Part shown: piece after piece, positions 1 to 64,000 of the stretch
How the letters are laid out: each line of letters opens with the position of its first letter
Numbering within the stretch: position 1 is the first letter of the stretch
Assembly: GCF_947495725.1 (NCBI RefSeq)
Contig: NZ_CANLZZ010000005.1
Location: 310,001 to 374,000 of the forward strand
DNA length: 64,000 bases
Direction of reading: 5' to 3'
DNA from: an uncultured Lutibacter sp.
GTDB lineage: Bacteria; Bacteroidota; Bacteroidia; Flavobacteriales; Flavobacteriaceae
Translations under genes and position numbers: made by a program
Notes under the pieces: model-generated
What the model saw: only the letters and a program-made list of their open reading frames with translations
The model's database searches: none
Told to the model about the DNA's origin: nothing

Positions 1-1
1 T

Positions 2-1411
2 GATGGGTATGTAACTTCAGATTGTGGAGCTATTTCAGGTGCTGCAGGAAAACAAGGATATGCAAAAACAGCTTTAGATGCTTCGGCATTGGCTTTAACT
101 GCAGGCATAAATCTAAATTGTGGAGGTACTTATAAAAACTTAAAAAAAGCATTAGAAAAAGGATTAATTACGGAAGAATTAATCAATAAAAGAGTTATCC
201 AATTGTTTAAAACTCGTTTCCGTTTAGGAATGTTTGATAAGCAAGAAGATGTTCCTTTTTCAAAAATTGGACCTGAAGTAATTCATTCAGAAAAGCATAT
301 TGCATTATCTCGAGTAGCAGCACAAAAATCTATTGTTTTATTAAAAAACAAGAATAATGTATTACCACTTTCTCCTGAAATAAAAATTCCTTATGTAACA
401 GGACCTTTCGCAAATTCAAACGATATGTTAATGGGAAGTTATTATGGCGTTAGTACAGGAATGGTAACTATTGTAGAAGGTATTACAGATGCTGTTTCTT
501 TAGGAACTTCATTAAACTATAGAAGTGGAGCTTTGCCGTTTCAACTAAATCCAAACCCAAAAAACTGGGCGCCAAATGTAGCTGCAGAATCTGATGTTAC
601 TATTTGTGTTGTTGGAACAACTGCAGATTTAGAAGGAGAAGGTGTTGATGCAATTGCTTCGGCTCACGGAGGTGATAAACCTAATTTAAAATTGCCAGAA
701 AATCAGATTAAATACATTCATCAAATTATTGAAAAGAAAAAAGATAAACCTTTAATATTGGTAATTGCTAGTGGAGGTCCGGTTTCTTTAGAAGGAATTG
801 AAGAGCATTGCGATGCTATTCTTCAAATTTGGTATCCGGGTGAGCAAGGTGGAAATGCAGTTGCTGATGTGTTGTTTGGAAAAGTATCTCCTTCAGGAAA
901 ATTACCAATTACATTTCCTAAAAACGTAGATCAATTACCATCTTATGATGCATATTCTATGAAAGGTAGAACATATAAATATATGACTAAAGATCCAATG
1001 TTTCCTTTTGGTTATGGGTTAACATATTCGAAAACAGAATTCAGTAACTTGGTTTTAAATTCAACAAAATTGAAGAAAAAAGAAACGTTAGAAGTAACTG
1101 TAGATGTTGAGAATGTTGGGAATTTTGATATTGAAGAAGTAGTACAACTATATATATGTCCAGAAAATGTTTCAGGAGGAATTCCTTTAAAAAGTATGAA
1201 AGGATTTAGTAGAGCTTCATTAAAAAAAGGAGAAAAGAAATCAGTTTCATTTTCAATTAATCCAGAAGATTTAAAAGTTGTAAATGAGGAAGGAGAAAGA
1301 GTTTGGAGAAAAGGTAATTACAAAATAGTAGTTGGAAATGCATCACCGGGAGATTTAAGTGTAAAACTTGGAGCATCAGTTCCTCAAACAGCAATAATTC
1401 AACTGAAATAA
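2..1411 (+). CDS. Glycoside hydrolase family 3 (beta-xylosidase/beta-glucosidase type), 5' end outside window
   Basis: Exo-acting retaining glycosidase that removes beta-linked sugars from non-reducing ends. The frame is open from the first bases of the window, so the N-terminal half of the catalytic barrel is missing. The first residues carry the GH3 nucleophile motif YVTSDCGA (Asp codon at 20-22), a form typical of beta-xylosidase-like members. Next come the alpha/beta sandwich domain, with SDVTICVVG and a GEGVD acid/base-type loop, and a C-terminal fibronectin-III-like domain rich in VDVENVGN/VVQLYI. The stop is 12 bp before the next gene, so the two are probably cotranscribed. Family assignment is firm; the exact sugar (xylose, glucose or other) is inferred only. 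Confidence 0.9.
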   Translation, partial: DGYVTSDCGAISGAAGKQGYAKTALDASALALTAGINLNCGGTYKNLKKALEKGLITEELINKRVIQLFKTRFRLGMFDKQEDVPFSKIGPEVIHSEKHIALSRVAAQKSIVLLKNKNNVLPLSPEIKIPYVTGPFANSNDMLMGSYYGVSTGMVTIVEGITDAVSLGTSLNYRSGALPFQLNPNPKNWAPNVAAESDVTICVVGTTADLEGEGVDAIASAHGGDKPNLKLPENQIKYIHQIIEKKKDKPLILVIASGGPVSLEGIEEHCDAILQIWYPGEQGGNAVADVLFGKVSPSGKLPITFPKNVDQLPSYDAYSMKGRTYKYMTKDPMFPFGYGLTYSKTEFSNLVLNSTKLKKKETLEVTVDVENVGNFDIEEVVQLYICPENVSGGIPLKSMKGFSRASLKKGEKKSVSFSINPEDLKVVNEEGERVWRKGNYKIVVGNASPGDLSVKLGASVPQTAIIQLK

Positions 1412-1423
1412 AACATACATTTA

Positions 1424-3100
1424 ATGAATAAAATATTTTCAATCTTAGTAATGGCTTTAATTTTTGTGCAAACCAGTTTTGCACAAATCAATGTTTATGA
1501 AAAACCTAGATCAAATACACTTGTAAAAACTGTTCAATGGGAAGTAAATGATTTACTTTTTAAAACAAGAAAAAATGTTAAATCACCACACAAAAAAAGT
1601 GTTTTTGCAATTGTAAAAGGAAGAGATGGGGAACAAAAAATACCGTTGTTTTATAATGGAAATAAAGAGTGGGTTTTTCGTTATTCAAGTTCAACAATTG
1701 GAACTAAATCATATGTTTTAGAATCTGAAGTAAAAGAGTTGAATGGTAGAAGAGGTAAGTTTGTTATTTCAGAAAATAAGAAAAAAGAACGTCACGGAGG
1801 AATTGTAAAAAATGAAGATGACAAAAGACATTTTTATTATGAAGATGGTTCACACTATTTTAATCTTGCTTTTGAGTGCGATTGGTTATTTGCATTAGAT
1901 TATGGTCAAAAAGAAATTTCTAAAACAAAACATCTATTAAATTTAATAAACCAAAACGGATTCAATCAGATTGTTATGAATGTGTATGCTTATGATCCGG
2001 ATTTAGATTGGGTTGAAGATGAACAATTGAAGAAAAATCCACAACACGATTATGGTGAGAGAGAAGATATTTTTCCTTTTTTAGGTTCTAATTCCAATCC
2101 CGATTATTCAGATTTAAATTACGATTTTTTCAAGCATTTTGATAAAGTAATTGCAGCAATGCACGATAAAGAAATTGTGAGTCATTTAATGATTTATGTT
2201 TGGAATAAGCGTGTTGCTTGGCCTAAAGCAGGTTCGGATGCAGATAATATGTATTACGATTATATTATTAAAAGGTATCAAGCATTTCCTAATATGATTT
2301 GGGATGTTTCTAAAGAAGCAGCAAATAAAATTGCAATTGAACAAAATGAAAATATTGTTGAGCATATTGAAGAACGAATAGATCGTACTAGAAATTTAGA
2401 TTCATTCAATCGTTTAGTATCGGTACATGATTTTGGTTTTTGTAAAAATCATAAAGATCAAGTTGATTTTATTTCTACACAAGATTGGAAACTATCATTG
2501 CACGAAAGTATGTTAAAAGTGTATAATCTTTTTCCAGATAAACCTGTATTTAATATTGAACACGGAGGATACGAAGAATCGCCTTACAATGTTTTTCCTG
2601 GTGGATTTTCTAATGCTGAAGAGTGTTTAAGAAGAAATTATGAATGTCTATTCGCAGGAGTTTACACAACTTATTATTGGCAAGCTGCATCTTGGAATGC
2701 TATTATTCACAATCCGTTTGAACAGCCAGAAGGCGTTAAAAAACCACGATTTGATTATTTCAAAAATATGAGAAAACTGTTCAATACAGTAAATTTTGAA
2801 AACTTTAAACCAGTTTCCAAATACAATCCAAGATCATACACTTTATCTAATACTAAAGAAGGTGTTGTAATGCAGTATTTCCCTAAGGAAGTACATTCAG
2901 ACGATATAAAACGAATGCTAAGCACCGAATTTAATTATGAAAATGCTACGTGGCATTGGTTTAACACAATAACAGGAGAATTTACAAAAGAAGAAAAGCT
3001 GGTATTTAAACATAAATATGGCTTTTGGGATTGGCGTCCTTGGAGAAATGAGGCTGATGCTATATTAATTATAAAAAATCTAGAATATAAAAAAAATTAA
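1424..3100 (+). CDS. DUF5060/DUF4038-type secreted glycoside hydrolase-like protein
   Basis: A 558-aa protein with a signal peptide ending near ...TSFAQ. Residues of about 25-95 resemble the DUF5060 beta-sandwich (VQWEVNDLLF, then EWVFRYSSSTIGTKSY). A (beta/alpha)8-barrel region of the DUF4038 kind follows from about residue 135 (HYFNLAFECDWLFAL). A conserved acidic/His motif, NIEHGGYE with Glu379, sits on a late barrel strand and is a candidate catalytic site. Proteins with this architecture occur in polysaccharide-utilisation loci and are related to GH140/apiosidase-like barrels, but the substrate cannot be read here. It lies 12 bp after the GH3 gene and 10 bp before a sulfatase, so it belongs to the same operon. 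Confidence 0.75.
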   Translation: MNKIFSILVMALIFVQTSFAQINVYEKPRSNTLVKTVQWEVNDLLFKTRKNVKSPHKKSVFAIVKGRDGEQKIPLFYNGNKEWVFRYSSSTIGTKSYVLESEVKELNGRRGKFVISENKKKERHGGIVKNEDDKRHFYYEDGSHYFNLAFECDWLFALDYGQKEISKTKHLLNLINQNGFNQIVMNVYAYDPDLDWVEDEQLKKNPQHDYGEREDIFPFLGSNSNPDYSDLNYDFFKHFDKVIAAMHDKEIVSHLMIYVWNKRVAWPKAGSDADNMYYDYIIKRYQAFPNMIWDVSKEAANKIAIEQNENIVEHIEERIDRTRNLDSFNRLVSVHDFGFCKNHKDQVDFISTQDWKLSLHESMLKVYNLFPDKPVFNIEHGGYEESPYNVFPGGFSNAEECLRRNYECLFAGVYTTYYWQAASWNAIIHNPFEQPEGVKKPRFDYFKNMRKLFNTVNFENFKPVSKYNPRSYTLSNTKEGVVMQYFPKEVHSDDIKRMLSTEFNYENATWHWFNTITGEFTKEEKLVFKHKYGFWDWRPWRNEADAILIIKNLEYKKN

Positions 3101-3110
3101 AATTTATAAA

Positions 3111-4619
3111 ATGAAACTAAAAAAAATGTTCACATTCCTATTATTTATAGGACTATTATCAGCAAATGCTCAAACTAAACCCAATATAGTTGTAATTTAT
3201 TTAGACGATTTAGGCTACGGAGATTTAAGTGCTTACGGAGCAACTGAATTACAAACACCAAATATGGATGTTTTGGCAAATGATGGAGTAAAATTCACAA
3301 ATGGTTATGCAACTTCAGCAACGTGTACTCCAAGTCGTTATGGTTTATTAACAGGAGTTTACCCTTGGAGAAATGCAAAAGCTAGAATTCTTCCGGGTTC
3401 AGCCCCATTAATTATTTCAACAAAACAAGAAACGTTACCAAAAATGTTGAAAAGAGCAGGATATCAAACTGCTATCGTTGGTAAATGGCATTTAGGTTTG
3501 GGTGAAGGAAATGTAAATTGGAACGAGCATATAACACCTGGTCCAAACGAAGTTGGTTTTGATGATGCGTATATTTTAGCAGCAACACAAGATCGTACGC
3601 CTACAGTTTATATTAAAGATGGTTACATTGATGGTTTAGATAAAAACGATCCTGTTTATGTAAGTTATAAAAAGAATTTTGAAGGTGAACCTACGGGAAA
3701 AGACAATCCTGAATTAACAACTATGAAATGGCATCACGGGCACAATAATAGTATTGTAAACGGAATTCCAAGAATAGGTTATATGAAAGGTGGGGAAGCT
3801 GCAAAATGGAGCGATGTTGATATGGCAGACCACTTTTTAGAAAAAGCTCAAGCTTATGTTAAGAGCCACAAAAGCAAACCATTCTTTTTATACTATGCAT
3901 TGCAACAACCGCACGTACCGCGTACTCCAAACCCTCGTTTTGTAGGTAAATCTGGAATGGGACCTCGTGGAGATGTTATTTTAGAAGCAGATTGGTGTAT
4001 TGGCGAATTTATGAAAACATTGAAAGATGAAGGTATTTTAGAAAATACATTAATTGTTTTTTCAAGTGATAACGGACCTGTTTTACAAGATGGTTATTAT
4101 GATGATGCTATTGAGAAATTAGGAAAACATACTCCTGCAGGTAAACTACGAGGAGGAAAATATAGTTTGTTTGATGCAGGTACTCGTGTGCCTTTTATGG
4201 CGTATTGGAAAGGAACAATTAAACCAAACGAATCAGATGCTTTAATTTGTCAGGTTGATTTATTGGCTTCACTAGCAAAATTGGTTGATGAAAATGCTGA
4301 TATGAGTGATAGTGAAAATATGTTACCTGTATTATTAGGTAAAAGCAAAAAAGGACGTAAAAATCTAGTTTTAGAAGCTGGTGGAAAAACGTCATATAGA
4401 ACTAAAGAATGGGTTTTAATTCCTCCTTATAAAGGAGCGAAAATGAGTTGGAATTCTTTTGTTGAAACTGGAGTTGACACCGAGTTTCAATTGTATAATT
4501 TAAAGGATGATGTTGGTCAAACTAACAATTTAGCAAAATCTAATCCTAAAATGCTAAAAAAACTATTGGCTGAATTTGAAGCTATTAGAGGAAAAGATTA
4601 TTCAAATTTTAAAAAGTAA
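3111..4619 (+). CDS. S1-family sulfatase (arylsulfatase A-like)
   Basis: Periplasmic or secreted sulfate-ester hydrolase with signal peptide MKLKKMFTFLLFIGLLSANA. S1 hallmarks visible are metal ligands Asp32-Asp33 (YLDDLGYGD), the formylglycine motif C72-T-P-S-R, the sulfate-binding Lys125/His127 in VGKWHLG, an SSDNGP metal-binding motif and a later Lys in LRGGK. The 502-aa length is normal for the family. Activity needs Cys72 converted to formylglycine by a maturation enzyme that is not encoded in this window. It is the last gene of the first operon block; a hairpin repeat follows. All catalytic positions checked look canonical. The sulfated sugar is unknown. Confidence 0.93.
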   Translation: MKLKKMFTFLLFIGLLSANAQTKPNIVVIYLDDLGYGDLSAYGATELQTPNMDVLANDGVKFTNGYATSATCTPSRYGLLTGVYPWRNAKARILPGSAPLIISTKQETLPKMLKRAGYQTAIVGKWHLGLGEGNVNWNEHITPGPNEVGFDDAYILAATQDRTPTVYIKDGYIDGLDKNDPVYVSYKKNFEGEPTGKDNPELTTMKWHHGHNNSIVNGIPRIGYMKGGEAAKWSDVDMADHFLEKAQAYVKSHKSKPFFLYYALQQPHVPRTPNPRFVGKSGMGPRGDVILEADWCIGEFMKTLKDEGILENTLIVFSSDNGPVLQDGYYDDAIEKLGKHTPAGKLRGGKYSLFDAGTRVPFMAYWKGTIKPNESDALICQVDLLASLAKLVDENADMSDSENMLPVLLGKSKKGRKNLVLEAGGKTSYRTKEWVLIPPYKGAKMSWNSFVETGVDTEFQLYNLKDDVGQTNNLAKSNPKMLKKLLAEFEAIRGKDYSNFKK

Positions 4620-4643
4620 AATTTTATAAAATAAAAGAAACTT

Positions 4644-4725
4644 GTCATTCTGAATGTAGTGCAACGAAATGAAGAATCTCTTTACTCAGTATTTCGTGAG
4701 ATTCTTCACTATCGTTCAGAATGAC
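4644..4725. repeat. Intergenic hairpin repeat (Bacteroidota-type palindromic element)
   Basis: An imperfect inverted repeat fills much of the 218-bp gap between the sulfatase and the next GH3 gene. Outer arms GTCATTCTGAA (4644-4654) and TTCAGAATGAC (4715-4725) are exact complements, as are inner arms GAAGAATCTC (4671-4680) and GAGATTCTTC (4698-4707). A transcript would fold into a long stem. Very similar GTCATTCTGA...GAATCTC hairpins recur between genes in many Bacteroidota genomes. It could act as a terminator, an mRNA stabiliser or a REP/MITE-like mobile repeat; the sequence alone does not say which. Confidence 0.8.
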
Positions 4726-4837
4726 AGTTCAATCTTATTTGCTAAAAATGAAAGAAATGAGTAAACAAGTCTATGTTGACGAAGATTTTGTTTTTAAAGT
4801 TATTAGAATTAAAACAAATATATTATAAAGGAATAAA

Positions 4838-7219
4838 ATGAATATTTTCAAGAAAATTACATTCATCATATTTGCATTGTTTTTAACGTGTAATACACCT
4901 ACTAATAAAGTTATTGAAATTACCAAGCCAATTCCATTTTCAACTCCAGAAATTGATACTAAAGTTGAAGCCATTCTGTCTGAAATGACTATGGATGAAA
5001 AATTAGCTCAAATACAAGGCACACGTATTAGAGATATTATGGTTGATGGAAAAATTTCATTAGAAAAGTTTAAAGAACATATTCCATATGGAATTGGTCA
5101 TTTTTGTCAGTTTTCTTCGGGTCAAGATTTAGAACCAAATGAATTAAGAGATTTAGTACGTGAAATTCAACACTTATTAGTTTCAGAAACAAGGTTAAAA
5201 ATTCCGGCTATTTTTCACGAAGAAGCTATAACAGGTTTTGCCACAAAAGGTGCTACTACTTTTCCTCAGCAAATTGGCGTTGCTTGTACTTGGAATCCTG
5301 AATTAGTAACTAAAATGACCAAATCTACTGCTGTAAGTATGAGAGCCGCTGGAGCAACATTTGCGTTGTCTCCTATGCTTGATATTAGTAGAAGTGCACA
5401 TTTTAACAGACATCAAGAAAGTTATGGTGAAGACGCTTATTTAACTTCTAAAATGGGAGTCTCTTTTGTAAAAGGTTTACAAGGAAACGATTTAAAAACC
5501 GGAGTAGCTGCAACCGTAAAACATTTTGCTGGTTACGGAACCGCTAATAATGATTCAAAAGAATTATACGAAGAATATTTAATGCCACACGAAGCTTGTA
5601 TTAAAATTGGTGGAGCCAAAAGTGTAATGCCTTCATATGGTGTTTACAAAACAATTCCTGTTGTTGCAAACCAAATTATGTTGGAGCAAATGCTTCGAAG
5701 AGAAATTGGTTTTGATGGATTGATTGTTAGTGATTATGGTTCAATTAATTTACTTCATAAAAAATATAAAGTTGCAAAAGATTCTGTTATGGCAGGTGCT
5801 ATGGCTTTAAATGCAGGTGTAGATATTGAATTGTCTTCACCAACTATGTATCCAAAATTAGACGAAGCATTAAAGCAAGGACACGTAACTGAAAAACAAA
5901 TTAATACAGCTGTTAAACGTTCTTTAATTATGAAAGCACGTTTGGGGTTATTAGATAAAAATCCAACTTTTGGTAAAGATGGAGATTTAGATTTTGATTC
6001 TGCTGAAAATAGAAAGTTAGCGTATGAAACTGCAAGTCAATCTATTGTATTATTAAAAAATAATGGAGTACTTCCTATAAAAAAGGACGTGAAAAAAATA
6101 GCGTTGGTTGGTCCAAATGCTGCTTCTGTTCACGGTTTATTAGGTGATTATACCTACCAAGGAATGCGCGCCTTTTGGAAACAATCGGAATTTGATAGCA
6201 ACAATCCAAAACTAGTTACTTTAAAAGAAGGATTAGCAAGTAAATTGGGCGAAAATGTTCAATTGGAGTATGAACGTGGGTGCGATTGGAGTGCTAAACT
6301 AGAAGCTAAAATTGATAAAAAGAATTTTGGTGATAGTAGAATTGAAAAATTAAAGTTGTTAACTATTAAAAATCAACCTCAACCAGATTTGCAGAATGCT
6401 TTAAAAATTTCAGGAGAAAGTGATGTAATTATTGCTGCAATGGGTGAAAACTTGTATTTAAATGGAGAAGGAAGATGGAGAAAAGGTATTGCATTACCCG
6501 GACAACAAGAGGCTTTTGTTGAAAAATTGATTGCAACTGGAAAGCCAGTTATTTTAGTAATGTTTAGTGGAAGACAGGAAGAAATTAGCAAACTAGAAGG
6601 TAAATGTGCTGCAATTATACAAGCTTGGTTTACTGGTGAAGAAGGGGGAAATGCTGTAGCAGATATTTTATTGGGTAATACAAATCCTTCTGGTAAATTA
6701 TGTGTTTCATATCCTAAAACGCAAGAAAAGGTTGAAATTAATTATAAAGATGGCTATCCAAATAAAGATTTAGTTCAATATCCTTTTGGGTATGGTTTGT
6801 CATATTCAACATTTGAATATTCCAATTTTAAAATGAATGCTGAAGCAACAATTACTGATAATCGTTTTTCAATTTCATTTAATTTAAAAAACTCAAGTGC
6901 TATTGATGGAGATGAAGTTGTACAATTATATGTTTCTCCAGTTGAAGAAAATTCAACAATGAAACCAATTCAATTAAAAGGATTTCAACGTGTTTCTTTA
7001 AAATCGGGAGAAGAAAAAACAGTAACATTTAATGTTTCTCCTCAACAATTGGCTCAATACACAAACAATAAATGGATTGTTGAAAGTGGAAATTATGAAT
7101 TTAAAATTGGTGCATCTTGTACCGATATTAAGTTAAATGGAGTTATTAACTTAAAAGGTGAAAATACCATTCTAAACAATGGAAGAGAGGTTTTCTTCAC
7201 TAAAAATGAAATAAAATAA
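4838..7219 (+). CDS. Glycoside hydrolase family 3 beta-glycosidase, lipoprotein
   Basis: Complete 793-aa GH3 exo-beta-glycosidase. The N-terminus (FIIFALFLTC) looks like a Bacteroidota lipoprotein signal with Cys18, so the enzyme is probably anchored in a membrane. The barrel domain covers roughly residues 45-385 and ends in the nucleophile motif GLIVSDYGS (Asp299). The sandwich domain runs to about 640 with the acid/base-type loop NGEGRWR, and a fibronectin-III-like domain completes the protein. KHFAGYG is the usual GH3 sugar-binding KH motif. The SDYG form resembles beta-glucosidases and differs from the SDCG form at the start of the window, so the two GH3 enzymes probably act on different sugars. 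It opens an operon with the next gene 19 bp downstream. Confidence 0.92.
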   Translation: MNIFKKITFIIFALFLTCNTPTNKVIEITKPIPFSTPEIDTKVEAILSEMTMDEKLAQIQGTRIRDIMVDGKISLEKFKEHIPYGIGHFCQFSSGQDLEPNELRDLVREIQHLLVSETRLKIPAIFHEEAITGFATKGATTFPQQIGVACTWNPELVTKMTKSTAVSMRAAGATFALSPMLDISRSAHFNRHQESYGEDAYLTSKMGVSFVKGLQGNDLKTGVAATVKHFAGYGTANNDSKELYEEYLMPHEACIKIGGAKSVMPSYGVYKTIPVVANQIMLEQMLRREIGFDGLIVSDYGSINLLHKKYKVAKDSVMAGAMALNAGVDIELSSPTMYPKLDEALKQGHVTEKQINTAVKRSLIMKARLGLLDKNPTFGKDGDLDFDSAENRKLAYETASQSIVLLKNNGVLPIKKDVKKIALVGPNAASVHGLLGDYTYQGMRAFWKQSEFDSNNPKLVTLKEGLASKLGENVQLEYERGCDWSAKLEAKIDKKNFGDSRIEKLKLLTIKNQPQPDLQNALKISGESDVIIAAMGENLYLNGEGRWRKGIALPGQQEAFVEKLIATGKPVILVMFSGRQEEISKLEGKCAAIIQAWFTGEEGGNAVADILLGNTNPSGKLCVSYPKTQEKVEINYKDGYPNKDLVQYPFGYGLSYSTFEYSNFKMNAEATITDNRFSISFNLKNSSAIDGDEVVQLYVSPVEENSTMKPIQLKGFQRVSLKSGEEKTVTFNVSPQQLAQYTNNKWIVESGNYEFKIGASCTDIKLNGVINLKGENTILNNGREVFFTKNEIK

Positions 7220-7238
7220 CATCAAAAAATAGATAAAG

Positions 7239-8633
7239 ATGAAATCATTAATTAAACAAATTTCAATTCTAACACTTATTACTTTAGTGCTTTTTAGTTG
7301 TAATGAAGTTAAAAAAAAGAAGGAAGTTGAAAATAACATTTCTGAAGCTAAGCATAAACCAGTAAAAATTGATGTAATTGTCCCAGAACACGGTATGGCA
7401 GATCCACATGCGTGGGTTGAAAATGATAGAGTTTATATTATTTGTGGTCACGATAAATCTTGGGATCCAACTTCTTCATTTCCTATGGATAGATGGGAAC
7501 TTTGGTCTTCTGCAGATTTAATTAATTGGGAATTTCATAGAAATTTGTTACCACAAGACACCTACATTGGTGACCAACCAAATTGTTGGGCTGGTGATAT
7601 TTGTGAAAGAGATGGGAAATATTATTGGTTCTTTTCAAATAGAAATATTGATACCGGTGTAATGGTAGCTGATGAAATTACTGGTGAGTATAAAGATTTA
7701 TTAGGTAAACCATTATTACCTAAGGGAATTGTGCCAGTTCATCCATACGATCCTGAAATATTCATAGAAAACGATGTGTATACTATTTGTTTTGGTGTAG
7801 GTAAATATTATATGGCAACATTGGCTAAGGATATGAAATCTTTAGACACTGAACCAAAGAAAATTATTATTCAAGATAAAAATGGGAAGGAATTAAGTGC
7901 AGAAGATAAACCTACATTATTTAAACGAAATGATTGGTACTATTTAGTGTATGGAAGTAGATATTCAATGTCTAAAAACTTATACGGACCTTATGAATTT
8001 CAAGGAGCATTTTTAAGTGGAGGGCATACAAGTTTCTTTGATTGGAAAGGTCAAAAATATGTTATGCAAGAAAATCATGATATTAGCGCTTTTTATAGAG
8101 GAGCAAGTTTAAAACCAGTAAACTTTAATGAAGATGGAACTATAATAATTCCGGCAGATGATAGGATGTACCCAGCTCCAGGAAGACCTTTTGAGTTTAA
8201 AAATAGCACTATGGGCTGGAAAGCTTTAAATGGAACTTCAGCAGAGTTTAAAGATGGTAAATTAATTGGAACTATTTCAGATAAAAATGCTGTTATAAGA
8301 AGTGCACCTTGGTTATATACCGATACCAGATTATGCTCTAAAGTAACTTTTAATATTAAAAACAATAGCGCAGCTAAAGAAATGAAATTCGCTATTTATA
8401 CCAGAGATGAAAAAGAAAATGGTTTTTGGACAGTTGGTACAAAGCCTGTTAATTGGAATGAAAAACAATGGATAAGTATTCCAATTTCTTCAAATGACAC
8501 TGAATTTAAAACTTATACCATTGAATTAAATCAGTTTAATGAAGTAAAAAATAGGTTAATGCAAATTGCAATTCAACCAGCTACAGATGCAACTTCTGGT
8601 ACTTGGGAAATTGAAGAAATAAGAATAGAATAA
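7239..8633 (+). CDS. Family 43-like five-bladed propeller glycosidase, lipoprotein
   Basis: 464-aa lipoprotein (LVLFSC near residue 21) whose residues of about 45-310 look like a GH43/clan F beta-propeller: MADPHAWVEND supplies the general-base Asp, and DPEIFIENDVY and KPTLFKRNDWYYLVYG give the repeating blade pattern. The C-terminal 150 residues look like a beta-sandwich, possibly carbohydrate-binding. GH43-type enzymes release arabinose, xylose or galactose side chains; which one applies here is not visible. The gene starts 19 bp after GH3 and ends 10 bp before a sulfatase, inside the same operon. The call is to fold and family; the subfamily is not assigned. Confidence 0.78.
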   Translation: MKSLIKQISILTLITLVLFSCNEVKKKKEVENNISEAKHKPVKIDVIVPEHGMADPHAWVENDRVYIICGHDKSWDPTSSFPMDRWELWSSADLINWEFHRNLLPQDTYIGDQPNCWAGDICERDGKYYWFFSNRNIDTGVMVADEITGEYKDLLGKPLLPKGIVPVHPYDPEIFIENDVYTICFGVGKYYMATLAKDMKSLDTEPKKIIIQDKNGKELSAEDKPTLFKRNDWYYLVYGSRYSMSKNLYGPYEFQGAFLSGGHTSFFDWKGQKYVMQENHDISAFYRGASLKPVNFNEDGTIIIPADDRMYPAPGRPFEFKNSTMGWKALNGTSAEFKDGKLIGTISDKNAVIRSAPWLYTDTRLCSKVTFNIKNNSAAKEMKFAIYTRDEKENGFWTVGTKPVNWNEKQWISIPISSNDTEFKTYTIELNQFNEVKNRLMQIAIQPATDATSGTWEIEEIRIE

Positions 8634-8643
8634 AAATTAACTC

Positions 8644-10437
8644 ATGTTAAAAAATGTATTTTTAGGTTGTATCTTTTTAGTTCAGTTTATTGCTTGTCAA
8701 ACAATGGAAATTGAAAAAAAAGAGCAGAAAGCACCAAATGTTATTCTAGTACTTACAGATGATTTAGGTATTGGAGATTTAGGTTGCCACGGAAATCCTT
8801 GGTTAAAAACACCTAATATTGATTCATTTTATAATGAATCTGTTAGAATGACCGATTTTCATGTAAGTCCGCTTTGTACTCCAACTCGAAGTGCAATTAT
8901 GACAGGTCAGTATCCAATAAATAATGGTGCGTGGGCTACGTTTAAAGGTAGAGATGCTTTAACTAGAAATACACTAACAATGGCTAACGTATTCAAAAAT
9001 AATGGATATAAAACAGCTTTGTTTGGTAAATGGCATTTGGGCGATAATTATCCTGTTCGCCCTACAGATTGTGGATTTGATACTGCAATTCATCATTTGG
9101 CTGGTGGTGTTGGTGAATTATCAGATTATTGGGGAAACAGTTATTTTGATGATGTATATTATGTAAATAATAAACCTCAACAGTTTGAAGGTTATTGCAC
9201 CGATGTTTGGTTTAACGAAACAATGAAATACATTGATAAAAACAAAGATGCTGACAAACCATTTTTTGTGTATTTACCTACAAATGCTCCTCACGATCCG
9301 TTGATTGTCGCTGAAAAATACGCAGAACCTTACAAGCAGTTTGAAGGTAAAGATATTATTAGCGCAAACCTTTATGGAATGATTGCCAATATTGATGAAA
9401 ATTTTGGAAAGTTAAATGCTTTTTTAGAAGAAAAAAATCTTGCTGAAAATACCATTGTAATATTTATGAGTGACAATGGAACTCGTTATGGTTATAGTGC
9501 CGATGGAAAGTTAGGATACAATAGAGGTTACAGAGGAATAAAAGGAAGTAAGTTAGAAGGCGGACATATTGCACCATTTTTTATTCGTTGGCCAAATGGT
9601 GAAATTCAAGGAGGAAAAGATATAAATACACTTACCGCTCACGTAGATTTAGTGCCAACATTGGCTAAACTTTGCGGACTTAGCATTCCTTCAACAATGA
9701 AATTAGATGGAGTTGATTTTTCTTCATTATTAAAACCTCAAAAAGGAGCAATTGATGAACGAACAGTTTTTCTTCATAACCGTCAAGATTGGAGACCTCC
9801 AATGGATGAAAATCAAACGTGTATTTTAAAAAATCAATGGCGTTTGGTAAATGGTAAACAGTTGTATGATATAATAAAAGATCCAAAACAACAACATAAT
9901 ATTGCTTCAGAACATCCTGAATTAGTTAAGCAATTGTTAGCAGATAATGCCGAATTTCTAAAATCAACAAAAACAAGTCCAATTTATAGCGAACTTCCGG
10001 TTAATGTAGTTGGAAATGAAGCACAAGAAGAAATAAAACTAACTATTCAGCATGCAATTGGAGAAGGTGGCGGCATTTGGAAACCAGAGCAAGTTTCTGA
10101 AGGGATGAAAAACATAAATAATACACATGCTTTGGAAATAGAAAAAGCGGGTATTTATGAAATTTCGCTAAGAAGATGGCCAAAAGAATGTCCAGGATCA
10201 ATTTGGGGAATTCCTCAAAAAAATCCCAAAAATTTGTATGATTATAAAACTATTCATCCAACAAAAGCAAGAATCCAAATTGCTAATCAAATTCTTGAAA
10301 AAGAAATAAATGAGAACGATGAAGAAGTTCTTTTTAAAGTGAAATTAGAAAAAGGAAAAACCCTATTAGTAAACGATTTTATTGAAGGTAATAAAACATA
10401 TGGTGTGTATTATTCATATGTAAAAAAAACTAATTAA
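8644..10437 (+). CDS. S1-family sulfatase with C-terminal beta-rich extension, lipoprotein
   Basis: 597-aa sulfatase. The N-terminus (LVQFIAC, Cys18) suggests lipidation. Active-site landmarks are Asp39-Asp40 (LTDDLGIGD), formylglycine motif C78-T-P-T-R, Lys129/His131 in FGKWHLG, and MSDNGT. The sulfatase fold ends around residue 470. The last ~120 residues (from about AIGEGGGIW) form an extra domain with a YEISLRRWP-like strand pattern, compatible with a carbohydrate-binding or accessory beta-sandwich. This makes the enzyme longer than its neighbours. It sits 26 bp ahead of the GH95 gene, so its sulfated target may be a fucose-type residue. That substrate is inferred from context only. Confidence 0.92.
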   Translation: MLKNVFLGCIFLVQFIACQTMEIEKKEQKAPNVILVLTDDLGIGDLGCHGNPWLKTPNIDSFYNESVRMTDFHVSPLCTPTRSAIMTGQYPINNGAWATFKGRDALTRNTLTMANVFKNNGYKTALFGKWHLGDNYPVRPTDCGFDTAIHHLAGGVGELSDYWGNSYFDDVYYVNNKPQQFEGYCTDVWFNETMKYIDKNKDADKPFFVYLPTNAPHDPLIVAEKYAEPYKQFEGKDIISANLYGMIANIDENFGKLNAFLEEKNLAENTIVIFMSDNGTRYGYSADGKLGYNRGYRGIKGSKLEGGHIAPFFIRWPNGEIQGGKDINTLTAHVDLVPTLAKLCGLSIPSTMKLDGVDFSSLLKPQKGAIDERTVFLHNRQDWRPPMDENQTCILKNQWRLVNGKQLYDIIKDPKQQHNIASEHPELVKQLLADNAEFLKSTKTSPIYSELPVNVVGNEAQEEIKLTIQHAIGEGGGIWKPEQVSEGMKNINNTHALEIEKAGIYEISLRRWPKECPGSIWGIPQKNPKNLYDYKTIHPTKARIQIANQILEKEINENDEEVLFKVKLEKGKTLLVNDFIEGNKTYGVYYSYVKKTN

Positions 10438-10463
10438 TTTTATTCTTCAAATTTTAATTTATT

Positions 10464-12866
10464 ATGAAAAATATAATTTTTGTAGCTATTATATGCATCT
10501 TATTTTCTTGCACTTCTGAAAAAAAAGAAGTCGCACTAAATTCAAATCAATCTCTTTGGTATAATAAACCGTCAGAAAAATGGACTGAAGCTTTACCTAT
10601 TGGAAATGGGAGATTGGGAGCAATGATTTATGGTAAACCAAGCGAAGAAATTATTCAATTTAATGAAGAAACGCTTTGGTCTGGACAACCTAAAGACTAT
10701 TCAAATAAAGGATCTCACAAATATTTAGATTCGCTAAGAAATTTACTTTGGGATGGCAAACAAGATGAAGCTCATAAAATGGGAAATACTCATTTTATGT
10801 CTAAACCTTTGAGACAATTAAGTTATCAGCCGTTTGGAAAATTGCTTCTACAATTTCCAGAACATTTAAATGCTGAGAATTATAAGCGCTCTTTAAATTT
10901 AGAAGATGCAATTTCAAGAGTAAGCTATCAAGTTAACGATGTAAAATTTTCAAGAGAAGCATTTGCTTCTGCTCCTGACCAGACTATTGCTATAAAATTA
11001 ACAGCAGATAAGGAAGGGCAATTAAATTTCTATACGGGCTTAATAACTGCACATAATAGATTTGATATTAGTGTTGAAGATGATGTTGTAATTGTTAAAG
11101 GAAAGGTTAATAATTATACTTCAAGAAAAAAAGCAAATAAAAAAAGTAGTGAAAAGAGTTCAAAGTTAGATTATCCTGAAAGTAAAATGACTTTTGAAGC
11201 TCGTTTAAAGGTAATTAATGAAGGAGGAGAATTAATTAAAAATACCAAATTTATAGAAGTTAAAAATGCAACAAGCGTAACTTTGCTTTTAGTTGCTGCA
11301 ACCAATTTTGTTGATTTCAGTGATATAAGTGGAAATCCGGAAGAAAGGTGTAAACAGTATTTAGCCAACTTAGATGGTAAAACTTATAAAGAATTAAAAA
11401 AGGCTCATTTAAAAGAGTATCAAAAATACTACAAACGTGTGCAATTGGATTTTGGAAATTCAGAAATCTCAAAACGCCCAACAGATGAACGATTGCAATC
11501 TTTTTCAGAAGATGAAGATCCTAGTTTAGTTGCTTTATTATATCAATATGGGAGATATCTTTTAATTTCTTCATCAAGACCAGGAACACAGCCAGCAAAC
11601 CTACAAGGAATTTGGAATGATGAAATTGCACCTGCTTGGGATAGTAAATATACCTTGAATATTAATGCCGAAATGAACTATTGGCCAGCTGAAATCACAA
11701 ATTTATCTGAAATGGCTGAGCCGTTTTTACAATTGGTTGAAGATTTATCTATTACAGGTGAAAAAGTGGCAAAAGAACATTACAATTCTAGTGGATGGAT
11801 GGCACACCATAACACCGATTTATGGCGTGGAGCTGCACCAATTAACAATGCAAATCATGGTGTTTGGCCTTCTGGTGGTGCTTGGGCTTCACAACATTTA
11901 TGGTGGCACTATCAATTTACTGGAGATGAACAATTTTTAAAAGAAAAGGCATATCCAATAATGAAAGGTGCTTCAGAATTCTTTAGTGAGTATTTAACTC
12001 TTCATAAGGAAAATTCGAATTGGTTAGTTAGCGGTCCAAGTAATAGTCCAGAAATGGGCGGAATGGTAATGGGACCAACTATGGATCATCAAATAATTAG
12101 AAACTTGTTTACAAACACCATAGAAGCTGCTGAAATTTTAAATATAGATGCTGATTTTGTAAAAGAATTAGAGGATAAAAAAAGCAAAATTACTCCAAAT
12201 CAAATAGGGAAATATGGACAGCTACAAGAATGGCTAGAGGATAAAGATGATCCTAAAAATACACACAGACACGTTTCCCATTTATGGGGATTGCATCCTG
12301 GAAATGAAATTCATCCTTTAACTACTCCAGAATTGGCAGAAGCTTGTAAAATAACGTTAACTCATAGAGGAGATGGTGGAACTGGTTGGTCTAGAGCTTG
12401 GAAAATTAATTTTTGGGCGCGCTTATTAGATGGAGATCATTCTTTTTTATTATTGAAAAATTTAATGGTTCCTGAAGGCTCTAAAACTGGATCTCAGCAT
12501 AGTGCAGGTGGATTGTATCCAAATTTATTTGATGCACATCCACCATTTCAAATTGATGGAAATTTTGGCGCAACCTCTGGTATTACCGAAATGTTATTAC
12601 AATCTCACTTACGTGATGAAAATGGAAACTATTATTTAGATATTTTACCTGCGTTACCATCTAAACTTTCAAATGGATCAATTTCAGGAATAAAAGGAAG
12701 AGGAGGCTTTGAAGTTTCTATTATTTGGAAAGATGAAAAGTTAGAAGCAGTTGAAGTAAAATCAATTTTAGGAAATCATTTAAACATACGTTATTCAGGA
12801 AAACTTATTTCCCAAGAAACTAAAATAGGAGAAACATATACGTTTCAAGTAACTGATTTTAAATAA
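10464..12866 (+). CDS. Glycoside hydrolase family 95 alpha-L-fucosidase/alpha-L-galactosidase
   Basis: 800-aa inverting exo-enzyme that removes alpha-L-fucose or alpha-L-galactose. The N-terminal segment ALPIGNGRLGAMIYG with FNEETLWSG is the standard GH95 opening. Residues aligned by context with the characterised Bifidobacterium enzyme AfcA are Asn399/Asn401 (LNINAEMNYW, activating the water), Glu530 (SNSPEMG, acid) and Asp698 (FQIDGNFG). A lipobox-like CILFSC (Cys16) suggests membrane anchoring. It is flanked by sulfatases 26 bp upstream and 5 bp downstream, which points to a sulfated fucan or fucogalactan as substrate. It gives the best clue to the sugar composition attacked by this region. 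Confidence 0.92.
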   Translation: MKNIIFVAIICILFSCTSEKKEVALNSNQSLWYNKPSEKWTEALPIGNGRLGAMIYGKPSEEIIQFNEETLWSGQPKDYSNKGSHKYLDSLRNLLWDGKQDEAHKMGNTHFMSKPLRQLSYQPFGKLLLQFPEHLNAENYKRSLNLEDAISRVSYQVNDVKFSREAFASAPDQTIAIKLTADKEGQLNFYTGLITAHNRFDISVEDDVVIVKGKVNNYTSRKKANKKSSEKSSKLDYPESKMTFEARLKVINEGGELIKNTKFIEVKNATSVTLLLVAATNFVDFSDISGNPEERCKQYLANLDGKTYKELKKAHLKEYQKYYKRVQLDFGNSEISKRPTDERLQSFSEDEDPSLVALLYQYGRYLLISSSRPGTQPANLQGIWNDEIAPAWDSKYTLNINAEMNYWPAEITNLSEMAEPFLQLVEDLSITGEKVAKEHYNSSGWMAHHNTDLWRGAAPINNANHGVWPSGGAWASQHLWWHYQFTGDEQFLKEKAYPIMKGASEFFSEYLTLHKENSNWLVSGPSNSPEMGGMVMGPTMDHQIIRNLFTNTIEAAEILNIDADFVKELEDKKSKITPNQIGKYGQLQEWLEDKDDPKNTHRHVSHLWGLHPGNEIHPLTTPELAEACKITLTHRGDGGTGWSRAWKINFWARLLDGDHSFLLLKNLMVPEGSKTGSQHSAGGLYPNLFDAHPPFQIDGNFGATSGITEMLLQSHLRDENGNYYLDILPALPSKLSNGSISGIKGRGGFEVSIIWKDEKLEAVEVKSILGNHLNIRYSGKLISQETKIGETYTFQVTDFK

Positions 12867-12871
12867 AAATT

Positions 12872-14716
12872 ATGAACAATATTAAAAAAACAGTTTTATT
12901 GATATTTGCAAGTTTTACACTTATATTAAATGTAAAAGCTCAAAACAAACCAAATATATTATGGATAGTTACAGATGATCATAGAGCTGATGCTATTGAG
13001 AGCTACAATAAAATTTTAACTGGCAATAAAAATAGCGCTTTAGGTTATGTATCATCTCCAAACATTGATAAACTTGCCTCAGAAGGTGCATTTTTTATAA
13101 ATGCTTATAATAATTCTCCAGCTTGTGGACCTTCTAGAGGATCAATGGTTAGTGGACGTTATACATTTAGAAATGCACATTATGCTTTTGAACAAACTCA
13201 TCAAGAACCAGATTTTGTAAAACCTACATTTACGCAAACACTTCAGAAAAAAGGATATGTTACAGCTTCATTTGGTAAAGATGGCGCGTACATTTTTAAA
13301 TGGGGACCTGGACAAGGATTTAAAGATGCTGGACTTTATGACTATAAAGTAAGTTTTAAACACGATTTACAAAAAAATGATGTTGGAGATTTTTGGAATC
13401 AACCAGCTTATAAAAAAGGAACTTGGAAAAGTCTTGGAACTGAAGAACGTGTAAAAACTCCTGACGGAAAAATTGTTAACTTTTTAATCAAAAAGAAAGA
13501 TGGTGAGTTTAGCAAAGAAGATATAAAAACTCGTGACGAAGTTGAAAAAAAGTATGAAATTCTTCGTTCATATACTCGCTACAATAAAGATTTAATTATT
13601 GGAGGTGAAAACCCAATGCCTGCTGGTGAAACCATAGATGCAAAAGTTGTTGAAGAAATGAAGTTGTATTTAGAAAACCAGAATAAAGCGTTTAAAACAA
13701 CTTGGGGTGAAGACAGAACTGGAGTAAACCCTGAAAAACCTTTAATGATTAACTTAGGGTTTCATTTACCACATACACCAGTGTTACCTCCAAAAGAGTT
13801 TAGAGATAAATTCAAAAAGAAGAAATACAAAGTTCCTGCTTTTACTGAAAAGGAGTTAGAGAATATGCCGCCTCAAATTCATCAGTTATATAAAAATTTG
13901 AACTTTAGTAAAATGTCAACTAAAGACAAGCAACAAGCTATTCAAGATTATTATGCTTTTTGTGCATATGGAGATGCTTTAATTGGTGAATCGGTTGAGA
14001 TTTTTAAAGAGTATTGTAAGAAAAACAATCAAGAATATTTTATCATTTTTACAGTAGGTGATCACGGTTGGCATTTAGGTGAACAAGGAATTGAGGCAAA
14101 ATTTGGTCCTTGGGATAAATCTACAAACGGAGCTATGATTATGGTTTCTTCAGATAAAACAAAAGTTCCAGAAGGATTGGTTCAAAAGCAATTAGTGGAA
14201 TATGTAGATATTGCTCCAACTATTTTAAGTGAAGCCGGAGAAGACATTCACAGTAATGAATATGATTATTTAGATGGCTTCAATATGATGGATTTCGTGG
14301 ATAATAATGAAGAAAAACGTGAATACATAGTTGGAGAAATCAATTTAGTTGCTGGAGCAAGAGCTTATATACGTTCAAGAGATTTTGCATTTTCAATGAA
14401 AACCAGAACTTGGGCTAAGAAAAGAGAGCCAAATCAAGGTATAAAATGGGCTTTAAGTTGTCCAGTTGAGGAAGCTGAATTAGTATTATACGATTTACGT
14501 AAAGATCCTGATGAAAGAGAAAACGTTGGCGATAAAAAAGAATACAAAGCTTTGGCAAGTTGGTTTAGAAATAAATTAGGAAATATTGTGTTGGGTGATG
14601 GTCGTATTGAATGCGATTGGTCTAAAGCAAATACATACAATGTAAGCAATTTTGCAAAAGGGGCTCACAATGGAAAATTAGATATTCCTCGAGCAATAAT
14701 TCCAAAAATTAAATAA
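12872..14716 (+). CDS. S1-family sulfatase, iduronate-2-sulfatase-like, non-canonical GKDG motif
   Basis: 614-aa secreted sulfatase (signal peptide to about VKAQ). It has VTDDHR metal ligands, formylglycine motif C85-G-P-S-R, HLPHTPVLPP and VGDHGWHLGEQG with the Asp-His pair seen in iduronate-2-sulfatase-like S1 members. The usual GK-x-H motif reads FGKDGAY (Lys136 kept, His replaced by Gly138). Its insert architecture and C-terminal GAHNGKLDIP tail match the two tandem sulfatases at 21.4 and 23.4 kb, so the three form one subfamily. It starts 5 bp after GH95. Sulfatase identity is firm; whether the altered site changes substrate geometry is inferred. Confidence 0.9.
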   Translation: MNNIKKTVLLIFASFTLILNVKAQNKPNILWIVTDDHRADAIESYNKILTGNKNSALGYVSSPNIDKLASEGAFFINAYNNSPACGPSRGSMVSGRYTFRNAHYAFEQTHQEPDFVKPTFTQTLQKKGYVTASFGKDGAYIFKWGPGQGFKDAGLYDYKVSFKHDLQKNDVGDFWNQPAYKKGTWKSLGTEERVKTPDGKIVNFLIKKKDGEFSKEDIKTRDEVEKKYEILRSYTRYNKDLIIGGENPMPAGETIDAKVVEEMKLYLENQNKAFKTTWGEDRTGVNPEKPLMINLGFHLPHTPVLPPKEFRDKFKKKKYKVPAFTEKELENMPPQIHQLYKNLNFSKMSTKDKQQAIQDYYAFCAYGDALIGESVEIFKEYCKKNNQEYFIIFTVGDHGWHLGEQGIEAKFGPWDKSTNGAMIMVSSDKTKVPEGLVQKQLVEYVDIAPTILSEAGEDIHSNEYDYLDGFNMMDFVDNNEEKREYIVGEINLVAGARAYIRSRDFAFSMKTRTWAKKREPNQGIKWALSCPVEEAELVLYDLRKDPDERENVGDKKEYKALASWFRNKLGNIVLGDGRIECDWSKANTYNVSNFAKGAHNGKLDIPRAIIPKIK

Positions 14717-14730
14717 TTAAAACAGATTAA

Positions 14731-17247
14731 ATGAAACTTAAATTAGTATTATTAATTTTACTTTTTATAAACATAACAAGTACTTCCGTAGTAGCTCAAG
14801 AAAGAGAACATGATTTTAACTTTGATTGGAAATTTACTTTAGTAGAAGAAACTAAAAAACCAACACAAATACCGTTAGAAGATTCAAAATGGAGAGCTAT
14901 TCGCTTACCACACGATTGGAGTGTAGAAGCTTCTTTTAATAAAGATTTAGAAGGTTGCACAGGTTATTTACCAGGTGGAGTTGGTATATATCAAAAACAT
15001 TTTAAAACACCTTTAAATACTTCAGAAAAAAACATTTTTATATTATTTGATGGTGTTTATAATAATGCTACGTTTTGGTTAAATGGTAAGTTGTTGGGTG
15101 AAAATCCTTACGGATATTCTCCAACTTATTTTGAATTAACAAAACATTTAAAAACCGATGGTTCAGAAAATATAATTACAGTTCATGTAGATCATTCTCG
15201 TTACGCAGATAGTCGTTGGTATACAGGTAGTGGAATTTACAGAAATGTAAAACTAATTACTGTTGATAAATTACACATTCCAATTTGGGGAACATTTGTA
15301 ACAACTCCAGAAATTACAAATAAAAAAGCTGTTGTTAGTATTGAAACCAATGTAAAAAACAGCGATAGAAAATCGAAAAAATTTGTATTAACAAATGAAA
15401 TTTTAGACGGTAAAGGTAGTAGTGTTTCAATTCAGAAAAAAGAATTAAAAGTTTCTGCAGGTAAAAATTTGGTTAACACACAATTATTAACAGTTTCTAA
15501 TCCTAAATTATGGGATACAGAAAACCCTAATATGTATAAAGTGGTTTCAACAATTTCTTTAAAAGGAAAGGTTGTTGATACGTATACAACTCCGTTTGGT
15601 ATTCGTAGTTTAGAAACAAACGATCAAGGTTTCTTTTTAAATGGAAAATCTACCTATGTAAAAGGTGTTTGTTTACATCACGATGGTGGTTTAGTTGGTG
15701 CTGCCGTTCCTGAAGGTGTTTGGAGAAGACGCTTAGAATCTTTAAAAGAAGCTGGTTGTAACGCAATTAGAACATCTCATAACCCTTTTTCAGAAGAATT
15801 TTTAGACCTATGTGATGAAATGGGATTCCTGGTTCAAAATGAAATTTTTGACGAAATGGATAACCCAAAAGACAAACAGTTTAACTTAAATGAAAGAAGT
15901 GTAAAATACATTACACGTGGTTATACTGAGCATTTTCAGAAATGGGGTGAAAGCGATTTAAAACGTACAATGTTAAGAGATAGAAACCATCCTTCCGTGT
16001 TTCAGTGGAGTATTGGTAACGAAATAGAATGGACCTATCCAGATTATAAACATGTAAGTGGATTTTGGGATCCTGAAAATAAAGGTGGCTATTGGAACGG
16101 AAACATTCGTTTAACTGCTGAAGAAATGCAAGCTCGTTACAAGGCTTTGCCAGACAGAAAGTATAAACTTGCTGAAACGGCTGAAAAACTTGCTAGTTGG
16201 GTAAAAGACGTTGATACAACACGTCCAGTAACTGCAAATCTAATTATACCGGTAGCAAGTTGTGCCTCTGGGTATGCAGCGGCATTGGATATAGTTGGAT
16301 TTAGCTACCAAATTGCACATTACGACTGGTGTAAAAAGAATTATCCAGATATGATTTTTACTGGAAGTGAAAACTCAGGATATTTAAGCGAATGGAATTC
16401 AATATTAGAAAATCCAATGGTTTTTAGTATGTATATGTGGACAGGAATTGATTATATGGGAGAATCTAATGAAAAATGGCCTCGTAAAGCTTTTCCTGGT
16501 GATATGTTAGATATGGCTGGATTTAAAAAAGCTGGTTGGAATAACTTTAAAAGTATTTGGGTTAACAAACCTAATATTTCATTTAATACAAGATTATTAA
16601 GCGATTCTAAATTTAAACTTGACGAATTAAGTGGTAAAGTAGTACCTAAAAAAGGAAAAACACCAAATTGGGACAATCATATTTTAAATGATCATTGGAA
16701 TTATAAGAAAGGTGAAATGGTTGTAGTAGAAGTAAGTTCTAATTTGCCGGTTGTTGAATTATTTTTAAATGGAAAATCATTAGGTGAAAGAGGTTTGTCT
16801 CAATGTCCAGATCGTATTTTCCGTTGGGCAGTTCCGTATGAAGCTGGAACGCTTGTTGCAAAAGGGGGATTTATTGGATCTGAAATTAAAACGGAATTAA
16901 AAACTGCTTCTGAGCCTATTAAAATTAAATTAACGGTCGATAAAACAACACTAAATGCCGATGGTTATGATGTTGCACATATTATTGCTCAACTGGTTGA
17001 TAAAGATGGAAATGATGTAAAAACAACAAATGTAGATTTAACTTTTGAAGTTAATGGAGAAGCTAAAGTACTTGGAGTTGATAACGGAGCAGATACAAAT
17101 ATTCAAGATTATCAAACAAATAGTTTAAAAACAACCAAAGGCCGTTCTTTATTAATTATTCAATCTTTAAGAAAAAAAGGTTCAATTAAAATTGAAGCAA
17201 AATCTGCAGAGTTTAACAGTAATACAATTCAAATTAATACTAAATAA
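14731..17247 (+). CDS. Glycoside hydrolase family 2 beta-galactosidase-like enzyme
   Basis: 838-aa secreted GH2 enzyme (signal peptide to about VVAQ). Domain order is a jelly-roll sugar-binding domain (FNFDWKFTL, IRLPHDWSVE), an Ig-like GH2 domain, a TIM barrel from about residue 295, then DUF4982-like and Ig-like C-terminal domains. Catalytic residues by motif are acid/base Glu431 in QWSIGNEIEW and nucleophile Glu547 in TGSENSGY. This DUF4982-bearing architecture is common among Bacteroidota beta-galactosidases. It starts 14 bp after a sulfatase and ends 4 bp before another, so beta-galactosyl units are probably exposed once sulfate is removed. Beta-galactosidase specificity is likely but not certain. 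Confidence 0.88.
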   Translation: MKLKLVLLILLFINITSTSVVAQEREHDFNFDWKFTLVEETKKPTQIPLEDSKWRAIRLPHDWSVEASFNKDLEGCTGYLPGGVGIYQKHFKTPLNTSEKNIFILFDGVYNNATFWLNGKLLGENPYGYSPTYFELTKHLKTDGSENIITVHVDHSRYADSRWYTGSGIYRNVKLITVDKLHIPIWGTFVTTPEITNKKAVVSIETNVKNSDRKSKKFVLTNEILDGKGSSVSIQKKELKVSAGKNLVNTQLLTVSNPKLWDTENPNMYKVVSTISLKGKVVDTYTTPFGIRSLETNDQGFFLNGKSTYVKGVCLHHDGGLVGAAVPEGVWRRRLESLKEAGCNAIRTSHNPFSEEFLDLCDEMGFLVQNEIFDEMDNPKDKQFNLNERSVKYITRGYTEHFQKWGESDLKRTMLRDRNHPSVFQWSIGNEIEWTYPDYKHVSGFWDPENKGGYWNGNIRLTAEEMQARYKALPDRKYKLAETAEKLASWVKDVDTTRPVTANLIIPVASCASGYAAALDIVGFSYQIAHYDWCKKNYPDMIFTGSENSGYLSEWNSILENPMVFSMYMWTGIDYMGESNEKWPRKAFPGDMLDMAGFKKAGWNNFKSIWVNKPNISFNTRLLSDSKFKLDELSGKVVPKKGKTPNWDNHILNDHWNYKKGEMVVVEVSSNLPVVELFLNGKSLGERGLSQCPDRIFRWAVPYEAGTLVAKGGFIGSEIKTELKTASEPIKIKLTVDKTTLNADGYDVAHIIAQLVDKDGNDVKTTNVDLTFEVNGEAKVLGVDNGADTNIQDYQTNSLKTTKGRSLLIIQSLRKKGSIKIEAKSAEFNSNTIQINTK

Positions 17248-17251
17248 TATT

Positions 17252-18649
17252 ATGAAAAAAAATAAACACATTTTTATAATTGCGTTAATGATGATTTGTT
17301 CATCAGTGATTTTTGCACAAAAAAAGAAAAATATTGTCTTTCTTTTTGCTGATGATGCCGGTTATCACGATTTTGGCTTTCAAGGAAGTAAAACCTTTAA
17401 AACTCCTAATTTAGATAAGCTAGCTAAAGATGGAATGGTTTTTAAACAGGCTTATACTACGGCTGCTGTTTGCGGACCTTCAAGAGCTGGGTTATTAACT
17501 GGTAGATACCAACAACGTTTTGGTATTGAAGAAAATAATGTACCAGGTTATATGAGTCATTCTTCAAAACTTATGGGAGATGAAATGGGAATGCCTTTGG
17601 ATGAAAAAACAATTGCAGATTATTTAAAACCTTTAGGGTATACATCGCAAATTTTAGGTAAATGGCACTTAGGAAATGCTGATAAATACCATCCACTTCA
17701 TCGTGGTTTTGATGAATTTTATGGATTTCGAGGTGGAGCAAGAAGTTTTTGGCCATTAACACAAGCTGAAGCGGCAGATAGACCAGAAAACAGATTAGAG
17801 ATTGGTTATGAAAAATACCAAGAGGCAGACAAATATTTATCTGATGCTATTGCTGATGAAGCTTGTAATTTTATTGAAAGAAATAAAAACAAACCATTTT
17901 TTACATATGTTTCTTTTAATGCCGTGCATACGCCATTGCAAGCAACAAAAGAAGATTTAGCAAAAGTAAAAGGCTTAACAGGAAAACGTAAGATTTTAGC
18001 TGCTATGACTATTGCTTTGGATAGAGCTTGCGGACAAATTTTAGATAAATTAAAAGAACTTGGTTTAGAAGAAAATACATTAGTTGTTTTCTCAAACGAT
18101 AATGGAGGCCCTGATGGTTCAAAAACGTGCAATTATCCGTTGAGCGGTTGTAAATCTAATAATCTTGAAGGAGGAATTCGTGTTCCCTTTATAATGAAAT
18201 TACCAAACGTAATTAAACCAGGAAGTACTTTTAACAAACCTGTTAGTATGTTGGATATGCTGCCGACTTTTGTAAATGCAGCTGGAGGTAATGCATCTAA
18301 AATTAAAAATATAGATGGTGTAGATTTAATACCTTACGTTACTGGTAAAAATAAAGCGACACCTCACGAAAAGTTATTTTGGAAAAAAGAAAACAGAGGG
18401 ATTATACGTATGGGAGATTGGAAAATGTTGAGGTTTCCAGATAGACCTGCTGAATTATACAATATAGAAAAGGACCAAGAGGAGAATAACAACTTAGCCT
18501 ATAAGCATCCTGAAAAAGTAAAAGAAATGTTTACTCATTTATGGAAATGGGAATGCGAATTAGAACGTCCATTATGGATGTTAAAACGTGTTTATGAAGA
18601 AAATGCAATGAAGCGTATGGATGATAAAAGAACACCTATTCTTGATTAA
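17252..18649 (+). CDS. S1-family sulfatase
   Basis: 465-aa secreted sulfatase. The start at 17252 is chosen because it opens directly into a signal peptide (MKKNKHIFIIALMMICSSVI...FAQ) and begins 4 bp after the GH2 stop; an in-frame start 60 bp further upstream would overlap GH2 and lacks a signal. Landmarks are Asp34-Asp35 (FADDAGYHD), C74-G-P-S-R, Lys137/His139 (LGKWHLG), FSNDNGG and a final Lys/Arg-rich segment. All canonical S1 positions appear intact. It is the last gene before a strong hairpin terminator, so it closes the 4.8-18.6 kb operon. Confidence 0.92.
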   Translation: MKKNKHIFIIALMMICSSVIFAQKKKNIVFLFADDAGYHDFGFQGSKTFKTPNLDKLAKDGMVFKQAYTTAAVCGPSRAGLLTGRYQQRFGIEENNVPGYMSHSSKLMGDEMGMPLDEKTIADYLKPLGYTSQILGKWHLGNADKYHPLHRGFDEFYGFRGGARSFWPLTQAEAADRPENRLEIGYEKYQEADKYLSDAIADEACNFIERNKNKPFFTYVSFNAVHTPLQATKEDLAKVKGLTGKRKILAAMTIALDRACGQILDKLKELGLEENTLVVFSNDNGGPDGSKTCNYPLSGCKSNNLEGGIRVPFIMKLPNVIKPGSTFNKPVSMLDMLPTFVNAAGGNASKIKNIDGVDLIPYVTGKNKATPHEKLFWKKENRGIIRMGDWKMLRFPDRPAELYNIEKDQEENNNLAYKHPEKVKEMFTHLWKWECELERPLWMLKRVYEENAMKRMDDKRTPILD

Positions 18650-18677
18650 AAACCAGTAATAATTCTTAGTTAAAATT

Positions 18678-18714
18678 AAAAGGGTAGTATATTAAAAAAA
18701 TGCTGCCCTTTTTT
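18678..18714 (+). terminator. Rho-independent-type terminator after sulfatase operon
   Basis: The arm AAAAGGGTAGTAT (18678-18690) pairs with ATGCTGCCCTTTT (18700-18713), with two G-U pairs allowed, around a short A-rich loop. A run of T follows immediately. It sits 28 bp after the sulfatase stop and before a 160-bp gap that leads to the GH35-like gene, so it probably ends the operon beginning near 4.8 kb. Confidence 0.8.
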
Positions 18715-18873
18715 AATAAAATAGTATTATACAAACTATATACAACCATTTTCTATAAAAGGACATTAAAGTTTACAATCAAAAATCATACGTTTTAGTA
18801 TTAGAGACATTTAAACCGATCTTCATCTCTGCTTTGTTATAAATTGCATACAATAATTGATCAAACACTTTAT

Positions 18874-21399
18874 ATGAAATATTTTCTTACCCTTTTAGGA
18901 ATTTTAATGCTGTTTTTTTCTTGTAAAACAGAAACTCAAGATTTAGACAAAACTGAAAATGTCATAACTTATAACAAACCTTTAATTTTCGACTTTTCAG
19001 AAGTAATTATTAAAACACCACGTAATATTCCAAAAATGTCTGCAGTTTCTCCTAACGGAGATAAGATTACGGTTAACAGCCAGTATTTAACGTATAACAA
19101 CAAACCTTGGATTCCTTCATACGGAGAATTTCATTATCAACGTTATCCTGCGGAATATTGGGAAGATGCCCTGTTAAAAATGAAAGCACAAGGTTTTGAC
19201 GGTGTATCAGCCTATGTTTTATGGATTTTACACGAAGAAATTGAAGGTGAATGGGATTTTACTGGAAGTAATGATTTAAGACGTTTTATTAAATTATGTC
19301 AAAAGCATGATTTAAAGTTTTATGCAAGAATTGGACCTTGGGTAAATGGCGAATGTAGAAATGGAGGTCATCCGGATTGGCTTGTAAAGAGGTTGGGAGA
19401 TCCTAAAAATCCATTTGGAAATAGTGGACGAGGCGGAAAATTGCGTACAATGGCACCTGAATATTTAGCTTCAGTTGATATCTTATTTCAAAAATTAGCA
19501 GAACAAATGGAAGGTTTGTATTGGAAAGATGGAGGTCCAATATATGCTATTCAATTAGATAATGAGTTTTCACATCACGTTTCAAAAGGAAGTCCTGCTT
19601 TAATGGATTGGGAAAAAGAAACGGCAATAAAATACGGAATGGATGTTCCATTATATTCTGTAACCGGATGGGCAGACGCTCCTTTCACACAAGACAACAC
19701 AATTCCTTCATATGGTTCATATGCCGACTATTTTTGGATTCCTGCAGATGCAAAACACGTACCTGAGGCATTTAGTTTTAGTATTTATAGGGCCTCAAAT
19801 GATGTTAATACTGAATTAAGTGATGGTGCCAAAGAAACTGAAGGTGTTCAAACTTCTTATAATTCAAATCCATATTTAACTTGTGAAACTGGAATTGGAA
19901 TGGATATGGCATATCACAGACGAACAAATCTTGATAATTTCGATAATGGAGCCCTTTCATTAGTTGAACTTGGAAGCGGCGCAAATGGTATAGGGTATTT
20001 TATGAATGTAGGAGGTAATAATCCTAAAGGTAAATTAACTTATATGAATCGAGATATTGAATCTGGAGCTAATGATAATGGTGTTATTAGTCGTGATTTT
20101 CAAGCTGCAATTGGAGAATTTGGTCAAGTTCGTAAAAGCTTCCACGAATATCCAGTTCAGTTAAATTTCATGACAGATTTTGGAGAATATTTAGCGCCTT
20201 GTAAAACTTTTGTTCCTGCGGAATTAGATGAACTTAAAGGATTTAAACTAGGAGAAACAAATAAACTACAAAGAGCTATTAGAACCGATGGTAAAACAGG
20301 ATTTGTTTTTGTTAACAATCACGTAAAATTAGATACAGCTTATCAATTCAATAATATTCAATTTAAAATTAAATTGAAAAATGAAACGTTAACAATTCCA
20401 GAAAAAGCAATAACTGTTCCTATAGACGCTTACTTTTATTGGCCTTTTAATTTAACGCTTCAACAAACAACCATTAAATATGCTTCGGCACAACCTATAC
20501 TTCATTTAAAAGAAAGTAACACCTATGTTTTCTTTCAAAATGAAGGAATTAATGCTGAATTTGTTTTAGACAATACAACTTTAGAAACTGTAACAGCTAA
20601 CAATGCCAAAGTTTCAAAACAAGGCGAAACAACTAAAATAGAGATAACACAAGCTGGTTTAAATTGTTATTTTAACGTAAAACAAAAGAATGGGAAAACT
20701 GTTCGTTTTATAGTTTTATCACAAAAGCAAGCTAAACAATTGTATAAAAATAACGATAAATTGTATTTGTCAAATGCTGAGGTAATTAAGTTTAACAATG
20801 TTAATAATACAATTGAAGTTATTAGTGAGAATGCACAAAATTCAGTTTGGGTATATCCTTCAAACACTATTGCAAATGTAGCCACTTCAAAAGATGGTTT
20901 ATTTGATAAATTTGAAGTTAATTTTGAAAAAAAAGAAGTTCCAATTACCATAAAAGAAACTCAAAATGGTGAAAGTTTAACGTTTAAAAATCGTTCAAAT
21001 AATAGAAAAATAAACAACAAAATAGCACGCCCGTTAGATTCGATTTGGCATAAAGGAACTGTTGTTGAATTTAGCTTTCCTAAAGGTATACCTTCAAACC
21101 TAAATGATGTAAGAGTTATTGTAGATTATAAAGCAAGTGCTTTACGTTTTTATAAAAACGAAGAATTTAAATACGATAATTACTACAATGGAAACAAGTG
21201 GGATTTAAGCACAAAACATTTGTTGTCTGATTACAATTCAGATATGAAACTGGAATTAAAATTTATTCCGCTTCAACCAAAAGATGCCATTTATATTGAT
21301 GGTGTTTATTGGCCAGATTTAAATAAAACTGAGAATGTATTAAAAGTGAATGGTATTACAACTATTCCTGTATATAGTAAAAATTATAAATTAAAGTAA
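18874..21399 (+). CDS. Glycoside hydrolase family 35-like beta-galactosidase, lipoprotein
   Basis: 841-aa enzyme starting at ATG 18874, which leads straight into MKYFLTLLGILMLFFSC, a lipoprotein signal with Cys17; the 10 upstream in-frame residues look untranslated. The GH35-type barrel begins WIPSYGEFHYQRYP and contains the acid/base motif GGPIYAIQLDNEF (Glu231; typical members have ENE in place of DNE). The probable nucleophile is Glu338 in LTCETGIG. The C-terminal ~400 residues are beta-rich accessory domains. It follows a terminator, so it starts a new transcription unit, and its stop overlaps the next sulfatase by one base (TAATG). Predicted action is exo-beta-galactosidase on desulfated ends; the family is likely, though divergent. 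Confidence 0.83.
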   Translation: MKYFLTLLGILMLFFSCKTETQDLDKTENVITYNKPLIFDFSEVIIKTPRNIPKMSAVSPNGDKITVNSQYLTYNNKPWIPSYGEFHYQRYPAEYWEDALLKMKAQGFDGVSAYVLWILHEEIEGEWDFTGSNDLRRFIKLCQKHDLKFYARIGPWVNGECRNGGHPDWLVKRLGDPKNPFGNSGRGGKLRTMAPEYLASVDILFQKLAEQMEGLYWKDGGPIYAIQLDNEFSHHVSKGSPALMDWEKETAIKYGMDVPLYSVTGWADAPFTQDNTIPSYGSYADYFWIPADAKHVPEAFSFSIYRASNDVNTELSDGAKETEGVQTSYNSNPYLTCETGIGMDMAYHRRTNLDNFDNGALSLVELGSGANGIGYFMNVGGNNPKGKLTYMNRDIESGANDNGVISRDFQAAIGEFGQVRKSFHEYPVQLNFMTDFGEYLAPCKTFVPAELDELKGFKLGETNKLQRAIRTDGKTGFVFVNNHVKLDTAYQFNNIQFKIKLKNETLTIPEKAITVPIDAYFYWPFNLTLQQTTIKYASAQPILHLKESNTYVFFQNEGINAEFVLDNTTLETVTANNAKVSKQGETTKIEITQAGLNCYFNVKQKNGKTVRFIVLSQKQAKQLYKNNDKLYLSNAEVIKFNNVNNTIEVISENAQNSVWVYPSNTIANVATSKDGLFDKFEVNFEKKEVPITIKETQNGESLTFKNRSNNRKINNKIARPLDSIWHKGTVVEFSFPKGIPSNLNDVRVIVDYKASALRFYKNEEFKYDNYYNGNKWDLSTKHLLSDYNSDMKLELKFIPLQPKDAIYIDGVYWPDLNKTENVLKVNGITTIPVYSKNYKLK

Positions 21400-23270
21400 T
21401 GAGTAAAATAAAGAATTTAATATTAGTAGTTTCGGCAATTCTTATTTCAAACAAAACAATAATAGCACAACAGGAAAAACCAAATGTGCTTTATATTTTA
21501 ACCGATGATCAACGTTATGATGCTATTCCGGCATTTAATAAAATGTTGCACGGTCGTGAAGAAAGCGCATTGGGTTATGTAGAATCCCCAAATGTTGATC
21601 GTTTGGCAAATATGGGAACAACGTTTATAAATACTTTTTGTCAAGCACAAGGTTGTGCACCTTCGAGAGCGTCGATGCATACAGGACGTTACCCATTTCG
21701 CTCAGGAGTTTATCAATTTGAATACTTTAATAACAATACCGATAACTCATATCCTTTATTACCAGAAGAAATGGCAAAATTAGGATATCAAACAATGCAC
21801 GTTGGAAAATTAGGTGTTCGTATAAGAACTTTAGAAAACAACAATGCGGTTAAATTTCCATTGTATCAAGTTGATATAGATTCTAAAATTGTAGAGAATG
21901 AAGGTTTACCAGAATGGGGAAAACAGAGTTTAGTAACAGAAGTAAATGGTATAAAATTAAAGAAGCCTTTACGAAATGTAACTTACTTTAAAGATGAAGA
22001 CGGAACGATTTATTATAAGTCTGAAAAATTAGAAAAAGACAATCCGAAGTTGGCAGGAATGGCTAAAGAAGCTTTTGATAAATATGAATTGTTTTATAAA
22101 TACAACAAGAAAAAAGGTCAGCCTCAAAGTGTATTTAATAAAGGAGTTTTAGCAGGAGTAAGTCCACAACCTTCAGGAAAAACAAGAGATGGACATTATA
22201 CTACGTCTTTTGTAAACTACTTAAAAAATGCAAATAAGAAATTTAAAGTGGGAACTCAAACTTTTGAAGGAGTAAACTCTGCTAAACCATTGTTTGCACA
22301 TATTGGTTACGATTTTCCACATACACCTGTATTGCCTCCAAAAGAATATCGTGAGCGCTTTCAAAAATATACTTATAAAATTCCTGAATTGACGGATGAA
22401 GAATTCAAAAAAATGGCTAAAGCTTTTCAAAAACGTGTAACTTCAAGTTATTCAGATGATTTTACCGATGAAGAAAAACAAAAAATGGTGCAAGATTATT
22501 ATGCATTTTGTGCTTATGGCGATAATTTAATTGGACAAGCAACGGAGGCTTTTATTAAATATAGCAATACTAAAAAGCAACCTTGGATGATAGTGTATGT
22601 GTGTGGAGATCACGGTTGGAAATTAAATGAGCACGGTTCCATTACCAAAAATACACCTTGGGAAATGGATAGCCACAACCCAATAATTGTGGTTTCTTCA
22701 GATAAAAAGAAATTCCCTGCCGGAAAAGTAGTTAGAGATTTTACAGAATTTGTAGATATTGCTCCAACAGTTTTAAAAGCCGCAGGAGCCAATTTACAGA
22801 ATAAAAAATTCAATCATTTAGATGGTTTAGATTTAGAAAAAATAGCTTCTGGTATAATTCCTGCAAGAGACTATGTACTAGGAGAAAGCCACCATTCTAT
22901 TGGGCCAAGAGCATATATTAGAACTAAAGATTATATGTTTTCGGTTAAAACCCGACCAAGTTCAAAAAGAGGAGTTAATATGAATTGGGCAATGGAAGCA
23001 ACTTACAAAGAATTAGATCCTGCTTTATACCATACAACTAAAGATCCTAATGAAATTAACAATGTTGCTTTTGATCCAAAGTATAAAAAAATAGCAATGA
23101 AAATGAAAAAGAAATTGCTGGATATTGTAATTGGAGATGGAAGAGCAGAAATAAATTGGGGAGGAGATAATTTTGGTAAAAGTACCAAAGCTATTGGAAC
23201 TAAAGTTTACCGTAACAATACAACAGTAGGGGCACACGATTATAAATTGAAATTACAAAACATTAAATAG
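21399..23270 (+). CDS. S1-family sulfatase, tandem paralogue A, GKLG variant
   Basis: 623-aa secreted sulfatase (signal to about IIAQ) translationally coupled to the GH35-like gene through TAATG. Motifs are LTDDQRYD, formylglycine C86-A-P-S-R within CQAQGCAPSR, FPHTPVLPP and CGDHGWKLNEHG. The GK-x-H position reads VGKLGVR: Lys137 is kept and the His is missing. It is closely similar along its whole length to the next gene (shared NKML, ESALGYVESPN, GVSP, GAHDYKLKL tail), so the pair arose by tandem duplication. Both group with the sulfatase at 12.9 kb. Substrate unknown. Confidence 0.91.
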   Translation: MSKIKNLILVVSAILISNKTIIAQQEKPNVLYILTDDQRYDAIPAFNKMLHGREESALGYVESPNVDRLANMGTTFINTFCQAQGCAPSRASMHTGRYPFRSGVYQFEYFNNNTDNSYPLLPEEMAKLGYQTMHVGKLGVRIRTLENNNAVKFPLYQVDIDSKIVENEGLPEWGKQSLVTEVNGIKLKKPLRNVTYFKDEDGTIYYKSEKLEKDNPKLAGMAKEAFDKYELFYKYNKKKGQPQSVFNKGVLAGVSPQPSGKTRDGHYTTSFVNYLKNANKKFKVGTQTFEGVNSAKPLFAHIGYDFPHTPVLPPKEYRERFQKYTYKIPELTDEEFKKMAKAFQKRVTSSYSDDFTDEEKQKMVQDYYAFCAYGDNLIGQATEAFIKYSNTKKQPWMIVYVCGDHGWKLNEHGSITKNTPWEMDSHNPIIVVSSDKKKFPAGKVVRDFTEFVDIAPTVLKAAGANLQNKKFNHLDGLDLEKIASGIIPARDYVLGESHHSIGPRAYIRTKDYMFSVKTRPSSKRGVNMNWAMEATYKELDPALYHTTKDPNEINNVAFDPKYKKIAMKMKKKLLDIVIGDGRAEINWGGDNFGKSTKAIGTKVYRNNTTVGAHDYKLKLQNIK

Positions 23271-23279
23271 GTTTTGGAT

Positions 23280-23330
23280 CGTCATTTCGAGTGATTTTCG
23301 AATCGGAGTGACAAATTGTATCGAGAAATT
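23280..23330. repeat. Intergenic repeat, half-copy of hairpin element
   Basis: This 51-bp segment between the two tandem sulfatases opens GTCATTTCGAGTGATTTTCG and continues through GTATCGAGAAATTC. It matches the left arm of the fuller hairpin at 25251-25368, in the same orientation. Within it, GTCATTTCGA and TCGGAGTGAC form a small inverted repeat of their own. The 128-bp gap holds nothing else recognised. Confidence 0.7.
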
Positions 23331-23398
23331 CTACATTCAATTTCCTAATACCTAAAAAAAATATTTTAAGAGACGAACAAAAATTTAAAACAATAAAA

Positions 23399-25237
23399 AT
23401 GAAAAGAATAATAGTTTTAATATTGTTACTAAGTGTAACAGCTAGTAAATTTAGTTTTGCGCAAAAACAGCAACCAAATGTACTTTGGGTTTTAACTGAC
23501 GATCATAGATATGACGCTGTTCGTTCATTTAATAAAATGCTTACTGGAAAAGAGGAGAGCGCATTAGGATATGTAGAATCTCCTAATATTGACCGCCTGG
23601 CTAGTATGGGAACAACATTTATAAACACCTATTGTCAGGCACAAGGTTGTGCGCCTTCACGTGCATCTATGCATTATGGTCGTTATCCGTTTCGTTCAGG
23701 AGTTTACGAGTTTGAATATCACAATAATAATTCAGATAATTCATACCCACACTTACCAGAACAAATGGAAAAGTTAGGATATCAAACTGTACATATTGGA
23801 AAATTAGGTGTTCGTTTAAGAACTATTAAAAATGGAAAGGCTGTTGCTCCTAATATGTATCAAACAGATATTGATTCAAAAACACTTGCAAATGAAGGTC
23901 TTGCTGAATGGGGGAAAATTTCATTGTTGAAAGAAATTGACGGTCAAAAATTGAAAAAACCTTTTAGAAATATCAAATACTTGAAAACTGAAGATGGAAA
24001 GTTTCATTTCTTCACAAAAGAATTAGAAGAACAAAATCCACAGTTTGCTGGTATGGCTCAAAAAATTTATGATAAGTTAGACTTACTTCGTAAACATACC
24101 AATAAAAAACCGGAGACAGCTTTTAGTCAAGGAATTTTAGGTGGAGTGAGCCCAAGACCAGCAGGAAAAACACGTGATGGTTATTATACTTCTTCATTTA
24201 TAGATTTCCTAAAAAAAGAAAATAAAGAGTTCAAATTAGGAAAAGCAGCTTTTAAAGGAGTGAATCCAGAGAAGCCTTTATTTTGTCATATTGGTTATGA
24301 TTTCCCACACACTCCAGTATTACCTCCTGCAGAATATAGAGAGCGTTTTCAAAAATATAAATACAACATTCCTAATTTAACAAAGGAAGAATGGGCAAAT
24401 ATGCCAAATCAACTAAAAAAGCAAGTTGGCAATGCATATTCTAATGATTTTACTGATGAGCAAAAGCTATCTATGATTCAAGATTATTATGCTTTTTGTG
24501 CCTATGGTGATGATTTAGTTGGACAATCTGTTGATGCTTTTATCGAATATAGTGAGCAAAAAAATCAACCTTGGTTAGTTGTTTATGTAAATGGAGATCA
24601 CGGTTGGAAGTTAAACGAGCACGGAGCATATTCAAAATTTACACCTTGGGATATAGATGCTCACAATCCAATTGTTGTGGTTTCTTCAGATAAAAAAGCA
24701 TTTCCTGCAGGTAAAGTAGTTAGAGATTATACAGAGTTTGTAGATATTGCTCCAACTATTTTAGCGGATGCAGGTGCAAATTTAAAAGATAAAAAGTTTG
24801 ACTATTTAGATGGAATGAATTTAGCTGAAGTTGTTGCCCAAAAAACACCAGTTAGAGATTATGTAATTGGTGAAAGTCACGCAGTAACTGGTCCAAGAGC
24901 ATTTATTAGAACTAAAGAATATGTGTTTTCAATGCAAACACGTCCTACAAAAAAACGTGGAGAGAATATGGAATGGGCTTTAAATGCTTCGTATAAAGAT
25001 TTAGATCCTGCACTTTTTGATATGAAAAAAGATCCGCAAGAAACTAACAATTTAGCTTTTGATAAAAAGTATTCAAAAATAGCAAAAGCTATGAAGCAAA
25101 AGTTAATAAATATAGTTCTAGGAGACAATAGAGCCGAAGTAAATTGGGGAAAAGGAATGAATGCAATTAACACCAAAGTTTATCATAGCAATTTTGCTCC
25201 TGGAGCTCACGATTATAAGTTGAAACTGAAAAAATAG
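23399..25237 (+). CDS. S1-family sulfatase, tandem paralogue B, GKLG variant
   Basis: 612-aa secreted sulfatase (signal to about FSFAQ), duplicate of the preceding gene. It has LTDDHRYD, formylglycine motif C84-A-P-S-R, FPHTPVLPP, NGDHGWKLNEHG and the variant IGKLGVR (Lys135, no His). Differences from paralogue A are spread along the protein and include the segment after DSHN/DAHN, so the copies have diverged for some time and may prefer different linkages. The gene is bracketed by two direct copies of the same intergenic repeat, which suggests the duplicated unit was sulfatase plus repeat. No frameshift or truncation is seen. Confidence 0.91.
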   Translation: MKRIIVLILLLSVTASKFSFAQKQQPNVLWVLTDDHRYDAVRSFNKMLTGKEESALGYVESPNIDRLASMGTTFINTYCQAQGCAPSRASMHYGRYPFRSGVYEFEYHNNNSDNSYPHLPEQMEKLGYQTVHIGKLGVRLRTIKNGKAVAPNMYQTDIDSKTLANEGLAEWGKISLLKEIDGQKLKKPFRNIKYLKTEDGKFHFFTKELEEQNPQFAGMAQKIYDKLDLLRKHTNKKPETAFSQGILGGVSPRPAGKTRDGYYTSSFIDFLKKENKEFKLGKAAFKGVNPEKPLFCHIGYDFPHTPVLPPAEYRERFQKYKYNIPNLTKEEWANMPNQLKKQVGNAYSNDFTDEQKLSMIQDYYAFCAYGDDLVGQSVDAFIEYSEQKNQPWLVVYVNGDHGWKLNEHGAYSKFTPWDIDAHNPIVVVSSDKKAFPAGKVVRDYTEFVDIAPTILADAGANLKDKKFDYLDGMNLAEVVAQKTPVRDYVIGESHAVTGPRAFIRTKEYVFSMQTRPTKKRGENMEWALNASYKDLDPALFDMKKDPQETNNLAFDKKYSKIAKAMKQKLINIVLGDNRAEVNWGKGMNAINTKVYHSNFAPGAHDYKLKLKK

Positions 25238-25250
25238 AATTAATAAATAT

Positions 25251-25368
25251 CGTCAGTTCGAGTAATTTTCGAAACGGAGAGGAGAAAATTGTATCGAGAA
25301 CTTTTCGATTTAACAAAGACTTCTCGATATAATTTTTCTAGTACCTAGAAAAATCACTCGAAGTGACG
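25251..25368. repeat. Intergenic long hairpin repeat
   Basis: An approximately 118-bp imperfect palindrome fills the gap after sulfatase paralogue B. Left end CGTCAGTTCGAGTAATTTT and right end AAAAATCACTCGAAGTGACG are near-complements, with inner arms around ATCGAGAA and TTCTCGAT. Its left arm is the same sequence family as 23280-23330. It may attenuate transcription between sulfatases or be a non-autonomous mobile repeat. Confidence 0.75.
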
Positions 25369-25397
25369 TAATTTTTTCAAACAAATAAAATTATCAT

Positions 25398-26870
25398 ATG
25401 AAATTAATGAAATTATATTTAGCCTTGATAGTAGGAATATTATTACTTCCTGAAGTTTCAAAGGCACAAGAAAAGAAACCAAACTTAATTGTTATTCATA
25501 CAGATGAGCATAATTTTAGAACGTTAGGTTGCTATCGAGATCAGCTAACTGAAGACCAAGCATTTGTTTGGGGAAAAGGTGTTGAGGTAAAAACACCACA
25601 TATTGATCGAATTGCAAACGAAGGTGCTATTTGTAATAATTACTATGCTTCATCACCTGTTTGTACTCCATCAAGAGCTTCTTTAGTTTCAGGAAATTAT
25701 CCTATTAAAACAGCTTCATACCGAAATGATATTCCAATGAAGGATGAGGTTGTAACTTTTGCTGAAGTATTAAAGCAAGAAGGTTATGCAACTTCGTATT
25801 TAGGAAAATGGCATTTAGATGGTAAGGCAAAACCTGGTTTTGCTCCAAAAAGGAAATTTGGATTTACAGATAATAAGTATATGTTTAATCGTGGACATTG
25901 GAAAGGTTTAGAAGATGATGAACACGGAAATCCAAAATTAGCGGGAGATTACAATGCTAAAAATTTCAAACAAAAAATTAATGTAAAGAATACAACAGCT
26001 GTAGATTTTACAACCGATTATTTGGCAACAAAAACAATTGAGATTTTAGAAAGAGATAAGAATAAACCATTTTGTATTATGGTTTCAATTCCAGATCCTC
26101 ACACGCCAAACACTGTTCGTCCACCTTACGACACAATGTATTCAAACCTACATTTCGAAAAACCTAAAACACTAAAAACTCCAGTTAATGAAATGCCTAA
26201 TTGGGCTGGTGCACAAGGAAAGAATTTTGTAAATGAATTAGAGCAAGATAAAATGCAACGCTATTTTGGAATGGTGAAATGTATTGATGATAATGTAGGT
26301 AGAATTCTTAATTTTTTAGATGAAAATAATTTAACTGAAAATACCATTGTTGTTTTTACTTCTGATCACGGAGATTTAATGGGAGAACATCACAAACACA
26401 ACAAAGGAAACCCTTATGAGGCTTCGGCAAAAATTCCTTTTGTATTACGTTACCCTAAAAAGGTTAAAGCAGGAAAAGTAATTAAAAAAGCATATACAAC
26501 AACCGATTTTGCACCTACAATTCTTGGGTTAATGGGAGCTCCAGAAATTAAAAATGCAGACGGAGTAAATGCTTCATCTGATTTTACTTCAAACAAAAAA
26601 GAAGTTGTTGACGATAGAGTTACTTATATGACTTCATCACATCAAAAATGGATTGCTGCAGTTACAAATAGATATAAGTTAGTATTGTCGCAAGAAGATA
26701 AACCTTGGTTAATAGATTTAGAAGTAAATTCTGATGAGGATATTAACTTTTATAATAATGCTAAATACAAAAAAATAGCCAGTGAATTACAAGCTGAACT
26801 ATTAAAACAAGCTAAAAAGTACAACGATCCAATTTTTACAAAAGGTAAAAATGATTTAATTTATAAATAA
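25398..26870 (+). CDS. S1-family sulfatase (choline/heparan-sulfatase-like branch)
   Basis: 490-aa secreted sulfatase with a signal ending near VSKAQ. The first metal motif is HTDEHN (Asp36-Glu37, with Glu in the place of the second Asp, as in several S1 branches). Formylglycine motif is C89-T-P-S-R, Lys137/His139 lie in LGKWHLDG, PDPHTPNTV supplies the substrate-side His, and TSDHGDLMGEHHKHNKG carries the Asp-His pair plus the late Lys. The family is certain and the sulfated residue unknown. It starts 160 bp after the previous sulfatase, following a hairpin repeat, and runs into the next sulfatase with a 5-bp gap, so the two are cotranscribed. Confidence 0.92.
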   Translation: MKLMKLYLALIVGILLLPEVSKAQEKKPNLIVIHTDEHNFRTLGCYRDQLTEDQAFVWGKGVEVKTPHIDRIANEGAICNNYYASSPVCTPSRASLVSGNYPIKTASYRNDIPMKDEVVTFAEVLKQEGYATSYLGKWHLDGKAKPGFAPKRKFGFTDNKYMFNRGHWKGLEDDEHGNPKLAGDYNAKNFKQKINVKNTTAVDFTTDYLATKTIEILERDKNKPFCIMVSIPDPHTPNTVRPPYDTMYSNLHFEKPKTLKTPVNEMPNWAGAQGKNFVNELEQDKMQRYFGMVKCIDDNVGRILNFLDENNLTENTIVVFTSDHGDLMGEHHKHNKGNPYEASAKIPFVLRYPKKVKAGKVIKKAYTTTDFAPTILGLMGAPEIKNADGVNASSDFTSNKKEVVDDRVTYMTSSHQKWIAAVTNRYKLVLSQEDKPWLIDLEVNSDEDINFYNNAKYKKIASELQAELLKQAKKYNDPIFTKGKNDLIYK

Positions 26871-26875
26871 TTAAG

Positions 26876-28510
26876 ATGAATAAAATTACAAGTGTTTTAG
26901 TAATTGGATTGTCAATTCTATCAATAGTTAATAGTTCTATTAAAGCCCAAAAAAAACCAAATATTATTGTGGTTTTTGCTGATGATATTAGCGCTAGAGA
27001 ATTACCGATTTACAATTCTTCAACTTGGAGTGTTCCACCACAAGGAGGAAATACTTCAAACCCTAAATATAGAGCTGAAACACCTGTTATGGATAAAATA
27101 GCCAATGAAGGTGTTTTTATAAAATCGGCTTGGGGAGCAACAATTTGCTCACCTAGTAGAGCAATGATGATGACTGGTAGGTATGCCCATATTCATAAAT
27201 GGTGGCATTTAAAAGATAGAGGTTCATTTATAAATAAAAAAGGAAAAAAAGAACATACATATCCTCTTTACGAAAGTTCGCCTCATACAATTGGTCATAT
27301 TGCAAAAGCGGGTGGCTATGCAACATATTGGGCAGGAAAAACACAAATTGGAGGTGTAGACAAATTTAATTTTGATGAAGGATGTTTTACACCTGGAGTA
27401 AATGATAAAAAGAATCCAAATACTGATTTTAAAATTGTTCAGAAAAAAATAAACGGAAAAAGAGTATTAATTAATGAAGATACTGGCGTTGAGGTTGAAT
27501 ATTATCAGCAGTTTGGTTGGTATTGGAAACCACACGTAGAATTAATGAATCACCCAAGTTCAAGTAAACAATTTGAATGGTGGCCAAATACTCCTGAATC
27601 GAAGGCTTCTTATGGCTTAAATACTTTTGGACCAGATGTAGAATTAGATTTTGTATTAGATTTTATGGAAAGAAAACATAAAGAAGAGAAACCTTTCTTT
27701 GTGTATCATACAACTCATTTAGGTCACGATGGTTGGGATTTTTTCAGTAGCGACATCAATAAAAAAACAAGACAAAAATGGCCTGCAACTCCAAAAGTTG
27801 AATGGAAAAATGGAAAATATATTAGAACAAATCCTAATGTAACAGGAGATAATGGAGAATATAATACGCACGGTTCTATTACTGAAGGAGGAATTCATAA
27901 CCATGTAAAATATTTAGATTATCAATTATGGCAATACATAGAGAAATTAAAAGAGTTAAAAATTGAAGACAATACAATTTTAATATTTTGTGCAGATAAC
28001 GCAACAAGTGGTTATGGGAAAGGAAGTTTTAATTCACAAAAAGGACCACATATTCCTATGATTATTTATGCTCCGTGTTTAAATATGACCAAACATGGTG
28101 AACAAGATGTATTGGCAGATGTTTCAGATATTTTACCAACAATTGCTGAAATATCAGATGTTGAAGTTCCTAAAGACTACGAACTTAATGGAAAAAGCTT
28201 GATTCCATTTTTAACAACCAAGACTCCTGAACATAGAGAGTGGATTTACACATATCATATGGAAAAACAATTGATTAGAAGTAAAAATGTATTGATTGAT
28301 GGTGTTGGTAAAGCATATGACGTTTCTAGCTATCCTGCTGATTTAATTAGTTTTCCTGAAATTAAAGATTGGAGTAAAGCCACTAAAGAACAAAAAGAAG
28401 AGTATAAGAAATTAAAATCAATTTTACCTCAATTCGATTTACACGCAACAGAACATGATGCACCAGTGAATGGAATTGGAAAAGTTGAACCATTAAAGTT
28501 GAAAAAATAA
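26876..28510 (+). CDS. S1-family sulfatase with GKTQ variant motif
   Basis: 544-aa secreted sulfatase (signal to about SIKAQ). It has FADDISARE, formylglycine motif C91-S-P-S-R and HTTHLGHDG, with CADNATSG at the Asp-Asn site. The GK-x-H motif reads AGKTQIGG, so Lys155 is kept and the His position holds Gln157. The N-terminal region before the formylglycine carries extra residues (YNSSTWSVPPQGGNTSNP) not seen in the other enzymes here. It belongs to a different branch from the GKLG paralogues although it shares loss of the motif His. It is 5 bp after one sulfatase and 6 bp before the BNR propeller gene, in one operon. Confidence 0.9.
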   Translation: MNKITSVLVIGLSILSIVNSSIKAQKKPNIIVVFADDISARELPIYNSSTWSVPPQGGNTSNPKYRAETPVMDKIANEGVFIKSAWGATICSPSRAMMMTGRYAHIHKWWHLKDRGSFINKKGKKEHTYPLYESSPHTIGHIAKAGGYATYWAGKTQIGGVDKFNFDEGCFTPGVNDKKNPNTDFKIVQKKINGKRVLINEDTGVEVEYYQQFGWYWKPHVELMNHPSSSKQFEWWPNTPESKASYGLNTFGPDVELDFVLDFMERKHKEEKPFFVYHTTHLGHDGWDFFSSDINKKTRQKWPATPKVEWKNGKYIRTNPNVTGDNGEYNTHGSITEGGIHNHVKYLDYQLWQYIEKLKELKIEDNTILIFCADNATSGYGKGSFNSQKGPHIPMIIYAPCLNMTKHGEQDVLADVSDILPTIAEISDVEVPKDYELNGKSLIPFLTTKTPEHREWIYTYHMEKQLIRSKNVLIDGVGKAYDVSSYPADLISFPEIKDWSKATKEQKEEYKKLKSILPQFDLHATEHDAPVNGIGKVEPLKLKK

Positions 28511-28516
28511 TATACA

Positions 28517-31084
28517 ATGAAGAAATTAGTATTTCCAATAGTTGCGCTTGTGTTGAGTTTTACTGTAAACGCTCAATTCAATAAATCGTATTTCAAGAAA
28601 TTAAATTCAGAGAGAGTGGAATCAACTGATTTGGTTGAATGGCGACAAGTTGGTCCTGGAATGGCTGGATATTGTGAAGAATTTTGGTGCCATCCAACCG
28701 ATAAAAATGTTATTATGATGTCGCCAGATATGTACAATACATATGGGTCTTGGGATGCCGGAAAAACTTGGAGTACCGTAAAAGATGCCGATGGAGATGG
28801 AAAAGATTTAGCTAGAGTACGTAAGTTTATGTTTTCGTACCAAAATCCTGCATTTGGATTTGCAATAACTGGTGGAGGCAAATTATATAAAACTCTTGAT
28901 ACTGGTAGAAGTTGGAAAGAAGTAAATACCTTCAAAGGTCGTCATTCTGAAATTACAGTAGATCCTTCAAACGATAAAAACTGGTATATAGGTCCTGGAG
29001 ATTTCTGGAATGTAAAAAAGAGTTGGAGACATATAAATGGACAAGCGGGAAAAGAAAATAAGAATGCCATTTACAGAAGCACTGATAGCGGTAAAACTTG
29101 GCAAAAGTTTAAAGTTGGAGATTCTGAAAAAATAGATGTTGGAAGAATTGTAGTTGATCCAAACAATTCAAAAGTAATAATTACCATTACTAACCAAGGT
29201 GTTTTTAGAAGTACTGACAAAGGTAAAACTTGGAAACCTAGTGCTAAGGGGTTGCAGGTAAATAGACCTAGAGATTTAGATGCTTACTTTGATAAAAACA
29301 CAAAAGAATTCATTTTATATTTAGTTGATCAAACAGCATTTGAAGGAAATGGAAAAACGATTACTTCAAAAGGAGGCGTTTATAAAAGTACTGATTCTGG
29401 TAAAACTTGGGAAAGCATAACAGGAAATTTAGGTGTTAATTTAAAAGAAATATCAACCAAAGCACTTCAAAATAGATATTGGAAATCTTTATCATATTGG
29501 TTTCAAACAAGTGTGAAAGATGTTAGAACAAAATACCCTGAATTACCTACAAATATTTTAGATGTTTGGCATAGAATTCAAGTAAACCCAACCAATAAAA
29601 ACGAAATTTACTTATCGCATAACACCAAACACGACAAGGCTTTTTTAATGGGTGATGCTTGGAAATCTAACGATGGTGGAAAAACTTGGATAGCTATTGC
29701 TAGAACAGGTTTATACTGGAAAAATAACAAAAATAAAGCGTATTGGGAATCTAGAAACAATCCAACAAAAACAAATACAACTTTTGCACATTTACAACCT
29801 GAAATGGACAGAAGAGAGAATTCTTGGGGAAATAGATTTTTAGAATTAAGTGTAGATGGCACTGCATATATTTGTTTAGATCAACAAGTATTGGCTTCAA
29901 AAAATGGAGGCGAAACTTGGCAACAAATTGATGATAATGAAACTACTCCAGGAAGTAAGCGTTGGGTAGGTCGTGGTGGCAGTAATTTGCCTGGTAGATT
30001 TATGTTGTTAGAAACTGGAATTAAAGACAGGTATTTACTTACAAGTGGAGAACACGGTTTATGGCAAACAGCTCCATTAGGTGATTATCCTGAAAAAATG
30101 GAGGTTGCTGTAGAACAACTAGAAGGGCAAGTACATCACGGTGGAGCACATTCTGCTGGAACAGTGGCTGTGCATCCAAACAACCCAGATATTATTTACT
30201 TTTTATCGTATAGACAAAATCATAGAGGAAAACTTCGTAGATCAATTAATGGCGGTAAAACGTGGGAAAACATTTCAACCATTTTTGCTGCAGATACTCC
30301 TGCTCACGAGCGTTTGGTATTTTTAAATTCATTAATTATTGACCCAAACAACTCGAATAATATGTATTTCTGTGCAACTAAAAAACCGATATCTCAAGTT
30401 GCTGGTCCATATGCTAAAAGTTTAACAAAAGGAGATTATGGTTTTTATAAATCTACAGATGAAGGTTATACTTGGAACTTAAGTATGAAAGGTTTTCACC
30501 CTAACGCAAGTATTAGAAGAGTTGTAATGGACCCTAAAAATCTGGAAACTTTATACGCTGCAGTAAATGATGATAATGGAGGTCTTTTTATTTCAAAAGA
30601 TAAAGGTGATTCGTGGAAAGAAGTTAAAATTCCTTCTGAAATAAAAAATGTGAATAATATTTTTATTGATAGAAATACGCAGGATATGTTTATTTCAACA
30701 GGAAATGAAAATGGAACTGATATTGGCGGTGGCGTTTGGAAAAGCAAAAACAAAGGGAAGTCTTGGGAACGAATTTTTAAACTTCCATACGTTTGGCAAT
30801 GCGAAACTTCACCAGTAAATTCAAATATAATAACTGTAAGTGCTCCATTAGCACATAGAGCAAAAGCTAAAAATGCGAATGCAAAACTTAATTCGGGAGC
30901 ATATGCTTCAATGGATGGTGGAAAAACGTGGAATAAAATTAACAGAGGTTTAGGTCAGCACGACAGAATTGTAGATTTAAAACCAGATCCTTATAGAGAA
31001 GATGTTTTTTGGGCATCACAAAAAGGAAGTGGTTGGGCAATTGGCTATTTAAAAGGAACCAAAAAAGGTTGGTCTGAAAAATAA
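28517..31084 (+). CDS. Secreted BNR/Asp-box beta-propeller protein (sortilin/GH74-like fold)
   Basis: 855-aa protein with a signal peptide (to VNAQ) and twelve Asp-box repeats of the form S-x-D/N-x-G-x-T/S-W, for example STDSGKTW, SNDGGKTW, SINGGKTW and SMDGGKTW, spread from residue ~75 to ~820. This number and spacing indicate two multi-bladed propellers, as in GH74 or VPS10/sortilin-like proteins. No catalytic signature can be assigned with confidence, so it may be a hydrolase, a lyase or a glycan-binding scaffold. Its place between a sulfatase (6 bp upstream) and an SGNH esterase (11 bp downstream) ties it to polysaccharide processing. It is a good candidate for an undescribed activity. 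Confidence 0.8.
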   Translation: MKKLVFPIVALVLSFTVNAQFNKSYFKKLNSERVESTDLVEWRQVGPGMAGYCEEFWCHPTDKNVIMMSPDMYNTYGSWDAGKTWSTVKDADGDGKDLARVRKFMFSYQNPAFGFAITGGGKLYKTLDTGRSWKEVNTFKGRHSEITVDPSNDKNWYIGPGDFWNVKKSWRHINGQAGKENKNAIYRSTDSGKTWQKFKVGDSEKIDVGRIVVDPNNSKVIITITNQGVFRSTDKGKTWKPSAKGLQVNRPRDLDAYFDKNTKEFILYLVDQTAFEGNGKTITSKGGVYKSTDSGKTWESITGNLGVNLKEISTKALQNRYWKSLSYWFQTSVKDVRTKYPELPTNILDVWHRIQVNPTNKNEIYLSHNTKHDKAFLMGDAWKSNDGGKTWIAIARTGLYWKNNKNKAYWESRNNPTKTNTTFAHLQPEMDRRENSWGNRFLELSVDGTAYICLDQQVLASKNGGETWQQIDDNETTPGSKRWVGRGGSNLPGRFMLLETGIKDRYLLTSGEHGLWQTAPLGDYPEKMEVAVEQLEGQVHHGGAHSAGTVAVHPNNPDIIYFLSYRQNHRGKLRRSINGGKTWENISTIFAADTPAHERLVFLNSLIIDPNNSNNMYFCATKKPISQVAGPYAKSLTKGDYGFYKSTDEGYTWNLSMKGFHPNASIRRVVMDPKNLETLYAAVNDDNGGLFISKDKGDSWKEVKIPSEIKNVNNIFIDRNTQDMFISTGNENGTDIGGGVWKSKNKGKSWERIFKLPYVWQCETSPVNSNIITVSAPLAHRAKAKNANAKLNSGAYASMDGGKTWNKINRGLGQHDRIVDLKPDPYREDVFWASQKGSGWAIGYLKGTKKGWSEK

Positions 31085-31095
31085 ATATTAAAAAA

Positions 31096-32307
31096 ATGAA
31101 ATCATTAGTTACACTTGTAATCGGTTTGTTGTTGTTTACTTCAACCGAGATAAATGCACAAAATAAATACAATTTAGACGTTTCTAAAACTGAAGAATTA
31201 AGAGTTAGAGATGGCTTGCCAAATTTTTTTCAAAAATTAAAAGAAGGAAAAGATGTAAAAGTTGGATACATTGGAGGAAGTATTACCAATGGCGGAATGT
31301 GGAGAGCAAAATCTATAGAATGGTTAAAAAGTGAATACCCAAAAGCAACTATTACGCAAGTAAATGCTGCAATTGGAGGAACTGGACCAGATTATGGTGC
31401 TTGTAGAATTCAAGACCATTTGTTACAACACAATCCTGATATGGTTTTTATAGAATATCGTGTAAATAATGGAGGCGTATATAAGGGGGCTGCTTTAGAA
31501 GGATTGATTCCTCAAATTTGGAAAAATAATCCAAATACTGAAATTTGTTTTGTTTACACAATTGCACATTGGATGCTAAATGAAATTAAAGAAGGAAAAC
31601 AAACTAGTGCAGGACTTTATATGGAGCCTGTAGCAAATCATTATGGAATACCTTCTATAGAATTTGGATTGGAAGTTGTAAAACTTTTGAAGGAAGATAA
31701 ATTGGTTTTCAAAAAAGGAGATAAACCAGCGGAAGGAAGAATCATTTTTAGTAAAGATGCTGTACATCCAATAGAAGCTGGTCATAATATTTATAGAAAT
31801 GTTTTAGCAAGATCTTTAAAATCTATGGAAAATCACGGAACACCTGGAGCTAATAAAATTCCAGAACCATTGAATAATAACTCTTTTTCAAATGCGTCAA
31901 TGGTACCAGTTTCCAAAGCTAAATTTAGTGCTAACTGGAAAAAAGCCAAATTATCAGGAGTTGATATAAATGATGATTTTACTGATAAAAATGGTGGTGA
32001 AAAAACCATTTTTAACGAAGCTATGAAAACTACTAAAATTGGAGAGTCTTTTTCATTTAAATGGGATGGTTTTTTACTAGGTTTTACTGCTTTGTTAGAT
32101 GCAAAAGGAGCTATTCAAGTAGAAGTAACTACCGATGGAGGAAAACCAAAATTAATTGATTTAAAATCTAGAAGTGGAAAACCACAAACCAAGTATACTT
32201 TTTTAAAAGAAGTAAAAAAAGGTGCACATACAACAACTGTAAAACTTGTAAAATTAGCACCTGAAAAAGTATTGCAAATAGGTCAGTTTTTAGTTGTTAA
32301 CAAATAG
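31096..32307 (+). CDS. SGNH/GDSL-family carbohydrate esterase
   Basis: 403-aa secreted hydrolase (signal to about INAQ). The SGNH blocks are visible: GYIGGSITNG with nucleophile Ser62, AAIGGTGPDYG with the oxyanion Gly, EYRVNNGG with Asn124/125, and SKDAVHP with Asp221/His224. The last ~130 residues form a beta-sandwich. Enzymes of this kind remove acetyl or other acyl groups from polysaccharides. It follows the BNR gene by 11 bp and precedes another esterase by 16 bp, so two acyl-removing enzymes act side by side, implying an acylated as well as sulfated substrate. The acyl group is inferred. Confidence 0.85.
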   Translation: MKSLVTLVIGLLLFTSTEINAQNKYNLDVSKTEELRVRDGLPNFFQKLKEGKDVKVGYIGGSITNGGMWRAKSIEWLKSEYPKATITQVNAAIGGTGPDYGACRIQDHLLQHNPDMVFIEYRVNNGGVYKGAALEGLIPQIWKNNPNTEICFVYTIAHWMLNEIKEGKQTSAGLYMEPVANHYGIPSIEFGLEVVKLLKEDKLVFKKGDKPAEGRIIFSKDAVHPIEAGHNIYRNVLARSLKSMENHGTPGANKIPEPLNNNSFSNASMVPVSKAKFSANWKKAKLSGVDINDDFTDKNGGEKTIFNEAMKTTKIGESFSFKWDGFLLGFTALLDAKGAIQVEVTTDGGKPKLIDLKSRSGKPQTKYTFLKEVKKGAHTTTVKLVKLAPEKVLQIGQFLVVNK

Positions 32308-32323
32308 TTTAAAGCAATATAAA

Positions 32324-33745
32324 ATGAACAAAATCTCAAAGTATTTATTTAGTTTTCTAGTAATTTGGATTGTTTCTTTACCAATAAATGCTCAAACCAA
32401 ACTAGCTACTATTTTTAATAGTCATATGGTGTTGCAACGCAATACTGAAGTACATATTTGGGGGAAAGATACTCCAAATAAAACCATAGAACTACAAGCT
32501 AGTTGGGGAAAACAAGCAAAAACTAAAACCAATTCAAAGGGAGTTTGGAAAACAACTATTCAAACTACAAATGCTGGTGGACCTTATACTATAAAGGTTA
32601 ATGGATCTCAAAGTATTGTATTAGAAGATATTTTATTGGGTGAAGTTTGGTTGTGTAGCGGACAATCTAATATGGCAATGAAACTTGAAGGAAATATTGG
32701 ACAACATATTGAGGGCAGTAACAACGCAATTTTAAAAAGTACCAACTCACAACTACGATTTTTTACTGTTGAAAGAAAAGCAAGCTCAATACCTTTAGAC
32801 GATTGCAAAGGTAATTGGGAAGTTTCAAATCCAAAATCTTCGGCAAAATTTAGTGCTGTTGGTTATTTCTTTGGAAAAATGATTCAAGAATCATTAGGTG
32901 TTCCAGTTGGTTTAATTTCAAGTAATGTTGGTGGTACACCAGCACAAGCTTGGACTTCAAAAAATGTTTTAGATGCTGAATTTCCAGAATTTAAAAATAT
33001 TTCACCACAAAAAGTAAATACTAAAAACCCTTCAGTTTTATTTAATGGAATGATAAATCCGTTAATTCCATTTACAATTAAAGGTTCAATTTGGTATCAA
33101 GGTGAAGGAAATAGATGGAATCCAGAACAATATTCAAGGTTATTTCCTGCAATGATTAAAAATTGGAGAGATGAATGGAAACAAGGAGATTTTCCGTTTT
33201 ATTTTGTTCAATTGGCTCCTTATGGAAATAAAGATTTAGAAGGTTGGGTTGGCATTCAGCAAGCGCAACTAAAAACAATGCTTACTGTTCCCAAAACTGG
33301 AATGGCTGTAATTAATGATATTGGTTATAAAACAAGAATTCATCCTCCAAAAAAGAGAGAAGTTGGTGAACGTTTAGCTTTGTGGGCATTGGTAAAAGAT
33401 TATAATATTGAAGGAATTGTACATTCTGGTCCAATTTATAAATCTATGAAAATTGAAAAAAATAAAGTTTTAATTAGTTTTAAAGAAGCTCCTTTAGGAA
33501 TAACTTCATTAGGAAAAACACTTGCAAATTTTGAAATTTCAGGAGAAGATGGAGTTTATCATACTGCAAATGTAAAAATTATAGAAAAAGGTATAACCTT
33601 ACAAGTTTGGAGCGAAGAGGTTTCTACACCAAAAAACGTGCGTTATGGTTGGAATAGTTATATTGACGGAAGTTTATTCAATACAGCAGGTTTACCAGCT
33701 TCAGCATTTTGTACTGAACGTTGGGAAAATATCTTAAAAAAGTAA
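32324..33745 (+). CDS. Sialate O-acetylesterase-type carbohydrate esterase
   Basis: 473-aa secreted esterase. The start at 32324 gives a clean signal peptide (MNKISKYLFSFLVIWIVSLPINAQ); an in-frame start 30 bp upstream overlaps the previous gene and adds only MLTNSLKQYK. Motifs are VWLCSGQSNM (nucleophile Ser115), GSIWYQGEGN and RIHPPKKREVGERLA with the catalytic His. The SASA/DUF303 family covers sialate O-acetylesterases and PUL carbohydrate acetylesterases (CE6/CE20 relatives). Sialic acid is unlikely here, so acetyl removal from an algal polysaccharide is the better guess. It ends a run of tightly spaced genes; 184 bp without a recognised feature follow. Confidence 0.87.
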   Translation: MNKISKYLFSFLVIWIVSLPINAQTKLATIFNSHMVLQRNTEVHIWGKDTPNKTIELQASWGKQAKTKTNSKGVWKTTIQTTNAGGPYTIKVNGSQSIVLEDILLGEVWLCSGQSNMAMKLEGNIGQHIEGSNNAILKSTNSQLRFFTVERKASSIPLDDCKGNWEVSNPKSSAKFSAVGYFFGKMIQESLGVPVGLISSNVGGTPAQAWTSKNVLDAEFPEFKNISPQKVNTKNPSVLFNGMINPLIPFTIKGSIWYQGEGNRWNPEQYSRLFPAMIKNWRDEWKQGDFPFYFVQLAPYGNKDLEGWVGIQQAQLKTMLTVPKTGMAVINDIGYKTRIHPPKKREVGERLALWALVKDYNIEGIVHSGPIYKSMKIEKNKVLISFKEAPLGITSLGKTLANFEISGEDGVYHTANVKIIEKGITLQVWSEEVSTPKNVRYGWNSYIDGSLFNTAGLPASAFCTERWENILKK

Positions 33746-33929
33746 CTAATTAACCATTCCTACTATTTATTAGGACGTTTGGTTTCATTATGAGAAGAAA
33801 AAAGAAGGATTTTTGTTAAGAAGAAATTTACATGAAAATTGTATTTAGAAATAATAATTCTAAACATGATTTTAAAAGAATTTTCTAGATAACAATACAT
33901 TGGTTATAAATATAAAATAATTAGCTATA

Positions 33930-36788
33930 ATGAAACAAGGTAAAAATATGCACAAAGGAATAAGCCTAATCTTTTTTTTAATATGTATTGGATTTTCAAA
34001 ACTGTATTCGCAAGATATTCACGTGTATTCAACAGATATTCCTTGGGTTCAAGGCTCAATTACTGAAGATTCAGATAAAATATATTCTATTAATGAAGCT
34101 ATTAATCAGGCTTCAAATGGAGATGTAATTATTATTCACGAAGGAATTTATCGTGAAAAAGTTGTTGTTAACAAGAATAATTTAACACTTAAAAATTACA
34201 ATAGTGACTATGTGTTGGTTACAGGAGCTGATAAAGTTTCAGGAACATGGAGCGATGCTACTGGAATGACTTCTGGAGTAAAAGTAATTGATATTTCGGG
34301 TATAAATATAGAAACGGATTACAGTCAGTTGTTTGCAAATGGAAACATTCAAAAATTAGGCCGTCATCCAAATAGAAATATTGAAGATATGATGGAAGTT
34401 ATCCATTCCGATGGTGGTTACGCACCGTTAACCAACGCTTCAAAACCTTCAGGAGCAACTGCTACCGGACAAGTAACTTTTCAAGAAACCACCATTCCAG
34501 ATGTAGATTTAACTGGAGGAATTGTAAGAGCAATGACCGGGAAAATGCGTAATTATGTTTACGGTAACGTTGTTTCAAATTCAGGAAATACAGTTTCATT
34601 TAAGGCTATAAACGGTAATACAGATTGGAAAAAAGATAATGCCATTGCTTCAACAAGATTTAAATTTAGTTGGGGATATGTGTTGCATAAAAATTTGGTT
34701 GACACTAAAGGTGAATGGTTTATTGAAAACAACAAATTGTATTATTTCCCTTCAAACGGAGGAAATATAAATGATTATAGAATTGAATTGCAAACACGTG
34801 AAAAAGTGTTGGTATTAAATAATACAGAAGGCATTCAAGTTTCAGGTATCAATTTTGTTGCCGGAAATGTAGATTTTCAAGATGCCAATAATGCAGTTAT
34901 TGAAGATTGTACATTTAGATATTTGCATCCATTTTGGACTCCAAATGGCTACGGTCAAAATGATACAGATCCGAAAGGAATTTATTTAGAAGATAGCTCA
35001 AATAATACATTTAAAAACACCTATGTTGGTCATAGTTGGGGAAATATGGTTGCGTTGCGCAGTGGAGCAAACAATTCTTTTGAAAACTGTACCATTGAAG
35101 ATTTTGGGTGGGTAGGCGTATTTACTTCAGGAATTCATATAAATAAATCGAACAACACCAATATTAACAATTGTACGTTTGGTGATGCCGGAAGATTTCA
35201 AATTCGTGTTGATGGAGGAGACGCTAAAGTGAATATTATGGATTCGGACTTTTACGGTGCAATGAAAATGGGTGAAGACGCTGGTCCAATTGAAGCAACA
35301 AGTACAGGTAGAATAGAATCTTTAGATTTAAAAGGTGGTGTAATTGCGTATAATAAAATTCACGATGTAAAAGGAATTCCAGTTTCAGATGGTAACTATA
35401 ACAAGCAAAAAATTACTGCTTTTTATATGGAGGACACTGAAAATTATACCGCACATCATAACTTAATTTACAATATAAAAGCGGATAATTATAACGGTTC
35501 AGTAGATATTACACGACACGGTGAATTTTTATATTTAGGTCCTAGATATAACCCAATGGATAATCCTGTAAACTATTATAACAACACTATTTGGAACTAC
35601 GATTTTTGTATTAGTATCTGGAATATTGAAATAGATAATTGGGAAGCATTAGGTTTAGATTTTGATTCTGGTAGAATGACAGATGGACATTTTGCAAATA
35701 ATATTTTTATGTCCGATTCTGATTTTAAATTAAGTTATGTCCGTCAAATTTTGTCAAGTACAGGAGGAAATCAAGGTTATGTTACTTTGAATCCAAGTCC
35801 AAGTTTAGAAACAACTGATTGGAATGAATTTACAACACATTGTGCTAATTATAATTATCATTTTAATCCTGAAAATAATGTATTTTTAAACCTTTCGGAA
35901 GAAAATTCAAATTTTGCTAATGTTGCAAACGGGGACTTTAATTTAAGTAGTTCTTCTTCAGCAATTGCAGCTGGAGTAGAAATACCTGGAATTACTAGTT
36001 CAACAACACCAAACGCTGGGGCTTTAGAAGGTGGAAATAGAGTTTTAAATGCTGGTGCAAATTTAACCTTACCTGATTTTTTAGAGAAAGAATTTTCAAT
36101 ATTAAATACAAAATTTTCAATTGCTATTACTTCAGAAACCTGTCCTGATAAAAACAATGGAACATTAACAATTACGCCAAATATTGAAGCTAATTACCAA
36201 GTAAATTTCAATGGAAATGTTCACGAATTTACTAATGAAATTTCTTTTGAAAATTTAGCCCCAAATTCCTATGAAATATGTATTAATATTGAAGGGGGAA
36301 ATGAAAGTCAGTGTTTTAATGCTAAAGTAAAAGGAGTGGATGAATTATCGTCAAAAACAAGTCTGTCAGGCAAACAATTTGAGGTAAGTATTACATCAGG
36401 AACAGCTCCTTTCCGAGTTTTAGTTAACAATACTCAAATTATGGAAACAACTTCTTCTAAATTTAAAATTGAAGTTAGTCAAGGAGATATTGTAAGCGTA
36501 AAAACGGCAAAAGAATGTGAAGGTGAATTGTTAAAAACCATAGATTTTTATGAGGATGCGAAACCGACACCTAATCCAACAAAAGGAGAATTTAGAATTT
36601 CACTTCCAACTAATGAGGGGAACATTCCTATTGAAATTTACAATGTTCAAGGGCAATTAATTTCTTCAAAAATTTACGCTATAACTTCAAGTGAAGTTGA
36701 GCTTAATTTAAAGGGAAAGCCAGCAGGTGTTTATTTAGTTAAAGTAGGAACAATAAAACCAATATATTTCAAAATAGTAAAATATTAG
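33930..36788 (+). CDS. T9SS-exported right-handed beta-helix protein (polysaccharide lyase/hydrolase-like)
   Basis: 952-aa protein: signal peptide (to about KLYSQ), an N-terminal DUF1565-like start (INEAINQASNGDVIIIHEGIYREKV), a long parallel beta-helix with repeated N-N-T/S-x-F/I-x-N-C-T turns to about residue 690, two beta-sandwich modules, and a C-terminal T9SS sorting domain (PTPNPTKGEFRIS ... GVYLVKVG). The fold is shared by PL6 chondroitinase-B/alginate lyase and several GH families, but no catalytic residues could be matched safely. It is the only PUL product in the window with a clear T9SS tail, so it probably acts at the cell surface on the intact polymer. An alternative start seven codons in (MHKGIS) is possible. 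Confidence 0.83.
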   Translation: MKQGKNMHKGISLIFFLICIGFSKLYSQDIHVYSTDIPWVQGSITEDSDKIYSINEAINQASNGDVIIIHEGIYREKVVVNKNNLTLKNYNSDYVLVTGADKVSGTWSDATGMTSGVKVIDISGINIETDYSQLFANGNIQKLGRHPNRNIEDMMEVIHSDGGYAPLTNASKPSGATATGQVTFQETTIPDVDLTGGIVRAMTGKMRNYVYGNVVSNSGNTVSFKAINGNTDWKKDNAIASTRFKFSWGYVLHKNLVDTKGEWFIENNKLYYFPSNGGNINDYRIELQTREKVLVLNNTEGIQVSGINFVAGNVDFQDANNAVIEDCTFRYLHPFWTPNGYGQNDTDPKGIYLEDSSNNTFKNTYVGHSWGNMVALRSGANNSFENCTIEDFGWVGVFTSGIHINKSNNTNINNCTFGDAGRFQIRVDGGDAKVNIMDSDFYGAMKMGEDAGPIEATSTGRIESLDLKGGVIAYNKIHDVKGIPVSDGNYNKQKITAFYMEDTENYTAHHNLIYNIKADNYNGSVDITRHGEFLYLGPRYNPMDNPVNYYNNTIWNYDFCISIWNIEIDNWEALGLDFDSGRMTDGHFANNIFMSDSDFKLSYVRQILSSTGGNQGYVTLNPSPSLETTDWNEFTTHCANYNYHFNPENNVFLNLSEENSNFANVANGDFNLSSSSSAIAAGVEIPGITSSTTPNAGALEGGNRVLNAGANLTLPDFLEKEFSILNTKFSIAITSETCPDKNNGTLTITPNIEANYQVNFNGNVHEFTNEISFENLAPNSYEICINIEGGNESQCFNAKVKGVDELSSKTSLSGKQFEVSITSGTAPFRVLVNNTQIMETTSSKFKIEVSQGDIVSVKTAKECEGELLKTIDFYEDAKPTPNPTKGEFRISLPTNEGNIPIEIYNVQGQLISSKIYAITSSEVELNLKGKPAGVYLVKVGTIKPIYFKIVKY

Positions 36789-36855
36789 AATTTAGTATTT
36801 AGCAAATTCAAAATTTATAAAAATATTATTAAAATATAATTAAGAATAGTAAAAA

Positions 36856-38283
36856 ATGAAAAATTTAAGTATAGTCTCTTTCCTGTTATTATTAGTGTCT
36901 TTTCAGTCGTTTTCACAAAACAAAACCAAAAAAGAGAGGCCAAACATAATTATTTTTATGGCCGATGATATGGGATATGCTGATACTGGATTTACAGGAG
37001 CAACCGATATTTTAACTCCTAATTTAGACAAACTAGCAGAAAATGGAGTGGTGTTTGAGCAGGGTTATGCAAACCATTCATTTTGTGCACCAAGTAGAGC
37101 CGCTTTATTGTCGGGTAAATATCCATATAGATTTGGTTTTGAAACAAATCCAGCTTACGACCCAGCAAATCCGTTAATGGGGATAGATCCAAGTGTAAAA
37201 TTATTTCCTAAAAGATTACAAGAAGTTGGCTATAAAACAGCGATTGTAGGAAAATGGCATTTAGGAGCTTCAGAAAAACATCATCCAAATAATAGAGGTT
37301 TTGATTATTTCTATGGATTTTTAGGTGGAGGACATGATTATTTCAAAATTGATACTACAAAGCCTGTTTGGGAAGCCTATTTACAAGGATTAACTCGAAA
37401 TAAAAAAACAGCAAATTTTGACGGTTATTTAACAACGGCATTAAGTAATGATGCCGCTAATTTTGTTAATGAAAACAAAGATAATCCATTCTTTTTATTT
37501 GTTTCGTACAACGCACCTCACCAACCTTTACAAGCTCCAAAAGAAGATATAGAGAGATACAGTCATATAAAAGATAAAAAAAGAAGAGTATATGCTGCAA
37601 TGGTAGATGTTATGGATAGAGGAATTGGTAATGTGGTTGCAACTTTAAAGAAAAATGGAATTTATGAAAATACATTAATATTTTTCTTAAGTGATAACGG
37701 CGGACCTCAAGGATCTAAAGAAAACCCAGGAAAAGGAAATGCTTCAAGTAATAAGCCTTTTAGAGGAGGTAAAGGAAGTTTTTATGATGGAGGTGTTCAC
37801 GTTCCATTTATTGCTTCGTGGCCTGCAAAATTTAAATCGGGTTCTAGATATAAATTACCGGTTAATTCATTAGATATAGGTAAAACAGCTGTTGCCGTAG
37901 CAGGAGTAGAACCTAATTCTGTAATTGATATGGAAGGAGTAAATCTAATTCCTTTTGTAATAGGAGAAGATAAAAAAGCACCGCACGATGCAATTTATTG
38001 GAGAGGTGGTAGTAATTGGTCTGTTCTTGCATCGGATGGAATGAAACACGTTAAGGACAAAGACAGTAAAAACTCAGAGCTGTTTTATTTACCAAACGAT
38101 ATTTCAGAATCGGAGGATATTATTGACAAGAAATCTATAAGAGCTAAAGAATTACATGCTAAATGGATTGAATGGAATAAAAAAAATATTGACGAAAAAA
38201 TGATGGGATACAAGGCTTACCATAAATTGCGCACAGAGTTTTTTAAAGAAGCTGTTCCAAAGAGTAAAAAAAAGAATAAATAA
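36856..38283 (+). CDS. S1-family sulfatase
   Basis: 475-aa secreted sulfatase (signal to about SFSQ). Canonical motifs are MADDMGYAD (Asp37-Asp38), formylglycine C77-A-P-S-R, Lys133/His135 in [31 protein letters not shown] and the late [12 protein letters not shown] Lys. It resembles the sulfatase at 17.25 kb more than the GKLG group. It begins 67 bp after the beta-helix gene and is followed by a decayed gene remnant, then the PhoD-like phosphatase. It is the ninth and last sulfatase of the window. Confidence 0.92.
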
Positions 38284-38292
38284 CACTTAAAA

Positions 38293-38429
38293 ATGAAAAG
38301 CATTTAAAGATAATTTTTAGTACTAACATTAGTAAAGATTTTTAAATTACAGCTTTTCGTAAAGATATTTGGAAATTACAATCTGAAGAAAGAAAAAAAC
38401 AAATAGACGCTATTAATAATCAATTATGA
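38293..38429 (+). pseudogene. Remnant of a deleted secreted-protein gene (start and tail only)
   Basis: The 142-bp gap between sulfatase and PhoD-like gene is not random. ATG at 38293 reads MKSI, then after two stop codons continues FLVLTLVKIF, like a broken signal peptide. In another frame, 38346-38429 is open and reads a tail of 27 residues that includes AFRKDIWKLQSEERKKQ and ends INNQL. Its TGA overlaps the ATG of the next gene as ATGA, the usual operon junction. This fits a gene with its middle deleted, leaving both ends. The parent family is not recognised. Confidence 0.5.
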
Positions 38430-40219
38430 AAAAATCAATTTTAATTCTTCTAGTTTTAGTAATAAACTTTTCTTACGGACAAAAAGATGTGTTAGACATT
38501 TCAGAAAAGAAAGCTGCAAAAAATAAAATTTGTTTTGCATTGTATACTGTGCACGAAAACACTCTTAAAATGACAGCACAGTTTTATCCGATAAAAAACT
38601 ACGATCCGTTTAGAGCTACACTTCAAATTAAAAATAATGGTAATTGGGAGAATGTTCAAGAAAGTGAAATTCATTACCCAGGTTATACAGCGCATTTCAG
38701 AATAGAAAATTGGGACGACACCAAAGAAAAGGAATATAGAGTTGTTTATAAAAAGAATCAATTTTATACAGGGATTATTCGTCAAAACCCTGTAAATAAA
38801 GACGAAGTTGTAATGGCAGCCTTTTCTTGTTGGTCTATTTATGAAAGACACGGCGGGCAAGAACCTGAAACAGATATTGTAAATAATTTAAAAAAGTTAA
38901 AACCAGATGTGTTGTTTTTTGCAGGCGATCAGGTTTACGACCATAGTGAACATTATAAATATTGGTTAAAGTTTGGAGAATCTTTTGGAGATGTAATTAG
39001 AAACACACCAACAATTGCAATTCCTGATGATCACGATGTAGGACAAGGAAATATTTGGGGTGATGGAGGAAGAAAATCTGAAACTAGAGATGGAAATTAT
39101 GGAGGTTATTATATGCCAGTAAACTACATTGAAGAAGTTCAAAGAGCACAAACTTGGCATTTGCCAGATCCTTACGATGCCACTCCAATTGAACAAGGAA
39201 TAGGTGTTTATTATACAGATTTAACTTGGGGCGGAATAAGTTTTGCCATTGTTGAAGATAGAAAATTTAAATCTGGACCTAGAAGAGTTTTAAGTAAAAA
39301 AAGATTTAATGATACTCGAGAGATGGATGTGTTAGAAGCCACTTTATTAGGTGAAAGACAATTAGATTTTTTAGAGGATTGGACTACAAATTGGAAAAAT
39401 GCCGAAATGAAAGCTGTTTTGTCTCAAACAATTTTTACCAATTTGGCAACACATTCACCAACTATCGATAAAAAGCAACGTTACAGTGTAGATTCTAATG
39501 GTTGGCCACAAGCAGGAAGAAACAAAGCGTTAAATGTTATTAGAAAAAGTTTTGCGTGTATGATTGCTGGAGATCAACACTTGGGTTCTGTGGTACATCA
39601 CGGAATTGAAGATTGGAACAATGCAGGATATTCTTTTGCTGTTCCTGCTGCTGCTAATTATTGGATGCGTTGGTGGAATCCTGATGCGCCAGGGAAAAAT
39701 CATATAAAAGGAGCTCCAAATTATACTGGTGAATATAATGATGCTTTTCAAAATAAAATAACAGTACACGCAGTTGCAAACCCTACTCATAAGGATAATA
39801 GTCCTAAAAATGATTTGTTAAATGGTAGAGCTGCAGGTTATGGAATTATTAAATTTAATAAACCAAAGCGTGCAATTACATTTGAGTGTTGGGAACGTAA
39901 TGTAGATATGTTTGCTGAAGGTAGTAAACCTTATGAAGGGTGGCCATTTACTTTTTCACAAAAAGATAATTTCAAAATTTCTAATGGTTTTGAATTACCA
40001 ACGCTGAAAATATCTAAAGAAGATCAAGTAGTAACGGTTAGAAACGATTATACAAAAGAAGTTATTTCTTCATTAAGAATAAATGGAAATCAATATAAAC
40101 CAACTGTTTTATATCCAGGACACTATACTATTGAAGTTGGAGAAGGCGAGAACCTAAAACGTTATTTTGGTGTTGAAGCTGTAAAGAAAAACAAAAAGAA
40201 TATAAGTATAACAATGTAG
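38426..40219 (+). CDS. PhoD-like secreted metallophosphatase/phosphodiesterase
   Basis: 597-aa protein with signal peptide (to about FSYGQ). Residues of about 145-420 form a PhoD-type metallophosphatase core: FFAGDQVYDH and IPDDHDVGQGN supply metal-binding Asp/His, with AGDQH and VPAAANYWMRWW further on. PhoD enzymes hydrolyse phosphomono- or diesters with Fe/Ca centres. In a sulfatase-rich locus it may remove phosphate or a related ester from the glycan, or scavenge phosphate; neither is proven. Its start overlaps a gene remnant (ATGA). Its stop is 17 bp from the convergent SRAP gene, marking the end of the first PUL segment. Confidence 0.83.
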   Translation: MKKSILILLVLVINFSYGQKDVLDISEKKAAKNKICFALYTVHENTLKMTAQFYPIKNYDPFRATLQIKNNGNWENVQESEIHYPGYTAHFRIENWDDTKEKEYRVVYKKNQFYTGIIRQNPVNKDEVVMAAFSCWSIYERHGGQEPETDIVNNLKKLKPDVLFFAGDQVYDHSEHYKYWLKFGESFGDVIRNTPTIAIPDDHDVGQGNIWGDGGRKSETRDGNYGGYYMPVNYIEEVQRAQTWHLPDPYDATPIEQGIGVYYTDLTWGGISFAIVEDRKFKSGPRRVLSKKRFNDTREMDVLEATLLGERQLDFLEDWTTNWKNAEMKAVLSQTIFTNLATHSPTIDKKQRYSVDSNGWPQAGRNKALNVIRKSFACMIAGDQHLGSVVHHGIEDWNNAGYSFAVPAAANYWMRWWNPDAPGKNHIKGAPNYTGEYNDAFQNKITVHAVANPTHKDNSPKNDLLNGRAAGYGIIKFNKPKRAITFECWERNVDMFAEGSKPYEGWPFTFSQKDNFKISNGFELPTLKISKEDQVVTVRNDYTKEVISSLRINGNQYKPTVLYPGHYTIEVGEGENLKRYFGVEAVKKNKKNISITM

Positions 40220-40236
40220 AGAAGCAGCATAAGTAA

Positions 40237-40884
40237 TTAACTAAATAAACCTAATTGATTTGAATTTGGTTTTAATGAAGTAGCAATTAAGTTATTACTA
40301 TACGGATAAGCAAATTGTTTGTAATTGGTACCACTTAACCAATTTTGTTCGTCTTCTTTTTTTAAAATAATAGGCATCCGTTGTTTGGTGTTATGTATTT
40401 CGCTCATTAATTCATTCGCTTCTGTAGTAATTATTGTGTACGAATTTAAAGTTGTGTCATTAAAATTTGTCCACTGTGTGTATAAACCTGCAAAGGCAAA
40501 TAATTCTTCGTTTGGAAGCGTGATTAAAAATTTTTCTTTTTTAGAACCGCTTTTAGTTTTCCATTGCCATTCATAAAAACCATCAGCAATAATTAAACAG
40601 CGATTTTGTACTACATCTTTAAACGATTTTTTTTCGTTTAAAGTTTCTATTCTAGCATTTAAGGTGTAATTTCTTATAGATTCATCTTGCGACCAACTTG
40701 GAACTAATCCCCAATTGTAGAACTGTATTTTTTTAGGGTTTTTATTTGTAATTATAGGAGTTTTTGGATATTCAAAAGCGCTACAAAACTCAATAGGCTC
40801 ATAATCATTCAAATCATCTAAAGCGGTGTTAAAACGCTCCATTAATTCTTCTTTTTGCTTAATAATTCGTGTTTGATAGCACAT
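40237..40884 (-). CDS. yedK: SRAP-domain protein (YedK/HMCES family)
   Basis: 215-aa SOS-response-associated protein that crosslinks to abasic sites in single-stranded DNA to shield them. Catalytic features are Cys2 right after the initiator Met (MCYQTRI), YTLNARIET with the Asn, CLIIADGFYEW with the Glu, and HNTKQRMP with the His. Length is normal. It lies 10 bp downstream of a small XRE regulator on the same strand, and both diverge from a DnaE-DinB pair, so it is part of a DNA-damage-tolerance unit. Regulation is probably by the XRE protein at the palindrome between the divergent genes. Confidence 0.9.
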   Translation of the reverse strand: MCYQTRIIKQKEELMERFNTALDDLNDYEPIEFCSAFEYPKTPIITNKNPKKIQFYNWGLVPSWSQDESIRNYTLNARIETLNEKKSFKDVVQNRCLIIADGFYEWQWKTKSGSKKEKFLITLPNEELFAFAGLYTQWTNFNDTTLNSYTIITTEANELMSEIHNTKQRMPIILKKEDEQNWLSGTNYKQFAYPYSNNLIATSLKPNSNQLGLFS

Positions 40885-40894
40885 AAAAAATTAT

Positions 40895-41113
40895 TTAAAG
40901 TTCTAAGTTATTTAAATTTTCTTTAATTAATACATCCATAGAAATATTTATGTACTCCGATAGACTGATTAAAAACTCAATAGGAGGTGACGCTCTTTTG
41001 TCTTCATACGAACTAATTCTTGAGCGCGAGACTTTTAAATCTTCGGCAAGTCGCTCTTGAGAAAGTCCTTTTAAAGCTCTAATATATTTAATGTTTTTTG
41101 CTAAATAATTCAT
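40895..41113 (-). CDS. Small XRE-family HTH regulator
   Basis: 72-aa protein made almost entirely of a helix-turn-helix domain (about residues 7-62: IRALKGLSQERLAEDLKVSRSRISSYE). It has no LexA-like autocleavage domain. It begins the leftward operon with the SRAP gene and faces the DnaE gene across 86 bp that hold a perfect inverted repeat, the likely binding site. It probably autoregulates and controls both directions. How DNA damage would be sensed by so small a protein is not visible; a separate protease, a partner or simple dilution are possible. Confidence 0.85.
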   Translation of the reverse strand: MNYLAKNIKYIRALKGLSQERLAEDLKVSRSRISSYEDKRASPPIEFLISLSEYINISMDVLIKENLNNLEL

Positions 41114-41125
41114 AATGCTAATAAA

Positions 41126-41144
41126 TTGAGCAACACTTGCTCAA
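41126..41144. promoter_or_regulatory. Palindromic operator between XRE and DnaE genes
   Basis: TTGAGCAACACTTGCTCAA is a perfect 8+8-bp inverted repeat with a 3-bp centre, located 12 bp upstream of the XRE start and 55 bp upstream of the DnaE start. This is the size expected for a dimeric XRE repressor. A TAATTTAG at 41154-41161 resembles the Bacteroidota -7 box TAnnTTTG (one mismatch) for rightward transcription. Binding is inferred from position and symmetry. Confidence 0.65.
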
Positions 41145-41199
41145 ATAATAAGCTAATTTAGCAAAATATAAAGTTTATTAAAAATATTAGTTATTAACA

Positions 41200-44169
41200 A
41201 TGTATTTGAATTCACATACATATTATAGTTTACGATATGGTACAGTGTCGCCTAAAGAACTTATAGATAGCGCTTTAAGTTTAGGTGTTAAAACATTTTG
41301 TTTAACAGATATTAATAGTACTTCAGCAAATTTAGAGTTTGTTCGTTTGGCTCAAAAAAAAGAACTTAAACCAATACTTGGAGTCGATTTTAGAAATGGG
41401 GCTAAACAACAATTTATTGTATTAGCTAAAAATAATAATGGTTACCAACTTGTAAATAATTACCTATCAGAGTTATTGCATTTAGATAATTTTGAAGTGC
41501 CTATAAAAGCAAAACAGCTTCCAAATACGTATGTTATTTATCCCTTTAAAACAGAAGTTTTTAAATTATTAGAAAACGAATTTATAGGAATAAAACCATT
41601 AGATTTAAATTATTTAAAGTTTTCTGAATGGAGGTTTCAACAACATAAATTAGTAATCTTAAAAACGGTTTCATTTCAAAATAAAAAGGGATTTAATACA
41701 CACAGATTATTACGAGCCATAGATAACAATACGTTATTAAGTAAACTTTCAAAAACAGAGCAAGGAGAGGAATCTGATGTAATGATTTCAGAAGAAATTT
41801 TAAAAGAAATATATAAAGAATATCCTCAAATTATTGAAAACACGAAGTGGTTATTGAGTAGTTGTTCTATTGATTTTCAGTTTTCTAATGCTAAACCAAA
41901 AAACCAAGAGACATACACCTGTAATAAAGATTTAGATTTTAAATTATTACGTAAATTGGCTTATGAGGGTTTAAATTATCGGTATAAAAAAATAGGGAAA
42001 CGTGTATTTGAACGATTAGAAAAAGAGCTTAAAATTATTAAGGAAAAACAATTTGTATCGTATTTTTTAATTAATTGGAAAATTTTAAAATATGCGAGAA
42101 GCAAAGGATATTATTATGTAGGAAGAGGAAGTGGAGCCAATAGTATTATTGCATATTTATTAAGAATTACCGATGTTGATCCTATTGAATTAGATTTGTA
42201 TTTTGAACGATTTATTAATCTATACCGTACAAATCCACCCGATTTTGATATTGATTTTTCGTGGCGAGATAGAGATGATGTAATGAATTATATTTTTAAA
42301 ACATTTAAAAACACATCACTTATTGCGGTTTATAATACGTTTAAATACAAAGCTTCGGTTCGTGAAATTGGTAAAGTTTTTGGACTTCCAAAAGAAGAAA
42401 TAGATAAGCTTACGTTAGGGAATTTTAATGTTCATAAACTCGATGAGCTATCTCGTTTAGTCTTGGTTTATAGTAAGTTAATAAAAGGTTTTCCTAATTA
42501 TTTAGGAATTCATCCGGGAGGTATTTTAATTTCAGAAAAACCAATTAATTATTACACAGCAACTTATTTACCTCCAAAAGGGTTTTCAACAGCAATGTTC
42601 GATATGGTTGTGGCTGAAGATATTGGTTTGTACAAATTTGATATTTTAAGTCAGCGTGGTTTGGGTAAAATTCGCGAAGCAGTTGATATTGTAAAATACA
42701 ATCACCCAAAACTTCCAGAAATAGATATACACGATATTAAACGGTTTAAGGAAGATTTAAAAATTAAAATAATGCTAAAAAATGCCAAAGCTATTGGTTG
42801 TTTTTATGTAGAATCTCCGGCAATGCGTATGCTGCTTAAAAAGTTACAAGTAGATAATTATTTGGGTTTGGTAGCTGCAAGTTCGGTAATTCGTCCGGGT
42901 GTTGCAAAATCGGGAATGATGCGCGAATATATTTTACGTTATAGAAATCCGGAACGAAGAAAAGATGCACATCCTATATTATTAGATATAATGCCTGAAA
43001 CGTATGGTGTAATGGTATATCAGGAAGATGTGATAAAAGTAGCGCATCATTTTGGAGGTTTAAGTTTGGGAGAAGCCGATATGTTACGCCGTGGAATGAG
43101 TGGTAAATTTCGTTCGAGAGATGAGTTTATGAAAGTTAAAAATCAGTTTTTTGAAAACTGTAAACAGAAAGGAGAAAGCTTTGAGTTAACTTCAGAAATA
43201 TGGCGACAAATAGAGAGTTTTGCTGGTTATGCGTTTGCCAAAGGACATTCGGCTTCGTATGCGGTTGAAAGTTACCAAAGTCTGTTTTTAAAAGCCTACT
43301 ATCCATTAGAATATATGGTAGCAACACTAAATAATTTTGGAGGTTTTTACCGTCCAGAATATTATGTACACGAAGCCCGAATGAATGGTGGAATTATACA
43401 TCCCCCAACAATCAATAAATCGTATTATCATAATTATATCGAAGGAAATAACATTTACTTAGGCTTTATAATGTTACAATCTTTTGAAGTGAAAAATGCA
43501 TCTAAAATTGTAGCTGAAAGAACTAAAAACGGAGCGTTTTTAAACTTAGATGATTTTATAGATCGGGTAGCAATTTCATTAGAGCAGATTTCAATTTTAA
43601 TTAAGGTCAATGCGTTTAAATTTACGGGTAGAAATAAAAGAGAATTACTATGGGAAGCACATATGAAAGTAAATAAAGTGTGTTTAGAAGAGCATATAGT
43701 AACGTTGTTTAAGTCGGAAAAAGTTACTTATAAAACGCCAGAATTAATAAGCTCAAACTTAGAAGATGCTTTTGATGAATTACAATACATTGGTTTTCCT
43801 TTAAGCAGTCCGTTTAGGTTATTAACTAAGCCTGTAAATCAGCAATTATTTGCTGCAGATTTGCTAAAATTTGTTAATAAAACAGTAACAGTTTATGGCT
43901 ATTATGTTACGGTTAAAAGAACGTCCACTTCAAAAGGAAATTTAATGTATTTTGGAACTTTTATAGATAGTAAAGGCGATCATATTGATACGGTACATTT
44001 TCCTCCTTCAGCAAAAAAATATCCTATTAAAGGACGCGGGATTTACAAAATAATAGGAAAAGTAACCGCAGAATTTGATTGTGTAAGTATTGAAGTTGAC
44101 ATGTTAGAAAAACTGGCAATTATGCAAGATCCACGTTATACAGATGAACCAATAGAAAAAGTAATATAA
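41200..44169 (+). CDS. dnaE: Alternative DNA polymerase III alpha subunit (DnaE-type, putative error-prone)
   Basis: 989-aa C-family polymerase, shorter than the replicative DnaE (usually ~1150 aa or more). The N-terminal PHP domain is degenerate: MYLNSHTYYSL lacks the first His and LTDIN replaces TDH, so proofreading-type metal binding is doubtful. The palm motif PPDFDIDFSW gives catalytic Asp350 and Asp352; HPGGILIS and the helix-hairpin region follow, and a C-terminal OB fold covers about 885-960. It stands 3 bp before dinB and opposite SRAP/XRE, which points to translesion synthesis and away from chromosome replication. It plays a role like that of ImuC/DnaE2, though no ImuA or ImuB is here. 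Confidence 0.88.
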   Translation: MYLNSHTYYSLRYGTVSPKELIDSALSLGVKTFCLTDINSTSANLEFVRLAQKKELKPILGVDFRNGAKQQFIVLAKNNNGYQLVNNYLSELLHLDNFEVPIKAKQLPNTYVIYPFKTEVFKLLENEFIGIKPLDLNYLKFSEWRFQQHKLVILKTVSFQNKKGFNTHRLLRAIDNNTLLSKLSKTEQGEESDVMISEEILKEIYKEYPQIIENTKWLLSSCSIDFQFSNAKPKNQETYTCNKDLDFKLLRKLAYEGLNYRYKKIGKRVFERLEKELKIIKEKQFVSYFLINWKILKYARSKGYYYVGRGSGANSIIAYLLRITDVDPIELDLYFERFINLYRTNPPDFDIDFSWRDRDDVMNYIFKTFKNTSLIAVYNTFKYKASVREIGKVFGLPKEEIDKLTLGNFNVHKLDELSRLVLVYSKLIKGFPNYLGIHPGGILISEKPINYYTATYLPPKGFSTAMFDMVVAEDIGLYKFDILSQRGLGKIREAVDIVKYNHPKLPEIDIHDIKRFKEDLKIKIMLKNAKAIGCFYVESPAMRMLLKKLQVDNYLGLVAASSVIRPGVAKSGMMREYILRYRNPERRKDAHPILLDIMPETYGVMVYQEDVIKVAHHFGGLSLGEADMLRRGMSGKFRSRDEFMKVKNQFFENCKQKGESFELTSEIWRQIESFAGYAFAKGHSASYAVESYQSLFLKAYYPLEYMVATLNNFGGFYRPEYYVHEARMNGGIIHPPTINKSYYHNYIEGNNIYLGFIMLQSFEVKNASKIVAERTKNGAFLNLDDFIDRVAISLEQISILIKVNAFKFTGRNKRELLWEAHMKVNKVCLEEHIVTLFKSEKVTYKTPELISSNLEDAFDELQYIGFPLSSPFRLLTKPVNQQLFAADLLKFVNKTVTVYGYYVTVKRTSTSKGNLMYFGTFIDSKGDHIDTVHFPPSAKKYPIKGRGIYKIIGKVTAEFDCVSIEVDMLEKLAIMQDPRYTDEPIEKVI

Positions 44170-44172
44170 ATT

Positions 44173-45384
44173 ATGGAACGCTCAATAGTACATATGGATT
44201 TAGACACTTTTTTTGTATCGTGCGAACGTTTAATTGATAGTAGATTAAACAATAGACCTGTATTAATTGGAGGAACTTCAGATAGAGGTGTAGTGGCAAG
44301 TTGTAGTTACGAAGCACGTAAATATGGTGTACACTCTGCAATGCCAATGCGCATGGCAAAACAATTATGTCCTGAAGCAATAGTTTTAAGAGGTAATTCG
44401 GGAATTTATACAAAGTACTCAAAATTAGTAACCGATGTTATAAAAGATACGGTTCCGTTGTATGAAAAATCTTCAATAGATGAGTTTTATATAGATTTAA
44501 CAGGAATGGATCAATTTTTTGGCTGTCATCAATTAGCTTCGGAGTTACGAACAAAAATTATAAGAGAAACAGGTTTGCCAATTTCATTTGGTTTGTCAGC
44601 AAATAAAACGGTTTCAAAAATAGCAACGGGAGAGGCAAAACCTAACAACGAGATAAAAGTAAATGTAGGAACCGAAAAACCATTTTTAGCACCACTTTCG
44701 GTACGGAAAATTCCAATGGTAGGAGAGAAGACGTATAACTCGTTATGCGATTTAGGAATTAAACGTATTAAAACAGTGCAAGAAATGCCTATTGATATGA
44801 TGACACGTGTTTTTGGTAAACACGGATCGGGTATTTGGAAAAAAGCAAATGGAATAGATAATTCACCTGTAATTCGCTATCACGAGCGCAAGTCTATTTC
44901 AACAGAACGTACATTTGATAAAGATACAACAGATATTGTAAAACTGAAAAGTATTATTGTTGCAATGGCTGAAAATTTAATATATCAATTGCGAAGAGGT
45001 GATAAATTAACAGCGTGTGTAACGTTTAAAATACGGTATTCCGATTTTCAAACGTACACCAAACAACAGCGAATTCCTTATAGTTCATCCGATCACTCTA
45101 TTTTACCAATTGTAATGAACCTTTATGAAAGTTTATATCAGCGAAGATTGTTGGTGCGTTTAATAGGTGTTAAATTTAGCCATTTAGTAAGTGGAGGACA
45201 TCAAATTAATTTATTTGAAGACAATGAGAAAATAATGAATTTGTATCAGGCAATGGATAAAATGCGTGAACGTTATGGAGATAGGGCTGTAATACGAGCT
45301 TCAGGTATGGGAGCAAAAAGTATAAGTAGATGGAATCCTTTTAGTGGAGAGCCACCACCATTATTACCAAATAGAAGAAGATAA
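44173..45384 (+). CDS. dinB: DNA polymerase IV-type Y-family polymerase (DinB)
   Basis: 403-aa translesion polymerase. Catalytic acidic residues are Asp9 (HMDLDTFF) and Asp103-Glu104 (SSIDEFYID); the steric and fingers region SCSYEARKYGVHSAMP is typical. The thumb and little-finger domains follow, and near residue 344 QINLFED fits a beta-clamp-binding motif. It lies 3 bp after the alternative DnaE gene, so the two polymerases are cotranscribed and could act together: DinB inserting and DnaE extending. DinB family is certain; the partnership is inferred from the operon. Confidence 0.93.
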   Translation: MERSIVHMDLDTFFVSCERLIDSRLNNRPVLIGGTSDRGVVASCSYEARKYGVHSAMPMRMAKQLCPEAIVLRGNSGIYTKYSKLVTDVIKDTVPLYEKSSIDEFYIDLTGMDQFFGCHQLASELRTKIIRETGLPISFGLSANKTVSKIATGEAKPNNEIKVNVGTEKPFLAPLSVRKIPMVGEKTYNSLCDLGIKRIKTVQEMPIDMMTRVFGKHGSGIWKKANGIDNSPVIRYHERKSISTERTFDKDTTDIVKLKSIIVAMAENLIYQLRRGDKLTACVTFKIRYSDFQTYTKQQRIPYSSSDHSILPIVMNLYESLYQRRLLVRLIGVKFSHLVSGGHQINLFEDNEKIMNLYQAMDKMRERYGDRAVIRASGMGAKSISRWNPFSGEPPPLLPNRRR

Positions 45385-45549
45385 CTAATTGCTAGATTTG
45401 TTTTTAAGCTCATGCATTTTTTTTACCATTTCTTTTAAACGATTTTCACGAGCAATTTTGTCTTCTCTTTCCTTATTTTTCTTTCTATTCATAAGTTTAC
45501 TATGTTTAGCTTTGTTTTTGGTGTTTTTTGGTGAGCCTTTTTTTGCCAT
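45385..45549 (-). CDS. Small basic protein, 54 aa, unknown function
   Basis: A short frame on the minus strand starts ATG at 45549 and ends exactly at the base after the dinB stop. The product opens MAKKGSPKNTKNKAKHSK and is very rich in Lys/Arg, with a charged helical C-terminal half (KEREDKIARENRLKEMVKKM). Such composition is typical of small RNA- or ribosome-associated proteins, but no family is claimed. The codons look real (no rare runs, clean start). It is convergent with dinB; its promoter would lie in the 45.55-45.8 kb gap. Confidence 0.6.
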   Translation of the reverse strand: MAKKGSPKNTKNKAKHSKLMNRKKNKEREDKIARENRLKEMVKKMHELKNKSSN

Positions 45550-45720
45550 AAATTGTATCTAAAGGATTCAAAATTACAATAATATATTTTTACTAATTAA
45601 AATATGAATTTTATAAACTTGAAAAAGGATAAAAAGTAACAATAAACATAACTCTAATTAACTAGTAAAACTGTTTTCTTATTTTAATATTGTAAATAGT
45701 TTTAATTATAATGTTTATGT

Positions 45721-45750
45721 TTTGTTTTAGAGTTTATATTGCTAATTTTA
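45721..45750 (+). promoter_or_regulatory. Candidate Bacteroidota promoter for GH2 gene
   Basis: TTTG at 45721-45724 and TAATTTTA at 45743-45750 are 18 bp apart, close to the Bacteroidota -33 TTTG / -7 TAnnTTTG arrangement (the last base of the -7 box differs). They lie 51 bp before the GH2 start. The rest of the 251-bp gap after the small basic protein is plain AT-rich DNA. Confidence 0.35.
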
Positions 45751-45800
45751 TGGAATTAATTACATCAATTAAAACTAATTAAACAAAGAAATTTAGTTAA

Positions 45801-47597
45801 ATGAAAAAAATATTTTTAGTGAGCATAACTGCTCTTTTTTCAACCGTACTTATGGCACAATCTTTTATGATGAATCCGTACGGAAGATCAGATGCACAAC
45901 TATTAAATGGTAAATGGAATGCTATTATTGATCCTTATAGTAAGGGAGAACAGGCAAAATATTATCAAAACAAAAAACCACAATCAGATAAAGAATTTTT
46001 TGAATATTCTTTTGAAAATGGATTAAGATTGGATGTTCCTGGAGATTTTAATTCGCAAATTCCCGAATTGAAGTATTATGAAGGAGATATTTGGTATCAG
46101 CGTTATTTTTTAGCAAAGAAGAATAATGATAAACGTGCATTTATTTATTTTGCAGGTGTAAGCTACAAAGCAGATGTGTGGCTTAATGGTGAAAAAGTGG
46201 GTACCCACGAAGGTGGTTTTACACCTTTTCAGTTTGAGGTAGGTTCATTTTTAAAAGAAGGTAAGAACGATCTTGTTATTAGAGTAAACAATGGCAGAGA
46301 GAAAGATAGAATTCCAGCTATGAGATTTGATTGGTGGAACTACGGAGGAATTCTTCGAGATGTTTTCTTTATTGAAACTCCAAATGTTTACATAAGCGAT
46401 TATAAAGTGCAGCTCAAAAAAAGTCATAAAAATGTAATCTCTGGTTATGTGCAATTAGAAGGAGCTACTTCTGCTCAACAAACTTTATTATCGATACCAG
46501 AATTAAAAGTAAAAAAAGAAATTACTACAGATGAAAAAGGCTTTGCTTCATTTGAAATAAAAGCTAAACCTCAATTATGGTCGCCCAATTCACCTAAAAT
46601 GTATGCAACTACTTTGTCGGTTCAAAATAATAAAATTTCAGATGAAATTGGTTTTCGAAACATTGAGGTAAAAGGCACAGAAATATTATTAAATGGCAAT
46701 TCAGTTTTTTTAAAAGGGGTAAATTTTCATGAAGAAATTCCTCAACGATTAGGGCGCGCATATTCTCAAGCCGATGCCGCAATGATATTAGAAGAAGTAA
46801 TGGCTCTTGGCTGTAATTTTATACGTACAGCACATTACCCACAAAATGAGCATATTGTACGTTTGGCAGAAAAAAAAGGGCTAATGATTTGGGAAGAAAT
46901 TCCATTGTGGCAAGGCATAGGTTTTAAAAACCCCGTGGTTTTAGATAAAGCTACTAATATGCTTAAAGAAATGATTTACCGAGATAAAAATCGTGCTGGT
47001 ATTATTATTTGGAGTGTTGCTAATGAAACTCGCCCAAATAATTATAGAGACAAAGTTTTAACAGATTTAATTAATTTGGCACGCTCAATAGATAATACCC
47101 GTTTAGTGTCTGCAGCTTTTGATAATCCTAAATACGATCCAGAAACATCAACTTTCAATATTAAAGACGACATTTCAAAAATAGTTGATGTAATTGGGGT
47201 TAATAAATATATGGGATGGTATATGCCTTGGCCTATAGACCCTTCAAAAGTAAAATGGAATGTTGCTATTGACAAACCTTTTATTATGACCGAATTTGGT
47301 TGTGAATCTTTGTATGGGCAAAGTGGATCAAAAGAAGAAGCTCATTCTTGGAGCGAAGATTATCAAGAAGAATTATATCGCAAAAACTTAATTATGTTTA
47401 AAAACATTCCAAATTTAAGAGGAACCTCTCCTTGGGTACTTTTCGATTTTCGTTCTCCTTATAGAAATCACCCTTTAAATCAAAATGGATGGAACCGAAA
47501 AGGATTGGTTTCAGACAAAGGTCAAAGAAAAAAAGCTTGGCATATAATGAAGCATTATTATGAAGAAATTGATATGATAAATACTATAAAAAAATAG
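45801..47597 (+). CDS. Glycoside hydrolase family 2 beta-glucuronidase-like enzyme
   Basis: 598-aa secreted GH2 enzyme (signal to about LMAQ) with only the three core domains: jelly roll (GDIWYQRYFLAKK, DVWLNGEKVGTHEGGFTPF), Ig-like, and TIM barrel from about residue 290. Acid/base is Glu409 in SVANETRPNN and nucleophile Glu498 in MTEFGCE. The compact size and the TEFG form match beta-glucuronidases better than large beta-galactosidases. Together with the following family-43-like gene it makes a small separate carbohydrate operon, cut off from the main locus by the polymerase module. A glucuronic-acid substrate is likely but not certain. Confidence 0.85.
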   Translation: MKKIFLVSITALFSTVLMAQSFMMNPYGRSDAQLLNGKWNAIIDPYSKGEQAKYYQNKKPQSDKEFFEYSFENGLRLDVPGDFNSQIPELKYYEGDIWYQRYFLAKKNNDKRAFIYFAGVSYKADVWLNGEKVGTHEGGFTPFQFEVGSFLKEGKNDLVIRVNNGREKDRIPAMRFDWWNYGGILRDVFFIETPNVYISDYKVQLKKSHKNVISGYVQLEGATSAQQTLLSIPELKVKKEITTDEKGFASFEIKAKPQLWSPNSPKMYATTLSVQNNKISDEIGFRNIEVKGTEILLNGNSVFLKGVNFHEEIPQRLGRAYSQADAAMILEEVMALGCNFIRTAHYPQNEHIVRLAEKKGLMIWEEIPLWQGIGFKNPVVLDKATNMLKEMIYRDKNRAGIIIWSVANETRPNNYRDKVLTDLINLARSIDNTRLVSAAFDNPKYDPETSTFNIKDDISKIVDVIGVNKYMGWYMPWPIDPSKVKWNVAIDKPFIMTEFGCESLYGQSGSKEEAHSWSEDYQEELYRKNLIMFKNIPNLRGTSPWVLFDFRSPYRNHPLNQNGWNRKGLVSDKGQRKKAWHIMKHYYEEIDMINTIKK

Positions 47598-47683
47598 TAT
47601 TCTCTTTAAAAATAAACACTTAAATGAATTTCTAGATTTGATAAAGAAGGATTAACTTTATACAATAAACAAGATTATATTTT

Positions 47684-48712
47684 ATGAAAAAACTAACTAT
47701 TTTATCTTTCATTTTTTTAAGTGTAAGCTTTTGTTTTGCACAAAAAAATAGTGAGCCACAAGAATCTTGGCTAACAAAAAGATTGGCAGATAAAGGAACA
47801 TTAATTCTTCAAACAAAAGACAGTATTGTTTGGGGTTGTGCTCCAATTTATGACGAAAAAGGAAAGCTACATGTTTATTATTCTACTTGGGCGCAATCAG
47901 AAAATTGGCTTACACATAGTTCTATAGCCCACGCAGTTGCCGATCATCCAGAAGGGCCATATAAAAAATTAGGAGTTATTTTAAAGGGAAGAAAAGGAAA
48001 ATGGGATGCAAATACCATTCACAATCCAAATATTCAAAAAGTTGATGGAAAATATGTAATGCTATACATAGGAAACGACACCATTAAACAAGATAATTGG
48101 AGAACTAGAGCAAAATCGGCAAACACGCAACGTGTTGGAATGGCAATTTCAGATTCTCCTAACGGGCCTTGGAAACGTTTTGATAAACCTGTTATTGAAG
48201 TTTCAAAAGATACAATGGCTTGGGATGGGTATTGTACAGTAAACCCTTCATTTATGAAACATCCTAATGGCGAATATTGGATTTATTACCGTTCTTGGGA
48301 TAGACGAAATGACGACCGAAGAAAAACAGGAGTTGCAATATCAAAAAAATTGGAAGGCCCTTATATAAAATATGAAGGAAACCCAATTATCGATTTTCCA
48401 GAACGTGGTGGACAAACAGAGGATCCTTATATGTTTTATTATAAAAATAAGTTTCATTGTTTAATTAGAGATATGGGTAATTATGATTGGTATGGTGGCT
48501 TGTATTTAGAGTCGGAAGATGGATTACATTGGGGAGCTTATAAAAGAAGTCATTACAAGGGATCTCATTATTTTCCCGTTGATGAAAAAGCGAGATACGA
48601 GAGGGTTCAAATCCTTTGGAAAAATGACGAGCCAGAATATTTATTCAATGCTATTTTTGGTCCTATTCGAACGCATTCAGGAGCTGTACTAAAAGTAAAT
48701 TTACCTAATTAA
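47684..48712 (+). CDS. Family 43/117-like beta-propeller glycosidase
   Basis: 342-aa single-domain secreted protein (signal to about CFAQ) with repeating propeller blades: VWGCAPIYDEKGKLHVYYS, IHNPNIQKVDGKYVMLYIG, TVNPSFMKHPNGEYWIYYRS and QTEDPYMFYYKNKFHCLIRD. The regularly placed Asp/Asn/Glu residues in these motifs fit the clan F/J five-bladed glycosidases (GH43, GH117 and relatives). Subfamily and sugar are not assignable. It lies 86 bp after the GH2 gene and in the same direction, so shared transcription is plausible. The 211-bp gap that follows contains only a promoter-like element. Confidence 0.7.
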   Translation: MKKLTILSFIFLSVSFCFAQKNSEPQESWLTKRLADKGTLILQTKDSIVWGCAPIYDEKGKLHVYYSTWAQSENWLTHSSIAHAVADHPEGPYKKLGVILKGRKGKWDANTIHNPNIQKVDGKYVMLYIGNDTIKQDNWRTRAKSANTQRVGMAISDSPNGPWKRFDKPVIEVSKDTMAWDGYCTVNPSFMKHPNGEYWIYYRSWDRRNDDRRKTGVAISKKLEGPYIKYEGNPIIDFPERGGQTEDPYMFYYKNKFHCLIRDMGNYDWYGGLYLESEDGLHWGAYKRSHYKGSHYFPVDEKARYERVQILWKNDEPEYLFNAIFGPIRTHSGAVLKVNLPN

Positions 48713-48862
48713 TATTATTTTAATAGGTGTTAAACCTAAATTATTACACTTTTAATAATAATTACTTTTATATATTATTGAAATTTCACTTTTTAATGTA
48801 ATCTATTTGGTATTCAGTATTTTATAAGTTAATTATTGTTCGTGTGTTTGAATTATAATCAC

Positions 48863-48891
48863 TTTTTGTATTACTTATTTATGTAGCTTTG
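48863..48891 (+). promoter_or_regulatory. Bacteroidota-type promoter for ThrE-like exporter
   Basis: TAGCTTTG (48884-48891) is an exact match to the Bacteroidota -7 consensus TAnnTTTG. A TTTTTG at 48863-48868 lies 15 bp before it as a possible -33 element, slightly closer than usual. It is 32 bp before the exporter's ATG, so the 5' leader would be short. Confidence 0.55.
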
Positions 48892-48923
48892 CCGCCTTTA
48901 AATTAAGTAGATATTTTCGGATT

Positions 48924-50138
48924 ATGAAAGCTAGTAAAAAATACCAATTTATAATTCAATTGGGAAAAGCACTCCATACTTATGGGGTTCCTTCGTATAA
49001 AATTCAAACATATTTAACAAATGTTTCAAAAATACAAGGAATTAAAGGTAGTTTTATGGATTTACCTACGTGGATAAATTATGTTTTTTATGAAGAAAAT
49101 GGAAAGCAAACATACAATCATATTGAATGTGTACCTCCTGGTAATTTAAATTTAGGGGCATTGTCTAGAGTTAGTGATTTAACACGTAAAGTAACCTCAA
49201 AAGAAATTAAAATTTCGGAAGTTGCTCCAGAATTAGATTTAATTCAAAAAGAAACAAAAAAAGTAAATCATTTTATATTAACATTATCATATGCTTTAGC
49301 ATCGGGTGCATTTAGTTTAATGATTGGTACAAATTGGATTTCTTTAATGTTTGCCTTAGTTTTTGGGGCCTTGGTATATTTTTTCGTGTTTTTAGCTAGT
49401 AAATCATCCTATATAAGTACTGTTTTAGAGTCGTTGGCGTCATTTGTAGTTACAATATTAGCAGGTTTATTAGTATTGGTAATTCCCGAGTTTAATGTTG
49501 GTTTAACTGTTTTATCATCAATAATAATTTTTGTTCCAGGGCTAGCCTTAACAACAGCTTTAGAAGAAATAACCTCGAAAAGTTTGGTGTCTGGTTCTGC
49601 AAAACTGTTTGATGCTCTTATTTCATTATTTAAACAATTTTTTGGAGTTGTTTTGGGTGTGTCCTTGTTATCGGTTTTAATTAACATTCAATTAATAAAT
49701 CATATTTCGAGTATTCCAAAATGGGTAATGTTAATTGCGGTTCCACTTTTTTCAATTAGTTTATTACCAATTTTTCAAGTTAGAAAAAAAGATATGTTAT
49801 TGGGTGTTATAACTGGTATATCGGGGTTTTCTTTAACGGTATTATTTTCCTCTTTCGGAATATTAATAAGTACTTTTGTAGGAACAATTATAGTTGTAAT
49901 TTTAAGTAATTTATTTAGTAGATTTTCAAATTCTCCAAAAACTGTATTTCTAACTCAAGGAATTATAATGTTAGTTCCTGGTAGTAAGTCTTTTATGGGA
50001 TTGAGTAATGTATTTTTAAAATCTACTATTGTTAATGCTACAAATATTTACGAGCAGGTTGCATATATTTTAATGGGAATAATAGGAGGTTTATTGTTTG
50101 CAGGTGTTTTTAGAAGCACCAATTCAATAAATGAATAA
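48924..50138 (+). CDS. Threonine/serine exporter family membrane protein (ThrE-like)
   Basis: 404-aa inner-membrane protein. The first ~110 residues are soluble (ALHTYGVPSYKIQTYL, NHIECVPPGNLNLGALSRV) and match the DUF1212/ThrE N-terminal domain, which resembles a membrane-associated hydrolase-like fold. About ten hydrophobic helices follow, in two bundles (ThrE and ThrE_2 halves), as in single-chain family members. Members export threonine and serine or, in some bacteria, dipeptides. It has its own promoter and is convergent with the next gene, so it is unrelated in function to the carbohydrate genes. Confidence 0.85.
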   Translation: MKASKKYQFIIQLGKALHTYGVPSYKIQTYLTNVSKIQGIKGSFMDLPTWINYVFYEENGKQTYNHIECVPPGNLNLGALSRVSDLTRKVTSKEIKISEVAPELDLIQKETKKVNHFILTLSYALASGAFSLMIGTNWISLMFALVFGALVYFFVFLASKSSYISTVLESLASFVVTILAGLLVLVIPEFNVGLTVLSSIIIFVPGLALTTALEEITSKSLVSGSAKLFDALISLFKQFFGVVLGVSLLSVLINIQLINHISSIPKWVMLIAVPLFSISLLPIFQVRKKDMLLGVITGISGFSLTVLFSSFGILISTFVGTIIVVILSNLFSRFSNSPKTVFLTQGIIMLVPGSKSFMGLSNVFLKSTIVNATNIYEQVAYILMGIIGGLLFAGVFRSTNSINE

Positions 50139-50152
50139 TGTAGCTTTATAAG

Positions 50153-51340
50153 TTAAACTTTAAAGTTTTCGGTAACAAGTTTTTTTATTTTATTATTTAA
50201 ATAGGTCATAGAATTATAACCAGTATGTTCTAAAACAATAATTACTAAATCTTCCATTTTATATTGGGTAAGGGAAGTACTAAAACCATTCCATTTACCG
50301 TGATGATAAATAATGTTTTCATCTTTTGGATCTATTCTAAATCCAAACCCATAAGGAATTTTTTTACCCGAAATAGTTTCTCCTTTAGAGTACATTAAAT
50401 CCAGCGATTCTTTTGATAAGAGTTTCCCATTATTAAGACCAAGCGTCCATTTAAATAAATCTTCAGAAGTGGTATAAACATTTTTATCACCCACAATTGC
50501 GTCATTAACAGTATTATTTATTTTTAAATGTCTCCAACCTCTGTACAATCTATAACCACTTAACTTATTTTTTATAATGCTGTCATTTTCAGTATTATAA
50601 ACATACGAGTTTTTCATTTCCAAAGGATTAAAAATATTGTCTTCAATAAAATTACTAAAACTTTCACCTGTTACCTTTTCTATAATAGATGCTAATACAA
50701 AGTATCCTGTATTTGAATAATCAAATTTATAGCCAGGCTTATAAAAACGTTGAACATTACTTTTGGCTAATAAGGACATCATTTCACTATTTGAAGGAGC
50801 CTTTTTCTTGTTCCATAAATGATCTGATAACCAAAAATATTTTGGTAAACCAGCTGTATGATTTAATAGGTTTTTAATGGTTACATTTTCGTATGGAAAA
50901 TCAGGGAAAAAGTGATTAACAGTATCCGTAAGTTTAATTTGTTTGCGTTCATAAAGAAGCATTATAGCTGCAGCTGTAAATTGTTTACTAACAGAAGCAA
51001 GTTGAAACACCGATGTTTTATTTATAGGTTTTTTCTTACTAAAATCGGCATAACCAATTTGGTTGCTGTATAATATTTTGTCGTTTTTGGCAACTAAAAG
51101 TGATCCGTGAAAATCATGTCGTTTATTAATGCGTTTTAACAGCGAATCTAATTTAAGTTGTACCTTTTTTGTATCGGTTTCTGAATATTTTTCAAGTTGT
51201 ACTGGCTTTTTTTTTGTTTTTACTACAGAAACTTTAGATGAAATATTCTTGATATCAACATTTTCAGATTTTTCACTAAAAACAAAAACACTTATTAGGG
51301 CAATAAGCATTACTACTAAAAATTTAAAATATGCTTTCAA
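50153..51340 (-). CDS. Serine hydrolase, class C beta-lactamase/penicillin-binding-like family
   Basis: 395-aa protein with an N-terminal membrane or signal helix and a beta-lactamase-like domain from about residue 65. Active-site motifs are LASVSKQ (Ser116-x-x-Lys119), FDYSNTGY (Tyr208-Ser-Asn210) and IIYHHGKWNG (HxG). Enzymes with this fold include esterases, D-aminopeptidases and DD-peptidases, and few true lactamases. A 30-residue Lys-rich linker follows the membrane helix. It stands alone, converging with the ThrE-like gene; its substrate is not visible. Confidence 0.87.
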   Translation of the reverse strand: MKAYFKFLVVMLIALISVFVFSEKSENVDIKNISSKVSVVKTKKKPVQLEKYSETDTKKVQLKLDSLLKRINKRHDFHGSLLVAKNDKILYSNQIGYADFSKKKPINKTSVFQLASVSKQFTAAAIMLLYERKQIKLTDTVNHFFPDFPYENVTIKNLLNHTAGLPKYFWLSDHLWNKKKAPSNSEMMSLLAKSNVQRFYKPGYKFDYSNTGYFVLASIIEKVTGESFSNFIEDNIFNPLEMKNSYVYNTENDSIIKNKLSGYRLYRGWRHLKINNTVNDAIVGDKNVYTTSEDLFKWTLGLNNGKLLSKESLDLMYSKGETISGKKIPYGFGFRIDPKDENIIYHHGKWNGFSTSLTQYKMEDLVIIVLEHTGYNSMTYLNNKIKKLVTENFKV

Positions 51341-51431
51341 TTTGAGGTTTTGGGGTTTTAGACCTTAAAAATAGCAATCATTTATTTATTGGCAATAAAC
51401 ATTTTATATTTTAACTAAATTTTTAAGTTTT

Positions 51432-52754
51432 TTAATTTGTACTTAATTCAATGGATTTTTTAATAGTACCATTGTATATAATTTCGAGTTGTGCTGTTAC
51501 ATGTCCAACTTTTCCAATATGTTCAATTTCAATTTCAAACTGTCCATTAGAGTCTACTAAAAAATGTTTGGATTTAGAATTGATTTTGTAATAGTTTTTG
51601 GCATTTCCAAACAAACTTATAGAGCTAATAAAACTACCTGTAGTTCCATTTTTATTTTGAATAGTAATAGTTTTGGAACTTCCTAATGGAATTTTTACAT
51701 GTTTTGGAGTAATTAATTCTGAAGCAATTAATACTTCACCTTTAGGTTGGTCTTTATTGTAAACTTCCATGTTGTGTTGTTTTCCACCACCTCTTATAGG
51801 TGATCCTGCCGCCATATAAATTCCTTCACCAGATAAGATTGCCTGAGTACCGTGTCTTGGATAATGCATTGGTGCTTTATTTGACCAAATTTCGGTTTTT
51901 GGATTATAAGCTTCAACTATTTTAAATGCAGGTCCCGATTTTTCTCCTTCGCCACCCATTACATATAATTCATTTTTAAAGGCCATAATTCCCGGTGCTG
52001 CTCTTGGAGTTGGTAAATCATTTTTTAAAGTAGACCATTTCCCAGTTTTAAAATTATAGGTGTCTACTACACTAATTAAAGGTGCAAAAACACCACCTTC
52101 ACCACCAGATTGTCTTCCTCCAACTGCATATAAAGTATGGTCAATAACTGCTGCATGAAAATGATCTCTTTGTTGAGATGCATTTTCTAAAACAGTCCAA
52201 GTATTATTTTTTGGGTTATACGAATCGAACCAATTTACATAACCGCCATTGTGTCCAATGGTATTTCCTCCAACTAAATAGAAGACATCGTTATATACAA
52301 CCAAACCAGCACCTCCACGTCTTCGATCTTCAGGAATTTCAGGGCCTTGTATCCATTGATCTGTAGGAGGATGATATAACCAAATAGACTCTTCAGGGAT
52401 TTCCTTTGGAAAACTATTGGTTTTAAATGCTCCAATTACCCAAACAAATCCTTTGTAAAATGTTGCCTGAAAATGATTGAATTCTTTCGGAGCTTTATTT
52501 GTCGCTTTTTTCCAAGAATTATTTTTAAAATCATAAAGTTCCAACGTTTGCGCAGATTCTCTTCCGCCAAATAAAATAAAAGCATCGCCGGCTTGTACAA
52601 ATGAACATTCGTGTCTTGCAGTATAATTTTCATCTTCATCTTTATCAATCCATTTATCTAATTGGTTTTCGGTTATTTGACCGTTTAGAAATATTGGAGC
52701 TATTAACAATAGTAGGTTGCTAAGTGATTTTGTTGAAAAATAATTTTTATTCAT
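51432..52754 (-). CDS. Secreted Kelch-repeat beta-propeller protein
   Basis: 440-aa protein. The start at 52754 is chosen because it opens the signal peptide (MNKNYFSTKSLSNLLLLIAPIFLNGQ); 13 extra upstream codons add no signal. Residues of about 40-325 contain some six Kelch blades with the double-Gly turns (AFILFGGRE, VFYLVGGNT, TLYAVGGRQ, ELYVMGGEG) and the paired Tyr...Trp spacing (YNPKNNTWTVLEN, YNPKTEIWSNK). The last ~100 residues form a beta-sandwich. It is probably a binding or scaffold protein in the periplasm or outside the cell. It lies 174 bp downstream of the hybrid kinase gene on the same strand. Confidence 0.82.
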   Translation of the reverse strand: MNKNYFSTKSLSNLLLLIAPIFLNGQITENQLDKWIDKDEDENYTARHECSFVQAGDAFILFGGRESAQTLELYDFKNNSWKKATNKAPKEFNHFQATFYKGFVWVIGAFKTNSFPKEIPEESIWLYHPPTDQWIQGPEIPEDRRRGGAGLVVYNDVFYLVGGNTIGHNGGYVNWFDSYNPKNNTWTVLENASQQRDHFHAAVIDHTLYAVGGRQSGGEGGVFAPLISVVDTYNFKTGKWSTLKNDLPTPRAAPGIMAFKNELYVMGGEGEKSGPAFKIVEAYNPKTEIWSNKAPMHYPRHGTQAILSGEGIYMAAGSPIRGGGKQHNMEVYNKDQPKGEVLIASELITPKHVKIPLGSSKTITIQNKNGTTGSFISSISLFGNAKNYYKINSKSKHFLVDSNGQFEIEIEHIGKVGHVTAQLEIIYNGTIKKSIELSTN

Positions 52755-52928
52755 AATTAAATTGAAAATGTTTTTGGTATTAAAATTTAGCAATAAATTA
52801 AATCTAAAGAGTTGTTTTTTAACATTTGTAACAATGCAAAGTTGGTTTTTTGTAGCACAGTTATTTGTATATTCTGTTAAAAGATATTCAATTTTATTTC
52901 ACAAAATTTATTATATGTTTTCATTAAA

Positions 52929-55253
52929 TCATTTAATAAAATAGGATTGAATTAATTTTAATAATTCATCTTTTCCTATTGGTTTTGAAATATAATTATT
53001 GCAACCTGCTTCAAGTGCTTTATCTTTGTCGCCAGTTAGTGCAAATGCGGTTTGTGCAAAAATAATCACATTTTTATTGAATTTACGAATTTCTTTAGTT
53101 GCTTGATATCCGTCCATTTTAGGCATTCGAATGTCCATAAGCACTAAATCAATATCTGGATGTTGGCGACATATATCTATAGCTTCTAAACCATTTTTAG
53201 CTTTAAATATTTCCTTGCTAAATTTTTTCAATTCTATTGAAATTAACATTTCTGAAGCTATATCATCCTCGGCAATTAAAATTTTTAAATTCAGATTATT
53301 TGGAACTATAATTGTTGCTTCATTTTCAGAATTCACAGTGCTTAAGTTTCCAATTTTATCAGTAGCAACTATATAATTGGGTAATGTAAAAAAGAAAGTA
53401 GAACCATTATCTCCCTCGCTCTCTACCCATATTTTACCACCTAACATTTCTACATATGCTTTAGAAATAGCTAATCCAAGGCCTGCACCTTGACGAGCCA
53501 TTGTATCAATTATATCGGCCTGTACAAATCGATCAAATATGGCTTTTTGTCTATCTTTAGGAATTCCAATACCAGTATCTTTAACAAAAAATTCAATTTT
53601 ATCTTCTTTCTTTTTGTATCCAAATTCTATTGTTCCGGTGTTGGTATATTTAATGGCATTTTTAACTAAATTAATAAGTATTCCATATAGTTTTTCGCTA
53701 TCTGTTTTAATAATTGCTTGTTCTTCAGGTAATTCACAAGTAAAAGTTAGTTTAATTTTTTTATTATCTGCATCGAGTTTTAATGACTCATAAATAAATT
53801 GTAGTTGATTATTTATATTTGTCAAAGAAAGTTGAACTCCAACAGTACCAGATTCTATTTTGGAAATACTAACAATATCATTTATAACGTTAAGCATTCG
53901 GGCTCCACTTTTTTCTATAATTTGAATGTATTTTTGTTGTTGTTCTCCAGATAATTCTACCTCTTTTAATAGTCCGGCAAAACCTAAAATACCATTCATT
54001 GGTGTACGTATTTCGTGACTCATATTTGCAAGAAATGCAGATTTTAAGCGATTGCTTTCTTCGGCTTTTTCTTTTAATAAAATTTGCTCTTGCTGAATAA
54101 GTTTTATGCTAGTAATATCTGTAATTGTACCAACATATCCTATAATTTGGTTGTTTTCGTCTATTTCGGGAACGGCACGACCCAATACCCATTTAATAGA
54201 TCCATCATTTAATAAAAACCTATATTGAGTTTCTGATGCTCTAGTTTCAATTGTTGCTTGTTCCCATTCTTTTTTAATTTTTTCAATATCGTCTGGATGA
54301 ACTGCCTTCAACCATCCATTTCCTAGTGCTTCCTTATGCGATAAACCAGAAATTTCACTCCATCTAGGATTTACATAAGTTGTATAGCCGTCAATTTCTG
54401 TATGAAAAATTCCTACGGGAGATGCATTTGTAAGTGTTTGATATTTAATTTCTTTTAATTTAACTTCTTCAGAAGTTTTAATTACATCGAGTTTAGCTAT
54501 TTCAAATTTTTGCTTGTAGGTTAATGGTTTAAACACATCATTTACTTTAATGTAGTTGTTTTTGAATTCTCGGGTATCGAAATATTTTAAATAAATATAA
54601 AAGATGATACTATAAAAGAATGCGAAAAACCCTTTTGAAATTAAACCCGATACCACAATAGTATTAAAATTATCGTAGTTCCAAAATGCCATAATTGAAA
54701 AGAATACAGTATCGAAACTTAAAACGATAAGCATAGTTAAACAAATTTGCAGAAATAAATTTTTTAGATATCTATATGCAAATTCATAAATGATAATAAT
54801 TAATAAAGAATCGAAAAAAAGCGCAATTGTTCCAACTATTAAAACCCAAGCATTATTATCAAATAGATTTGTTGAAACATTAAAAGGATTAAAAGTAGAT
54901 GATGCTTTAATATTCCAGCCAAAGGATTGTATAAGGATTGACATAACAATATTTGTAATCAATAACGCGTAAATTATTTTTCGAGTTTCACTAGCATCTT
55001 CTTTTATATAAATTATTAATACGGCAAAAAGTGTTGCGGTAAATAAAACCGAGGAACCAGGTGATACAAGAAAATTGTTAGCTATTTCTACATAAACGGT
55101 ACTGGATAGAAACACTTGCATAAATTGAAATAATCCTAAACAAGCAAATAGTATTCCTATTCCAAGTTTTTTACGAAGATGGAAAAGCATTAGAATCAAA
55201 AATGAGACTAAAATACCTTGTGATAATAATATTCCTATTTGAAAATAATTCAT
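52929..55253 (-). CDS. Membrane hybrid sensor histidine kinase/response regulator
   Basis: 774-aa two-component sensor. About seven transmembrane helices fill residues 5-225, followed by a PAS domain (~270-385, HPDDIEKI and GYVGTITDITS), the HisKA domain with phospho-acceptor His413 (MSHEIRTPMNG), an ATPase domain with N (NLVKNAIKY), G1 (DTGIGIP) and G2 (GAGLGLAIS) boxes to about 625, and a C-terminal receiver with phospho-acceptor Asp707 (LVLMDIRMPKMDG) and conserved Lys (SKPIG). There is no DNA-binding output domain, so signal must pass on to another protein. It is not a PUL-type hybrid (HTCS) regulator. The ligand sensed is unknown. Confidence 0.92.
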   Translation of the reverse strand: MNYFQIGILLSQGILVSFLILMLFHLRKKLGIGILFACLGLFQFMQVFLSSTVYVEIANNFLVSPGSSVLFTATLFAVLIIYIKEDASETRKIIYALLITNIVMSILIQSFGWNIKASSTFNPFNVSTNLFDNNAWVLIVGTIALFFDSLLIIIIYEFAYRYLKNLFLQICLTMLIVLSFDTVFFSIMAFWNYDNFNTIVVSGLISKGFFAFFYSIIFYIYLKYFDTREFKNNYIKVNDVFKPLTYKQKFEIAKLDVIKTSEEVKLKEIKYQTLTNASPVGIFHTEIDGYTTYVNPRWSEISGLSHKEALGNGWLKAVHPDDIEKIKKEWEQATIETRASETQYRFLLNDGSIKWVLGRAVPEIDENNQIIGYVGTITDITSIKLIQQEQILLKEKAEESNRLKSAFLANMSHEIRTPMNGILGFAGLLKEVELSGEQQQKYIQIIEKSGARMLNVINDIVSISKIESGTVGVQLSLTNINNQLQFIYESLKLDADNKKIKLTFTCELPEEQAIIKTDSEKLYGILINLVKNAIKYTNTGTIEFGYKKKEDKIEFFVKDTGIGIPKDRQKAIFDRFVQADIIDTMARQGAGLGLAISKAYVEMLGGKIWVESEGDNGSTFFFTLPNYIVATDKIGNLSTVNSENEATIIVPNNLNLKILIAEDDIASEMLISIELKKFSKEIFKAKNGLEAIDICRQHPDIDLVLMDIRMPKMDGYQATKEIRKFNKNVIIFAQTAFALTGDKDKALEAGCNNYISKPIGKDELLKLIQSYFIK

Positions 55254-55354
55254 TATTGAAATGTAATAAAAGTGTAAACTATAAACAAGAGATTTTTTTT
55301 AGTTTTTATAAGCATTGTAAAGCAATTTTTTAGCAATATTTGTAAGGTGGTTTT

Positions 55355-56563
55355 TTAATTAAAATCAATTTCAATATAATCAATTTCGTGAGGCTTTCCC
55401 GGAGCAATTATAAATTTTGGCTTATCAGAAAGTTTATAAATTACGCTTGCATATGTAGAATTATTACTTACTACATCTGCACTTCCATTATCCTTTGAAC
55501 GAAGAACTTCTTTAATATCCTCAATTTCTATATGAGTTGTATTTTCAGTAAACCTTTGTTGAAACGATTTTATTCGTAGACATTCATTTAATCCATCTTC
55601 GATAGTTTTATTATTGGTTTTTAACTGTGCGAGATATTTTTTACTATAATCAGTATTGCTCATTGGATGGTTTGTGTGATATGTGAAAAAAGAATTTTTA
55701 AAAGGTCTATATTCGGCTACTTTATTTGCCGAACATTCCAAACTATAAACTTTTTCTGCACCTCCAATAATAAAATTTTGACCAGAAGCATGTTCAATTT
55801 TATTAATAAAATTCAACGCCTCTTCTTGAGTATTTTTGTCTAAAACACCTCTAACAATAAAAGTTACGGGCAATCCTGTTTTACGGTAATCTAATTGCAT
55901 TAAAGTATTACAGTTAATTGATACTAATCTATTATTCATTCCTGTAATTCCAAGGTGACCAGGCATAGTAAGAACCATAGTTTCTTTATCCGAATTAGGT
56001 TCGCTAATCTTAAGTACTGTTTGGAAGCCATGATAAAATTGAGGAATATCCATATTTTGCGCTGTAATACTTGGTTTGTTATTACTTTTGTTTATTCCAA
56101 TTGAACTGCAGTTGTGTGCTAAAATATCTTTTGTATTAAACCAATATTCGTCACCTAATTGAAACATAAAAATAGTTTCCAAATCAACTCCCGAACCTTT
56201 TGAAATTCCTTGTAATTCTTTCATTAGTTCAGGCATCCATTTATTAACGGAAGTTCTATAATCTGTATATTTTAAAAATTTTGCTATAAATTTATCAGGA
56301 TCTTCTTTAGTTGTTTCTGCAATTTCTTGTTTAAATAAGTTTATTATTTCCTGTATTTCTTTCTTTAATACTTTGCCATGAGTTAATCCTCTTTCATAAG
56401 GTGTTCCGTTTAGTTTAAGATATCGAAGATTCCCATTTGCAAGCAACTCTAAATGTTCCGTTTTATTTTGTTTAATAAGAAGCTGCTCTTTTTGTTTTTC
56501 ATTATTTAAGCATGACAAAAAAATGATGCATGTAAAAAGCAGTATTAATAGTTTGTTTTTCAT
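55355..56563 (-). CDS. C45-type autoproteolytic acyltransferase/Ntn-hydrolase, lipoprotein
   Basis: 402-aa protein with lipoprotein signal (CIIFLSC, Cys18). It resembles the isopenicillin-N/6-APA acyltransferase-like family: YERGLTHGKVLKKEI early on, then LAHNCSSIGI, where Cys152 would be the N-terminal nucleophile after self-cleavage, followed by TAQNMDIP. Family members hydrolyse or transfer acyl groups on amides. It is the last of eight same-strand genes in the right-hand accessory block. The natural substrate is not visible. Confidence 0.8.
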   Translation of the reverse strand: MKNKLLILLFTCIIFLSCLNNEKQKEQLLIKQNKTEHLELLANGNLRYLKLNGTPYERGLTHGKVLKKEIQEIINLFKQEIAETTKEDPDKFIAKFLKYTDYRTSVNKWMPELMKELQGISKGSGVDLETIFMFQLGDEYWFNTKDILAHNCSSIGINKSNNKPSITAQNMDIPQFYHGFQTVLKISEPNSDKETMVLTMPGHLGITGMNNRLVSINCNTLMQLDYRKTGLPVTFIVRGVLDKNTQEEALNFINKIEHASGQNFIIGGAEKVYSLECSANKVAEYRPFKNSFFTYHTNHPMSNTDYSKKYLAQLKTNNKTIEDGLNECLRIKSFQQRFTENTTHIEIEDIKEVLRSKDNGSADVVSNNSTYASVIYKLSDKPKFIIAPGKPHEIDYIEIDFN

Positions 56564-56687
56564 AGTAGCATATTTTTTAATATTGGATACAGCGTTGCCG
56601 TATATTTTAAATTATAAATTTAAAAAATAGTTCCCAAACAAGTATAATTAGTGAGGTTTCAATTAAATATCTCATATACAGTTAATT

Positions 56688-56710
56688 AAGGCTGATTAGG
56701 GTTGAGCCTT
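56688..56710 (-). terminator. Hairpin at end of GNAT gene
   Basis: AAGGCT (56688-56693) and AGCCTT (56705-56710) are exact complements around an 11-bp loop and overlap the stop codon of the acetyltransferase gene. No strong T run follows in the direction of transcription, so termination is uncertain. The remaining 120 bp before the C45 gene are AT-rich; they include GTTGCCGTATA, which resembles core pieces of the neighbouring repeats. Confidence 0.35.
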
Positions 56711-57218
56711 AATTTATATTTTTTCTAAATATTAATCTAGTTCCTCTTTCTTCAGAAATAAATTCATCCACATATTCCATATTCAATTTTTCTAACACTT
56801 TTCGTGAGGCGATATTTTTTGGACTAACAGTTGCTATTAATTCAAACAAATTCATCTCGTTTTTTGCATATTCTAACCAGAAATTTCCAATTTCTGTTGC
56901 AAAACCTTTTCCCCAATTATTTTCATTCAGAATAAATCCAAACTCATAATTATCTTTGTTTAGATAATTAAATTTTAGCAAACCTGTAATTCCAATAAGT
57001 TTATCATTTAAATTGGAAGTTATACACCAGAGTCCAACTTTTTCGTTTTTAGACTTTATAAAATCTTCACTAAGTAATTTTTTAAATTCGTCATTTGTAA
57101 AAACCCTTCCTTTAAATACTGTTTTCATTACTTTTTGGTTTTTACAGAATAATTTTTCTAAATCTTTTTCATATTTAGAATTCAATATTTTAAATTTTAG
57201 TCTGTCTGTTTCCAACAT
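56709..57218 (-). CDS. GNAT-family N-acetyltransferase (RimJ/RimL type)
   Basis: 169-aa enzyme transferring acetyl from acetyl-CoA to an amine. MLETDRLKFKIL is the usual RimL-type opening; NKDNYEFGFILNENNWGKGFATEIGNFWLEYA carries the acetyl-CoA-binding motif A, and LIATVSPKNIASRKVLEKLNME is motif B. It belongs to the accessory block and is separated from the GH28-like gene by a repeat element. The acceptor may be a protein N-terminus, an antibiotic or a small molecule; the sequence does not tell. Confidence 0.88.
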   Translation of the reverse strand: MLETDRLKFKILNSKYEKDLEKLFCKNQKVMKTVFKGRVFTNDEFKKLLSEDFIKSKNEKVGLWCITSNLNDKLIGITGLLKFNYLNKDNYEFGFILNENNWGKGFATEIGNFWLEYAKNEMNLFELIATVSPKNIASRKVLEKLNMEYVDEFISEERGTRLIFRKNIN

Positions 57219-57320
57219 ATATTTTATTAAATTAAATGAAATCCAACAGTTTTGGATTTGCTTTTAAACCACTAATTTAACAAATAATAACCAAAAAGAA
57301 ATTACATTAGAATTTTGTTA

Positions 57321-57370
57321 AGTAGGCGAGAACCAAGCATTAAAACATACCAGTTGTTGTAGCACGTTAT
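57321..57370 (-). repeat. Accessory-block repeat, left-end type (copy 1)
   Basis: Read on the minus strand it starts with the TAA stop of the GH28-like gene, TAACGTGCTACAACAAC, and ends TTCTCGCCTACTTA. The copy at 63139-63188 has the same plan (ACGTTTTACAACAACGTAC ... TTCTCGCCTACTTA). Its first 14 bases are nearly the inverse of the end at 58816 upstream of the same gene, so the GH28-like gene is bracketed by inverted ends. Confidence 0.7.
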
Positions 57371-58776
57371 TCTTTTTTACTAACATTTATAATCTCAATA
57401 TCTTCAATTTTTCTCCCGTTATTTTTTAGAAAACTACTGTAAAAACCTGTCACATCATCTAAAACTATAGAAGGTCTTTCATCTTCATTTATTGTTATTA
57501 GATTAATATTCTCAAGGTGAAGTCCTGCAATATGACGAACAAAAATTCCAAACGCAGGTAAAGTTCCAATCGAATAAAATTCAGGGGAATGAACACCCAT
57601 AACCTCAGATGTAAATTCCTTAACAGAATCAATTTTTGAAGCATCCTTTTTTGTTCCTCCACCAGAAACTATGAATCTAATGTTTTTAATAGATATATCC
57701 TCTATTTTATGATTAGGAAGTCCTGTAATAAAAATCGCTGAATTTTTATCACCTTTAGAATTATCAACTATTATATTATTAAAATAGAATCCATGCATTC
57801 GCTTAATAGGTTCTAGTTGGCCTTTTGGAGTATCTACACTCATTCGTTGTTGGCAAAATGTCATAAAAATTGGTCTAGGAACATTATCCATTACTAGGTT
57901 TGAAAAGGTCATGTTTTTCATTTCACCACCCTCGTTTTGTTGTATTTTTAAACCAGCATCTTCAATGTCTCTAAATGTACAATTACTGACAGTAACTGAT
58001 TCAATATCACCTTTTGAAAGTAAACCAATTCTAATGCCTGCCCATTTAGATCGAAATATATTATTTGTTATAACAACATCTTTACAAGGCTTATCAGAGC
58101 GTGAAGTTTGAAGACAGATGCAGTCGTCACTGTTATCGAAGTTACTGTTTGATACCCTAACCCTGGTACAACCATCAAAATCCAATCCATCACCATTATA
58201 ATTAACACGACTATAGATGTTAATTCCTGAAACCTCAATATTATCGCAGTATAAAAAAACAGAAGTCCAACTTGCTGGATTGATTAAATTAATATTGTTT
58301 AGGTGAATATTTTGGCATTCTAACATACGAATTAGCATTGGGCGACCTGCACCATGGGCAAAGTTTTCTAAATGTCCATTTCCATCTATTGTTCCAAATC
58401 CTACAATACTTATGTTTTTTGAGTTTTCAGCATATATGAAACAGCGGTCCATGTTTGTACTGTATTGATACATCATCTTATAAGTGTCCTGTGTGTAATC
58501 GTTATAATTTGGACTTCCCTGCAATGTTGTACCTCCCTCAATGTGTAATGAAACATTATCTTTTAGGTAAATAGTACCAGATACATAAATACCACCTCCA
58601 TCAATTTTTACTGTTCCACCTCCTGATAAAGTACATTCGTCAATAGCTTGTTGAATTGCTTTTGTATTCAGTGTTTTTCCATCATTAATTGCATTGTAAT
58701 CAGATATGTTGAAATCTTTGGCGTTGGTTGCAAATGATATGCTTAGTAATAGAATAATTGAATTAAATATCTTCAT
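57367..58776 (-). CDS. GH28-like secreted beta-helix glycosidase (polygalacturonase superfamily)
   Basis: 469-aa protein with a signal peptide (to about FATNAK) and the pectate-lyase-superfamily start (DFNISDYNAINDGKTLNTKAIQQAIDEC). Right-handed helix turns follow. The acidic GH28 motifs are present: NYNGDGLDFDGC and NSDDCICLQ. The usual GHG and RIK motifs are not obvious (SKWAGIRIGL in that area), so it is a divergent member and may act on something other than galacturonan. Its stop codon lies within a repeat element, and a matching inverted end sits upstream, unlike the PUL genes. It could have arrived separately from the main locus. Confidence 0.75.
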   Translation of the reverse strand: MKIFNSIILLLSISFATNAKDFNISDYNAINDGKTLNTKAIQQAIDECTLSGGGTVKIDGGGIYVSGTIYLKDNVSLHIEGGTTLQGSPNYNDYTQDTYKMMYQYSTNMDRCFIYAENSKNISIVGFGTIDGNGHLENFAHGAGRPMLIRMLECQNIHLNNINLINPASWTSVFLYCDNIEVSGINIYSRVNYNGDGLDFDGCTRVRVSNSNFDNSDDCICLQTSRSDKPCKDVVITNNIFRSKWAGIRIGLLSKGDIESVTVSNCTFRDIEDAGLKIQQNEGGEMKNMTFSNLVMDNVPRPIFMTFCQQRMSVDTPKGQLEPIKRMHGFYFNNIIVDNSKGDKNSAIFITGLPNHKIEDISIKNIRFIVSGGGTKKDASKIDSVKEFTSEVMGVHSPEFYSIGTLPAFGIFVRHIAGLHLENINLITINEDERPSIVLDDVTGFYSSFLKNNGRKIEDIEIINVSKKE

Positions 58777-58815
58777 TATATGTTTATTAATTGTATTGTA
58801 GTTAAATAAACTGAG

Positions 58816-58958
58816 TTAATGTGCTACAACGGGTTAGAGCTTGAAAAGTTGCGGGTTTGAAACCGTACTTTTCCACTGTTTGTTTATTTGTTTAAATGTA
58901 CTTAAATTTTCCTATTTACAAGAATTAAGCAATTTGCTATATGTGGTATTGTAAGCGG
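58816..58958 (-). repeat. Accessory-block repeat element (copy 2)
   Basis: Between the zinc-ribbon membrane protein and the GH28-like gene. On the minus strand the left part reads GCTTACAATACCACATATAG...TGCTTAATTCTTG and the right part GCAACTTTTCAAGCTCTAAC then CCGTTGTAGCACATTAAC. The left part matches copy 3 at 61211-61248, the right part matches copies 3 and 4. A TTTGAAACC/AGTTGCGGG segment is in the middle. Confidence 0.65.
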
Positions 58959-59018
58959 TTTTCTTTAAAATATTAATCTTGTATGTTTTTTTATTCATTA
59001 CCTTCTTTCTCCTTTTTC

Positions 59019-59825
59019 TTATAAAGTTTTTTTAATCAACACAATTATAACTCCTATAACTATAGTTATAATGAACATTATAAGTAATATTCCTATTAGC
59101 TTTAATATCTTAACTAAAACTTGACCAAAACTTAAATTATTTAATTTTTTATACGTGTATGAATAATAAAAAAGCGGAAGTATGAAAATTCCTATTCCAA
59201 ATATATTTATTCCAGATAAAAGACTAAATATAAAAACTAAAACACTCAAATATAAAAGAATTCCTTGTAAGTATGTATTGATTACTAAATGTTCTCCAAA
59301 ATTATATGGTTTTCGAAAAACAAGGAATGAAAGTAAAGTATAAAAAGGCAAAAATAAGAACGATACTAAATTATAATACTTCAATTGAAATTTAAAAATA
59401 GCATTCTTAAACTCTTCTTGGTTTTTATATCCAAATATTTCTAATTCTTTGATGTTTTCAGGTTTATCAGATACTGAATTTTCAATTATTTCAGCTTGGT
59501 TTAAACCAATATTTGTAGACATTTTAATTAATTCATCAGAATATTGACCAAAAATAAATAATGATAGTGCAAGTCCAATCGCAAAAAATGTAAATGGATT
59601 TGTATATTTTTTTCTTGTTCCATTAATGTATTCTTTTATAACTATTTGAGGTTTGTATAATAAAAATCTTAACGTGACGAAAATGTTACTGTCCCATCCT
59701 AATGACACAGTTAAACTAGAGAATAGGCTTTTTAGAGTAATTCTTTCTCGAACAATTTTAGCTCCACATTTTTTACAAAAATCATCTTTTAGATTAATCT
59801 CTAAATAGCAATTTTTACAATTCAT
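59019..59825 (-). CDS. Zinc-ribbon membrane protein of DUF3667 type
   Basis: 268-aa protein. The ATG at 59825 is preferred over a TTG nine codons upstream because AGAAGGAG lies just before it and because the product then starts directly with the zinc ribbon: MNCKNCYLEINLKDDFCKKC has two CxxC pairs. Several hydrophobic segments follow (ITLKSLFSSLTVSLG, FFAIGLALSLFIFG, and four helices after residue 160). This matches the DUF3667 family common in Bacteroidota, whose function is unknown. It sits in the accessory block with a repeat element on each side. Confidence 0.75.
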   Translation of the reverse strand: MNCKNCYLEINLKDDFCKKCGAKIVRERITLKSLFSSLTVSLGWDSNIFVTLRFLLYKPQIVIKEYINGTRKKYTNPFTFFAIGLALSLFIFGQYSDELIKMSTNIGLNQAEIIENSVSDKPENIKELEIFGYKNQEEFKNAIFKFQLKYYNLVSFLFLPFYTLLSFLVFRKPYNFGEHLVINTYLQGILLYLSVLVFIFSLLSGINIFGIGIFILPLFYYSYTYKKLNNLSFGQVLVKILKLIGILLIMFIITIVIGVIIVLIKKTL

Positions 59826-60019
59826 TTCTTCTCCTTCTAAATTCTTTTCCAATGGCTTACGGTTTTTTTTATAAGATTTGTGCGACTGGAAAATCGGAGA
59901 TTTTTCGGTTGAAGCAAATCGGTTTGTTAGAATGTTTGTCGTTAATATTTAGTTTAAAAGTAAGCTTAAATTTTATACATCTTAAGTTAGCCTTTCGTTA
60001 TTAATTTCTTATAATTAGT
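59826..60019 (-). other. Intergenic region with second repeat type
   Basis: This 194-bp gap contains, on the minus strand, CCGAAAAATCTCCGATTTT and CAGTCGCACAAATCTTATAA near the zinc-ribbon gene. The CGGAGATTTTTCGG-like part can pair imperfectly. Similar short segments occur in intergenic repeats of related bacteria, but the gap does not match the other repeat copies in this window clearly. It also holds the AGAAGGAG ribosome site just ahead of the zinc-ribbon gene. Confidence 0.4.
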
Positions 60020-61087
60020 TTAAAGTTTATTTAAGTGAGCTACCATTCCATTTTTCATAATAAATAAAGAAGTAATTTCATTTAAACTATCTCTTACAAA
60101 CTCTCCTTTAAGGTAAATATCAGTCTGACCAAATATCTTATCTGTTGTTTCAAAATAGAAATAATCCATATCTTCAAAATCTTCATCCATAACGCCTACT
60201 ATATCATTGTTTTGTATCTGAATTTTGTAGGTTAAATCAGGAATAGGACCTTCATAACCTTCAATCTTAATAACCTTATAAGTACCAACATACTCATTTA
60301 GTTGTGCTGTGGTTAGATTAACTAAATTATGAGGTATAAAATCGGGAAGCGGTTCATTACTTTCAACAAGTGTGTTAATTTGTTTGTATGCATTAATTGC
60401 GTTTTCTCTAAATAGCGTAACATTATATGCCAAGTGTACCCAGCCGGCATTTTGGTATAGATATACATCATTTTTATAATAAGGGTCATTCAGGAAAAAA
60501 TCAATCATCTCATCTTCTAGTTGATACCGATCTAATCTGTAATACCAATCTTTACTTTTGGCTAACTCGTCCCTCACTCTATCTGTAATAAAGTCCATGC
60601 GATTATCGAACTTATCTATTTCGTATTTGTTATAAATATAGATCTCGTTTAATGGCTCAATAACTGCTTTTAGTTTTTTGGGAACATTATCAACATTTTC
60701 TATGACGTTAGCATATCCATTTGTGTGAATTTTCATGTGAAAAGCGTTCATAATAGCATATCTTAAAGCATATTGATCATCATTTTTATAATCATTAAAG
60801 GTTAGTTTATCTGTCTGTATTAAGTTGATGATTGAATCTTTTGTTTTATAATAGGCAACTAGTTCGTCCGATTTTTGAATGTCTAGTCCTAAATCATGTT
60901 GTACTTCCTTTAAAATAGAAACAATTTTATTTTCGGTTTTACGCTGTTCGTTTTTATTATTTATTTGAAGCGCGATAAGAATACCAATAATAACAAGCAC
61001 AATCTCGCCTATAGCATACAGTAAATACTTGCTAAATTTATTTTCTGATAGTAGGTTTTTGCGAATTTTTCTAAAGAATTTTATCAT
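60020..61087 (-). CDS. DUF6090-family membrane-anchored protein
   Basis: 355-aa protein with a characteristic start, MIKFFRKIRKNLLSENKFSKY, one transmembrane helix (LLYAIGEIVLVIIGILIALQI) and a following N-N-K-N-E-Q. The remaining ~310 residues are soluble, mostly helical and then beta-rich. This opening is typical of the DUF6090 family, abundant in Flavobacteriia and often found among mobile, repeat-bounded genes. Function is unknown. It is bounded by intergenic elements on both sides. Confidence 0.78.
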   Translation of the reverse strand: MIKFFRKIRKNLLSENKFSKYLLYAIGEIVLVIIGILIALQINNKNEQRKTENKIVSILKEVQHDLGLDIQKSDELVAYYKTKDSIINLIQTDKLTFNDYKNDDQYALRYAIMNAFHMKIHTNGYANVIENVDNVPKKLKAVIEPLNEIYIYNKYEIDKFDNRMDFITDRVRDELAKSKDWYYRLDRYQLEDEMIDFFLNDPYYKNDVYLYQNAGWVHLAYNVTLFRENAINAYKQINTLVESNEPLPDFIPHNLVNLTTAQLNEYVGTYKVIKIEGYEGPIPDLTYKIQIQNNDIVGVMDEDFEDMDYFYFETTDKIFGQTDIYLKGEFVRDSLNEITSLFIMKNGMVAHLNKL

Positions 61088-61105
61088 TGGTTAGCGGTTT
61101 CTGAT

Positions 61106-61248
61106 AATGTTGCCTAACGTGTTTGTGTTATGAAAAGTTGCTTTCTAAAAGTGGCTATTTTCCGAAGGAAAATAGATGGAGATTAGTAAAGCATTAACTT
61201 TTGGTTAAGCTAAAAATAAGCATTTTTTTATATATGGTGCTTTACATA
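61106..61248 (-). repeat. Accessory-block repeat element (copy 3)
   Basis: It lies between the small membrane protein and the DUF6090 gene. Minus-strand left part: ACCATATATAAAAAAATGC...TTTTTAGC; right part: GCAACTTTTCATAACACAAA then CACGTTAGGCAACATT. Both ends match copy 2. GCTTAACC and GTTAGGC near the two ends resemble an integron-type core pair, but the other copies do not keep this. A TTTTCCGAAGGAAAA palindrome (61159-61173) forms a central stem. Confidence 0.65.
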
Positions 61249-61703
61249 GTTTTTATCTTTCTTTTAATCAACTTGTCTATTCGTCTTTTATTTTCCTGTT
61301 GTAAAAGTGAAGGATATAAGTTCATTAATATATTAGGAATCATTATTATCAATCCAAATAAATAGTTATGAGAAATGCTCTTGTATAAGGCAATAACAGT
61401 TACAAATATAAATCCGATTAAATGGCTTATTTCTGCAATTGTCATTTCTTTGCGTATTTCACTCAATTCTACATTTTTATCTTTTAAGGTTATTTTTCCG
61501 TTAAAAAATTTAAAAAAGGTGTTTTTGACAATCCATTTGAACTGCTCAATTCCAATATATTTATTAAAATTTTTGTTCGTAACAAAGTTCAAGTTAGACA
61601 GTTTTTTATAATACTCAGTTTTTAAAAGAATACTATTCAAAATCATTCCAACTAACCAAGAGATAAAAGATATTGATATTCCGAATGTTAAATATTTAAT
61701 CAT
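61242..61703 (-). CDS. Small membrane protein, unknown function
   Basis: 153-aa protein with an N-terminal transmembrane segment (YLTFGISISFISWLVGMILNSILL) and a further hydrophobic pair near residues 92-130 (AEISHLIGFIFVTVIALY, YLFGLIIMIPNILMNLYPSLL). A basic tail ends RRIDKLIKRKIKTM. No family is recognised. It starts 32 bp downstream of the S41 peptidase gene with no repeat between them, so the two probably form one transcription unit and may be transferred together. Confidence 0.6.
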   Translation of the reverse strand: MIKYLTFGISISFISWLVGMILNSILLKTEYYKKLSNLNFVTNKNFNKYIGIEQFKWIVKNTFFKFFNGKITLKDKNVELSEIRKEMTIAEISHLIGFIFVTVIALYKSISHNYLFGLIIMIPNILMNLYPSLLQQENKRRIDKLIKRKIKTM

Positions 61704-61735
61704 TAAGTTGTTTTTTAAATTATAGCAATGGGATT

Positions 61736-62968
61736 TTACTCTGTTAATTTGTTAATTAGTTTAATTCCTTTTTCCAAAGTTTCATCTTTTTCAGTTGCAG
61801 TTTGTTTTACATAATTCGTTGGAATATATTTTTCTCTTATTGTTCCATTTATGTGATACAATTTAGCAGTTGAAAGTTTGTATCCATATTTTTGATGTAA
61901 GAAACTAAAATCATAAACTTCTCCGGCTAATCTTCTCATTTCAGAACCAACGATTTCCGCTCTTCCCATTCCTTCAAAACCAATTGCAAGTCCTTCTCCC
62001 ATACTTCCTGTCCAACGACCAACTAAAATTATAACAGGTTTTTCATATTGTTCCAAACGAGGAATAACAAATTCTACCCAACTTCTTTTAATATTTGGAT
62101 TGTTTTCTGATTTCTCGATGAAGGAGTGTTTTTGATAAGGTTTGGGATCTTTTATAAATCTACTCATAATTCCACGAGCTTCATATGAGTCTCCACCAAA
62201 TATTGTATTTCTTAAATCTATAATAAGACCTTTTGTATTTAATAATTCATTTAATGTTTTGTCAAATTCACTTACTAAATTATCATTTCCAAGCGAGTTG
62301 TTTATTTTTATTATTCCAATTTTATTAATCGTTTTAGAAGATAAAAGACTGTTATTTTCTTTTAGCTTGATATTATCTAAATTATATTCAATTTCTTTTT
62401 TGTTGGGTAATTTTAAACTCAATATTCTTGGTTCGTTGTATCGACCTGCTAAAATTTTATTAGCAATCCATTCTCTAGTTTCAGGAAGACTTTTATCATT
62501 ACAGTGCGTTGGAAAATCCTTAATGACTTGTTCAAATTCAATTCCGTTAAATTTTATGATTTCAGCTCCGATTATATTTTGATTGGAACTTTCTATTTGC
62601 GTTTGCCATATGTTTGTTACAATTAACTTTCCATTTTTTATTGTGGTGTAAATTGGTGCAAAAAGACGAAAAGAAGAATTTGTATTCGTTTTTAAAGTAA
62701 GGTGATTATCATAAAATTCGTTCAGTAAATACTCAAAAAACAATACTGTTTCTTCTTCTGTTTTTATGTTTGGAATTTGTTTTTCGTAGTATTCTTGTAC
62801 ACAATTTAAATCTACATTTTTTTCTTGTAGGTAAACATAGTTGTGTGATATGTCAGTTATAATTTTATTTAAATCTTCTTTAATTTTGTTGTGGTCAATT
62901 TTGCTTTCTTGTGAGTTTGCATAAGTTAAATTAAAAAGGAAAATAGATGCTAAAATGAAGTTTTTCAT
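61736..62968 (-). CDS. S41-family (C-terminal processing-type) serine peptidase
   Basis: 410-aa secreted peptidase (signal to about TYANSQ). The N-terminal helical part is followed by a tail-specific protease domain: KGLIIDLRNTIFGGDS starts the core, and VILVGRWTGSMGEGLAIGF holds the catalytic Ser322. A PDZ domain is not clearly present, though NIIGAEIIKFNGIEFEQVI looks like a reduced one. Many such proteins in Bacteroidota are of unknown target. It forms a pair with the small membrane protein and is separated from the alpha/beta hydrolase gene by a repeat element. Confidence 0.83.
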   Translation of the reverse strand: MKNFILASIFLFNLTYANSQESKIDHNKIKEDLNKIITDISHNYVYLQEKNVDLNCVQEYYEKQIPNIKTEEETVLFFEYLLNEFYDNHLTLKTNTNSSFRLFAPIYTTIKNGKLIVTNIWQTQIESSNQNIIGAEIIKFNGIEFEQVIKDFPTHCNDKSLPETREWIANKILAGRYNEPRILSLKLPNKKEIEYNLDNIKLKENNSLLSSKTINKIGIIKINNSLGNDNLVSEFDKTLNELLNTKGLIIDLRNTIFGGDSYEARGIMSRFIKDPKPYQKHSFIEKSENNPNIKRSWVEFVIPRLEQYEKPVIILVGRWTGSMGEGLAIGFEGMGRAEIVGSEMRRLAGEVYDFSFLHQKYGYKLSTAKLYHINGTIREKYIPTNYVKQTATEKDETLEKGIKLINKLTE

Positions 62969-63038
62969 AAATAATACAGCTGTTGTTTCAAATTATTAGT
63001 TGTTAATTTTCTTGTTTTGTTACAATGTCTGTTTATTC

Positions 63039-63188
63039 AATTTGCGTAGAACGGGCTTATTCAATATTTAGTTGCGGGGTTAAATTATAAAATTAGTAAA
63101 TAATTCCTAAGCAAAGAAAGTCCGTATGGACTGTCGTAAGTAGGCGAGAAGCCAGCAATAAATTTTGTACGTTGTTGTAAAACGTAAT
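63039..63188 (-). repeat. Accessory-block repeat element (copy 4)
   Basis: It lies between the alpha/beta hydrolase and S41 genes. On the minus strand it runs ACGTTTTACAACAACGTAC, GCTGGCTTCTCGCCTACTTA, a stem of AGTCC/GGACT around a 4-base loop (63119-63132), then CCCCGCAACTAAATATTG and CCCGTTCTACGCAAATT. The left end matches copy 1, the right end matches copies 2 and 3. It is the most complete copy in the window. Confidence 0.7.
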
Positions 63189-63200
63189 TTTTAATAAATT

Positions 63201-64000
63201 TTAATCCTTGAACAACATTTTAAATCCTTCTTTTAAAAGTTCGGCATATTTTCCGTGTTCAATTTTTACATTTACTACTTCAGCGTTTTTTGATTTGAGA
63301 AATGCTATTTCTTTTTCTGTTAATTTGCCAACGCTTTGGTCTATTTCACTATAAATGTAGTTGACATTTGACAGGTCGGTGTCTTTCAGCAACTCAGTAT
63401 ATTTCTCATCTCTACTCAATGCAGAAGCTATTTTTCTCATATTTACCGTATAAATATTGTCTGACTTTTCACCTATGATAGGCGTTATAGCATCCTCTTC
63501 AAATTGTGCTTTTAGGCCTTTAGAATAAGCATTGCTTATTTCTTGTGTCATATCCAGTCTGCCTACCATCAACAAATATCCATCAGCTATATTCTTATAG
63601 TCAACAATGGATTTTAGACCAACAAAAGAACCATAAGACCCACCAACAACGTAAACTTTTTTATTTTGTGATTTAAAGTAACTTATGAGCTCATGGAGCG
63701 TTTTAGCCGTTTCAGCATTATACTTTTTTGCTTGTTCCCAAGTTATTTCTTCAATTTCTGTTTCTTCGGGATACATTGTTTGTGATTCACGCATATTTAT
63801 TAAAAAATAATTGTTCTCATCAATTCCGCCTGAAATATTCATCAAAGCTTCGAACCCATAGGTGGTAAGATAATTTACAGGTCCACCTTGTAAATAGATG
63901 ATTACCTTATTGCTATTCGGGTTTCCGAATGAATAGCCTGACTTTATTAATGATTCAGGTATGTTTTCATATTCTATCTTTATGTCTTCGTTTTTCGTTA
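63201..64000 (-). CDS. Alpha/beta hydrolase, 5' end outside window
   Basis: The reading frame is open from the right edge of the window to the stop at 63201; the internal TTG/ATG near 63845 is not the start. Visible order: KVIIYLQGGP (oxyanion-hole strand with GGP), FLINMRESQTMYPEE, then VYVVGGSYGSFVGL, the nucleophile elbow G-x-S-x-G, and near the end KNAEVVNVKIEHGKYAELL, where the His completes the triad. Fold and family are clear; the substrate is unknown. It is the first of the eight same-strand accessory genes seen and is followed by a repeat element. Confidence 0.82.
   Translation of the reverse strand, partial: TKNEDIKIEYENIPESLIKSGYSFGNPNSNKVIIYLQGGPVNYLTTYGFEALMNISGGIDENNYFLINMRESQTMYPEETEIEEITWEQAKKYNAETAKTLHELISYFKSQNKKVYVVGGSYGSFVGLKSIVDYKNIADGYLLMVGRLDMTQEISNAYSKGLKAQFEEDAITPIIGEKSDNIYTVNMRKIASALSRDEKYTELLKDTDLSNVNYIYSEIDQSVGKLTEKEIAFLKSKNAEVVNVKIEHGKYAELLKEGFKMLFKD

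Follow-up and report, generated by a model that had tools for sequence, protein, structure and literature searches.

The window, a 64,000-nucleotide stretch of a contig from an uncultured Lutibacter sp., contains two divergent gene pairs: a leftward pair encoding a small XRE-type regulator and, after 10 bp, an SRAP protein, and a rightward pair encoding a DnaE-type polymerase α subunit and, after 3 bp, a DinB-type polymerase (Table 1). Open reading frames and Pfam matches confirmed the positions, strands and families that a first-pass annotation had assigned to the four genes, and its single control region between the SRAP-XRE and polymerase genes also stood. This region is the 86-bp gap between the starts of the XRE gene and dnaE. 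It holds a predicted tandem operator at positions 41117-41162, which the first-pass annotation had missed, as it had missed that the XRE protein is a truncated LexA. A lysine-rich 54-aa open reading frame (45385-45549, minus strand) adjoins the dinB stop codon in tail-to-tail orientation and matched nothing in Pfam or NCBIfam at a threshold of 0.001. Between positions 33930 and 50138, the locus lies amid secreted carbohydrate-related genes unrelated to DNA repair; one encodes a PhoD-like phosphatase, and others, judged from sequence features, presumably encode a sulfatase-like protein and glycosidase-like proteins.

Table 1. Features of the locus and the unlinked full-length regulator gene; positions refer to the window unless a contig or locus is named.
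Feature	Position	Strand	Description
SRAP (HMCES/YedK-type abasic-site protein), 215 aa	40237-40884	-	Pfam SRAP, 9.5e-51; second gene in leftward pair
HTH-only XRE protein, 72 aa	40895-41113	-	Pfam HTH_3, 1.1e-13; truncated paralogue of non-canonical LexA, without linker and S24 domain
DnaE2B-type polymerase α subunit, 989 aa	41200-44169	+	Pfam DNA_pol3_alpha, 1.3e-61; PDFDIDF active site at 347; degenerate PHP
DinB-type Y-family polymerase, 403 aa	44173-45384	+	Pfam IMS, 7.6e-45; DLD, SIDE, QINLF at 344, RecA-N-terminus-like tail
O1, GCTAATAAATTGAGC	41117-41131	.	Predicted operator; class of the published CTAA-N5-TTAG (PMC8565304)
O2, GCTCAAATAATAAGC	41139-41153	.	Predicted operator; 22 bp from O1
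Palindrome, TTGAGCAACACTTGCTCAA	41126-41144		Within O1 and O2
O3, GCTAATTTAGC (or GCTAAATTAGC)	41152-41162	.	Conserved where the regulator faces dnaE, in the genus and in G097
Full-length non-canonical LexA, 257 aa	G000 (window genome) C5:284936-285706 (= L119:3437-4210)		PF01381 and PF00717

The DnaE of the locus would have been replicative, contrary to the first-pass annotation, had it been the sole α subunit; its genome, however, also encodes a replicative copy of 1532 aa (DnaE1, fused to a DnaQ-like exonuclease) on contig C2. The PHP motifs of the locus protein had been called degenerate, and an alignment with DnaE1 bore this out: the metal ligands are gone, with MYLNSHT and TDINS in place of AHLHCHS and TDTGN. 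The full PHP motif is not kept by the replicative copy or by E. coli α either, both deviating at the second place, so that PHP substitutions alone count for little. The catalytic PDFDIDF motif of the locus DnaE is intact. DinB keeps its catalytic motifs DLD and SIDE and a clamp motif (QINLF), and its tail aligned with the N-terminus of the genome's own RecA with a score of 33, the best of 1000 shuffles reaching 29. PF00817 matches two proteins of the window genome, this DinB and one more, and a Pfam scan of six proteins in the neighborhood detected no ImuA. The ImuA-ImuB-DnaE2 cassette is characterized by ImuA and an inactive PolY, ImuB, beside DnaE2; the PolY found here retains its catalytic motifs. 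Judged by the described group and the gene pairing, the pair fits the Bacteroidetes DnaE2B-PolY-RecA type, in which a C-family accessory polymerase with PHP substitutions adjoins an active-motif PolY with clamp and RecA-N-terminus-like motifs; we found no difference from that type as set out in the consulted part of its description (PMC12926913). The first-pass annotation was thus right to see DinB in the place of ImuB, beside a DnaE that is probably accessory and error-prone, in an arrangement already published.

Near full-length DnaE proteins of this type (at least 47% identity) occur in 87 of 149 family genomes. All 90 copies have a DinB gene on the same strand within 1 kb, with dnaE first in 36 and dinB first in 54 cases, so the pairing is not due to chance. 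SRAP was matched near 14 of the 90 loci (with flanks of only 1.5 kb fetched at 30 of them). Three family genomes contain two DnaE2B-DinB pairs each: G054 (L067, L068), G145 (L058, L074) and G080 (L056, L085). Most relatives have less than 150 bp between the polymerase genes; in L032 and L051 the distance is 841 and 832 bp. Relatives of the DnaE with 46-50% identity are located on plasmids of Emticicia, Chryseobacterium and Adhaeribacter (NC_018742.1, NZ_CP033916.1 and NZ_CP055155.1), and a dinB gene is annotated beside the one on NC_018742.1.

The SRAP protein contains Cys2 and the Asn (at 76), Glu and His of the motifs LNAR, YEW and IHNT, residues that we take to be catalytic, and matches the YedK and HMCES chains. 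It is an optional member of the locus. Operons in which SRAP adjoins a DinB-DnaE unit have been described (PMC3765255); compared with the operons covered there, the SRAP gene of our locus lies in the divergent operon, behind the regulator. A complete layout, with XRE-S24 regulator, DnaQ/GIY-YIG nuclease and SRAP genes facing dnaE-dinB, is found in Lutibacter NORP71 (L118) and in G160 (L205). The idea that SRAP replaces the peptidase half of LexA was dropped, because relatives already carry SRAP downstream of a complete regulator.

The XRE protein corresponds to one half of a repressor. Over residues 1-69 it shares 67% identity with the 257-aa full-length regulator that its genome also encodes, and homologous regulators at the same position in relatives mostly comprise 254-277 aa. 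It possesses the CI-type HTH of the Bacteroidetes non-canonical LexA proteins and ends at residue 72, without the Ala-Gly site and Ser-Lys dyad of the S24 domain. Because this domain is absent, we regard the protein as a truncated paralogue and not as a LexA, and refer to it as the half-repressor. Its gene starts at C5:351113, 66 kb from the full-length gene and inverted relative to it. The unlinked full-length copy combines the HTH with an S24 domain containing Ala106-Gly107, Ser143 and Lys182 (Ser-Lys spacing 39), which are present in all 17 aligned full-length rows; by sequence, such XRE-S24 proteins belong to the non-canonical LexA family. When LexA of the GGA-N5-TCC type was sought in seven genomes, the sole responder in the window genome was the CTAA-type copy, with 30% identity. 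The unlinked gene overlaps a gene for a DnaQ-exonuclease/GIY-YIG (Cho-like) fusion by 1 bp (L119:3437-5568), and at 6 of 15 unlinked full-length loci a gene adjoins whose product we take to be phosphofructokinase-like.

The AlphaFold model of the half-repressor (pLDDT 93, five helices) matches the folds of SinR, P22 c2, CylR2 and 434 Cro, all of which bind DNA via such small domains. The recognition-helix region VSRSRISSYE is identical in the half-repressor of the window and the full-length copy. Five complete half-repressors of the genus have a common tail, L(N/D)xLE(L/V/Q), which is absent from the full-length protein; the tail of G097, a genome of another genus, differs.

For exemplars of the non-canonical LexA family, dyad binding by EMSA and damage induction by RT-qPCR have been reported (PMC8565304, 2021). 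One member of its CTAA-N5-TTAG group was shown with a divergent error-prone polymerase gene, both being damage-induced, and the predicted targets of that group include SRAP and GIY-YIG/DnaQ exonuclease (PMC8565304). An XRE HTH plus S24 regulator and a dyad with a 5-bp spacer are common to both systems, whereas at our locus the S24 domain is missing entirely from the regulator and the gene for the full-length protein lies elsewhere. We found no description of HTH-only members in the consulted part of that account (PMC8565304), where the word 'truncated' appears in a reference title alone, and a literature search among open-licence papers retrieved no account of a Bacteroidetes mutasome with an HTH-only LexA.

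Next to the regulator genes, half-sites occur at fixed places, as seen in a gapless alignment from the regulator start codon: GCTNA-N5-TNAGC is present twice with a 22-bp pitch. The alignment included 7 HTH-only rows, 7 rows with a full-length gene at dnaE (the remainder of 18 after dropping identical ones and the divergent G022) and 15 unlinked promoters. A third element, GCTAA(T/A)TTAGC (O3), is found at the dnaE-facing loci only and not in the promoters of unlinked full-length genes: its positions G51 and C52 are kept in all 14 dnaE-facing rows and are unconserved in the 15 unlinked ones. In the unlinked promoters, the half-sites are also less strict, their G and C positions being kept in 11 to 14 of 15. 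The predicted tandem operator is of the published CTAA-N5-TTAG class with changed positions (PMC8565304).

Five sites in the window genome match the 37-bp tandem pattern with up to three mismatches, as many as for a reversed-pattern control. The site in the window has no mismatch, a tandem of the CTAA-N5-TTAG class in the promoter of the unlinked full-length gene itself (C5:284896-284932) has one, and the other three have three each; at two or fewer mismatches, there is none in this genome beyond the two regulator loci. In G152, which belongs to the same genus and matches the DnaE of Lutibacter flavus DSM 27993 at 100% identity, seven sites were found against two in the control, with zero and one mismatch at the same two loci and three at the remaining five. 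GCTNA-N5-TNAGC has three occurrences in the 64-kb window, including O1 and O2. Since the genome scans covered the tandem pattern, the regulon may exceed the two loci. The palindrome TTGAGCAA-N3-TTGCTCAA gave 57 genome sites with up to three mismatches, compared with 30 for the reversed pattern; besides the window site, four have two mismatches, all inside open reading frames of 294-671 aa and not SOS-like. The recA promoters of the window genome and G152 contain neither CTNA-N5-TNAG nor GGA-N5-TCC within 300 bp; for the window genome, this fits the link between paralogy and regulon reduction described for non-canonical LexA (PMC8565304). A strict CTNA-N5-TNAG dyad within 150 bp was detected at none of the 39 family loci with a full-length CTAA-type neighbor; visual inspection showed variant palindromes, for instance CTACA-N3-TGTAG, in agreement with the published drift of the CTAA-N5-TTAG motif (PMC8565304).

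We surveyed which regulator accompanies the polymerase genes in relatives. Among the 90 family loci, 39 have an adjacent full-length CTAA-type regulator, 5 one of the GGA-N5-TCC type, 44 neither and 2, the window and G097, an HTH-only protein (the fetched flanks reached only 1.5 kb at 30 loci). A GGA-N5-TCC site lies within 150 bp of the first polymerase gene in 36 of the 44 loci without regulator. The genus is represented by 38 genomes, several of them incomplete, which limits the following counts. A complete HTH-only gene at dnaE together with a full-length gene elsewhere is present in five (G000, G150, G151, G152 and G154), and G171 has a full-length copy elsewhere and an HTH gene at dnaE that is cut by a contig end. 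In thirteen, the full-length gene is located at dnaE, and no other copy exceeds 50% identity. In G044 and G159, a full-length gene stands beside a dnaE relic; at a further, complete dnaE of G159, the regulator is interrupted by a contig end. Contig ends also cut G153, G162 and G179, eight genomes have a full-length regulator without such a DnaE, and six have no convincing regulator. The relic of G044 (L120:4720-7987) consists of a complete regulator and nuclease, an SRAP gene with an internal stop and about the first 120 codons of dnaE. Outside the genus, G097 is split likewise, with a half-repressor at dnaE and the full-length gene elsewhere. The full-length regulator was searched for with the protein itself, as Pfam S24 missed some cases (e.g., G022, which has the regulator at the locus).

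A profile of the half-repressor gave at least 142 matches of 50 bits or more in 397 family genomes, 139 of them in frames of 246-312 codons; among the matches listed at this threshold, three are HTH-only, in frames of 81-84 codons (G000, G154 and G097). Weaker matches, below 50 bits, include short frames (78-163 aa; G428, G395, G310, G294, G038, G336, G124 and G112), which were taken as more distant XRE proteins. The truncation is no assembly artefact, as it recurs in five genomes of the genus and in G097. The idea that both layouts stem from an inversion between two HTH copies was dropped, because no additional HTH-only copy was found in any of the 13 genomes whose full-length gene is at dnaE.

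In an HTH tree of 68 columns (G171 omitted; bootstrap not settled), the five half-repressors of the genus group together (99/94), and a branch (87/75) has all six on the same side. Split and unsplit genomes alternate in the DnaE tree, which places G171 with G184 (100/99); the split labels cluster on it no more than in 139 of 500 shuffles. The disagreement between both trees indicates that the regulator and polymerase sides have partly separate histories, which exchange between strains or repeated truncation could have produced. Half-repressors may have arisen twice, as the Lutibacter and G097 stubs have unrelated C-terminal tails. Gene conversion left no clear sign: half-repressor and full-length HTH have an identity of 0.63-0.76 within genomes, inside the between-genome range, with the exception of G151, where the genome's own full-length copy ranks highest by 0.01.

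Based on these observations, we propose a split SOS regulon in which a cleavable LexA opens the mutasome and the half-repressor reoccupies O1 and O2 and shuts it off, being Cro to LexA's CI; we consider this plausible but put it forward tentatively. The locus would be the mutasome part of a small regulon, with LexA and the DnaQ/GIY-YIG nuclease 66 kb off. As both loci carry one tandem operator, the full-length LexA should silence both through it. Upon damage, RecA filaments would trigger LexA self-cleavage at Ala106-Gly107 by the Ser143-Lys182 dyad, and loss of LexA would lead to production of DnaE2B, DinB, SRAP and the half-repressor. For bypass, DinB would then tether DnaE2B to both RecA and the clamp, while abasic sites in exposed single strands would be covered by SRAP; LexA cleavage, the RecA complex and the SRAP role are modeled on the published families. 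Meanwhile, the half-repressor, itself expressed from this operator, would build up, reoccupy O1 and O2 and close the mutasome while damage persists, thereby limiting the mutagenic pulse. Since it has no cleavage domain, it should be blind to RecA and could re-close the mutasome during damage. This Cro-like shut-off is a proposal of the present analysis only. In lambdoid phages, CI and Cro likewise represent a cleavable repressor and a small HTH-only protein acting on the same sites; here, by contrast, the two proteins are closely related paralogues, and their target would be a mutasome on the chromosome. A more doubtful extension of the proposal is that one chromosomal SOS repressor was duplicated and one copy lost its sensor half, giving rise to a pair of the CI/Cro type in which a damage-blind stub with an unchanged recognition helix caps the mutagenic pulse.

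Alternatively, the half-repressor could be a leftover without regulatory role, its frame being kept as the upstream gene or translational coupler of SRAP, and the unlinked LexA alone would control the mutasome via the shared operator. The 10-bp distance to SRAP is in line with coupling, and a half-repressor is not needed at such loci, because 44 of 90 show no adjacent regulator and 36 of these have the GGA-N5-TCC site. The frames, however, are under apparent purifying selection. Their dN/dS (Nei-Gojobori, codons 2-67) is 0.06-0.34 in 18 of 21 pairs, the other three being saturated; the full-length HTH from these seven genomes gave 0.04-0.21 in 19 of 21 pairs. With many dS values above 1, these ratios are rough. 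No stop occurs in the five complete genus copies or in G097, while 85% of 20000 unconstrained copies gained one when the divergence between G000 and G152 was simulated with uniform substitutions. This pair differs by 11 of 71 amino acids against a mean expectation of 20.7, and no simulated copy had so few changes. G151, whose copy evolves faster (0.21-0.34) and has changed recognition-helix residues, agrees better with a leftover. G154, where SRAP is in fragments yet the HTH frame is intact, speaks against this reading, as does the tail common to the five genus copies and absent from the full-length protein. On balance, we regard a leftover as unlikely.

Less probable still is that the half-repressor activates or de-represses, either by competing with LexA at O1/O2 without repressing or by recruiting RNA polymerase. 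The precedent is gp6 of phage GIL01, a truncated LexA homologue that directly activates the phage promoter P3, delaying the late genes (PMC6182141). Like gp6, the half-repressor is a LexA DNA-binding domain alone beside a full-length LexA, and its VSRSRISSYE region is the same as that of the full-length copy. The phage activator, however, has its own site beside the LexA boxes (PMC6182141), whereas the only sites recognized here are the LexA-type operators themselves. The original idea of a self-contained module in which the minimal XRE replaces LexA, which would require a cellular protease or SRAP to relieve repression, draws on a regulator gene divergent from dnaE and adjoining the operator, but is very improbable: a full-length LexA-type gene is encoded elsewhere in all six split genus genomes and G097, the same operator precedes it in both genomes tested (window genome and G152), 39 of 90 family loci have the full-length protein next to them, the XRE is a truncated paralogue of a regulator with self-cleavage residues encoded 66 kb off, and SRAP is optional.

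For the split regulon with a Cro-like half-repressor, we count that all six split genomes of the genus have the full-length copy elsewhere. Against it count the looser half-sites in the unlinked promoters, the conflict between the HTH and DnaE trees and the fast G151 copy. In addition, S24 repressors dimerise through the domain that was lost, according to the consulted part of PMC8565304, and the operator affinity of the half-repressor may therefore be weak. DdiA of Myxococcus xanthus is another XRE protein that affects an error-prone DnaE2 in the damage response; it differs in that it is described as activating dnaE2, directly or not, independently of LexA, and we set it beside the locus XRE by description only (PMC12288472). 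In the main text of the DnaE2B-PolY-RecA paper (PMC12926913), the word XRE is absent.

Taken together, the polymerase machine of this locus is of a known kind, and the half-repressor is a new twist on its possible control. To our knowledge, how mutagenesis is switched off is less understood than how it is switched on. A natural, conserved fragment of the SOS repressor that lacks the cleavage domain and is located at the mutasome, combined with the full repressor and the same operators, provides a test case for a genetically encoded off-timer. The pair of half-repressor and LexA is also a test case for the duplication of an SOS repressor and the subsequent division of labor.
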